Below, piece after piece: positions 1 to 27,961 of a stretch of DNA of 27,961 nucleotides. The first letter of the stretch is position 1. Each line of letters starts with the position of its first letter. The notes under the pieces were generated by a model, which was not told where the DNA came from, did not search any database, and worked only from the letters and a program-made list of their open reading frames with translations. Source of the DNA: a virus. The DNA is taken from IMG/VR virus record IMGVR_UViG_3300025120_000411, positions 1 to 27,961 of that record. The stretch is one strand, 5' to 3'. Made by a program: the position numbers and the translations under genes.

Positions 1-255
1 CATTACAGAACCCCCAAGAAGATTAGTGATAGGCTTAACGCAGACAGGATACTGAGTAGGAGTAGTGCCTACAGGACCATAAGGAAGACACTGAGATTCA
101 CAGATTTGCATCTTATTATAAACCCAGCGCTGATCTCTGAAATGCGTCCATGCTACATCATCTGTAGTAGGAATTAGCACATCATCATCATTTGATACTT
201 CATGATAGTGTTCCAACATAGATTGGATAGGATTATGGTTAGCCCAAGTCATCAT
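1..255 (-). CDS. Partial hypothetical phage protein (N-terminal 85 residues)
   Basis: Open frame running off the left edge; the translation begins MMTWANHNPIQSMLEHYHEV and continues without a stop. The central stretch WVYNKMQICESQCLPYGPVG followed by YPVCVKPITNL is well conserved, as far as I remember, in proteins of unknown function from marine T4-like phages. It overlaps the preceding coiled-coil gene by 17 nt, as usual for this operon. Start is ATG at 255, or the second ATG at 252. Acidic, no signal peptide, no motif I can assign to an enzyme. Function unknown. Confidence 0.7.
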   Translation of the reverse strand, partial: MMTWANHNPIQSMLEHYHEVSNDDDVLIPTTDDVAWTHFRDQRWVYNKMQICESQCLPYGPVGTTPTQYPVCVKPITNLLGGSVM

Positions 256-490
256 TACCTCGTATAATTTGATTATCTAGTCGTTCAACCATGCGTTCTT
301 TAACATCGTGAACTTGTTCTGCTTTAATCATATTAATAATAGTGTTTGTTAGATCAACTTCTTGCCGTAAGAAGCCAATTTTACGATTTAATTCTGTAAG
401 TTCTTTTAAGTAGTATTCAAGTTCTTGTTCTTTGCGTAGTTTTTGCTCAATAAAGTCTGTAATTAAAATTAGTTTGGATTCTTCGCTCAA
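239..490 (-). CDS. Small coiled-coil phage protein, TTG start
   Basis: An 83-residue charged protein. Residues 8-60 are predicted helical with heptad-like spacing of Leu/Ile (KLRKEQELEYYLKELTELN and following), so a coiled coil is likely. The start is TTG at 490: its TTGA overlaps the TGA stop of the glycosylase upstream, there is no Shine-Dalgarno, and the next Met is deep inside the helix, so translation is probably coupled. It resembles small unnamed proteins of marine myoviruses. Function unknown. Confidence 0.7.
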   Translation of the reverse strand: MSEESKLILITDFIEQKLRKEQELEYYLKELTELNRKIGFLRQEVDLTNTIINMIKAEQVHDVKERMVERLDNQIIRGNDDLG

Positions 491-1353
491 AACTGCACCG
501 TAGGGGACCAGAAGGTTGTTCTACCATCATTTAGTCTTACTTTCTCTACTGGGTTGCCGTAAATATCCTGTTTTTGATTATACACCATAACATGCCCACC
601 TCTAGCTTCAACTATTTCAGCAGGATTTGATGCAAAACGAGTATACTTCCCATGATTATTATATAAATCAGAATAATTACGAATAGTTGCACCCCCGGAC
701 TCATACGATGCTGAAAGCACCTGACAAATTGCATGATAAAGTTTTTCAAGCTCTTCTCCATCTAAAGACCCCACTAGTCTGTGGGGTGCGATTCCTGCTA
801 AAAATAAAGATTCTGACTTATAAATGTTACCCACACCAGAAATCTTACTCTGATCCATCAACCATTTTACAACTGTCCAACTAGGGTTACGGCTTGATAT
901 ATCAATAAAATCAGACAAAGTACAAGGATTATTGAGCATATCAGGTCCGATGCTTCTAAGTTTCTTATCATGTTCTGCAGTATCAAAAACAAACTTAATA
1001 GTGCCAAAATTACGCTGATCATTGTAATAAATAGAAGAATCATCATCAAAATAAAACCCGATTCTGGTGTGTTTTGAAGGTTGAAATTTAAAATTACCAG
1101 TCATACCTAGTGTAGTATACATATAACAAATAGGTAGTAGATCACCAAACTCCCACCAAATAAACTTTCCTTTGTTAAATACCCCTCTTATAGGCAGGTT
1201 TTGTTCTTCAAGAGCTATATAAAAGTCAGCAAACCCAGTAGGTAAGTTTTTAACATATCTACCAGAAATAAAGTTAAGATTAACTAAAGATTTACCGCGT
1301 GAAGCACGATCAAGCTGACGACAAGTTCTAGTACACTCGGGACCTTCTGGCAT
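487..1353 (-). CDS. Fpg/Nei-family DNA glycosylase with zincless finger
   Basis: A base-excision repair glycosylase/AP lyase of the formamidopyrimidine-DNA glycosylase/endonuclease VIII family, 288 aa, normal family length. The N-terminus MPEGPE gives the catalytic Pro2 and Glu3; the basic beta-turn lysine lies in NKGKFIWWEF (K61/K63); TLGMTGNF at 81-88 matches the family's conserved strand; the helix-two-turn-helix is ISGVGNIYKSESLFLAGIAP (171-190, Asn176). The C-terminal finger (255-288) keeps GRTTFWSP with the DNA-binding Arg279, but the four zinc cysteines are absent, so this is a zincless finger as in NEIL1 and some plant and viral members. The start ATG shares one base with the upstream stop (TAATG). 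It probably repairs oxidised bases in phage or host DNA; lesion specificity cannot be told from sequence. Confidence 0.92.
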   Translation of the reverse strand: MPEGPECTRTCRQLDRASRGKSLVNLNFISGRYVKNLPTGFADFYIALEEQNLPIRGVFNKGKFIWWEFGDLLPICYMYTTLGMTGNFKFQPSKHTRIGFYFDDDSSIYYNDQRNFGTIKFVFDTAEHDKKLRSIGPDMLNNPCTLSDFIDISSRNPSWTVVKWLMDQSKISGVGNIYKSESLFLAGIAPHRLVGSLDGEELEKLYHAICQVLSASYESGGATIRNYSDLYNNHGKYTRFASNPAEIVEARGGHVMVYNQKQDIYGNPVEKVRLNDGRTTFWSPTVQF

Positions 1354-1550
1354 TATGCTCCCTCACTTCCTACAGGTTTACAAACCCACTCAATAGTGTC
1401 CCAATGTCCATCTGCTGGTATTGATTGATAAACCATAAGCATTTGTTCACATTTTACTTTAGCCATAGGAGGATCATACCGCTGAACTTCTTGAGATACA
1501 CAAGTTGTTCCTAAACAAGTGGTTAAGTAAACAGCCCACATAAATTCCAT
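1353..1550 (-). CDS. Small exported four-cysteine protein
   Basis: 65 aa. A hydrophobic N-terminus (MEFMWAVYLTTCLGTTC) looks like a short signal or anchor, followed by VKCEQMLMVYQ about residue 33 and WVCKPVG near the C-terminus. The pattern of hydrophobic start, [DK]-x-C-hhh, 20-30 residues, C-[KQ]-[KP] recurs in the genes at 10476, 12053 and 12309, suggesting a paralogous group of exported small proteins. The SD GAGGAAC lies before the ATG, and the gene is coupled to the downstream glycosylase by TAATG. Periplasmic location is inferred. Function unknown. Confidence 0.65.
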   Translation of the reverse strand: MEFMWAVYLTTCLGTTCVSQEVQRYDPPMAKVKCEQMLMVYQSIPADGHWDTIEWVCKPVGSEGA

Positions 1551-1563
1551 AAAATTGTTCCTC

Positions 1564-1824
1564 TTAGTGCATTGTTGGGGGTTTATTGTCTGTGTCTACA
1601 TAATTATCTAAATTATGGGTTGCCTCACTCATTGTTTTGCCTACGTAGTCTAACATCTTACATATCTGTTCATCTGTTAAAAACGTTCTATACAGAACTA
1701 CTGAGTGTTTAAGTAGCATAGTAGCTACATACATAAAATCTTCATCATCATTTAGTTCTGACTCTATGTGCTTAACAAGCTTGTTCTGAATTTCTTTCAG
1801 CCGTCTGTGATCAGTTTTTGTCAT
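1564..1824 (-). CDS. Conserved hypothetical phage protein
   Basis: 86 aa, soluble, mostly helical and charged (MTKTDHRRLKEIQNKLVKHI...). No recognised motif and no membrane segment. Its ATG directly follows the TGA of the DUF2061-like gene, so it belongs to the same translationally coupled run. Similar small acidic helical proteins occur in marine myoviruses, but I cannot name a family. Confidence 0.65.
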   Translation of the reverse strand: MTKTDHRRLKEIQNKLVKHIESELNDDEDFMYVATMLLKHSVVLYRTFLTDEQICKMLDYVGKTMSEATHNLDNYVDTDNKPPTMH

Positions 1825-2043
1825 TCACTTAAAGTTACTCCAGGTTTTATGTAGTACATAAAACCAACCCCCGTTGATTGCAGGTTCTACAAGTGCGACT
1901 GCTCCTGCTTCCCATATACTTGCGCCCGTCATAAGACTTACAACAGTCATTGCAATAACTATATGACCTAGTGTATATATAACTGCAAGAGCAGCACTAC
2001 TCCGTTTGATTACGTTAAATATTCCATCACTAAACTCAGTCAT
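1825..2043 (-). CDS. DUF2061-like small membrane protein
   Basis: 72 aa with two hydrophobic segments, about residues 15-38 and 42-62. The C-terminal pattern VEPAINGGWFYVLHKTWSNF resembles the end of DUF2061 proteins, where a glutamate and the YxLHxxxW signature follow two helices; VIKRSSAALAVIYTLGH resembles the KSxxKAxSWRxxGT start. Inner-membrane location is inferred. Function of the family is unknown. One-base TAATG overlap with the upstream basic protein supports the start. It is also one of several two-helix proteins here that could be a holin, without specific evidence. Confidence 0.7.
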   Translation of the reverse strand: MTEFSDGIFNVIKRSSAALAVIYTLGHIVIAMTVVSLMTGASIWEAGAVALVEPAINGGWFYVLHKTWSNFK

Positions 2044-2318
2044 TATCGCATACGTAAATTTGCTTGACGTGGAAAGCCCCAGACATCAACTGCCGGTACT
2101 CGGATCATACGTTCTTTAGTGTTCTTTTTATCGGGATTTTGGATGGTGAGCATAACGTTTTTACCAGCACGCCAAGATTTAATCTTATTAGCACTTTCTA
2201 CGTCTGACCCTCTATAGTCAATAAGCATAGATTTACGAATACGGTTCCCAAGACGAGTGGGGTTGTGGTGAGTAACACCTTTTGATACTTGCTGTTTACG
2301 TTGACGTTTTTTAGCCAT
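2043..2318 (-). CDS. Small basic phage protein
   Basis: 91 aa, strongly basic: the first 16 residues are largely Lys/Arg/Gln (MAKKRQRKQQVSKGVTHHN), and the C-terminus PRQANLRMR is also basic. A very strong Shine-Dalgarno (AAGGAGG) precedes the ATG, and a promoter-like pair lies just upstream (2347-2375), so this is probably the first gene of a short transcription unit reading toward position 1. No known motif. Possibly nucleic-acid binding, by charge alone. Confidence 0.7.
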   Translation of the reverse strand: MAKKRQRKQQVSKGVTHHNPTRLGNRIRKSMLIDYRGSDVESANKIKSWRAGKNVMLTIQNPDKKNTKERMIRVPAVDVWGFPRQANLRMR

Positions 2319-2346
2319 AACTGCCTCCTTGTTTAAAATATACTTT

Positions 2347-2375
2347 AATATAGTAAATTTTTAAGCATTGAGCAA
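2347..2375 (-). promoter_or_regulatory. Sigma70-like promoter TTGCTC-17-TATATT
   Basis: On the minus strand, TTGCTC (2375-2370), 17 nt, then TATATT (2352-2347), followed after about 20 nt by AAGGAGG and the ATG at 2318. The -35 overlaps the stop end of the zinc-ribbon gene. A 7-bp hairpin (CAACTAC/GTAGTTG, 2373-2389, 3-nt loop) lies across that stop codon and could weakly end or shield the upstream message; it has no U-tract. Confidence 0.5.
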
Positions 2376-2588
2376 CTACAGAGTAGTTGTCATTACAGCA
2401 TAATTAGAAGATATAGTTGAATTTTGTCTTAGATCAAGAAACGTGGATATAAAATTGTGAGGCTCATACAGTTGTGAGCATTTGGGACATTCTACAATAT
2501 CAAGAGGTTCAATTTTACCGTTTTGGAACCAAACTTCTTCTTCTTGTGAACATATTGGACATTTACTTCGGGCTCTGTATAAAGACAT
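2376..2588 (-). CDS. Zinc-ribbon protein
   Basis: 70 aa. C10-P-I-C13 and C34-P-K-C37 form a classic two-knuckle zinc ribbon spaced by 20 residues, with hydrophobic strands between them. The C-terminal 30 residues are Ser/Thr rich and unassigned. Such tiny ribbons in phages may contact RNA polymerase, nucleic acid or other proteins; nothing here decides which. The gene overlaps the end of the lipase gene by 26 nt. Confidence 0.75.
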   Translation of the reverse strand: MSLYRARSKCPICSQEEEVWFQNGKIEPLDIVECPKCSQLYEPHNFISTFLDLRQNSTISSNYAVMTTTL

Positions 2589-3315
2589 TTTCTACTTTTT
2601 GGTAGTATAAATCTACTGAATGATCAAAGATACCATCGAAAGGCTGTCCCTTAGATAAGGCACGCATGCGTCCTCTCCACTGGTCTTTAAATCTTTGCCA
2701 AGGAGACATTTTTCTAATATTTCCAAAATGGTTTATATAAACTAACTCACCATGATGGACAAATCTTATTGGAAATGGAACTTTAGTAACAATATCATTG
2801 TTATTAACAAAACGATAATGTTTAATTCCATCGTTATTCATTTCTTTGACGAAAGCGCGATTACCTATGCGGGGGGAACCAAAAGTGTAAAGTTCGTTGG
2901 CGTCTAACCGACTTGCCATGATAGTAGCTAATGCAGCTCCGAGTGAGTGACCCGTACACGTAATATTGCGTTCACCGTCAAGTTTTTGTTCATTTATCCA
3001 ATGAACAATATTATCATAGACTTTATCTATAGCTTGTGCAAACCCAAAATGGATTAAACCCTTTTCTCGTGCAGGTTTTCTCCAAGCTTTAACATCAGCT
3101 AAAATATCTTTCATTTGATTAGGCTCTGTTCCTCTAAATACGATAAAAATATCATTTGCATTACTTTTTCTGCAAGCAAATGCTTGAGTACCTTCATTAT
3201 CAAACCAAGCAACCTCACCGTAGCCTAAATTTATTAGTTGATCACGGCATGATTGCTGATCTGAATATGCTATTTTAGAAAAATTAGCCATAAGTGCGGC
3301 TTTTTTTAATTCCAT
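2563..3315 (-). CDS. Class 3 lipase (alpha/beta hydrolase)
   Basis: 250 aa. The nucleophile elbow GHSLGAALA places Ser124; YTFGSPRIGN at 143-152 and FVNNNDIVTKVPF with Asp174 are the class 3 (fungal-type) lipase signatures; FDHSVDLYY gives the probable catalytic His232. FRGTE at 60-64 matches the oxyanion strand. No signal peptide or membrane segment is visible, so the product should act in the cytosol, where it could attack host membrane lipids or release fatty acids; that role is inference. SD AGGAG lies 8 nt before ATG. The substrate (phospholipid or acylglycerol) cannot be predicted. All three catalytic residues are present. Confidence 0.9.
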   Translation of the reverse strand: MELKKAALMANFSKIAYSDQQSCRDQLINLGYGEVAWFDNEGTQAFACRKSNANDIFIVFRGTEPNQMKDILADVKAWRKPAREKGLIHFGFAQAIDKVYDNIVHWINEQKLDGERNITCTGHSLGAALATIMASRLDANELYTFGSPRIGNRAFVKEMNNDGIKHYRFVNNNDIVTKVPFPIRFVHHGELVYINHFGNIRKMSPWQRFKDQWRGRMRALSKGQPFDGIFDHSVDLYYQKVENVFIQSPK

Positions 3316-3331
3316 AGGGGAACTCCTAAAT

Positions 3332-3466
3332 TTATTTAGATTTCATTTTTTTAAGGATAGCAGCTTGAAGTGCTGGTGGTAGTTTCTTTTGTGCAGGTGT
3401 TAATCCGTCAGTTTTACGCTGACCCTTCATTTTACTTCCGTTCATCATTGGTGCTTTTTTACCCAT
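3332..3466 (-). CDS. Lysine-rich microprotein (44 aa)
   Basis: A 44-residue frame, MGKKAPMMNGSKMKG... ending ILKKMKSK, preceded by an excellent SD (AAAGGAGAAAGAA). About 11 of 44 residues are Lys; the middle TPAQKKLPPALQAAILKK looks like a short amphipathic helix. It lies between another basic microprotein and the lipase in the same direction, so the coding call rests on SD, codon use and context. No known function; possibly a nucleic-acid-binding or virion-associated peptide. Confidence 0.6.
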   Translation of the reverse strand: MGKKAPMMNGSKMKGQRKTDGLTPAQKKLPPALQAAILKKMKSK

Positions 3467-3478
3467 TTCTTTCTCCTT

Positions 3479-3658
3479 TTAAGATTTTCCTCTTTTTCCA
3501 AGATCAATTTTCTTTCCCTTGTGTGCCCCTGATTTCCTGGGGATCATACCACGTGCTACAAGTCTTGCTCGGTTAGTAGATCCGATTGAGCGTCCAGACT
3601 TATGTTTGCGTAGTAGCGCAGCATAGTTGATTTTTGGTTTTTTACGTTTTTCAGCCAT
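3479..3658 (-). CDS. Arg/Lys-rich microprotein (59 aa)
   Basis: 59 aa beginning MAEKRKKPKINYAALLRKHK and continuing with NRARLVARGMIPRKSG. About 19 of 59 residues are Lys or Arg. It sits 8 nt after the stop of the 195-aa membrane protein and 12 nt before the next microprotein. The pattern SIGSTNRARLVARGMIPRK is reminiscent of small unnamed marine-phage proteins. Function unknown; the charge suggests a nucleic-acid partner. Confidence 0.6.
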   Translation of the reverse strand: MAEKRKKPKINYAALLRKHKSGRSIGSTNRARLVARGMIPRKSGAHKGKKIDLGKRGKS

Positions 3659-3666
3659 ATCAAATT

Positions 3667-4254
3667 TTATCTATTTGCTAGAGGGTTGTCCAATGCTTTT
3701 GTTAACTTGTTATTTAATTCTCTTTCTAAATTAGTCAACTCTCTTTTAACATACCCCTCCATACCATCAATCTTATCATTAAACCTGTTGTTGGCATCAT
3801 CAATCATAGAACGAGTAGATGATTTAGTCCTATCCATAAGTTCTTCTGCTTTATCTTCGACTGCTGTAATATCATTATCAATTTTATCCATAATCTTTTC
3901 AGCCCGTACAAGCTCATCTTTTAAATCATGTTTAGTGTCTCTTAAATAGTCAGTGGTATCTTGCAAACCAGTTCGTACATTTTTAAATTCTTGTTTAAAA
4001 AGTTTTAACTCTTTTTCTACGAATTCCATATGGGATTCTACAGTTTTTTGATGTTCTTTCATTACGGCCATATTAGTTCTGATGCCTTCAAGATCAGGAG
4101 CTTGATATGATTCTATTTTTTCCCGCATATTCATGTAGTCTTTATAAAATTCAAAACCTCCCCATAACATTCCTCCTAGTGTCCCAACTAGCGGTAATAT
4201 GAGGAGTAGTTTGGATCCTCCAATTTTGATCCCTCCATATTCGATCTCAGCCAT
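3667..4254 (-). CDS. Membrane-anchored coiled-coil protein
   Basis: 195 aa. One hydrophobic segment at about 14-34 (KLLLILPLVGTLGGMLWGG) follows a short N-terminus; residues 40-190 are almost entirely charged and helical, with strong coiled-coil character. SD AAAGGAGAGATATAA precedes the ATG and lies inside the preceding 71-aa gene, giving a 67-nt overlap in another frame. Topology is probably N-in with a long periplasmic coiled coil, like an i-spanin in outline, but the better spanin pair is at 12998-13706. Function unknown. Confidence 0.75.
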   Translation of the reverse strand: MAEIEYGGIKIGGSKLLLILPLVGTLGGMLWGGFEFYKDYMNMREKIESYQAPDLEGIRTNMAVMKEHQKTVESHMEFVEKELKLFKQEFKNVRTGLQDTTDYLRDTKHDLKDELVRAEKIMDKIDNDITAVEDKAEELMDRTKSSTRSMIDDANNRFNDKIDGMEGYVKRELTNLERELNNKLTKALDNPLANR

Positions 4255-4403
4255 TTATATCTCTCCTTTAATTCTTTTACTTTTTTCTCTGATTCTGTTT
4301 CTTTTGGTTCTTTTATATAATCAATAGATTCATACATCCACGCACCTACAAAAACAATGAACATAAAAAATGAAGTGAAAATTATCACTATAACCCACAA
4401 CAT
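4188..4403 (-). CDS. Single-pass small membrane protein
   Basis: 71 aa. Residues 2-23 are hydrophobic (MLWVIVIIFTSFFMFIVFVG), followed by a charged helix KEPKETESEKKVKELKERYKW. The start shares one base with the stop of the Cys-repeat protein (TAATG), the coupling used throughout the window. Its last 22 codons overlap the start of the 195-aa membrane protein in a different frame. The overlap of two membrane proteins recalls paired spanins, but there is no lipobox. Confidence 0.65.
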   Translation of the reverse strand: MLWVIVIIFTSFFMFIVFVGAWMYESIDYIKEPKETESEKKVKELKERYKWLRSNMEGSKLEDPNYSSYYR

Positions 4404-6136
4404 TATTTCAATCCTGTATATTGTAAATCTTCCATTGCTTTGAAGTTAGGATCGTTTAAAAACCATCTAGCAAATGCGTGGTCTACAGTGGGTTTTGGTG
4501 GATAAAAGTTTGCTAAGTCTATGTTCTCTTCTTTGCTATAGTTGTTAAAATCCGGTACAAAACTTATAAGTGCTAGTAACCTACGTTGAATATTCATTTG
4601 TTGTTCTAAAGTTACGGCTGCTTCTAATTCTTTAACTGCCTCTATCGCTTTCATAGCAATAAGTAATCTAAGTTTACCTCTTTTTGAATCAGCAGGATCA
4701 ACTTTAGGTATTGCCTTTCCTGGTATGTTTTCAATATAAGTAGGTTTAGCATTCTCTAGTTCTGCTAATTCTTTTTCAATATTATCATCCATATTAGCTT
4801 TGCCAGTTAGTGACTCTCCGTCTTCTGTGCTTGATGTGCCAGATTCGTTTTCTAACTTAGCAATCTCAGCTTCGATGTCCTCTTCTAAAATTGTTTCACC
4901 ATCCATAGACTGTAAGTCAGAAATCTCTGTCTCAATATCATCTTCTATGGTTTGAAATCCGGTAGACCGTTCAACATCATCTGAATTGACTATTGTATTT
5001 TCAGCAATTACCGCAGGAGCTACAATTGCAGTTATAGCAAGCTCAGTACCTATATCGCTGTCGTAATTTACAACATCATCTACTATAGGGTCAAGAACTG
5101 CAAAATCCCCATCATTACCCGAAAGATCTACATATCCAGGACAAGTTTGACTATATTGAGGGTCTAATGAGCATTGCTGATTAAAATAAGCTGTATCATA
5201 ACCTATACAACCAGGGTCAAATAGAGGATCGTCAGTACACATGGCTATATAATAATCCGGACACGAAGGGTTAGATTTAGGATTACTAGTACACTGTTGA
5301 GAAAAAGATGCTTGGGTATATCCCGGACACGAAGTACTATAAAGGGGGTTAGCAGCGCATTGTGCAGTTACATAGCCAGAACACGATGGATCATATAGGG
5401 GGTTTATTTTACATTGTTGATTAAATAAAGCATTTGCATAACCAAGACACTGTGGATCATATAACTGATTGTTATAACACGGATTTACTGAGTAGTTAAC
5501 GTAAAGTCGAGATTGTTCCGCCCTAAACTCCGGTCCCCAATAACCAGCCTGATTTGCAATATCTTGTGCAGTAACCTGTACTTCTACATTTCCAAAAAAT
5601 GAGGGATCGAGAAAGTTTGTACCAAATGTCTCTGTGCCTGTTTTAGTTGTCCAGTTTGAAAAATTGGTACTATAGTCATAGGTATAACTTTTAAAAATAT
5701 TACCACTAGAGTCGTAGACATTGACAACAATCTCAAAAGGGTCTACTCCGCCGCCACCAGGTTGTCCAGAAAAATGGTTTGCATTACCGTTCTTGTACAC
5801 CCATTCATAATCGAATCCATCAACCTGTATACCAGCAGCAGCAAGTGCTGAGTTTATTGCGATTGTGTTTGTGAGGGTTTGTTCTGTACCACTAAAATAA
5901 TAAGTGACACCATGATTCCTGTCATTACCTTGATGAATATCACTTTGGTCAGAGTTTCCTGCCCAGCAGTTTACGTTATGAGTACACTGACTAACTGTGC
6001 CAGTCCACCCATTACCTAATATTAGGATGTCACCAGATTGTCCAGAGGTTGTAGATACTTGTGCGCTAGAGTAAGAGCAGTAAAAGAGCGAGAGAAATGC
6101 CGCCAGCAGCAATGGCGCCGTTGCGTTTTTGAACAT
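4403..6136 (-). CDS. Large exported protein with tandem Cys repeats
   Basis: 577 aa from the ATG at 6136 (a GTG one codon earlier is possible; GGAG lies upstream). N-terminal signal peptide about 1-26 (LLLAAFLSLFYCSYSSAQ). Residues 27-215 form a beta-rich, Asn/Gly/Thr-rich domain without a family I recognise. Residues 220-335 hold three tandem 40-residue units with four cysteines each. Residues 385-465 hold three looser repeats of the form DxIExEIAxLEN, likely helical. The C-terminal 100 residues are helical and then aromatic. It overlaps the preceding exported protein by 71 nt, and the two are probably made together. Surface or periplasmic adhesion or an envelope structure is plausible; function unknown. 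Confidence 0.8.
   Translation of the reverse strand: MFKNATAPLLLAAFLSLFYCSYSSAQVSTTSGQSGDILILGNGWTGTVSQCTHNVNCWAGNSDQSDIHQGNDRNHGVTYYFSGTEQTLTNTIAINSALAAAGIQVDGFDYEWVYKNGNANHFSGQPGGGGVDPFEIVVNVYDSSGNIFKSYTYDYSTNFSNWTTKTGTETFGTNFLDPSFFGNVEVQVTAQDIANQAGYWGPEFRAEQSRLYVNYSVNPCYNNQLYDPQCLGYANALFNQQCKINPLYDPSCSGYVTAQCAANPLYSTSCPGYTQASFSQQCTSNPKSNPSCPDYYIAMCTDDPLFDPGCIGYDTAYFNQQCSLDPQYSQTCPGYVDLSGNDGDFAVLDPIVDDVVNYDSDIGTELAITAIVAPAVIAENTIVNSDDVERSTGFQTIEDDIETEISDLQSMDGETILEEDIEAEIAKLENESGTSSTEDGESLTGKANMDDNIEKELAELENAKPTYIENIPGKAIPKVDPADSKRGKLRLLIAMKAIEAVKELEAAVTLEQQMNIQRRLLALISFVPDFNNYSKEENIDLANFYPPKPTVDHAFARWFLNDPNFKAMEDLQYTGLK
5123..5479 (-). repeat. Three 40-residue Cys repeats inside the exported protein
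   Basis: Cysteines at residues 220, 230, 242, 252 / 260, 270, 282, 292 / 300, 310, 322, 332 repeat with exact period 40 (spacings 10, 12, 10, 8). Each half-unit reads roughly C-x2-[ND]-P-x-[YF]-[DS]-x2-C-x-G-Y. The residues between diverge, so this is an old protein-level repeat rather than a recent DNA duplication. Exact Cys periodicity suggests disulfides formed after export. Confidence 0.85.
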
Positions 6137-6632
6137 CACCTTTTGTCTCCATTTCTTCTATAGTCGGGATTCTACCAGCATTTTCTGGTTTTTCCCACTG
6201 CGCAGTTGCTTTGTCACCTATCTCGCCTAAGAATGGGCAAGGTGTCCCTGCCATATGCATCGCATCCCATACTCTGCGATCCTGACAAAGAACAGATACA
6301 GCTGCAACTTTCATGCCCATATCATAAAGTGTTTTGGATATTTTAAGTCGTTCACAGTTTGGATCTCTTACAGTCTCACCGCTGGAGATACCAAGAATTT
6401 GAGTTTGTACAGCCCCTGCTACTCCAACAGTGCAAAGATCTGAAGAAGATGAGGTAACTGAGGGTGTTATCGCTGAAGGAGGTGGGGAAATTACTATAGT
6501 GCGAGAATTGGCATCACTATCTACCTTCGAGTTTGATGTCGAATCAGTAATAACATTGCTTGTTGTTTGTGAAAAAGCGGCTCCGCTTATAAAAAGCGAA
6601 GCCACAGTTAGTGTTATTTTAATTCTTTTCAA
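6066..6632 (-). CDS. Conserved exported marine-phage protein
   Basis: 188 aa with TTG start at 6632. Signal peptide about 1-21 (LTVASLFISGAAFSQ), a Ser/Thr/Asn-rich linker to residue 62, then a conserved domain (DLCTVGVAGAVQTQILGIS, KTLYDMGMKVAAVSVLCQD, MAGTPCPFLGEIG) and a hydrophobic C-terminal tail (IAAGGISLALLLLLL) that could anchor it. The central domain strongly resembles unnamed proteins of cyanophages and pelagiphages that I recall; four Cys could pair in the periplasm. The downstream gene starts inside its end. Function unknown. Confidence 0.75.
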   Translation of the reverse strand: MKRIKITLTVASLFISGAAFSQTTSNVITDSTSNSKVDSDANSRTIVISPPPSAITPSVTSSSSDLCTVGVAGAVQTQILGISSGETVRDPNCERLKISKTLYDMGMKVAAVSVLCQDRRVWDAMHMAGTPCPFLGEIGDKATAQWEKPENAGRIPTIEEMETKGDVQKRNGAIAAGGISLALLLLLL

Positions 6633-6650
6633 TTAAAGTTCTCTAACTTT

Positions 6651-6815
6651 CTAGTTGTCTTTATTAATAATGTTCCAGACACCCCATATGAGGCCGGCCC
6701 AGACAGCTATGTCTAATAGAGCCATACCACCCCAGATAACTGCAACAGCAACTGCTGCCACTATTACTCCGTTGTGAGTGGAACGTTCTTTGATTCTACT
6801 TGTAATCCAACTCAT
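6651..6815 (-). CDS. Small two-helix membrane protein (54 aa)
   Basis: 54 aa: MSWITSRIKERSTHNGVIVA, then hydrophobic residues to about 50, which can form two short membrane helices joined around GGMALLD. SD GGAAAGGAG lies before the ATG. The KERSTHNG start is one I recall from small membrane proteins common in marine myoviruses. A holin role is conceivable from size and topology but unproven. Confidence 0.65.
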   Translation of the reverse strand: MSWITSRIKERSTHNGVIVAAVAVAVIWGGMALLDIAVWAGLIWGVWNIINKDN

Positions 6816-6848
6816 CCACCAACTCCTTTCCTGCTTAACCTTTAACCG

Positions 6849-6977
6849 TTATTTCTTTTTAGTCTTTGGTATAGGTGAAGCTAAAACTTTGCGTAACATC
6901 TTAGCTTGTCCCGCATGAGCTTTGGAGGCTCCCTCTAAAGCTTTTACTACTTTTTTAATAGTTTTATCATTATGCAT
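6849..6977 (-). CDS. Basic microprotein (42 aa)
   Basis: 42 aa, MHNDKTIKKVVKALEGASKA then HAGQAKMLRKVL and a KTKKK tail. The LEGASKAHAGQAKML pattern resembles other very small marine-phage proteins. Start overlaps the upstream stop by 8 nt. It is the last member of a run of five basic genes (7929 to 6849). Amphipathic helix with basic tail; function unknown. Confidence 0.6.
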   Translation of the reverse strand: MHNDKTIKKVVKALEGASKAHAGQAKMLRKVLASPIPKTKKK

Positions 6978-7272
6978 TTTTTTTCTTCTTTGCAGTAATT
7001 TTTTTCTGAGCATTGATGAATTTTCTATAAACAGCCGCAGCAGATTTTTTACCCATTTCTCTTGCTCGTTGTTCCATGGCTATAGCTGCTTGCGTCTTAT
7101 GTGCGTGACTTCTACTAGAGGCTTTAATTTTAGAGACAGAAGCCATAGCGTCTTTAACTTTAGCAAAACCAAGACCCTTGATAGTGCCTTTTGGGTTTTC
7201 GTCCGTATATAAGTCGGAGTGTTTTTTAGAGTTTGCTCTCTGCCCTTTTTTTCTTGGAATACGGGGCGCCAT
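6970..7272 (-). CDS. Conserved basic phage protein
   Basis: 100 aa, starting MAPRIPRKKGQRANSKKHSD and containing LYTDENPKGTIKGLGFA, then a helical region with AAIAMEQRAREMG and a Lys-rich tail. The SDLYTDENPxGTIxGLxF signature is familiar from hypothetical proteins of cyanophages and other marine phages. Start coupled to the upstream gene by TAATG. Probably nucleic-acid associated given about 25% Lys+Arg; function unknown. Confidence 0.7.
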   Translation of the reverse strand: MAPRIPRKKGQRANSKKHSDLYTDENPKGTIKGLGFAKVKDAMASVSKIKASSRSHAHKTQAAIAMEQRAREMGKKSAAAVYRKFINAQKKITAKKKKNA

Positions 7273-7550
7273 TATTTTTTCTTTCTTTTCTTCATAGTGC
7301 TTACCATAGTAGGTTTACCGCCTGGATTACCTGCTGCACGTTTACGTTGTACTGCACTACGAATTTGTGCGGCAGTCATACTATTAGCTTTAGAACGGGG
7401 TACACATTTTGGATACTTACCCCCATCACTAGCAGACTTCCTACCACAGGCTTGCCACTTGCCATTCTTTTTTGGAGCGCCAATGTTTACCCAGTCACCT
7501 TTTTTGCCTTTACCGAACCATGCAGTAAGACCGCCTCTAGGTTTAGCCAT
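7272..7550 (-). CDS. Basic phage protein with CGRK...YPKCVP motif
   Basis: 92 aa. Motifs GLTAWFGKGKKGDWVNIG, WQACGRKSASDGGKYPKCVP and SAVQRKRAAGNPGGKPT form a pattern I remember from small uncharacterised proteins of marine phages and some giant viruses. Two Cys (35 and 49) flanked by basic residues might bind a metal or pair. Coupled on both sides by TAATG. Function unknown; strongly basic (KKRKKK tail). Confidence 0.7.
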   Translation of the reverse strand: MAKPRGGLTAWFGKGKKGDWVNIGAPKKNGKWQACGRKSASDGGKYPKCVPRSKANSMTAAQIRSAVQRKRAAGNPGGKPTMVSTMKKRKKK

Positions 7551-7708
7551 TATCTGTACCCACCACCTCTTTGCTTATACGTTCTTACTAACCAACCATT
7601 AGCGTACGCTGATGGGTAAACAGCAAATTTTCTTTTAGCTTCTGCCTTAACTCTTGAATAGAGTTTAGGATTAGTAGGCTTTGCGCCTTTTTTCTTTTTT
7701 GGTGCCAT
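7550..7708 (-). CDS. Basic microprotein with YPSAYANGWLV motif
   Basis: 52 aa, MAPKKKKGAKPTNPKLYSRV followed by KAEAKRKFAVYPSAYANGWL and a RGGGYR end. The YPSAYAxxWLVrxYKxRGG signature marks a small family widespread in marine phages and large viruses (possibly DUF5872; number from memory). One-base TAATG overlaps join it to both neighbours. Function unknown. Confidence 0.7.
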   Translation of the reverse strand: MAPKKKKGAKPTNPKLYSRVKAEAKRKFAVYPSAYANGWLVRTYKQRGGGYR

Positions 7709-7929
7709 TAGTAGCTCCTTATTACCTTACCCCTAAAGGGTGTTTTATCCGCACACCAATCTTCTGGGTGCATGTTGCGAGGTCTTTTTCCTTGGGGCTT
7801 TGATACCATTCTACCCATAGGGGTGTAAAAAGCACACCACTCCTGACGAGGGCGACGTTTTACTGAAGAGCTCATAGACTCCCACATTTTTGTCCCGTTT
7901 GAGGATTTTTTAAATTTTCTTACTGCCAT
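7708..7929 (-). CDS. Basic phage protein, first gene of basic cluster
   Basis: 73 aa, MAVRKFKKSSNGTKMWESMS..., with WCAFYTPMGRM and HPEDWCADKTPFRGK repeating a WCA(F/D) theme. SD GGAGAAATT lies before the ATG. This is the first gene after the consensus promoter at 7968-7995, so it leads the cluster of five basic proteins. Trp- and Arg-rich, net charge strongly positive. Function unknown. Confidence 0.65.
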   Translation of the reverse strand: MAVRKFKKSSNGTKMWESMSSSVKRRPRQEWCAFYTPMGRMVSKPQGKRPRNMHPEDWCADKTPFRGKVIRSY

Positions 7930-7940
7930 AATTTCTCCAT

Positions 7941-7967
7941 AAAAAAAGAGGGTATAGATATACCCTC
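7941..7967 (-). terminator. Rho-independent terminator after uvdE
   Basis: On the minus strand GAGGGTAT-(loop)-ATACCCTC (7967-7948) is followed directly by seven T. It ends transcripts coming from uvdE. The 5' arm touches the -10 of the next promoter, so RNAs started at that promoter (expected start near 7961) lack most of the 5' arm and should escape it. Confidence 0.85.
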
Positions 7968-7995
7968 ATTATACGTTATTCATGTACTGTGTCAA
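7968..7995 (-). promoter_or_regulatory. Consensus sigma70 promoter TTGACA-16-TATAAT
   Basis: On the minus strand TTGACA (7995-7990), 16 nt, TATAAT (7973-7968): both hexamers are perfect. It should drive the basic-protein cluster 7929-6849 and possibly genes beyond. It lies between the uvdE stop (8003) and the terminator hairpin. Confidence 0.8.
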
Positions 7996-8002
7996 AACAA
8001 AA

Positions 8003-9076
8003 TTATAACCTTTTGGTGATTACAGGCTCTCCACCAAATTTTTCTTCTTGTTTAATAAAGTCATAAAAACCTTGAACAGCAACTTCTTTGTGTTTTGCTT
8101 CAATGTCGAAATCAGCGTACTCAAGCATAGGCACATGATTAGCCATTAAATCTTCATCCCAATAAGTTTCAGAATGTGCATTAGGTTTCATCCAATAAGC
8201 TGAATTGTCGGGGTGGAAAGATTGTGATTTGTGGAACAACGGGCGTACGCCTCGCCATGACTTGACAGCTTCCACGAAGTAGTCACTTGTGTGCGTGATG
8301 TGATCAACGTCTCGAACTTTCCTATTGACCGTTTTTTCGCCAACTTTAACTCTCTCAGTCTCAACCATTCTATGGCAGGCATAGTGGTGTGTGTCGAGGG
8401 TGCAGCGGATAGGGATCCGTTGGGCAAGTTCAAGTGTATGGTGGATGTCATATCCATTGGGTTTATCTTCGTTCTCGACGGATAAGCAGCCTTGGGCATA
8501 GTCGGATAAGTAGGGGAAGTGTGTGGCAAAGCGTTTAATACCATCTTCGTGTTTTCCTCCATAGAGTCCTTGTAGGTGAATGTTCATTGAAAAATCTTGG
8601 GCAGGTAAACCCATCATCGATCCGTATAAAGCATGATACTCAAGATCTTCAATAGATTTTGTTACAACGTCTGGTTTATCAGACGCAAGTACTGTATACT
8701 GAGCAGGATGAGTAGATAAACGAATACCGTGTTTTTTAGCAGCATTACCTGCAAGTTTAAGAATTTCTGAAAGTTCTTCCCAAATTTCTTCATACCACGG
8801 TTGTGTAAAGTGTAGAGTGTAGCAAGGAAATAGCTCACTAGAAATTCTAAATGCTCGTAAATTTTGTGGTTGGTTAGGGAAGTATGTTGTAAGTATATCA
8901 AGTAGTTTTTTAGTATTTGCTATAGCTTTTTGTTGTACTTTTTCTTTACCACCTTCTTTGAGGGCGTAAGTTTTGGTAGTAGTACCAAAATTGTACCTTT
9001 TTGCTAAAGTTTTATCATGCCACTGACAACACTGAGAGAGTCGCCAATCGATTTGCGTTTTATTGAAATATTCCAT
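8003..9076 (-). CDS. uvdE: UV damage endonuclease UvdE
   Basis: 357 aa TIM-barrel endonuclease that nicks DNA 5' to UV photoproducts, an alternative to UvrABC or T4 DenV. Family motifs in order: FRISSELFP (76-84), RLSTHPAQYTVL (119-130) with metal-ligand His, NIHLQGLYGGKHEDG (about 165-179), LSVENEDKPNGYD (about 198-210) with metal-binding Glu, and LDTHHYACH (about 227-235). Length is slightly above bacterial UvdE and all metal-binding blocks are present. SD TGGAGAA precedes ATG. It forms its own transcription unit with promoter 9099-9127 and terminator 7941-7967. Likely protects phage DNA in sunlit water. Confidence 0.93.
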   Translation of the reverse strand: MEYFNKTQIDWRLSQCCQWHDKTLAKRYNFGTTTKTYALKEGGKEKVQQKAIANTKKLLDILTTYFPNQPQNLRAFRISSELFPCYTLHFTQPWYEEIWEELSEILKLAGNAAKKHGIRLSTHPAQYTVLASDKPDVVTKSIEDLEYHALYGSMMGLPAQDFSMNIHLQGLYGGKHEDGIKRFATHFPYLSDYAQGCLSVENEDKPNGYDIHHTLELAQRIPIRCTLDTHHYACHRMVETERVKVGEKTVNRKVRDVDHITHTSDYFVEAVKSWRGVRPLFHKSQSFHPDNSAYWMKPNAHSETYWDEDLMANHVPMLEYADFDIEAKHKEVAVQGFYDFIKQEEKFGGEPVITKRL

Positions 9077-9098
9077 AGATTCTCCATTGATTTTCTAT

Positions 9099-9127
9099 AT
9101 CATATAACATCGCAAACCGATAGGCAA
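9099..9127 (-). promoter_or_regulatory. Promoter for uvdE: TTGCCT-17-TATGAT
   Basis: Minus strand TTGCCT (9127-9122), 17 nt, TATGAT (9104-9099). Expected start near 9092, giving a leader of about 15 nt that carries the TGGAG Shine-Dalgarno before ATG 9076. Shares the TTGCC -35 with other promoters in this window. Confidence 0.65.
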
Positions 9128-9133
9128 TAATAG

Positions 9134-9460
9134 TTATTTTTTCTTTAGTGCGTCAGCGCCAAAGAATGCAGATACTAAGGCAGCAATAGCAACAAAATAA
9201 GTAGGAGCAATATCCCCTATAATTGTTGCTGCTTTATCTAACCCTAATAATGAAGTCCCTAAGATAGCAAAGGGATAAAGTAGCATACCAAAGAGAGCAA
9301 ACCAAGTCATTTTTCGCATAGCATCACGTTGTGCGTCTGCGTCTTCCATTTCTTTACGTTTGAACTCCATATACATTGCGTGTTCATCTTCAGTGACTCT
9401 GCCATCACCGTTTGAATCTGCTGGGTGGTATCCTGCGGCTTTAATTTCTTCGTCAGCCAT
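9134..9460 (-). CDS. EF-hand membrane protein
   Basis: 108 aa. A canonical EF-hand loop DSNGDGRVTEDE (residues 15-26) has all Ca2+-coordinating positions filled, followed by a charged helix and two hydrophobic segments, about 52-72 and 85-101. Predicted inner-membrane protein with a small calcium-binding head. Start coupled by TAATG to the Ala/Pro/Lys-rich gene. Related two-helix EF-hand proteins occur in marine phages from memory; function unknown. A Ca2+-sensitive holin or regulator is a speculation suggested by size and topology. Confidence 0.75.
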   Translation of the reverse strand: MADEEIKAAGYHPADSNGDGRVTEDEHAMYMEFKRKEMEDADAQRDAMRKMTWFALFGMLLYPFAILGTSLLGLDKAATIIGDIAPTYFVAIAALVSAFFGADALKKK

Positions 9461-9681
9461 TACTTACTCGCTTTAGGTGCAGCCTTTGTAGGGGCAGCTT
9501 TAGGAGCAGCTTTTGCTACTGGTGCAGCTGGAGCAGCTTTTACTACTGGTCCTTCTGGTGCGCCTGGGTTAGCACACATATCTTCTCCTGCCATAATCCC
9601 GTCAATCTCAGCTAAACCATATCCATGCTTCATGAGCCATGTACGGGCTTCAACGTCTGACATTCCTTTAATTTCTTCCAT
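9460..9681 (-). CDS. Small protein with Ala/Pro/Lys-rich tail
   Basis: 73 aa from ATG 9681, chosen because AGGAGAAAAACT precedes it; a longer in-frame start at 9720 lacks an SD. The N-terminal 40 residues (MEEIKGMSDVEARTWLMKHG...) look like a small helical domain resembling a UBA-type fold only in length and LMxxGY pattern. The last 27 residues are a low-complexity Ala/Pro/Lys tail (APAAPVAKAAPKAAPTKAAP) like a histone H1 tail. Possible nucleic-acid or protein linker; function unknown. Confidence 0.65.
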   Translation of the reverse strand: MEEIKGMSDVEARTWLMKHGYGLAEIDGIMAGEDMCANPGAPEGPVVKAAPAAPVAKAAPKAAPTKAAPKASK

Positions 9682-9694
9682 AGTTTTTCTCCTA

Positions 9695-10015
9695 TTATCC
9701 GTCTTGATAATTTCCAACATCAGGTGTTGGTTTTTTAGACGATTTTTCTAATTGTTCAATACGAGCTTCAAGCTCGTCAATCTTTGAGGTAATCTTTGGG
9801 TACTTTGTACGCCAAGCATTATAATCGTTTTGTAACCATGTCCATCCCCATTTAGTAGCTAAACACTCACAACTAGCATCAAATTTGCGTACTGCCCACA
9901 TAGCCATTCTTGTATCTTTAAACCAAAATAAAAATGCAGCACCAAATAGTGAGCCAACAATGCCTGTATAAATCCAAAGACGATCGCTTGCCATATTTTG
10001 TATCATATCCCACAT
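9695..10015 (-). CDS. Membrane protein with C-terminal coiled coil
   Basis: 106 aa from the ATG at 10015, picked because TAATG overlaps the nuclease stop; a start four codons upstream is also open. One membrane segment about 14-31 (WIYTGIVGSLFGAAFLFWF), a Trp-rich middle (KWGWTWLQNDYNAWRTKYP) and a short coiled coil IDELEARIEQLEKS. Similar unnamed proteins are known to me from marine myoviruses. Function unknown. Confidence 0.7.
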   Translation of the reverse strand: MWDMIQNMASDRLWIYTGIVGSLFGAAFLFWFKDTRMAMWAVRKFDASCECLATKWGWTWLQNDYNAWRTKYPKITSKIDELEARIEQLEKSSKKPTPDVGNYQDG

Positions 10016-10464
10016 TAGTTGCACCAACTTTCTTTAGTTCCGCCATCATAGGGTCTAGCTAATCCAGCATTTATAATTTCATCTTTATAAAGCTTACCGT
10101 CTAAATAAACATCAACAAGTACGCGTCCTCCATACTTGTCCCATTTTAAGTTAGCAAACTCAATTTTTTCAGCAGCTCTAAACATTTTGTTAGCGAACTC
10201 TCTGCCTTTTAGTGCTAGTTTCTTTTCTTCCGCACATTCAGCGCGCATTTCTGGAGTATCGATACCTAATATTCTAACGCTCATCTTTTGAAGAGGTTCT
10301 GGGAGTGTAGAGGCTATAACATAGCAGGTATCCCCATCATAACAAACATTGCCTCTAAACTCTCTCATATTTAGAAAATCATCAGCTAAAGCATTAAAAG
10401 CAATAAGAGCTACGGTTAAAAATACAGCTGTTGTAACTAGTAAAGTGTTAATTCGTGTGTTCAT
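10015..10464 (-). CDS. Secreted thermonuclease (SNase family)
   Basis: 149 aa micrococcal-nuclease-like enzyme. Signal peptide about 1-27 (TTAVFLTVALIAFNALA) directs it to the periplasm. Catalytic and Ca2+-binding residues of the Staphylococcus nuclease fold are present: YDGDT (Asp45), VRILGIDTPEM (Arg64, Asp69, Glu72) and KYGGRVLVDVYLDG (Arg114); INAGLARPYDGGTK closes the domain. SD AAAAGGAGATGAT before ATG. A phage-encoded exported nuclease could recycle extracellular or periplasmic DNA, or attack competing phage DNA as it enters; this is inference. The next gene downstream is coupled by TAATG. Confidence 0.92.
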   Translation of the reverse strand: MNTRINTLLVTTAVFLTVALIAFNALADDFLNMREFRGNVCYDGDTCYVIASTLPEPLQKMSVRILGIDTPEMRAECAEEKKLALKGREFANKMFRAAEKIEFANLKWDKYGGRVLVDVYLDGKLYKDEIINAGLARPYDGGTKESWCN

Positions 10465-10475
10465 ATCATCTCCTT

Positions 10476-10658
10476 TTATTTATATACTTGTGTGTTTACG
10501 GGATCTCTTAATACAGGTTTGCAAACAGCTTTATAATCTCTTTGTTTATTCATTCTTTCAGCAAAATATAAACAGCGGTCTATATCGTAAAAGTGCATAC
10601 CTGCACCTTTTAGTTCAGATCCTTGAAAAAACACAACTAACAAAAAAAGATGAATCAT
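10476..10658 (-). CDS. Small exported two-cysteine protein
   Basis: 60 aa. The hydrophobic start MIHLFLLVVFFQGSELKG is a short signal or anchor; IDRCLYFAERMNKQ and YKAVCKPVL carry the two cysteines 17 residues apart. It fits the DxCLxxA...C[KQ][KP] pattern shared with the genes at 12053, 12309 and, loosely, 1353. ATGA overlap with the upstream gene. The terminal codons TAT-AAA-TAA happen to make a T4-late-promoter-like word ahead of the thermonuclease. Confidence 0.6.
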   Translation of the reverse strand: MIHLFLLVVFFQGSELKGAGMHFYDIDRCLYFAERMNKQRDYKAVCKPVLRDPVNTQVYK

Positions 10659-11134
10659 AGTACTACCACAAAGAGAAATATAAATAAAGCAATTGCTGCA
10701 CCTACCACAACTGCAACAATACCAGCCTGTTTTATCATTTCTTCGAATTCTCTTGCTTCTTCACGTTTCTTACGTTTGGCTGCAGCAACAGCCTCACGTT
10801 CTTCTTGTATCTTTTTAGCTCTTAAGTCAACTATAGTTTGCCATGTATCTGGACCAAAGCGCAAGTTAATTAAATTTTTCATTTCTTGCATCTTTTCTGC
10901 TGCAAGTTTGGCGTCAATTACTTCTTGAGCAACTGTCTTGATGCCGAACTGGTCTGCCATTCCAACACCAGCATTCTTGGATCTTTTCTTATTGATGTCT
11001 TCTTGGCCGCGAAAGAGACCATCAACAGCACCTGCAATTTCACCAATGTCTTTAGCTGTATCAATGTTAGATTTAATGAAGTCAACACTTGCCTTGACAA
11101 GTGATATTCCGGCCATAATCTCTGCTATTGGCAT
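10655..11134 (-). CDS. Conserved marine-phage protein with C-terminal membrane helix
   Basis: 159 aa. N-terminus MPIAEIMAGISLVKASVDFI followed by DIGEIAGAVDGLFRGQEDIN, then a charged helix with many KKR residues and a C-terminal membrane segment about 138-159. I recognise the first 100 residues as a protein conserved across marine T4-like phages, without known function; versions I recall lack the C-terminal anchor. It is first in its transcription unit, behind a roughly 100-nt leader and promoter 11248-11275. Confidence 0.75.
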   Translation of the reverse strand: MPIAEIMAGISLVKASVDFIKSNIDTAKDIGEIAGAVDGLFRGQEDINKKRSKNAGVGMADQFGIKTVAQEVIDAKLAAEKMQEMKNLINLRFGPDTWQTIVDLRAKKIQEEREAVAAAKRKKREEAREFEEMIKQAGIVAVVVGAAIALFIFLFVVVL

Positions 11135-11247
11135 ATAAATCTACCTTTCTAGTGCGTAAAGCACCAAGAACCCCACTCGCATAAGCGGCAAGTAGATATT
11201 ATATTAATAATTTAGCTACATAGGGAGGGGGATTCCTATATACAATA

Positions 11248-11275
11248 ATTGTATCATGTATGGTGAGTATGGCAA
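11248..11275 (-). promoter_or_regulatory. Promoter TTGCCA-16-TACAAT with structured leader
   Basis: Minus strand TTGCCA (11275-11270), 16 nt, TACAAT (11253-11248). The gene-free stretch 11135-11309 also holds two small dyads in the leader: GTGC...GCAC at 11152-11164 and ACTTGC...GCGAGT at 11175-11193. No terminator tract was found for the upstream gene. The leader of about 105 nt is the longest in the window. Confidence 0.6.
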
Positions 11276-11309
11276 AATAAAATTTATTATACACAAATGT
11301 AAAAGATTT

Positions 11310-11693
11310 TTAATCCAAAGTGTTTCTATCTCCTGGGGCTCCTGGGGCTTGAGTACACTGTTGAGTTCTAGGGCATTGAAAGTATTTATCCATTGCTACT
11401 GTGAGATCTAAGTGTCCTGTTGCTCCACGTTCGTATATACACATACGTTCGTCGGTTTCAGGATCTACATATTGTCGTTTAAGTCTACAAGAAATTGTAT
11501 TAGAAGTGGTAGGGGGTATTGCTTTGCGACGGCACTCCATAGGTTCAAGTCCTAATATCTTTTGGGGCCATCTAAGTGGGTTGGTATTCCATAAAATACA
11601 ATGAGCTTTATCTTCATTGCCTGTATACATTCTACCACCTGCATTAGCCGTAATAGGGGTGATAAATAAAAATATAGTAAGTAAAATATACAC
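11310..11693 (-). CDS. Exported Cys-rich small protein, GTG start
   Basis: 127 aa, GTG start at 11693 sharing one base with the upstream TAG (TAGTG). Clear signal peptide about 1-18 (ILLTIFLFITPITANA). The mature part has six cysteines (HCILWN, MECRRK, SCRLKR, MCIYERG, QCPRTQQC) suitable for three disulfides, and ends in a Pro/Gly-rich tail. The CIYERGATG...CPRTQQC block resembles unnamed marine-phage proteins I recall. Function unknown; likely periplasmic. Confidence 0.7.
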   Translation of the reverse strand: MYILLTIFLFITPITANAGGRMYTGNEDKAHCILWNTNPLRWPQKILGLEPMECRRKAIPPTTSNTISCRLKRQYVDPETDERMCIYERGATGHLDLTVAMDKYFQCPRTQQCTQAPGAPGDRNTLD

Positions 11694-12037
11694 TATTGGG
11701 TAGGGGCGGGCTTTATTCCAAACGTTCTAGAGTAGCCGGGATCCTCATCATAGGCTTCTGCCCATTTATTTTCTGTGAACTTTGCAAACTTAATTAGATC
11801 TTCAATATCAATTGAGTTTGCAGTTAGCCATCTTTCGTGATCTACAAGTGCGGTCTTCAGCTCGTCGATATCACGTTTTTGATTAACATCATCTTCTACT
11901 GCCATTCTACTAGTTAATTCAGTAACTTCTTTGCTAAGTGTTTCAATTGTTTGTGCTTGTTGAGCTGTCCACCAAACAAATCCTGATACTTGCAATACTA
12001 TAGCTGCTACAACTCCTATTCCGAATTTCATATTCAT
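11693..12037 (-). CDS. Membrane-anchored coiled-coil protein
   Basis: 114 aa. Membrane segment about 4-24 (FGIGVVAAIVLQVSGFVWW), then coiled coil TIETLSKEVTELTSRMAVED and a charged helix. AAGGATATACC precedes the ATG. The GVVAAIVLQVSGFVWWTAQQ start is shared with a small family in marine phages, as far as I remember. Function unknown; topology suggests a periplasmic coiled coil. Confidence 0.7.
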   Translation of the reverse strand: MNMKFGIGVVAAIVLQVSGFVWWTAQQAQTIETLSKEVTELTSRMAVEDDVNQKRDIDELKTALVDHERWLTANSIDIEDLIKFAKFTENKWAEAYDEDPGYSRTFGIKPAPTQ

Positions 12038-12052
12038 GGTATATCCTTTATA

Positions 12053-12307
12053 TTAAAATGGTTTTAATTCACTTTTCTTAACGGTTACAAATTCAAGTAT
12101 ACGGTTATCTTCATCCACTTTTACCATAAGTTTCTTACAAGCCAATCTCATAGAACCTTTATATGCGTTTGATCCAGGTGATTTTACGTTACGGGAGATT
12201 GTTCGTTTTGCTTTCAAACATTCACTCAGACCGTCTCTCACTGTGTATTCTTGTATTTGCAGGGGACTGCCAAAGAACATTAATAATACGATTGCCTCTT
12301 TAACCAT
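12053..12307 (-). CDS. Small exported two-cysteine protein
   Basis: 84 aa. Hydrophobic N-terminus (EAIVLLMFFGSPLQIQ), then DGLSECLKAKRTISRNV and MRLACKKLMVKVDED. It is a close match in layout to the next gene upstream (12309), with ECLKAKR against DCLKAKK and ACKKLMVKV against TCQKRLVEV. SD AGGAGG overlaps the upstream stop region. Part of the exported paralog group; function unknown. Confidence 0.65.
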   Translation of the reverse strand: MVKEAIVLLMFFGSPLQIQEYTVRDGLSECLKAKRTISRNVKSPGSNAYKGSMRLACKKLMVKVDEDNRILEFVTVKKSELKPF

Positions 12308-12308
12308 A

Positions 12309-12584
12309 TCATCCTCCTAGCTTCTCTGTAATACTTTTCGCTTTGGTCCGTGGATTCTCATCTGTATCTAGCAAACGAACAATATAGTCCTTGCCGCTAG
12401 CATCCTTTCCAACTTCTACAAGGCGTTTTTGGCATGTGAACCTAAATGGCTTTTCACCATCATAAGATCTTTCATTAGTTTTTTTTGCTTTCAAGCAGTC
12501 TACCATTTTGTGATGTCCAACGTGCGATTCTACTGCGCCATTGACATATAATAATAGAGTGATGCACACCATTTCAGTTGTCAT
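12309..12584 (-). CDS. Small exported two-cysteine protein (paralog)
   Basis: 91 aa. Short hydrophobic start (MVCITLLLYVNGAVES), MVDCLKAKKTNERSYDG, FRFTCQKRLVEVGKD. Tandem paralog of the gene at 12053: both keep CLKAK[RK] and C[KQ]K.[ML]V.V at nearly the same spacing. This supports local duplication followed by divergence. Likely periplasmic; function unknown. Confidence 0.65.
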   Translation of the reverse strand: MTTEMVCITLLLYVNGAVESHVGHHKMVDCLKAKKTNERSYDGEKPFRFTCQKRLVEVGKDASGKDYIVRLLDTDENPRTKAKSITEKLGG

Positions 12585-12585
12585 T

Positions 12586-13008
12586 TTAGTGTCCGTTCTT
12601 TTGTTTAATTTCTAACTGAGCGTCTTTGAGTTTTTCAATTTGTTCTTCTAAATTGTTAATTCTCTTTTCATAAAACTCAAGTGTTAGTTTTTGTTGTTGA
12701 TCATAAGGCGCCCTGCCTTCTTCGATCTCAGTGGCTAAACTTTCAAGTTCTCCTGCCAAATGTTCAATCAACATAAATTGTTCATTGTCAGCAGGTAAAC
12801 TTCCCATTTCTCCTCTTGGCCATTTAATGCGAAACTCAGTGTTTTGGTTTAAGTCTGCTACCATCATAGTCTGTTTTGTTTCGACTTTATTCAGTCTTTC
12901 AACAATACCAAAATATGCCCAAGTTGCTAATGCTGTAAAAACAAGCATGCTTACAATATTTCTAAGAGGTAAAGCTACTTCGGTGCCTTCATTTAGTTTA
13001 GTCGCCAT
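12586..13008 (-). CDS. Conserved membrane coiled-coil protein
   Basis: 140 aa. Cytoplasmic N-terminus, one membrane helix about 17-36 (IVSMLVFTALATWAYFGIV), a conserved middle FRIKWPRGEMGSLPADNEQF, and a C-terminal coiled coil (KRINNLEEQIEKLKDAQLEI). The RIKWPRGE[ML]G block is, from memory, conserved in marine phages. It starts 11 nt inside the o-spanin gene, so it belongs to the lysis-gene neighbourhood, but its role is unknown. Confidence 0.7.
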   Translation of the reverse strand: MATKLNEGTEVALPLRNIVSMLVFTALATWAYFGIVERLNKVETKQTMMVADLNQNTEFRIKWPRGEMGSLPADNEQFMLIEHLAGELESLATEIEEGRAPYDQQQKLTLEFYEKRINNLEEQIEKLKDAQLEIKQKNGH

Positions 13009-13384
13009 CTGATTTCTCCGTCACAGCTTCTTCGTAATATACGATAATATCTGTTTGCTGATTTAAAAATCGTTTTAATTCTGCTACATTTAAAGCTAAA
13101 TTCTCATAATCTTTAATACTAAGAGCAACAAACGCAACAGTGCCGTGAATTTCTTCAAATTCTTTTAAGAAATCATCTACATTTTCGGAGTTTACAACGT
13201 AAACTTTTGTGTCAGTTAGCTGGACTGGTTTCGGTCTGGCTACTAGTGGTATCTGTACTTTCTGTACCTGAGTTACCACTTGAACTTCCTTCTCCGGTCT
13301 GCTGCAACCATTTAGGAAGAGCATACTCAGAAGAATCACCAGAGTCGCGCATAATGTCCCGCCATACGTTGGCAGTCGCACCAT
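12998..13384 (-). CDS. Outer-membrane spanin (Rz1-like lipoprotein)
   Basis: 128 aa lipoprotein. The N-terminus LVILLSMLFLNGCSRPEKEV ends in a lipobox L-N-G-C with Cys27 as the lipidated residue. The mature part (VYVVNSENVDDFLKEFEEIH, LSIKDYENLALNVAELKRFL, IIVYYEEAV) matches a phage family I associate with o-spanins. SD GAAGGT lies before the ATG. It begins 173 nt inside the 3' end of the i-spanin gene in another frame, the nested layout typical of Rz/Rz1. It is longer than lambda Rz1 (60 aa). It should join with the i-spanin to fuse inner and outer membranes at lysis. Confidence 0.75.
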   Translation of the reverse strand: MVRLPTYGGTLCATLVILLSMLFLNGCSRPEKEVQVVTQVQKVQIPLVARPKPVQLTDTKVYVVNSENVDDFLKEFEEIHGTVAFVALSIKDYENLALNVAELKRFLNQQTDIIVYYEEAVTEKSDGD

Positions 13385-13706
13385 TCATTTTACCTTCTAA
13401 TTTAGCAGCATCTTTGATGGCATCTTGAACTAAATCTAATTGTTGGAGTTTATTTCTTAGATCATCACCATATGCTTCTGATTTTTGTAGGGATTTTTGA
13501 AGTTGATTATTAAGTTCTCCAACCTTTGCCATCTCAGTCTTAACTAAGTCAAGACTAGACTCGGCTGTGTTAACAGCAACTTCAAGTTTAGCGTTATTTT
13601 CTCTGAGAGTAGCGATACGATCTTGGGTGTCATTATAATACCAATAGAATACGCCTGACAAACAAGCCATTAAAATACCCGCTACTATAGCTATTTTAAT
13701 ACCCAT
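13212..13706 (-). CDS. Inner-membrane spanin (Rz-like)
   Basis: 164 aa from ATG 13706. Membrane helix about 3-22 (IKIAIVAGILMACLSGVFYW), then a long coiled coil to about residue 100 and a Ser/Thr/Gly-rich tail. This is the type II, periplasmic coiled-coil architecture of i-spanins, and the lipoprotein gene is nested in its 3' end. A TTG 16 codons upstream keeps the frame open but would place charged and Cys residues before the helix, and it lies upstream of the -35; the ATG is preferred. No SD precedes it: the ATG is 6 nt after a -10 element, so the message may be leaderless. Confidence 0.75.
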   Translation of the reverse strand: MGIKIAIVAGILMACLSGVFYWYYNDTQDRIATLRENNAKLEVAVNTAESSLDLVKTEMAKVGELNNQLQKSLQKSEAYGDDLRNKLQQLDLVQDAIKDAAKLEGKMNGATANVWRDIMRDSGDSSEYALPKWLQQTGEGSSSGNSGTESTDTTSSQTETSPAN

Positions 13707-13712
13707 AGCATA

Positions 13713-13740
13713 ATTGTAACAGATAGAAAATAAATGGCAA
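13713..13740 (-). promoter_or_regulatory. Promoter TTGCCA-16-TACAAT, possibly leaderless start
   Basis: Minus strand TTGCCA (13740-13735), 16 nt, TACAAT (13718-13713); both hexamers and the spacing are identical to the promoter at 11248. Six bases separate the -10 from the ATG of the i-spanin, so RNA should begin at or next to the A of the start codon. Confidence 0.65.
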
Positions 13741-13799
13741 ATGATTTTAACCAAAAGGTTAGAAACGACAGATTTTTGGCACCGTCATTTTTTTGACAG

Positions 13800-14237
13800 T
13801 TAGAATTTTGACAAAAATTTAGCTATATGATTAACAAAAGGTAAAAGAGCTATTGCCATCATAAGATTTACTCCTGTATGCGCAATTGCAATACGTAAAG
13901 TATTACCGTGCGGCCAACCATCGGAAACTAAAAGGCCAGCTAACCAAATAGTACCTGTTGTTCCAATATTAGCGCCAAGTACGGCAGCTATTGCTGCTGG
14001 AAGAGGAACAGCCCCCGAAGCTACTAGAGCAATAATAGCTGTAGTTGATAAACTAGATGATTGCCATAGTAGTGTCATTACGATCCCACCTAGGAACATA
14101 TAGATATAATTTCCTGTAAACCAAGCCAAATGATCCATATTACCCATTGATTTCATTCCACCTGAAAAAGTCTTAAGTCCGATATAAAAAATCACAAGAC
14201 CTACTAGGGTTGTGATAACGGGATTTCCTAAATCCAT
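13800..14237 (-). CDS. Half-size Na+/phosphate cotransporter domain protein
   Basis: 145 aa from ATG 14237 (SD AAGGTGAGTAAT; longer in-frame starts at 14276 and 14294 lack one). Contains one Na_Pi_cotrans repeat: membrane helices about 6-25, 41-60, 65-95 and 115-140, and the signature WQSSSLSTTAIIALVASGAV with the QSSS motif, followed by AAVLGANIGTTGT. Full-length NptA/YjbB proteins carry two such repeats plus a PhoU-like tail; here only one is present and the ends look intact, so it may act as a dimer. It could raise phosphate uptake in infected cells, a common phage strategy in the ocean; substrate is inferred from the family. Confidence 0.8.
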   Translation of the reverse strand: MDLGNPVITTLVGLVIFYIGLKTFSGGMKSMGNMDHLAWFTGNYIYMFLGGIVMTLLWQSSSLSTTAIIALVASGAVPLPAAIAAVLGANIGTTGTIWLAGLLVSDGWPHGNTLRIAIAHTGVNLMMAIALLPFVNHIAKFLSKF

Positions 14238-14300
14238 ATTACTCACCTTTTTAATTAATTGTTTTGTTTTTGACATTGTAAATACACATTTCAAAAGAAT

Positions 14301-14335
14301 AATAAGAGGCCACTAGACCTCTTATTTTTATTATA
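14301..14335 (-). terminator. Terminator hairpin abutting a -10-like TATAAT
   Basis: Minus strand AATAAGAGG-(8)-CCTCTTATT (14326-14301), 9-bp perfect arms, then ATTCTTTTG, a moderate U-tract. It would end the synthetase/tRNA transcript. TATAAT lies just before it (14335-14330), 3 nt from the 5' arm, repeating the layout at 7941-7995, but no convincing -35 is present, so the promoter part is weak. Confidence 0.6.
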
Positions 14336-14377
14336 GTACAAAATTGTTACAGTTTTGTGAAATTTAAAAATAAAAAT

Positions 14378-14462
14378 TGGCTGTGGAGGATGGAGTCGAA
14401 CCATCACGCCTTTCGGCACACGAGAAACAATCGTGCGTGTCTACCAGTTTCACCACCCCACA
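14378..14462 (-). tRNA. Unusual class II tRNA, anticodon GUU
   Basis: 85 nt including encoded CCA. Acceptor TGTGGGG pairs with CTCCACA (one G-U); D-stem GTG/CAC with loop AAACTGGTAGA; anticodon stem CACGA/TCGTG, loop TTGTTTC, so the anticodon is GUU (Asn codons) and base 37 is U; 13-nt variable region with GCC-GAAA-GGC hairpin; T-arm GATGG-TTCGACT-CCATC; discriminator G73. The long variable arm and D-loop are those of tRNA-Leu, while U1-A72, G73 and GUU are the features of tRNA-Asn. Position 37 is normally a purine. All stems pair, so this is not an obvious pseudogene. It starts 5 nt after the AsnRS-like gene. Confidence 0.88.
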
Positions 14463-14467
14463 ATAAA

Positions 14468-15310
14468 TTATGCTGCGAGAGGCATCTGAGTATCTAGCGC
14501 CGCTATCATACGAGTCATACCAATACCACCCCCTACACGAGGGAAGAAGTCAAACTTTAAAAATTCCTCAAGTTCTGCCTCTACGCGGTCTTTACCAAAT
14601 AAGTCAAATAACAGGTTTGCATACGCTCCATCGGTAATTGTGTGGAAAGTATCACGCATTTGATCTACGTTCGTAGAACGTTCAGCTGAACCGATTGTTT
14701 CCATACCACCTAAAATAACATCTATCTTACGACTTGTGCCATCGGCATTACGAGCCATGTTCCAAAACGGGCTAGTCATTTCAGGAAAATCTGTGATCAT
14801 AGTGCTACCAAATATTTCTTTCATCATTAGCTCTTCACCAGCCTCCATTTCGGTATCTGCGCTTAATCCAAAGTGCTTCTGCCATTCAGCATAAGACCGT
14901 ACTACAACATCACCAAAACCTCCGAAGCCTAAATACTCACAAAGCTCATAGTTCATATCTTTGAGATCATTAATGTCGCCTGGCATTTCAAATTCAAACA
15001 TTGGAAAGATGATATCATGCCTACCTGGAATTGCGTTTGGTTCTTGTCTGTAAGAAGTTGAGACACAAAAAAAGCCCTTTGAATCAGGCTGGGAAAGTAA
15101 TTCATGTTCTAACCACATCTGACCTGTTTGTGGAAGAGGCCAAACTTGATCTGCGTAGTTGTAGGTTGCTACATTAAAAGGGTCTTCACATGCAGCGAGT
15201 ATGCTTAGTCTATTTTGGGTATGGACTTCGAGAAATCCTTTGTCTAAAAAAAATGACCTTAAAAGGCCAACTGTATCTGTAAATTTCTGAGGGGATATTA
15301 ATTGAGTCAT
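14468..15310 (-). CDS. Stand-alone AsnRS/AspRS-type class II catalytic domain
   Basis: 280 aa from ATG 15310 (SD AAAGG; a GTG at 15340 lies in the leader U-tract). Class IIb synthetase core: motif 1 region GFLEVHTQ (25-31, the usual TP is TQ), LPQTGQMWLEHELL (59-72, the amino-acid pocket SGQLYLE of AsnRS), motif 2 YRQEPN...GRHDIIFPMFEFE (Arg88, Glu90), TDFPEMTSPFW (173-183, compare TDYPKEIKPFY of AsnRS), and motif 3 GGGIGMTRMIAAL (Arg267). There is no N-terminal anticodon-binding OB domain. Such fragments include archaeal AsnRS-related asparagine synthetase and AsnA; either asparagine synthesis or charging of the adjacent tRNA is possible. All three ATP-binding motifs appear usable. Its operon partner is the GUU tRNA 5 nt downstream. 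Confidence 0.85.
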   Translation of the reverse strand: MTQLISPQKFTDTVGLLRSFFLDKGFLEVHTQNRLSILAACEDPFNVATYNYADQVWPLPQTGQMWLEHELLSQPDSKGFFCVSTSYRQEPNAIPGRHDIIFPMFEFEMPGDINDLKDMNYELCEYLGFGGFGDVVVRSYAEWQKHFGLSADTEMEAGEELMMKEIFGSTMITDFPEMTSPFWNMARNADGTSRKIDVILGGMETIGSAERSTNVDQMRDTFHTITDGAYANLLFDLFGKDRVEAELEEFLKFDFFPRVGGGIGMTRMIAALDTQMPLAA

Positions 15311-15330
15311 TAAAAAACCTTTCTTTATAT

Positions 15331-15360
15331 AAAAAGACACGCAGATTTAAAACCTGCGTT
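15331..15360 (-). promoter_or_regulatory. Leader hairpin plus U-tract (possible attenuator)
   Basis: Minus strand ACGCAG...CTGCGT (15359-15339) can extend to nine pairs around a 3-nt loop, followed by GTCTTTTT. It lies between the promoter 15372-15400 (expected start near 15365) and the SD of the AsnRS-like gene, so the full hairpin is in the leader RNA. It could be an attenuator or simply end read-through from the genes upstream. No leader peptide frame is visible. Confidence 0.65.
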
Positions 15361-15371
15361 CAAATTAACCA

Positions 15372-15400
15372 ATTATATAAGATGTATAACCAAAGGGCAA
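15372..15400 (-). promoter_or_regulatory. Promoter TTGCCC-17-TATAAT for synthetase-tRNA unit
   Basis: Minus strand TTGCCC (15400-15395), 17 nt, TATAAT (15377-15372). Perfect -10 and optimal spacing. It gives the AsnRS-like gene and the tRNA their own transcription start, separate from the long metabolic run that ends at 15428. Confidence 0.75.
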
Positions 15401-15427
15401 GTTAAATTATTATTATTCTGCTAGTTT

Positions 15428-15625
15428 TTAGTCATCGGCTGGTTTCCAAGGCATACTAATGAACACTTCTCTTACCCACTCTGTGTATATTTCTTTAGCA
15501 AGTTCTGGATTCATATTATAGTGTTCTATTAGTGCGCCTTCTGGGTCACTATTAGTATAGTTGTCTGGGCGATTACGTTGAACTTTGTTCATAAATTGCC
15601 TATATTCGTCTGTAAGATCATTCAT
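15428..15625 (-). CDS. Conserved small hypothetical protein
   Basis: 65 aa, soluble, MNDLTDEYRQFMNKVQRNRP..., with ALIEHYNMNPELAKEIYTEW and VFISMPWKP. It begins 1 nt after the stop of the 2OG oxygenase and ends the metabolic gene run. No family recognised. Acidic and Trp/Tyr rich; perhaps a small partner of the oxygenase or binding protein, by position only. Confidence 0.6.
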   Translation of the reverse strand: MNDLTDEYRQFMNKVQRNRPDNYTNSDPEGALIEHYNMNPELAKEIYTEWVREVFISMPWKPADD

Positions 15626-15626
15626 A

Positions 15627-16487
15627 TTAATAACTCTGTGCTAGTCGCCACATTAAGTATTCCTTGCTCTCAATAGGTTCATATTTTGCTTCTGTATCAC
15701 GAAGATTACTTACAATAGTTCCTGGAGTAGGATCTACAAAGTGTGGCATACTATATCGTTCTTGATGTATATGGGTATTTACAACTCTATGTTTAGTGCT
15801 TACAAAGTAATCGTTAGTCCAACGTTGTAATAAATCACCTATATTCACTACGACACCACCCTCTGCATAAGGTACAGGATGCCAGACACCCCCTAAGTCC
15901 TGTACTTCAAGACCTGGCACATCATTAATCTGCCATAACAAGGTGATGGTGCCGTAGTCGCTGTGTTCGCCAATGCGCATTTGCTTTTTTTCAAGAGGGC
16001 CAGTATACGCAGGATAATGAATGACTCGCGTTGTATTATAAGGATTTTGATGCGCATCTACTAGTGTAGTGCCAGTATTCAGTATAGTATCAAACTTTTC
16101 TAGTATGCGTAGTGTTAAATCGTCTGCAATACGAACTGAATTTAGTGCTGTAACTTTAAAAAAATCTATCTCAGTAGGCCATAGGGAGTCAGGCATACGA
16201 GTATTATTGTAATTGAAACTTTCTTTCATGTCTTTAGGAGCAGTTGGGTCTACATTTTCTGCACCCATAACACTGTATCCTAGATTATTTTCTGCTTGAT
16301 AAGAGTACTTCTTTTTAACATCCAAGTTGAGTTCAAAAAATTGCTTCATATAATCAAACCAGTGATATATAATTTCTTGATCTTGTTTGTTTAATGTATT
16401 AGTAAAGACAGCGAAGCCCACAGTTGTGTAGGCTTCGCGAATCTCTTCCAGTACTGTGCTTGATTGGAAATCAATAACTGGAATCAT
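15627..16487 (-). CDS. Isopenicillin-N-synthase-like 2OG-Fe(II) dioxygenase
   Basis: 286 aa, full length for the IPNS/gibberellin-oxidase-like family. N-terminal domain IPVIDFQ...GFAVFTN; Fe ligands His175 and Asp177 (IGEHSDYGTITLL) and His233 (STKHRVVN); the 2-oxoglutarate-binding Arg244-Tyr-Ser246 in QERYSMPHF. All catalytic residues are present, so an active 2OG- and O2-dependent hydroxylase is expected. SD AGGAA before ATG. It lies 3 nt after the gene for a BMP-type binding protein; such oxygenases are often encoded beside nucleobase or amine transporters in marine bacteria, so its substrate may be what that protein binds. This last point is inference. Confidence 0.9.
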   Translation of the reverse strand: MIPVIDFQSSTVLEEIREAYTTVGFAVFTNTLNKQDQEIIYHWFDYMKQFFELNLDVKKKYSYQAENNLGYSVMGAENVDPTAPKDMKESFNYNNTRMPDSLWPTEIDFFKVTALNSVRIADDLTLRILEKFDTILNTGTTLVDAHQNPYNTTRVIHYPAYTGPLEKKQMRIGEHSDYGTITLLWQINDVPGLEVQDLGGVWHPVPYAEGGVVVNIGDLLQRWTNDYFVSTKHRVVNTHIHQERYSMPHFVDPTPGTIVSNLRDTEAKYEPIESKEYLMWRLAQSY

Positions 16488-16490
16488 AGT

Positions 16491-17570
16491 TTAGTTTCCT
16501 GGTACTGTAGCGTCAATGCCTTCAACATAATACATCATTGTATTAAGATGTGCATCGTCAGCTACTTCGCCGTCTTTAAGTTGAAGTTTACCAGTGTTGT
16601 CTTTGATAGGGCCGGTAAATGCAAAGTATTTACCATCAGAGATTGCTTGTTTAATCTCAGCAGCTTTCATCTTTACATTATCAGGCATATTAGTAAAGGG
16701 TGCCATTTGTACAGCTCCTTCATCCATATCACCAAAGTAGTTTTCTTTTTGCCAAGCACCAGCGATAACTTGTCCAACCTTCTTTACGTAGTAAGGTCCC
16801 CAGTTATCAATAGTTGCTGTAAGCTGTGCTTTAGGAGCAAATTTATACTGATCACTTGCTTGTCCAAATCCTAACTTACCTTGACTCTGTGCAGCTTGTA
16901 GGGGTGCGGGACTGTCAGTATGCTGTGCAACCATATCACAACCTTCTGCCATCATAACGTTAGCAGCATCTGCTTCTTTACTAGGGTTATACCAAGTATT
17001 TGCCCACACAATGTCGATATCAACATTCGGGTTCATCTTCTTAGCACCCATGTAGTAGGTATTGATTTCCCTAATAACTTCTGGAATAGGGTAGGCAGCT
17101 ACATAGCAAATTTTATTAGTTTTAGTCATCATACCAGCAATAATGCCCTGCACGTGTCGTGCTTGATATAGCCGCAAACCATATGAGCTCATGTTATCTG
17201 CTTGCTTATACCCTGTTGCATGTTCAAAATATACATTAGGGAACTCTTTAGCAACTTTTAACATTGGCTCCATATATCCAAACGAAGTAGCAAAGACGAT
17301 ATCATTAGTTTCTGCTAGCATACGAATTACGCGTTCTGCGTCCGGGCCGTACTTTACGCTTTCGACGTAAGATGTTTTTACTTTATCACCAAAAGCTTCT
17401 TCTACTTGTTGACGACCAATATCATGACGATAAGTCCATCCATGATCTCCAATGGGCCCGACATATACAAAACCTACTTTTACGGGGTCGGCTGCAAAAG
17501 CAAGTGAGGACATAAGTCCAAGAAACATACTGATAACAACAGTATGAAATAGTTTTTCAAAATAACGCAT
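16491..17570 (-). CDS. BMP/PnrA-family ABC transporter substrate-binding protein
   Basis: 359 aa periplasmic protein. Signal peptide about 1-26 ending SSLAFA before ADPVKV, with no lipobox, so a soluble SPase I product. Family motifs: KVGFVYVGPIGDHGWTYRHD (30-49), VFATSFGYMEPMLKVAKEFP, VYFEHATGY, GIIAGMMTK, WYNPSKEADAANVMMAEGCD and TIDNWGPYY. PF02608 members bind purine nucleosides or related compounds and deliver them to an ABC transporter. No permease or ATPase is present here, so it must use the host's. SD AAAGGAAATAAA. A phage-encoded scavenging protein for nucleobases would feed DNA synthesis; ligand identity is inferred from the family only. Confidence 0.92.
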   Translation of the reverse strand: MRYFEKLFHTVVISMFLGLMSSLAFAADPVKVGFVYVGPIGDHGWTYRHDIGRQQVEEAFGDKVKTSYVESVKYGPDAERVIRMLAETNDIVFATSFGYMEPMLKVAKEFPNVYFEHATGYKQADNMSSYGLRLYQARHVQGIIAGMMTKTNKICYVAAYPIPEVIREINTYYMGAKKMNPNVDIDIVWANTWYNPSKEADAANVMMAEGCDMVAQHTDSPAPLQAAQSQGKLGFGQASDQYKFAPKAQLTATIDNWGPYYVKKVGQVIAGAWQKENYFGDMDEGAVQMAPFTNMPDNVKMKAAEIKQAISDGKYFAFTGPIKDNTGKLQLKDGEVADDAHLNTMMYYVEGIDATVPGN

Positions 17571-17583
17571 TTTATTTCCTTTA

Positions 17584-18027
17584 TTAAGCTAGTGCTCTAA
17601 CCCGCGTTACAAGGCGGTCAGCACGGTTAGTTACTTGTCGATACCAACGAGAATCGACCATTTCATCAGCGGCACGATTCCAGTCACGTGCATCTACACC
17701 TGATTTCATACCTTTGAATTTAGATAGGCGCGGGCGCCCCATATTAAACATCATATTAGCTATGACCCGTTGAGCTTCTTCTGGCAAGTCGTCAAAGTCT
17801 GAGTATAGCTTGTTGCAGTCTGACAAGACTGTTTCGATATCTGATTCGAAGGCTTCAACGACTCTATCGTTATCGATGGTTGTGCCAACAGGTAATCCGC
17901 TTTCCGGATCACTATCCAGGACCAAATGGCCGATGCCAAAAGTAGGGTAGCCGAGATGATCGAGATATATTTCATTAACTTCGCCTTCATCAGCTGCAAG
18001 TTCCTCTCTTAATTTTTCAATGTTCAT
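17584..18027 (-). CDS. T4-type lysozyme endolysin (GH24)
   Basis: 147 aa muramidase, close to T4 gpe (164 aa). Catalytic triad spacing of T4 lysozyme: Glu14 in AADEGEVNEI, Asp23 in YLDHLGYP, Thr29 in TFGIGHL. Later helices include VIANMMFNMGRPRLSKFKGM, typical of the family, and a C-terminal WYRQVTNRADRLVTRVRALA. No signal peptide, so it needs a holin to reach the wall. Its stop and the next start are 13 nt apart. It sits inside the metabolic run rather than beside the spanins (4 kb away), which is unusual for lambda but ordinary in T4-like phages, where lysis genes are scattered. Confidence 0.93.
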   Translation of the reverse strand: MNIEKLREELAADEGEVNEIYLDHLGYPTFGIGHLVLDSDPESGLPVGTTIDNDRVVEAFESDIETVLSDCNKLYSDFDDLPEEAQRVIANMMFNMGRPRLSKFKGMKSGVDARDWNRAADEMVDSRWYRQVTNRADRLVTRVRALA

Positions 18028-18758
18028 TAATCATATCCTTTCTTTTCGTGTAATTTTTTCATATAATAATCTTCTCTATCCTCTTCCATTACTTTTCTCA
18101 TGCGTTGAACACTTTTTAACTCTTGTTTATCAAGTACAGTTACTTTTTGTGTCCAGTTATCACGTTTAACAGGGATGACTTGACAAATAGGGGTACCTGC
18201 AGGGATAATTACAGGTTTTCCTCCAGGCTCTAAGTCAGTGTGAAGAAAAGGAATGTTAACAACATTATTGTATACATCCGAATCTACTAAACCCGTTAAA
18301 GGAATAATAGGAGATTCTAATCTATTTATGCAAGGAACAAATAATGTAGAATAGTCTTTAGGAGTTTCGATAACCCAAGGATTCATGTACTTAAGAATAG
18401 TCATATTCTCAAAAGCAGAACCTCTAACTTGTGATGATGGGTGACTTTCAATAGGGTTCCACTTTTCCATAAGCATCTTATGTTGATCATCAATATAGGG
18501 AAGATGTATAACACCTTCAGGAGTTAATTCAATAATAACATCCATATGCATTAGCATAGTATAACCAGCAGTCATAGCATCTAAAAAAGGTATACAACGC
18601 TTTACAGAGGATACTTTACCTAGTTTATCATCTTCTACTTTAGGGGTAATGTTTTTAAACCACGACGGTACAACTTTTTTAGAGGGAAGCGGAGGTAATA
18701 CAATTTGATCAGGATAATCATGTATTAAATGAAATTTGATGGTTTTATTTGTTGGCAT
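18027..18758 (-). CDS. Conserved phage protein (DUF6065-like)
   Basis: 243 aa soluble protein. Conserved-looking blocks: PSWFKNITPKV, KRCIPFLDAMTAGYTMLMHM, a central Trp/His region (WNPIESHPSSQVRG) and a cupin-like stretch EPGGKPVIIPAGTPICQVIP with a charged C-terminus. This pattern is frequent in marine T4-like phages and matches what I recall as DUF6065. The beta-rich PGxPxxxIPxGxPxxQ section suggests a double-stranded beta-helix, but no clear metal triad is seen. One-base overlap with the lysozyme start. Function unknown. Confidence 0.65.
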   Translation of the reverse strand: MPTNKTIKFHLIHDYPDQIVLPPLPSKKVVPSWFKNITPKVEDDKLGKVSSVKRCIPFLDAMTAGYTMLMHMDVIIELTPEGVIHLPYIDDQHKMLMEKWNPIESHPSSQVRGSAFENMTILKYMNPWVIETPKDYSTLFVPCINRLESPIIPLTGLVDSDVYNNVVNIPFLHTDLEPGGKPVIIPAGTPICQVIPVKRDNWTQKVTVLDKQELKSVQRMRKVMEEDREDYYMKKLHEKKGYD

Positions 18759-18765
18759 TGACTAA

Positions 18766-18921
18766 CTATGTGTTTGATTTAACAAATGAGGATGGAATAT
18801 CTTCCATTGAATTTACAATTCTACCACAGGCGCATACGTCACAGGAACAATCTTTACACTCTGGCCCGTAGCAATGGCAGGAGTGACCGCAAGTTTTACA
18901 TATTTTATTGTCTGTAACCAT
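18766..18921 (-). CDS. Metallothionein-like Cys/His microprotein
   Basis: 51 aa; residues 8-33 contain nine cysteines and two histidines (C8, C11, H13, C15, H16, C17, C22, C25, C27, C30, C32) in CxxC and CxC steps, starting ICKTCGHSCHCYGPEC. This density is that of metallothioneins or a cluster-binding knuckle. ATG lies 3 nt after the stop of the preceding gene, and the next gene starts 7 nt after its stop, so it belongs to the run. No SD, so coupling is likely. It may bind Zn, Cu or Fe, or hold Fe-S-related metal for the AprB/oxygenase genes just upstream; function unknown. Confidence 0.7.
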   Translation of the reverse strand: MVTDNKICKTCGHSCHCYGPECKDCSCDVCACGRIVNSMEDIPSSFVKSNT

Positions 18922-18924
18922 TTT

Positions 18925-19152
18925 TTAATCAGTCTTTCTGATATCATAAATACGTTGCTCTTCGGGGCTAGTTGAATATATTTGAGGTATTGAGCAGTTT
19001 TCTTTAGGATTAACAACCCAGTTTAACTCTTGAATTAGTCTCGTATACCACATTTTGTCATGTTCGTCACTAGCTTTTTCTCTATCTTCTTTAAGTTGCT
19101 TTACTCTGACTGCTACATAGTCATGTGTTGTAGCGGCCAAGCCACGTCTCAT
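18925..19152 (-). CDS. Conserved small phage protein
   Basis: 75 aa, helical, MRRGLAATTHDYVAVRVKQL then REKASDEHDKMWYTRLIQEL NWV. The DKMWYxRLIQELNW block is one I recall from small marine-myovirus proteins. ATGA overlap with the oxygenase stop. No motif pointing to an enzymatic role. Confidence 0.65.
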   Translation of the reverse strand: MRRGLAATTHDYVAVRVKQLKEDREKASDEHDKMWYTRLIQELNWVVNPKENCSIPQIYSTSPEEQRIYDIRKTD

Positions 19153-20237
19153 GCTGCTACCTTGTTATTTTCAAGAATAGTTAAAGGATTCATCGGACTC
19201 ACGCCCAGCATATTACCCCATGCTTCGTAATAATGTCTCATGCCAACTTCATCATGAATTGTAGAGTTTTCATGACGACCGTGTAGAATGTTTCTCGATT
19301 CGGTACCTTCTCTCATTGTAGTGCCTTGACCAGCAACACCGATAAGATCTTCATGCAGATTACGACCAAACGGTCCCCAAATAGAATTGTGGTGTTTGAT
19401 TCTTGTTTGTCTTTCTTCTGGTGTATCACACTTAAGTCCGTATCCACGAAACTCAATCAACACTTTGTTTGGTCCAAGTGGTGTCACTGAATCTGACCTA
19501 TAGGCACTACCACGCAGGTTAAAGTTAAAGCCAGGGAACAGGTCAACCATGTACCATTGGTTTGGTGGGAGATTAGGAAAACTAAGATCGCCTCTATCCT
19601 CAAACCCATCGTATTCTTCGTAGTTGACTGTAAAAGAGCTGACATTGACATGCCCATTTTCAAAAGGAATATTTTTTCTAGCAAAATATTCATCATTAAA
19701 TCCACTCACTCTATTGAAGTAATGCATAAAGTCGTGATAAAACTCGGAATTGGTATCGTGCCATAACTTATAGTTGGTTTCAATCACTGCTTTGTGATAG
19801 TGAAACACTTCCATCTCTTCTGTGTCAATAGCATCAGCAATACAATCAAACGCACCTGCTGTCCACTCGTCTACAGACTGTGTAGGATTAGAGTCGAGTG
19901 TAACCCACACCATGCCACCATGATAAACTTCGCAATGAAGTTCTTTACCAACGGTTTCGTTGCTAGTCATATTACCTGCTACGCTATGAATGTTTTCTCC
20001 GAGATATGCTTTCACGACGTTGCCTGTGTTCCAAGCAACCACACGTTGTCCTGCAATCTGAGTTGTGCGGAAATCTCCTGCATTGTACATCTCAGAAATA
20101 TGGCACATAGGTACCCACACTTTTGAAAAGATATCTTCTTGTTCACGTAAGTAAATTTCGTGGTTATTGTAGCATTCGCTACTAATGTATTCAACTTTAG
20201 GTGTTTTAGTCCAGTTACTATGATTACGTGGTGGCAT
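19149..20237 (-). CDS. Ring-hydroxylating oxygenase alpha-like, Rieske domain missing
   Basis: 362 aa from ATG 20237 (SD GGGAGACTCAC; an upstream ATG at 20300 lies inside aprB without SD). The N-terminus IYLREQEDIFSKVWVPMCHI and AGDFRTTQIAGQRVV aligns with RHO alpha subunits, but where the Rieske CxH...CxxH should follow there are only about 22 residues (78-100) with no such motif before VYHGGMVWVTLD (104-115). The catalytic domain keeps NYKLWHDTN...FYHDFMH (His168, His172; spacing x3 instead of the usual x4) and HEDLIG (Asp297), a plausible mononuclear-iron triad. Electrons must come from a separate protein; the AprB-type Fe-S protein encoded just before it (14-nt overlap) is the obvious candidate. 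Substrate unknown. Confidence 0.75.
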   Translation of the reverse strand: MPPRNHSNWTKTPKVEYISSECYNNHEIYLREQEDIFSKVWVPMCHISEMYNAGDFRTTQIAGQRVVAWNTGNVVKAYLGENIHSVAGNMTSNETVGKELHCEVYHGGMVWVTLDSNPTQSVDEWTAGAFDCIADAIDTEEMEVFHYHKAVIETNYKLWHDTNSEFYHDFMHYFNRVSGFNDEYFARKNIPFENGHVNVSSFTVNYEEYDGFEDRGDLSFPNLPPNQWYMVDLFPGFNFNLRGSAYRSDSVTPLGPNKVLIEFRGYGLKCDTPEERQTRIKHHNSIWGPFGRNLHEDLIGVAGQGTTMREGTESRNILHGRHENSTIHDEVGMRHYYEAWGNMLGVSPMNPLTILENNKVAA

Positions 20238-20712
20238 GTGAGTCTCCCGTATATTTGTATTTAACAAACTTGTTTCTAGTGATGGTGCGAAGTCCTCCAT
20301 CTGCTAATAAATATTCTGGTTCGTGTGCTAATTGTTGTGTATCTTTTAGTCCTTGTTCTGGCTTGTCGTATTCGCTTGCACACTTAATACTGCCCCAAGG
20401 TGTTGTGCGGATAGGACTTTCAAAATGCTTTTCTCTACCATCCCTAAATTTAAGTCGCCAACTAATAACGCCTTTTTCTGGTTCTCGTAATACTCTAACC
20501 TTGTGGTTCATGGGAGCAAAATCAGAGTACCCACGATCATCAATCGCATTTTGTGGGCATGCTTTTATACAACTGTAGCACTCCCAACAAAAGTTTGGTT
20601 CTATGTTTACTGCTCGTCTAGTAACAGGGTCAATATGCATGATATCACTTGGACAAATATCAACGCAATAACCGCAGCCGTCACAGGCGGTCATGTATAC
20701 AAATGTAGGCAT
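20224..20712 (-). CDS. aprB: Adenylylsulfate reductase beta subunit AprB
   Basis: 162 aa, family-typical length. Two [4Fe-4S] motifs: C10-x2-C13-x2-C16-x3-C20 and C42-x2-C45-x2-C48-x3-C52, with the AprB-specific CWECYSCIKACPQNAID and Trp43, the residue that in Archaeoglobus AprB (Trp48) lies between the FAD of AprA and the cluster. The tail RGYSDFAPMNHKVRVLRE, KFRDGREKHF and IRTTPWGSI is diagnostic of AprB rather than a generic ferredoxin. AprA is not in this window. In the host, AprAB interconverts APS and sulfite plus AMP. Here AprB could boost host AprA or serve the oxygenase encoded next to it. SD AAAGGATAGTTA. Confidence 0.93.
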   Translation of the reverse strand: MPTFVYMTACDGCGYCVDICPSDIMHIDPVTRRAVNIEPNFCWECYSCIKACPQNAIDDRGYSDFAPMNHKVRVLREPEKGVISWRLKFRDGREKHFESPIRTTPWGSIKCASEYDKPEQGLKDTQQLAHEPEYLLADGGLRTITRNKFVKYKYTGDSHATT

Positions 20713-20715
20713 TAA

Positions 20716-21057
20716 CTATCCTTTTCTATATTTCTGACTTTTTGGAGGCGACTTTTTAGATCCTGAAGGTCCGGCCCAATAGACTTTATTAGCCCAGTAA
20801 GCTGCTGACATTTTTCCTTTGGCGATGTTGCGACCGTGCCTTGCTTTAAATGATCTACGTGCCTCTGGAGAATAGTTGTGGCCCATAGAAGAGTCTCCAA
20901 AGTGTATAAGTCGCACTTTGTCACCGTCCTTGGCGAGTACCATGCCCTTCTTGCCTTCTCGGTTTGATCTTCTTGGTTTGTTGAATCCATCAAATTTTGT
21001 TCCTCTGTAGTCAATTTTACCACTAGGTAATCTCTTCACTCCTGGGTATTTTGCCAT
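20716..21057 (-). CDS. Conserved basic phage protein
   Basis: 113 aa, MAKYPGVKRLPSGKIDYRGTKF..., with MVLAKDGDKVRLIHFGDSSM, GHNYSPEARRSFKARHGRNI and SAAYWANKVYWAGP, a pattern I recall from marine phages (and some large viruses). Very basic (about 27% Lys+Arg). It precedes aprB by 3 nt, so they share a transcript. Likely nucleic-acid or virion associated; function unknown. An overlapping frame 20712-21023 is rejected. Confidence 0.75.
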   Translation of the reverse strand: MAKYPGVKRLPSGKIDYRGTKFDGFNKPRRSNREGKKGMVLAKDGDKVRLIHFGDSSMGHNYSPEARRSFKARHGRNIAKGKMSAAYWANKVYWAGPSGSKKSPPKSQKYRKG

Positions 21058-21078
21058 AGTATGTATCCTTATTAGATT

Positions 21079-21966
21079 TTATTGGTCTTCAAATATTTCA
21101 AAGTATTTTGTTCGTAATTGCTCAGTATATTCTCTCTTAACTGTTAGGTGTGTTTGATAATATTCACTAAACTTTTTAGACTGTGAATACAGATGATCAA
21201 TATTATTTTTATTAGGCATTTTCTGATCAAGTATCGGTTTGATATATGTTTTAAAAAAATCAAAATGGCATAAAGTGCTTGGATGCGGATCTACAGCACT
21301 TTGTACAGAAAGCACTTCTTTGTTGTCAACGATGTGTTCCCATAAACCTTTTTTGATGGGTGTGATAAACTTATCATAGTCAATAGAATTAAAAACTTTG
21401 TTATATATTGGATTTTGCATATAGTTGCTATCATCTATTGTCTTTTGCTTAAGTCTCTTTTCTTGCCAATTAGAAAGATCATTGTAAAAACCTTGCCACA
21501 ATGCGAAATTGTACTCAATGCCCTTAGCCTGTAGATAATTCTGACAATCATATATGTTTTCTAACATCTGATAGTATTCTTGAAATTTAGATTGCTTGGG
21601 GTAATCCAAAAAATCACTGTTTACAAAAGCAGTCACAGGATGACTAGTTCGAAACCAACGAGTAGTTTTAAGTTTCAATGCGGCCATCAAATGAGTTTTT
21701 GCATATTTTATCTCGTTGTTTTTAACATAGTTGCCAATAAATTCTTCGTCAATCCCTACTATATGACGATGGTGACCGCTGAACATAATAAACACGTGGT
21801 CAGACTTATCTACGGTATAAAGCTTCTTTTTCATGACGCTATTGCCCGATGCACTAGATCCTAAATTATGGAATTCTACGTCATAATGTTTTTGTATGTA
21901 GTCTGCCCATGTGGGGTATATCCATTTGGTAAAACTACCCCCTATTACATGTACTCGGTGCATCAT
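21079..21966 (-). CDS. SGNH-hydrolase-like protein
   Basis: 295 aa. Block I HVIGGSFTKW puts the nucleophile Ser at about residue 11; NLGSSASGN supplies block II Gly; FIMFSGHHRH resembles block III; VDPHPSTLCHFDFF gives the DxH of block V (Asp and His about 226-228). This is the layout of SGNH/GDSL esterases that act on acetyl groups or lipids and sugars. The GGSF serine is unusual compared with GDS, so activity is not certain. ATG 21966 or 21963; it overlaps the preceding gene by 32 nt. A second SGNH gene is at 24826. Confidence 0.7.
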   Translation of the reverse strand: MMHRVHVIGGSFTKWIYPTWADYIQKHYDVEFHNLGSSASGNSVMKKKLYTVDKSDHVFIMFSGHHRHIVGIDEEFIGNYVKNNEIKYAKTHLMAALKLKTTRWFRTSHPVTAFVNSDFLDYPKQSKFQEYYQMLENIYDCQNYLQAKGIEYNFALWQGFYNDLSNWQEKRLKQKTIDDSNYMQNPIYNKVFNSIDYDKFITPIKKGLWEHIVDNKEVLSVQSAVDPHPSTLCHFDFFKTYIKPILDQKMPNKNNIDHLYSQSKKFSEYYQTHLTVKREYTEQLRTKYFEIFEDQ

Positions 21967-22135
21967 ACCTATTCTTAATATCGTTTACAATTTGCCACTG
22001 CCTATGGGTCAGTTGTGGGTATCTACTCTGAGCCAACATACACCCAAGTATAAAATCTTTTTCAGCGTCCGTCAAAGCCTGTTTATCAAAAAAATCCTTT
22101 AAAGGCTTTCTTATTCTTCTTGTGCTAGAAGTCAA
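21935..22135 (-). CDS. Small hypothetical protein, probable TTG start
   Basis: 66 aa from TTG 22135 (AAAGG 8 nt upstream); the longer in-frame ATG at 22231 reads through a shadow of the neighbouring gene and is not used. The protein DFFDKQALTDAEKDFILGCM plus LTHRQWQIVNDIKNRY reads like a real helical domain and recalls the short UvsW.1-type C-terminal helices (L[TS]..Q[WR].[IV]...I[KR]..Y) in phages. Overlaps both neighbours. Confidence 0.55.
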   Translation of the reverse strand: MTSSTRRIRKPLKDFFDKQALTDAEKDFILGCMLAQSRYPQLTHRQWQIVNDIKNRYDAPSTCNRG

Positions 22136-22313
22136 TATCTTTACCTTTATTTTCCCAAGTTTTATAACGAGTAGGTTCAGAACCTGGGTGATCCTTTGTT
22201 TCACTAGGAATATCATAGATAAAAGGATCAAGTTCCATTAATTGTTTTTTCTTATTTTGAAATTCTCGCTCGAACTTCCAGTCATCATACTTATTGATTA
22301 GCCAACTTATCAT
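22125..22313 (-). CDS. Conserved small hypothetical protein
   Basis: 62 aa, MISWLINKYDDWKFEREFQN then KKKQLMELDPFIYDIP. SD TAGGAGACTACAAT. The KKKELMELDPFIYDIP block is a signature I recall from marine phage proteins. Hydrophilic, no membrane helix. Starts 23 nt inside the nuclease gene. Function unknown. Confidence 0.65.
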   Translation of the reverse strand: MISWLINKYDDWKFEREFQNKKKQLMELDPFIYDIPSETKDHPGSEPTRYKTWENKGKDIDF

Positions 22314-22995
22314 ATTGTAGTCTCCTATTTTTTAGTAGAGGTAAAAACGGTACAGCGTCTTGTTCAAATATAATAGGATCTGCACCATCAATGGTCATAA
22401 CAATCGCTATATTTCTTATTCCTGTTCCGTACATCTCATTATGTGCTACAGCATAAGCACAGCCTTGAATATAGTAATCTGTAATTTGTTTAGTAGATTT
22501 CTTCTTCTTTGATGTTTTAAAGTCAATAATAGTAGGCTTGTCTTTCCAAATACCTACCATATCACAACGCCCAGCATAGGAATATTTATTTGACCATAAT
22601 ACTTGTTCTTGTCCCCAGACCTCTTCAATACCTCGCTCTGTAGCTCTAATTAAATCACGACTCATCTGTCTTACGTCTAGTCTCTCCTGAGATAATTCTT
22701 GCCATACGTCTTCCCCGTTGAAATGCTTTTCTGCATATTCGTGAACTAAAGTGCCTCGATCTGTAGCTTCTTTGGAAACCCGTCGAGCTTCTTCTTCCCC
22801 TACTCTCTCTATCCATTTTTGTAACCAAGTGTTATCTGAAGTTTTACCCAATATAGTAGTAATTGACGGATATGATCCGTCAGGTGTATGATAAGTACGT
22901 CCCGTGGGTAGTGTATCAGTATCTACCTCAGTCGTGTAGTCGTACTTCCCTTTTAAAATCGTCCACGGTGTTGACAATAGGTTTTCCTTTCGCAT
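22291..22995 (-). CDS. PD-(D/E)XK nuclease (RecB/Cas4-type)
   Basis: 234 aa at most. Catalytic blocks of the RecB-like exonuclease domain: RGTLVHEYAEK (His85), YAGRCDMVG (Asp145), TIIDFKTSKKK (Asp158, Lys160) and YYIQGCAYA (Gln177, Tyr181). No cysteine cluster like that of Cas4 is present, so a plain phage exonuclease is likelier, for recombination or DNA processing. The start is uncertain: ATG 22995 has no SD, whereas TTG at 22977 has AAAGGA at good distance; either leaves the domain whole. Overlaps the carbamoyltransferase by 68 nt (50 nt with the TTG). Confidence 0.88.
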   Translation of the reverse strand: MRKENLLSTPWTILKGKYDYTTEVDTDTLPTGRTYHTPDGSYPSITTILGKTSDNTWLQKWIERVGEEEARRVSKEATDRGTLVHEYAEKHFNGEDVWQELSQERLDVRQMSRDLIRATERGIEEVWGQEQVLWSNKYSYAGRCDMVGIWKDKPTIIDFKTSKKKKSTKQITDYYIQGCAYAVAHNEMYGTGIRNIAIVMTIDGADPIIFEQDAVPFLPLLKNRRLQYDKLANQ

Positions 22996-24292
22996 TCAAG
23001 CTAGTATTAATTAAAATGGGATACCCATATTGTCTAGTTTTTTCTAATACTTTCCAAAGATACGCATTAGAAGAGCCAGTAACAGTTTGAAGACGGGCAG
23101 TATTATCATGAGTTTTAAAGTTACCTTCAATAATATCAGCAACAAATAACATTTCTTTAGAATGTTGATAAACTTTAAAGTAGTTATCAGCTTCTTCAAT
23201 CTGACAGACAGGCGCATAAGGTCTCCAAGAATCAGTATCTCTCATTTTTATACGATTTAATTTTTTAATGTTATCATCAGTAGGAGCACATAGCAAAGAC
23301 CTATTTCCAAGAGCTCGTGGTCCGAATTCTGCGCGTCCTTGTATGACAGGAACAATCTCACCTTTAATAATTAAATCAGCACATTCATCAGCTGTAATAT
23401 CATTATTTGCAGACACTCCTAAGTACGCGTTTTCCCATAGTGGACGAGTAATTAAAGCAGCAGCTCCTAGCGCACACCCAGCATCACCTGCGGCGGGTTG
23501 AATAGCAACGTGCTTAAAGCCTGAATGTTTTAACAGATAGGTATTAGCAACACAATTTAGGGCAACACCTCCAGCATATGCTAGATTAGTTAATCCTGTT
23601 TCTTTTTGGAGCCATGTTGTAAGAGAGAGTAGTATGTTTTGAGTAACTTGTTGTACAGAAGCCGCAATATCCCAGTCTAGAGTACCAGTGCCTACTCCGC
23701 GTTCTAAGTTATGTAAAAAAGTATAGTCACCGTCTGCATTATAGTCTACAACTTTTTGATTAATCCAAGATGCCCATTTAGGTTTTCCATGAGCAGCAGC
23801 ACTCATCACTTTACACTCATCGCTTAGAGGTACAAATCCCAACAAACGAGTAGCACTAGAATAAAATAAACCAATAGAGTTTGGATAACGAAATCTTTTA
23901 ATCCATTCGATTTGACCATTTCTATATACTCCTAAAGAGGTTGAATAACGATTGCCTACCGTATCTACGACCATTATAGCACAATCAGTCCAGTCAGTGG
24001 TTAAAATAGAACTCATAGCATGAGCTTCGTGATGATCTACTAATACAGGGCGTGCAGATGTAAGTTTTTTAATATCTGATTTAAATTGATTATAGGTAGT
24101 TTCTTCATAAAAAGCAGCAAATTCCCAATCATCATACTGATTTCTTAACCAACGAATAGTATTTTCTGGAAAAGATTTATCAAACTTTTTTCGGGTAAAA
24201 CGCTCTTCGTGAGAAGCACCTTCAATAAATCCGTTATTTAAAGATGCGGCTGCACTATCGTGATGATAAGAGCTCACTCCTAAAATCTTCAT
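22928..24292 (-). CDS. NodU/CmcH-family carbamoyltransferase
   Basis: 454 aa O-carbamoyltransferase. N-terminal kinase-like domain: MKILGVSSYHHDSAAA with HHD, EERFTRKKFDKSFP, DHHEAHAMSS, VVDTVGNR; then YAGGVALNCVANTYLL and IQPAAGDAGCALGAA; C-terminal domain: GRAEFGPRALGNRSLL, SWRPYAPVC, LINTSLNAKGKPIVNT. It transfers carbamoyl from carbamoyl phosphate to a hydroxyl. Family members act on antibiotics and Nod factors; phage relatives can carbamoylate hydroxymethyl-cytosine in DNA. The total length is shorter than TobZ (about 570 aa) but both domains are intact. Partner 2OG oxygenase overlaps it by 38 nt. SD AAAAGG. Target (DNA base or surface glycan) is undecided. Confidence 0.92.
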   Translation of the reverse strand: MKILGVSSYHHDSAAASLNNGFIEGASHEERFTRKKFDKSFPENTIRWLRNQYDDWEFAAFYEETTYNQFKSDIKKLTSARPVLVDHHEAHAMSSILTTDWTDCAIMVVDTVGNRYSTSLGVYRNGQIEWIKRFRYPNSIGLFYSSATRLLGFVPLSDECKVMSAAAHGKPKWASWINQKVVDYNADGDYTFLHNLERGVGTGTLDWDIAASVQQVTQNILLSLTTWLQKETGLTNLAYAGGVALNCVANTYLLKHSGFKHVAIQPAAGDAGCALGAAALITRPLWENAYLGVSANNDITADECADLIIKGEIVPVIQGRAEFGPRALGNRSLLCAPTDDNIKKLNRIKMRDTDSWRPYAPVCQIEEADNYFKVYQHSKEMLFVADIIEGNFKTHDNTARLQTVTGSSNAYLWKVLEKTRQYGYPILINTSLNAKGKPIVNTVDDFKREVRLHD

Positions 24293-24833
24293 TAAAGTAC
24301 CTTTTGGCTAGAGTTATATATTCTGATGAATTAATTGTATTATACTTCATAATTGACATAAAGTCAACAAAAGTCCATCTTTTGTTGTCAACGGTAGGTT
24401 GTATTCTATGAACCATAAAACAAGGAAAAGTCACTGTTTTTCCAGGACTTGGATAAATTCTTGCGATAATGTTTGAAGGTTCTGGATAAGCAAAATCAGC
24501 CCCTAAAGTTCCTAAAGGATTCCAGTTTCCAATTTCAAGAGGCTTACCTTCTGTTAAATATATAATCTGAGTCCAATATCTACCCTTACGAGGATTAGTT
24601 AAAATTCTTTGATTAAAAGAAAAAGAATCTGAATGCCAACTGTAAACATCACCCTGCTCTAGTAGAACTGCTTTTTTCCCTTTAAGATCGCAAATGATTC
24701 TATTCTGATGGTGGGGGTCAGTATAAGAATTAGCCTCTATATATTTCAACAGAGGCTTTATCGATTTTGCTATAAAATCGTTTTTATTTACAAAAATACA
24801 ATCTTGCCACTTTGGGTCAATCTCATCAACCAT
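24255..24833 (-). CDS. 2OG-Fe(II) oxygenase, prolyl-4-hydroxylase-like
   Basis: 192 aa from ATG 24833 (AGGTGA upstream; a GTG two codons before is possible). The iron and co-substrate triad is visible: His67-x-Asp69 in YSWHSDSFSF, His142 in CFMVHRIQPT, and Arg152 in NKRWTFVDF, which binds the 2-oxoglutarate carboxylate. Small, single jelly-roll domain. It lies between an SGNH hydrolase and a carbamoyltransferase, overlapping both. One reading is that it creates a hydroxyl the carbamoyltransferase then caps, but such oxygenases in T4-like phages are numerous and varied. Confidence 0.82.
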   Translation of the reverse strand: MVDEIDPKWQDCIFVNKNDFIAKSIKPLLKYIEANSYTDPHHQNRIICDLKGKKAVLLEQGDVYSWHSDSFSFNQRILTNPRKGRYWTQIIYLTEGKPLEIGNWNPLGTLGADFAYPEPSNIIARIYPSPGKTVTFPCFMVHRIQPTVDNKRWTFVDFMSIMKYNTINSSEYITLAKRYFNEDFRSELLSSR

Positions 24834-25515
24834 GTTCACCTATATAATCATCAATAAATTTTGCTAATTTTTTATGTGCTTTTCTATTTGGATGAACACC
24901 ATCAGGGTAAAAATATTCATCATGCTTCTTCCAAAAATCGATCTTACGTTTAGCGCATTTGAAAAGAAGTTCAGATCCTATTTTATCATCGTCTGCCATA
25001 TCAGCAATATATTTGATATCTCCAAAGTACTCAGTATCTTTCCAATTTGGGTAGAGAAATTCAGTAATACTAGGAATTTTCAAGAAGCAATCAAAACTAG
25101 ATCTTATCTTTTCTATGCCTCCTAGTAAAATAAGTTTATGTCCAATCTCTGTGAAGTGATTATAAAAGTTATCGTTCATCCAACAAATTTTTGTCAGTAT
25201 ATTTTTTTCTTTATGAAACATAGGATGTTTTTCTTCTTCAAGATAGCCAAAGCTACGAGTAGCACAAGTTTTAACATAGACTATATAATCAAAATCATCT
25301 AAGTCATGTCTATCAAATAAGTGAGCTATTACTACACCATCACCGTGGCCAGGAAAAGGATTATGAACTACTTCATATTTTCTTGTTTCGCCAAGATAGT
25401 TGGAGAGTGAATACTGAACTGCGTGAAGATTTATATCATCACCCATAGAAGTATCCCACTCTCCGGCGCTCCACGAGTCACCCGTGACGTAGATTTTTTT
25501 ACGAGCAGATATCAA
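24826..25515 (-). CDS. SGNH/GDSL hydrolase
   Basis: 229 aa from TTG 25515, chosen because AAGGAG precedes it and the overlap with the DsbA-like gene is small; ATG 25557 is the alternative. Blocks: KIYVTGDSWSAG (nucleophile Ser in GDS), HNPFPGHGDGVV (block II Gly), VKTCATR, and PDGVHPNRKAHKKL with DxxH near the C-terminus, all typical of SGNH hydrolases. No signal peptide. Unlike the gene at 21079, the GDS serine is canonical. Probably deacylates a sugar or lipid; target unknown. Confidence 0.85.
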   Translation of the reverse strand: MISARKKIYVTGDSWSAGEWDTSMGDDINLHAVQYSLSNYLGETRKYEVVHNPFPGHGDGVVIAHLFDRHDLDDFDYIVYVKTCATRSFGYLEEEKHPMFHKEKNILTKICWMNDNFYNHFTEIGHKLILLGGIEKIRSSFDCFLKIPSITEFLYPNWKDTEYFGDIKYIADMADDDKIGSELLFKCAKRKIDFWKKHDEYFYPDGVHPNRKAHKKLAKFIDDYIGEHG

Positions 25516-25735
25516 CCCACTCCTTGATTTCGTCCCACTTTTGTTCTTCTTCATCAAGGCTTTGCTTGCGAATAATAGTAGCTACTTTAGTAATAGTAGC
25601 AACAGGGATTGAATATTCAGTTTTAATATCTTTTTTAAGTTCAGCAATTGATTCACGAATTGAGTCCATTTGAACCATCAAATCAACAATGCGGCTGATT
25701 TCTTTTTTTACTTCAGATTTAAGTGCGTATTCCAT
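25499..25735 (-). CDS. DsbA-like phage dsDNA-binding protein (tentative)
   Basis: 78 aa, helical: MEYALKSEVKKEISRIVDLM, SIRESIAELKKDIKTEYSIP, ATIIRKQSLDEEEQKWDEIK. The arrangement of an [IV]xxxxI[KR]xE.[GS][IV].....K[LV].......... block before an acidic C-terminus is that of T4 DsbA, which binds late-gene promoters. Identification is by layout and length (T4 DsbA is 89 aa), so it is tentative. SD GAGGAAAAT. If right, a T4-like late-transcription system is supported. Confidence 0.5.
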   Translation of the reverse strand: MEYALKSEVKKEISRIVDLMVQMDSIRESIAELKKDIKTEYSIPVATITKVATIIRKQSLDEEEQKWDEIKEWVDICS

Positions 25736-25743
25736 ATTTTCCT

Positions 25744-25962
25744 CTATGTTAGTTCTGTTATAGTGTAAAACTTCATAACTTCGTTCGTCAAACTTTTTGC
25801 TATGTTATCAATGTCTTTAGGTGGGCATTCAACTTCATATATCTCACCTATTTTTACATTTTTAACTTCGCTGAATCCTAGTGTTTGTAAACTATTTGTC
25901 ACTGCTTTACCAGCATTGTCTAGTATACCAGGATTGTAGTGTGTAGTGATTCTATATTTCAT
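25744..25962 (-). CDS. purS: Phosphoribosylformylglycinamidine synthase subunit PurS
   Basis: 72 aa. MKYRITTHYNPGILDNAGKA followed by LQTLGFSEVKNVKIGEIYEV is the PurS signature (GxLDxxGKAVxxxLxxLGF). PurS is the small structural subunit that joins PurL and PurQ in FGAM synthase, step 4 of purine synthesis. PurL and PurQ are not in this window; some marine cyanophages carry other purine genes, so they may lie elsewhere. No SD: a TTTACA-17-TAAAGT pair (25996-25968) ends 5 nt before the ATG, a weaker case of a possible leaderless start. Confidence 0.9.
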   Translation of the reverse strand: MKYRITTHYNPGILDNAGKAVTNSLQTLGFSEVKNVKIGEIYEVECPPKDIDNIAKSLTNEVMKFYTITELT

Positions 25963-25970
25963 ATTTTACT

Positions 25971-26324
25971 TTAGGTTGTTGTGTTGGAAGTGTAAACTTT
26001 GAAAGACTCTCTCATCTTAGCGGGTTTACGGCGAATGAATCGTTGTTCTTGAAGATTAAACATAGCTTCGTTGAACATTTTCATGGATAAGTCTGTAGAG
26101 TCAGAAGTGCTTTTGATAAGTAATTTTTGATGAATTAGGTTGAGTGCAGTAACAAGATTAGCAGAACCAATCTCTCTTGAACCGATAAAGTCACCCTCTC
26201 TTCGTGGGTTAACAAGTTCATAAGAATCATTATACCAGATGTCCCCCGAATCGTCATCAAAAACTTCTACAGGCATACCTGACAGAATCTTCCAAACTAA
26301 ATCATTAGCATCTTGTTGTTTCAT
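25971..26324 (-). CDS. Hypothetical protein
   Basis: 117 aa, soluble, MKQQDANDLVWKILSGMPVE, with VEVFDDDSGDIWYND and a helical C-terminal half ending KVYTSNTTT. The middle (LVTALNLIHQKLLIKS..LSMKMFNEAMFNLQEQ) is amphipathic. SD AGGATGAGTAC. No family recognised. A GCAAC-TAC-GTTGC dyad lies just upstream (26345-26357) at the previous stop codon. Confidence 0.6.
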   Translation of the reverse strand: MKQQDANDLVWKILSGMPVEVFDDDSGDIWYNDSYELVNPRREGDFIGSREIGSANLVTALNLIHQKLLIKSTSDSTDLSMKMFNEAMFNLQEQRFIRRKPAKMRESFKVYTSNTTT

Positions 26325-26356
26325 GTACTCATCCTACCGGCTGCGCAACTACGTTG

Positions 26357-26731
26357 CTAGACAACCCAATCGTCACGATATGGTTCCACATAGAACCACG
26401 CTAGAGCTGTAGACACACGCTTCGCGTGAACTTCTTTAGGCTGGCTCATAGCATTAACAAACTCGCGTTTGAAGCGTAGCCAAGGATTTTTTTCAGTTTT
26501 GACAGGCTTCATCACAGCTATATCACGTTGGTTCCAATGGTCACAACGCTTTGCATAAGCTGGCTGAGAGTTAAGAGACCTAGTAGTTTCATCCAACTTC
26601 TGTTGGAGCATGTTATACAGCTCTTGAAAAGCTTCGCTTTTCTCTGTTTCACTCATGTCAGCAACGCAAATGCGACGTGCGTTCCGTACTAGATCACGAT
26701 ATGCATTACGCGATGTCAGTTTAAAAAACAT
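26357..26731 (-). CDS. Hypothetical protein, own promoter
   Basis: 124 aa, basic and helical: MFFKLTSRNAYRDLVRNARR, DMSETEKSEAFQELYNMLQQ, then NPWLRFKREFVNAMSQPKEV and WFYVEPYRDDWVV. SD AGAGGT. Promoter 26747-26775 lies directly upstream. No family recognised; Trp-rich C-terminus is odd. Confidence 0.6.
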   Translation of the reverse strand: MFFKLTSRNAYRDLVRNARRICVADMSETEKSEAFQELYNMLQQKLDETTRSLNSQPAYAKRCDHWNQRDIAVMKPVKTEKNPWLRFKREFVNAMSQPKEVHAKRVSTALAWFYVEPYRDDWVV

Positions 26732-26746
26732 TTTTTTTACCTCTTA

Positions 26747-26775
26747 TTAATAGCAAAGTTAGTGCCGAATGGCAA
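26747..26775 (-). promoter_or_regulatory. Promoter TTGCCA-17-TATTAA
   Basis: Minus strand TTGCCA (26775-26770), 17 nt, TATTAA (26752-26747). Another member of the TTGCC set; the leader would be only about 10 nt and includes the AGAGGT Shine-Dalgarno of the 124-aa gene. Confidence 0.5.
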
Positions 26776-26777
26776 GA

Positions 26778-27128
26778 TTAAAATTTTAACAGTTCTGATA
26801 AATCATTAAACGACATATCTTCTTGTGAATCTGAAAGGAGTGGTATCTGTTGCGCAGGGTGAGAAATGTTTCCCTGTCTCCAAAAGGATTTTGGATCATA
26901 CCAGATGTATTTGTTGTATGACCGCCAAAGTGCGTTGATCTTGTTGGCTGATTTATCATACTCATCAAAGAACGGATCTTGAATAGATATGCGATTTCTA
27001 GCATCTTCCATCCATTTTACCGCACACCAAGGAGACCAACGTGCTGCATTTTCAGCTTCACGAATAGTTCTAAGGACACCCCAATCCGAGTACCCGCCTG
27101 TATTAAATGTTGGTTTTGCTTTAGCCAT
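26778..27128 (-). CDS. Hypothetical protein
   Basis: 116 aa, MAKAKPTFNTGGYSDWGVLR, rich in Trp and Tyr (RWSPWCAVKWMEDARNR, LWRSYNKYIWYDPKSFWRQG). No known domain seen. It overlaps the 58-aa gene upstream by 8 nt. Soluble; the many aromatic residues in short helices may indicate a compact all-helical fold. A shadow frame 26786-27004 is rejected. Confidence 0.6.
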   Translation of the reverse strand: MAKAKPTFNTGGYSDWGVLRTIREAENAARWSPWCAVKWMEDARNRISIQDPFFDEYDKSANKINALWRSYNKYIWYDPKSFWRQGNISHPAQQIPLLSDSQEDMSFNDLSELLKF

Positions 27129-27297
27129 TAGCTACTTTTTCCTGTAAATGATTAAAATGATCGACAATATCAACAATGAACCGAGCAGCAAAGAAATCTC
27201 CGTGAGAAAGCCTAAGATCTTCGTATTCGTTCATTGTGTCTGGGGAGTGTTGTGAGAGGATAGCTTTTGCCTCTAAAAGTGATGGACGTTTATGCAT
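27121..27297 (-). CDS. Small acidic hypothetical protein, first in the minus run
   Basis: 58 aa, MHKRPSLLEAKAILSQHSPD followed by a helical C-terminus FIVDIVDHFNHLQEKVANG. SD AAGGAATGACGA. It is the first gene of the leftward run, next to the divergent region with the dyad at 27327-27351. No family recognised. Confidence 0.65.
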   Translation of the reverse strand: MHKRPSLLEAKAILSQHSPDTMNEYEDLRLSHGDFFAARFIVDIVDHFNHLQEKVANG

Positions 27298-27326
27298 TCG
27301 TCATTCCTTATTATGTTTTAAAAGGT

Positions 27327-27351
27327 ACAAGTCATTCTTTTCTTGACTTGT
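27327..27351. promoter_or_regulatory. Dyad (possible operator) between divergent genes
   Basis: ACAAGTCA (27327-27334), 9-nt spacer, TGACTTGT (27344-27351): perfect 8-bp inverted repeat. Its right arm overlaps the -35 (TTGACT) of the plus-strand promoter, so a protein bound here would block it; RNA hairpin is an alternative. It occupies the only divergent intergenic gap in the window. Confidence 0.6.
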
Positions 27352-27370
27352 TTATAGATTATAGTAAAAT
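27343..27370 (+). promoter_or_regulatory. Promoter TTGACT-16-TAAAAT (plus strand)
   Basis: TTGACT (27343-27348), 16 nt, TAAAAT (27365-27370). Six bases separate the -10 from the ATG at 27377 and no SD is present, the same geometry as at the i-spanin; a leaderless transcript is likely. Confidence 0.65.
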
Positions 27371-27376
27371 AAATAC

Positions 27377-27565
27377 ATGTATGCAACTGAAAAGTATGTT
27401 CGCATGGAAGCGAAAGAGATGCAAAGTATGATTCGTGAAGTCGCCAACGATCTAGGAGGCGACATTAACTACTTGCACTCAGAAATCACAGATTTAAGAA
27501 ACGAGATAAAACAACTCTCGGAAGATCTGCAAGAGCTTAAGGAAAATTTTGATGCCAACTTATAA
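27377..27565 (+). CDS. Small coiled-coil protein
   Basis: 62 aa, MYATEKYVRMEAKEMQSMIR then LHSEITDLRNEIKQLSEDLQ ELKENF, a clear heptad coiled coil. First plus-strand gene, behind promoter 27343-27370. No SD before ATG; a second Met at codon 10 also lacks one. Overlaps the next gene by 14 nt. Possibly a regulator or scaffold by size; function unknown. Confidence 0.65.
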   Translation: MYATEKYVRMEAKEMQSMIREVANDLGGDINYLHSEITDLRNEIKQLSEDLQELKENFDANL

Positions 27566-27812
27566 AGTAGTTTTATTTAGTGATTCTATAAACCAACAAT
27601 ACATGACAGAACAGAAACAAGCAATTAATAATTTACTTCCAGACCTAGCTGTAGAAGTAGTTGATCATACAGATTCTCGTCTTGCTAAATTTTCAGATAA
27701 AAACAGAGTTCCTTGTATCATGATTTTTAAAGACGAAGCACGTATGCAAGCAAGACACTCAAAGCTCAGTCATTCTGAAGCTGCAAATTGGATAGCCGCT
27801 CGTGTTATTTAA
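27552..27812 (+). CDS. Thioredoxin-fold-like protein without CxxC
   Basis: 86 aa from ATG 27552 (AAGGA upstream). YKVVLFSDS starts the beta strand, FSDKNRVPCIMIFKDEARMQ has the cis-Pro position and ends in a helix HSEAANWIAARVI, as in thioredoxin-like domains; no CxxC is present, so it is not a redox thioredoxin. Coupled to the next gene by TAATG. Role unknown. Confidence 0.5.
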   Translation: MPTYKVVLFSDSINQQYMTEQKQAINNLLPDLAVEVVDHTDSRLAKFSDKNRVPCIMIFKDEARMQARHSKLSHSEAANWIAARVI

Positions 27813-27961
27813 TGCCTAAAGCAATTTCTTGCATTCCTCATAAACTAAGAATAGACGCTCATAAAGTAGACTATCTTCGCGCTATCTCGGAATCAATGGA
27901 CTACCCCTTTCAATCAGAAGATGGACGTGATCCTTCTCCTGCTCATAAATCTTTAGAAACT
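27812..27961 (+). CDS. Partial hypothetical protein (N-terminal 50 residues)
   Basis: Starts with ATG 27812 sharing one base with the previous TAA (TAATG) and runs off the right edge: MPKAISCIPHKLRIDAHKVD YLRAISESMDYPFQSEDGRD... No family recognised in the visible part. Confidence 0.6.
   Translation, partial: MPKAISCIPHKLRIDAHKVDYLRAISESMDYPFQSEDGRDPSPAHKSLET

Follow-up and report, generated by a model that had tools for sequence, protein, structure and literature searches.

The IMG/VR viral record analyzed here (27,961 bases in all, hereafter the window) raises the question of why a phage would place a protein resembling the catalytic core of AsnRS directly before a tRNA with the anticodon GUU. 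The initial annotation of the locus regarded the two as an orthogonal synthetase/tRNA pair owned by the phage. We propose instead, with a probability of roughly 60%, that the protein is a dihydroorotate-forming enzyme that bypasses CarAB, PyrB and PyrC, and that the co-transcribed Asn tRNA serves this enzyme or offsets the resulting drain on asparagine. The enzyme would thus probably build the pyrimidine ring by a shortcut rather than simply charge a tRNA.

The locus and its surroundings

The stop codon of the enzyme gene is separated from the start of the tRNA by 5 nt (Table 1). An alternative in-frame start for the enzyme, a GTG at 15340, is possible. Judged from the sequence, the promoter candidate, the leader hairpin and the terminator-like hairpin after the tRNA fit a single enzyme-tRNA transcription unit. 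The leader hairpin could be an attenuator of this unit. The initial annotation had also postulated one promoter, one leader and one unit; of these elements, the promoter is a consensus match only, and about 4 sites scoring 10/12 are expected by chance in the window.

Table 1. Features of the enzyme-tRNA locus, in window coordinates.
Feature	Position	Strand	Basis or remark
AsnRS-like catalytic core ORF, 280 aa	14468..15310	minus	ATG at 15310, stop ending 14468
Class II tRNA, anticodon GUU, U1-A72, G73, U37, encoded CCA, 85 nt	14378..14462	minus	ARAGORN, Rfam
Sigma-70-like promoter candidate, TTGCCC-17-TATAAT	15372..15400	minus	Consensus match only, 10/12
Terminator- or attenuator-like hairpin and T-run in the leader, after the promoter candidate and ahead of the start codon	15339..15359	minus	
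Strong bidirectional terminator-like hairpin downstream of tRNA	14301..14326	minus	
Motif 2 Arg88 codon	15047..15049	minus	Presumed ATP binding, from established class II knowledge
Motif 3 Arg267 codon	14510..14512	minus	Presumed ATP binding, from established class II knowledge
Invariant Ala40-Cys41-Glu42 codons	15185..15193	minus	Alignment; putative role

The gene content of the window is phage-like, e.g., UV endonuclease, Fpg, 2OG-Fe(II) oxygenases, a Bmp/PnrA-type binding protein and a carbamoyltransferase. Immediately downstream of the enzyme-tRNA unit lies a gene for a short Na+/Pi cotransporter-like protein (PF02690; 13800-14294). The Bmp/PnrA-type protein (16491-17570), which has a signal peptide and possibly functions in nucleoside scavenging, adjoins a 2OG-Fe(II) oxygenase near the enzyme. 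An adenylylsulfate reductase beta-subunit-like ferredoxin (PF12139, 87 bits; 20224-20712) overlaps a ring-hydroxylating oxygenase gene (19149-20300). The carbamoyltransferase (22928-24292) is a carbamoyl-phosphate user of the NodU/CmcH type; Table 3 of PMC3037559 lists carbamoyltransferases in the cyanophages P-SSM2 and P-SSM7 too.

An AsnRS-derived catalytic core

The enzyme matches the Pfam class II D/K/N synthetase core (PF00152, 59 bits) and belongs to PHROG 29758, a PHROG without assigned function. Its AlphaFold2 model (pLDDT 92, pTM 0.90) is a single catalytic domain, and on this model the 280 amino acids leave no room for an anticodon-binding domain, including the N-terminal OB-fold of AsnRS. 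When a profile of the enzyme family was compared with solved structures, AsnRS was the top match (2xgt, E 2e-12), and the fold closest to the model is that of Pyrococcus horikoshii AsnRS with Asn-AMP (1x54, TM 0.76). Identity to AsnRS is about 18-19%, and the score with the curated asnS model is 24.9 bits, against a cut-off of 342.6.

The ATP- and substrate-pocket residues are invariant among 39 family members. They include Arg88 of motif 2 and Arg267 of motif 3 (39/39 each), which, from established knowledge of class II enzymes, we take to be ATP-binding positions. One pocket motif reads QTGQMWLE in the family, VSGQLNGE in AsnRS and QSPQLFKQ in AspRS; a second reads MFEFE, MLEPE and QIDVE, respectively. 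The pocket is of the AsnRS type (TGQ..LE and E-x-E) and not of the AspRS type (SPQ..KQ and D-x-E), since both motifs match the AsnRS pattern, and these motifs would favor Asn over Asp as the substrate. In an alignment by eye, Glu42 falls on the glutamate with which class IIb enzymes hold the alpha-amine of their substrate, and we expect it to play the same part here. Beside it is Cys41, invariant in 39/39; by eye, E. coli AsnRS has no equivalent of this residue or of Cys82, which is also invariant. The initial description of a 280-aa AsnRS-type core that lacks an anticodon-binding domain, has motifs 2 and 3 and the pocket intact and lies 5 nt ahead of a GUU tRNA is therefore borne out.

The initial annotation also offered a competing explanation, in which the enzyme is an asparagine synthetase of the archaeal AsnRS-related type with an accidental tRNA neighbor; we consider the AsnA type together with it. 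By eye, the spacing of motif 2, the GGGIGx(S/T)R form of motif 3 and the Cys-Glu pair do resemble E. coli AsnA, and a solved archaeal enzyme, 3p8t, is matched at E=0.002. However, NCBIfam models (PRK06462) give 17.1 and 13.0 bits against cut-offs of 389 and 322, and hhalign assigns a probability of 2.5% to AsnA versus 59% to AsnRS. Linkage to pyrD, pyrE and pyrF and the exclusion of PyrB, both described below, would also go unexplained, and we regard an asparagine synthetase as very improbable.

The tRNA accompanies the enzyme in marine phages

A scan of viral sequences found at least 600 relatives of the enzyme, of which the best 80 were taken forward along with the window and the cyanophages P-SSM2, P-SSM5 and P-SSM7. 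In this set, a tRNA lies downstream of the enzyme in 81 of the 82 loci that have enough downstream sequence, at a distance of 4-64 nt and, in all but one case, within 10-odd nt. The only testable marine-phage locus without it is L063. This recurrence rules out a chance neighbor and supports the tie between enzyme and tRNA in phages that the initial annotation had supposed.

On the protein tree, presence of the tRNA requires three changes: one for the main clade of marine phages, one for a distinct clade of L100 and L160, and a loss. The enzyme gene and the tRNA overlap at the gene's end in L100, and in L160 the tRNA lies 210 nt downstream and its acceptor end is incompletely paired. No tRNA was found near the enzyme in giant-phage relatives and two marine-phage-like contigs; IMG/VR scans with giant-phage proteins gave 2 relatives in one case and none in the other. 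In P-SSM2 (L082, AY939844.2), the tRNA-Asn is annotated in the deposited record at 164094-164179, which is about 2 kb off; its true position is right after the 'tRNA ligase' gene.

Some phages carry further candidate pyrimidine genes at the locus. The order is DHO_dh-like, enzyme, tRNA in L088, these being consecutive; DHO_dh-like, enzyme, tRNA, OPRT-like (PRT) in L060; and enzyme, tRNA, DHO_dh-like in L100. An OPRT-like gene is near the enzyme in 12 of the 80 best-matching loci (of at least 600). Among 29 phage records searched whole, 1 has a DHO_dh-like gene and 6 an OPRT-like gene, and queries of the L060 type for both genes had no cyanophage match among named phage records. In most phages there is just the enzyme and the tRNA; these would be enough with PyrD, PyrE and PyrF coming from the host.

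Asparagine identity elements and an unusual anticodon loop

ARAGORN identifies the tRNA as tRNA-Asn(GUU) with a class II variable arm, and the Rfam tRNA model scores this segment at 43 bits (E 1e-7); an Rfam search of the whole window at the gathering threshold missed it. Among the phage tRNAs, the anticodon GUU, U1-A72 and G73 are present in 49/49 distinct sequences. The helices are kept by covariation, because 18 of the 23 pairs are changed on both sides (0/500 shuffles); 99.8% of cells in the alignment are paired. Phage variable arms extend to about 30 nt and contain a recurrent ACTGCAATATATTT-type stretch (in L020, L031, L045 and others). Because of this length, ARAGORN misses many of these tRNAs or gives them false anticodons (ATC, CTC, ATT).

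At position 37, 34 of the 49 distinct tRNAs have U, 4 have C and 11 have A, so that 38/49 carry a pyrimidine there; U33 is kept in 46 and replaced in 3. The tRNA in the window has U33, but U37. The controls were the other tRNAs encoded at these phage loci (59 distinct sequences), all of which have both U33 and a purine at position 37 (59/59 each). The difference at position 37 is pronounced (Fisher p about 1e-19, nominal since the rows are related), and that at position 33 is not significant. Compared with an elongator tRNA-Asn, these tRNAs thus have GUU, U1-A72 and G73, mostly lack the combination of a purine (A) at 37 with U33, and do not have the class I body; the body is class II and nearest to tRNA-Leu.

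Bacterial AsnRS reads the anticodon and G73. The phage tRNA retains what AsnRS reads, yet has lost a feature of decoding, purine-37, and this pattern in the sequences hints at a non-ribosomal role. As the enzyme lacks an anticodon-binding domain, we take it that either the host AsnRS or the ribosome keeps GUU invariant; with purine-37 lost, the ribosome is the less likely of the two to be the main constraint.

It is important to consider that the tRNA might nevertheless be an ordinary decoding tRNA-Asn. This explanation has the same dihydroorotate-forming enzyme as the reading we prefer and differs only in the role of the tRNA, which would either offset the asparagine drain or stand in for tRNA-Asn that host anticodon nucleases have cut, its altered loop conferring resistance. 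The retention of the anticodon in an altered loop suits this idea, and phage tRNAs targeted by anticodon nucleases do bear loop mutations, for which resistance has been proposed (PMC10264068). However, it does not explain why a single Leu-like class II tRNA is locked to a single gene in two separate phage clades, and no other tRNA in these loci has such loop changes. We therefore entertain a decoding role tentatively, as a possibility of some weight that we do not favor.

Cellular relatives lie among pyrimidine genes

Scanning bacterial and archaeal assemblies yielded 129 relatives of the enzyme. The closest cellular ones, 52-62% identical to the window enzyme, are from Patescibacteria, Bacteroidota, Rickettsiales and Pasteurella atlantica. 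No tRNA was found near the enzyme in any of roughly 70 cellular loci; the tRNA-bearing loci among the assembly matches (L087-L089, L100 and L160) appear to be phage DNA within MAGs. A dedicated tRNA hidden elsewhere in the host genomes was considered and discarded, as a covariance model gave only ordinary tRNAs among those of its matches that were inspected with ARAGORN. Outside marine phages, relatives of the enzyme are therefore usually without the tRNA, an outcome that the initial annotation had named as evidence against its synthetase/tRNA pair.

Homologs of UMP synthase, PyrE or PyrF lie within about 6 kb of the enzyme in 22 of 77 loci. DHODH is nearby in 12 of the 77, and a shorter DHO_dh-like family in 5 more. 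In three Pasteurellaceae, pyrD faces enzyme-pyrF-pyrE, P. atlantica having pyrD and then enzyme-pyrF-pyrE. The order in Ca. Bandiella is enzyme-pyrF-pyrE-DHO_dh-prs-transketolase (transketolase was named by eye). Many loci in Patescibacteria have the order dus-enzyme-dnaX in place of pyr genes (among them L093, L096, L101, L104, L106, L116, L120, L125, L135 and L145). In this phylum, dus, which encodes tRNA-dihydrouridine synthase, is a neighbor from the DHODH superfamily where DHODH itself is often missing. The short DHO_dh-like family (about 230-254 aa, weak matches to Pfam DHO_dh; L105, L138, L143, L154, L060, L088 and L100) travels with the enzyme and is common to intracellular Alphaproteobacteria and marine phages.

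Most genomes with the enzyme are without PyrB

We then compared the enzyme's distribution with that of the standard pathway. PyrB exceeds its curated cut-off in 2 of 35 enzyme-bearing genomes (G015 and G017) and not in the other 33, CarB in 4 (not in 31) and PyrC in 1 (not in 34), with the caveat that these genomes are mostly MAGs, in which incompleteness can mimic absence and contamination is possible. In control genomes, the counts over the cut-offs are 14/14 for PyrB, 14/14 for CarB and 11/14 for PyrC of this type. One of the CarB genes in enzyme-bearing genomes adjoins a carbamoyltransferase match that scores like OTC, so that this CarB probably serves arginine. DHODH is over its cut-off in 23 of the 35 and below it in about a third, mostly Patescibacteria.

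Within 150 Chitinophagales genomes, 7 have the enzyme, 124 have PyrB and none has both (PyrB in 0/7 with the enzyme vs 124/143 without; p=2e-6, weakened by relatedness). The Pasteurellaceae are uninformative as a test of this exclusion, because the whole family is without PyrB (0/121). P. atlantica has none of PyrB, PyrC and CarB, so that the enzyme, beside pyrD, pyrF and pyrE, is the one candidate in view for producing dihydroorotate. Bacteroidota hosts retain dihydroorotase/dihydropyrimidinase-like proteins that score below the cut-off, and may have a separate dihydroorotase step. Given the exclusion of PyrB and the linkage to pyrD, pyrE and pyrF, the enzyme would replace PyrB as an analog and not as a homolog.

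The linkage to pyrE could also be read in another way. HisZ is a class II synthetase paralog partnered with a phosphoribosyltransferase, and on this precedent the enzyme might be a subunit that regulates or assembles orotate phosphoribosyltransferase in cells that import orotate or dihydroorotate. However, the ATP- and substrate-pocket residues are invariant, and large-genome, apparently free-living bacteria without CarB and PyrB would then be auxotrophic. Of the explanations considered here, we find this the least credible.

These results also bear on the orthogonal pair, in which the core would charge its own tRNA with Asn via the acceptor end or variable arm, for use in phage translation. 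An AsnRS-derived core with intact motifs, its tight coupling to a tRNA in marine phages and the invariance of U1-A72 and G73 are what such a pair would have, and to that extent the initial interpretation stands. However, the closest cellular relatives lack the tRNA and lie in pyrimidine operons; this context and the replacement of PyrB are left unexplained by an orthogonal synthetase. It is also odd that GUU is invariant when the enzyme has no anticodon-binding domain, that a decoding tRNA should break the purine-37 rule obeyed by every control tRNA, and that the enzyme occurs with no tRNA nearby in giant phages and on some marine-phage-like contigs. We consider such a pair unlikely.

A proposed route to dihydroorotate

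We suggest that the family comprises AsnRS-derived, ATP-using enzymes that make (S)-dihydroorotate in place of carbamoyl-phosphate synthetase, aspartate carbamoyltransferase and dihydroorotase. The most likely reaction would convert L-asparagine, CO2/bicarbonate and ATP to dihydroorotate, AMP and PPi. Dihydroorotate can be seen as asparagine plus one carbonyl that bridges its two nitrogens; asparagine would supply N1, C6, C5, C4 and N3 of the ring, so that C2 alone would be missing. In the class II active site, ATP might activate a carbamate of the alpha-amine by adenylation, and the side-chain amide would then close the ring. Alternatively, the reaction could start from Asp and an ammonia or urea donor. 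In this way the phage would divert asparagine into pyrimidines for DNA synthesis, and PyrD, PyrE and PyrF would come from the host or, in some phages, be partly phage-encoded.

The co-transcribed tRNA, with asparagine identity elements on a tRNA-Leu-like body, would probably be charged with Asn by the host AsnRS while its decoding constraint is relaxed, and might serve the enzyme as carrier or substrate or offset the asparagine drain. In the order in which we considered them, its possible roles are compensation or a nuclease-resistant tRNA-Asn, an Asn carrier for the enzyme, and a self-charging pair. A more specific and rather speculative version is that pyrimidine synthesis is itself tRNA-dependent: Asn-tRNA made by AsnRS would be the substrate, the ring would be closed on the tRNA with CO2 and ATP, and dihydroorotate would be released. 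Cells would use ordinary Asn-tRNA, and phages would bring a dedicated, non-decoding Asn carrier.

Several observations count against the dihydroorotate reading as a whole, namely the host genomes without DHODH, the dus-enzyme-dnaX loci, the two genomes with both the enzyme and PyrB, and the scarcity of DHO_dh-like (1/29) and OPRT-like (6/29) genes in whole phage records. If the reading is nevertheless true, it would add a biosynthetic route that extends across many bacterial phyla and, among marine phages, hundreds of contigs, account for UMP synthesis in large-genome Bacteroidota without PyrB, and let phages circumvent a host step that is under regulation. The tRNA also raises the question of whether transfer RNA takes part in the synthesis of nucleotide bases.

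Comparison with known systems

Word searches of the open literature (subscription papers and most preprints being outside their scope) found no paper on the phage enzyme-tRNA pair and none in which an AsnRS-like protein is connected with pyrimidine synthesis. The gene family has been encountered before as the cyanophage T4-GC 194 'tRNA ligase' of P-SSM2 and P-SSM7, which has the same downstream GUU tRNA. Table 3 of PMC3037559 lists it as sporadic, and the passages found there draw no link to the tRNA or to pyrimidines.

AsnRS has the same fold, ATP motifs 2 and 3 and the same type of pocket as the enzyme, which differs in its low identity (about 18%), its lack of an anticodon-binding domain, its score (25 vs 343 bits) and, in cells, its pyrimidine-operon context. 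Like AsnA and archaeal 3p8t, the enzyme would be a stand-alone class IIb core in metabolism, and by eye it has a similar form of motif 3 and a Cys-Glu pair; unlike them, it is pyr-linked, PyrB-exclusive and AsnRS-like in its pocket, and it has no significant similarity to the AsnA profile. The textbook pyrimidine route runs via carbamoyl phosphate and aspartate. CarAB, PyrB and PyrC would have the same product as the enzyme, dihydroorotate delivered to PyrD, whereas there is no homology between the two, and the proposed route would use one AMP-forming enzyme instead of three and no carbamoyl phosphate. Precedents for an aminoacyl-tRNA as a metabolic substrate are tRNA-Glu in tetrapyrrole synthesis and amidation by GatCAB; the proposed use of Asn-tRNA would resemble them in this respect and differ in amino acid, enzyme family and product.

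Follow-up and report, generated by a model that had tools for sequence, protein, structure and literature searches.

The iron half of a split SAR116 methanesulfonate monooxygenase is probably encoded by marine viruses, in some of them next to aprB

We describe a viral oxygenase, encoded immediately downstream of aprB, which is probably (we put the probability at roughly two in three) the iron half of a methanesulfonate monooxygenase that SAR116 bacteria have in split form; its Rieske half would be provided by the host, and the viral AprB would serve the subsequent sulfite step. Both genes are found in an IMG/VR virus record of 27,961 bases, the whole of which was analysed and is referred to here as the window. 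The first-pass annotation of this sequence had proposed AprB as a substitute for the missing Rieske cluster. The part of that proposal by which the oxygenase, having lost its own cluster, needs an outside donor was borne out, but AprB is not the donor to which the evidence points: most likely the electron-supplying half comes from the infected SAR116 bacterium and not from the neighbouring gene.

The gene pair in the window

Both genes lie on the minus strand. The first, aprB (20224–20712), encodes a 162-aa AprB-like protein (adenylylsulfate reductase beta subunit), and the second (19149–20237, with its ATG at 20237 and its end at 19149) a 362-aa MsmA-type oxygenase subunit without a Rieske cluster. 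As originally annotated, the aprB stop codon lies inside the oxygenase gene, the two ORFs overlapping by 14 nt (20224–20237, minus strand). An in-frame upstream ATG at 20300 was rejected as the oxygenase start, given that relatives align instead from the methionine of MPPRNH. Upstream of aprB is a phage gene of 113 aa (20716–21057, minus strand). No ORF of the window is long enough or similar enough to be aprA, in agreement with the earlier remark that this gene is not nearby.

The assignment of AprB was supported. The protein scored 173 bits against the NCBIfam model TIGR02060 (cut-off 135.65), matched the C-terminal domain PF12139 of Pfam at 1.3e-24 and chain B of the solved AprAB enzymes 1jnr and 3gyx, and has the two 4Fe-4S motifs and the electron-path tryptophan already ascribed to it, W43 aligning to W48 of A. 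fulgidus 1jnr. It is a conserved and host-like protein: viral AprB is 77–83% identical to its counterparts in seven SAR116 genomes in which this oxygenase is also encoded, 103 of 162 positions are identical across all the viral and these seven sequences, and apart from the C-terminal tail there is little difference between the two sets. Such a nearly host-like sequence would be expected if binding to host AprA persists. The dN/dS values (0.03–0.18) reflect strong purifying selection.

Further cargo is present in the window. At 14378–15340 (minus strand) a tRNA-Asn (GTT) is found beside an ORF of unknown function (phrog_29758) resembling the catalytic domain of class II Asx-tRNA synthetases or AsnA. 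Several of the aprB loci have a relative of this ORF close to the oxygenase. Other cargo genes (16491–17570, 15627–16487, 22928–24292 and 8003–9076) include a PnrA/Bmp-type substrate-binding protein, a 2OG-Fe(II) oxygenase, a Nol-like carbamoyltransferase and an endonuclease family match (phrog_8420).

Loss of the Rieske site and retention of the iron site

The oxygenase matched the ring-hydroxylating catalytic domain PF00848 at 3.8e-6, above the cut-off, and left only a trace below the cut-off for the Rieske domain PF00355. Its AF2 model (pLDDT 83.9, pTM 0.86) superimposed on the alpha subunit of salicylate 5-hydroxylase (7c8z) with a Z of 32.4 over 308 aa and an rmsd of 2.4; the predicted structure is a Rieske-oxygenase alpha fold. 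A genome scan recovered two kinds of cellular relatives, namely full MsmA proteins with a Rieske domain (48–57% identical) and proteins as short as the viral one (72–84% identical), mostly from SAR116 genomes, whose chromosomal homologues are 80–84% identical to the window protein. This homology to MsmA, together with the host gene neighbourhood described below, suggests methanesulfonate as the substrate.

To compare the metal sites we aligned 52 canonical MsmA sequences, 10 of the SAR116 proteins called here Rieske halves (see below) and 109 iron-half sequences (the window protein, 18 from cellular contigs and 90 viral). All the canonical sequences keep the four Rieske ligands (with one undetermined residue), the bridging glutamate and the H/H/D iron ligands. 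The two other sets have reciprocal losses: the 10 Rieske halves have 4/4 Rieske ligands and essentially none of the iron ligands, and the 109 iron halves have 0/4 Rieske ligands together with all the iron ligands and E165. The CXH…CXXH pattern that Rieske-oxygenase alpha subunits hold in the same chain is thus missing from the window protein and its 108 homologues. In the viral protein the CXH-X26-CXXH stretch typical of MsmA is deleted from a remnant Rieske domain (19917–20000, minus strand), and it is present in the host Rieske-half paralogue. "Rieske-less", as the protein had been called, is therefore apt in the functional sense, because the remnant beta domain stays but none of its four Cys/His ligands does.

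The 2-His-1-carboxylate iron site characteristic of the catalytic domain is invariant in all iron-half proteins; in the window it consists of H168 and H172 (at the two ends of 19722–19736) and D297 (19347–19349), all on the minus strand. E165 (19743–19745, minus strand), the bridge by which electrons enter from the Rieske cluster of an adjacent subunit, is likewise invariant in the 52 canonical MsmA and in the 18 cell-contig and 90 viral homologues, with or without aprB, and is lost in all 10 Rieske halves.

A Rieske half in SAR116 genomes

The short SAR116 homologues are encoded in a locus that starts with a sulfonate ABC transporter (including an SsuA-family sulfonate binding protein), followed by an MsmA-like/reductase fusion of about 800 aa, MsmB and MsmC (Rieske ferredoxin), and continues with a 279-aa protein, the short MsmA, LysR, TauE and C1 genes. 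The fusion protein joins an MsmA-like N-terminal half to a C-terminal pyridine-nucleotide reductase half; in one locus (L102) it measures 796 aa, with PF00355 at 43–132 and PF07992 at 387–686. In these hosts, then, the Rieske domain is located on a separate, reductase-fused chain, which retains CXH-X26-CXXH and has lost the bridging glutamate and the iron ligands. In genome G091, which we take to be probably Ca. Puniceispirillum marinum IMCC1322, the likely host of phage HMO-2011, E is replaced by K and the two H by Q and K, and the Asp region is deleted. Since modelling of the Rieske half gave low confidence (pLDDT 63.8), the state of this site is read from the ligand alignment.

The two halves occur together. 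Of 136 genomes from the SAR116 order, 12 carry the iron half; the Rieske half was found in these same 12 and in none of the other 124 (Fisher p = 2e-17), although one of the 12 has two of each, one has fragments only and one is interrupted by TGA. The remaining 124 match by the reductase domain only, or through a canonical MsmA in one case (G135), and no complete MsmA was seen in the 12. As neither half is a full enzyme, we infer that they make up one split monooxygenase, in which the two halves probably form a complex. They lie on one contig, about 11–13 kb apart, in G003 and G005, and both are present in the further genomes G011, G012 and G014. The contig of G006 ends before the Rieske half; G015 and G016 are without it, and their oxygenase contigs look viral. 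Two loci filed under Hellea and Rickettsiales MAGs (L115 and L116) were considered as cellular loci without a Rieske half and discarded, since several of their neighbouring genes match viral contigs; they are probably viral contigs binned into MAGs.

Some features of these loci deserve mention. The conserved 279-aa protein encoded between msmC and the iron-half gene (L102:6953–7792, L110:6921–7745 and other SAR116 loci) has no Pfam or NCBIfam match. In G003 (L103, L154) each half is present in duplicate, and in the IMCC1322-like genome (L213:6912–11502) a molybdopterin oxidoreductase gene (PF00384) and the two genes that follow it lie within the msm cluster, between msmC and the iron half.

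The sulfite step and a model of the infected cell

Genes for sulfite oxidation accompany the iron half in part of the SAR116 order: aprB was found in 7 of the 12 genomes with this half and in 3 of the 124 without it (p = 6e-7), the other five of the 12 having no aprB. The locus is (sat)-aprM-aprB-aprA in seven SAR116 genomes and aprM-aprB-aprA in G014, and in all eight cellular genomes examined aprA adjoins aprB. In three of them (G010, G004 and G005) sat-aprM-aprB-aprA lies 10–13 kb from the iron-half gene, and in two other Proteobacteria (L144, L156) msm and apr genes are neighbours. That SAR116 genera carry msmA, aprABM and sat has been reported (PMC8547437). The viral pair is most simply read as supplementing consecutive steps of a single pathway, with one subunit for each.

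In Rieske oxygenases the electron leaves the cluster of one alpha subunit and reaches the iron of the adjacent one via an acidic residue (Asp205 in naphthalene dioxygenase, Glu205 in CntA). Because electrons cross the alpha–alpha interface, two oppositely defective alpha subunits can form one working pair. We propose that the viral oxygenase makes up the catalytic half of such a pair, the one with the mononuclear iron, the Rieske cluster being located on the separate host MsmA paralogue with the destroyed iron site and the fused NADH-reductase domain. The viral subunit would join the host Rieske half, MsmB and MsmC, and electrons from the host Rieske cluster would cross between the subunits and reach the viral iron by way of E165. 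During infection the host catalytic subunit would be raised in amount or replaced by the viral one. Methanesulfonate would be converted to sulfite, which host AprA with AprB would then oxidise to APS, AprB being a subunit for this next step and not the donor of the oxygenase. A SAR116 host for the window virus, and a benefit to the virus, are presumed in this scheme.

The pair among viruses and competing explanations

A scan of IMG/VR gave 20 stretches that encode AprB and, for relatives of the oxygenase, at least 599. Partner subunits are absent from the viral records searched, and viruses carry the iron half only. For the Rieske half the scan, which used exact peptide patterns and so reaches close relatives only, returned distant reductases only, and in the same way no aprA was found in these records, which are fragments; with TIGR02061, aprA was absent from 15 aprB-bearing viral records. 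Single subunits of both complexes without their partners, and host-like sequences in both AprB and the oxygenase, are also what would be seen if the virus simply replenished short-lived or limiting subunits, with no link between the two genes beyond a shared pathway, much as cyanophages replenish D1. Taken alone we consider this dosage effect unlikely, and it amounts to a sub-version of the split enzyme that we favour.

The oxygenase lies downstream of aprB in all 19 viral aprB loci that could be evaluated, directly so in 18 and with one gene between them in L035, and most of these loci have an overlap of 11 or 14 nt. They span at least six different gene neighbourhoods. The survey thus upheld the earlier expectation that aprB and the oxygenase are conserved as a unit without aprA, and the combination named beforehand as contrary (aprA in the same phage with adjacency missing in relatives) was not observed. 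This tight and overlapping arrangement, kept in different neighbourhoods, together with the lack of aprA in the viral records tested and the nature of AprB as an electron carrier, speaks for the idea that AprB binds the oxygenase and supplies its iron site with electrons, doing the work of the absent Rieske cluster. We regard this as very improbable, on several grounds. Among the best 80 of the at least 599 oxygenase loci, 71 had an upstream sequence of 550 nt or more; of these 71, 7 have aprB and 64 do not. Eight aprB-less loci show the same site without it, the counterpart of the window's 113-aa gene abutting the oxygenase. Many cellular copies (the 5 of 12 in SAR116) also do without aprB, which is absent from both HMO-2011 and its likely host genome G091. 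A dedicated host Rieske half with a dead iron site is available and strictly coupled to the iron half (12/12 versus 0/124), E165 is retained regardless of aprB, and AprB is nearly unchanged from the host sequence. Finally, aprB requires 10 changes on the oxygenase tree, at least 8 of them on well-supported branches, and no residue among the top columns tracked it significantly over 8 independent pairs, a comparison of low power.

Adjacency in all evaluable aprB loci, the varied neighbourhoods and the many oxygenase loci without aprB establish the two genes as a real recurrent unit in which aprB is optional for the oxygenase. A further reading is hitch-hiking, in which aprB would have been taken from the host sulfur island without any function linked to the oxygenase. 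The two genes are indeed 10–13 kb apart in some hosts, but adjacency across at least six neighbourhoods and 8–10 gains or losses on the oxygenase tree, with AprB under the constraint noted above, leave little room for this explanation. That the viral subunits are decoys which poison or redirect host complexes is highly unlikely: partial subunits could conceivably compete with those of the host, but a decoy would have no need of the catalytic ligands and the two cluster motifs, all of which are conserved and intact here. We give the least credence to a loop in which sulfite-derived electrons would return from host AprA via AprB to the split monooxygenase, the sulfite of one methanesulfonate paying for the next and the virus supplying both the iron subunit and the "wire".

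Other observations concern the position occupied by aprB. In viruses without aprB, no other ferredoxin was found there in 100 loci searched with the C-x2-C-x2-C-x3-C motif. By eye, nine loci (L053–L056, L059, L060, L063, L077 and L079) have a gene like IscA/HesB-type Fe-S carriers just upstream of the oxygenase, and two (L069, L073) have a small Cys gene resembling DUF1289, so that this position is repeatedly taken by Fe-S genes. One aprB-oxygenase pair is found on a viral record of 316,012 bases (L086/L032), possibly a jumbo phage or a host–virus join.

Relation to known systems

The closest known system is MsmABCD of Filomicrobium, Hyphomicrobium and other methylotrophs, with which the oxygenase shares the fold, the 48–57% identity and the iron ligands, and the host loci the MsmB/MsmC neighbours, the sulfonate ABC transporter and the C1 genes. 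However, in known MsmA both sites, Rieske and iron, belong to a single chain, with a spacer of 26 aa that has been called diagnostic (PMC4433239), whereas here there are two reciprocally damaged chains, the Rieske one fused to a reductase. A precedent for a split Rieske oxygenase, likened here by description, is NdmC-NdmD (PMC4408171), part of the caffeine N7-demethylase NdmC-NdmD-NdmE of Pseudomonas putida CBB5, in which the oxygenase also has no Rieske cluster. That system needs a GST-like scaffold protein, acts on a different substrate and is not viral, and PMC4408171 describes no dead second oxygenase domain in it, unlike in the SAR116 Rieske half.

Among viruses, the "MsmA" encoded by ORF61 of the Puniceispirillum phage HMO-2011 is 70% identical to the window oxygenase and also has no Rieske ligands, but has no aprB beside it. 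This phage MsmA has been reported before (PMC4928673), as has the absence of the Rieske motif from it and from marine sequences (PMC4433239), and viral msmA is known as an auxiliary gene (PMC10134843); the literature searched names no partner for ORF61. The sulfite oxidation set of SAR116 (AprBA/AprM/Sat, as in HGC2-C and HGC2-D, and shared with other sulfur oxidisers) contains the AprB to which the viral protein is so similar, whereas the virus has aprB alone. Cultured phages gave no match to AprB, and the titles and abstract openings of publications on viral aprB mention no AprB-oxygenase pair. The reciprocal MsmA split, its strict pairing in SAR116 and the viral aprB-oxygenase unit are apparently new, in that we did not find them in a literature search outside which most subscription journals fall.

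Implications

The split enzyme offers a candidate answer to an anomaly noted in 2015, that many marine and viral "MsmA" are without a Rieske motif: such proteins would be half of a divided enzyme, the iron site having been lost from its other half. It would also call for caution with single-gene "auxiliary metabolic gene" assignments, which can hide subunits that depend on a host partner. If the proposed split is correct, marine viruses of a widespread group encode no more than the catalytic half of the enzyme with which their hosts break down methanesulfonate, one of the important organosulfur compounds of the sea; some of these viruses also contribute a subunit to sulfite oxidation, the step that follows.
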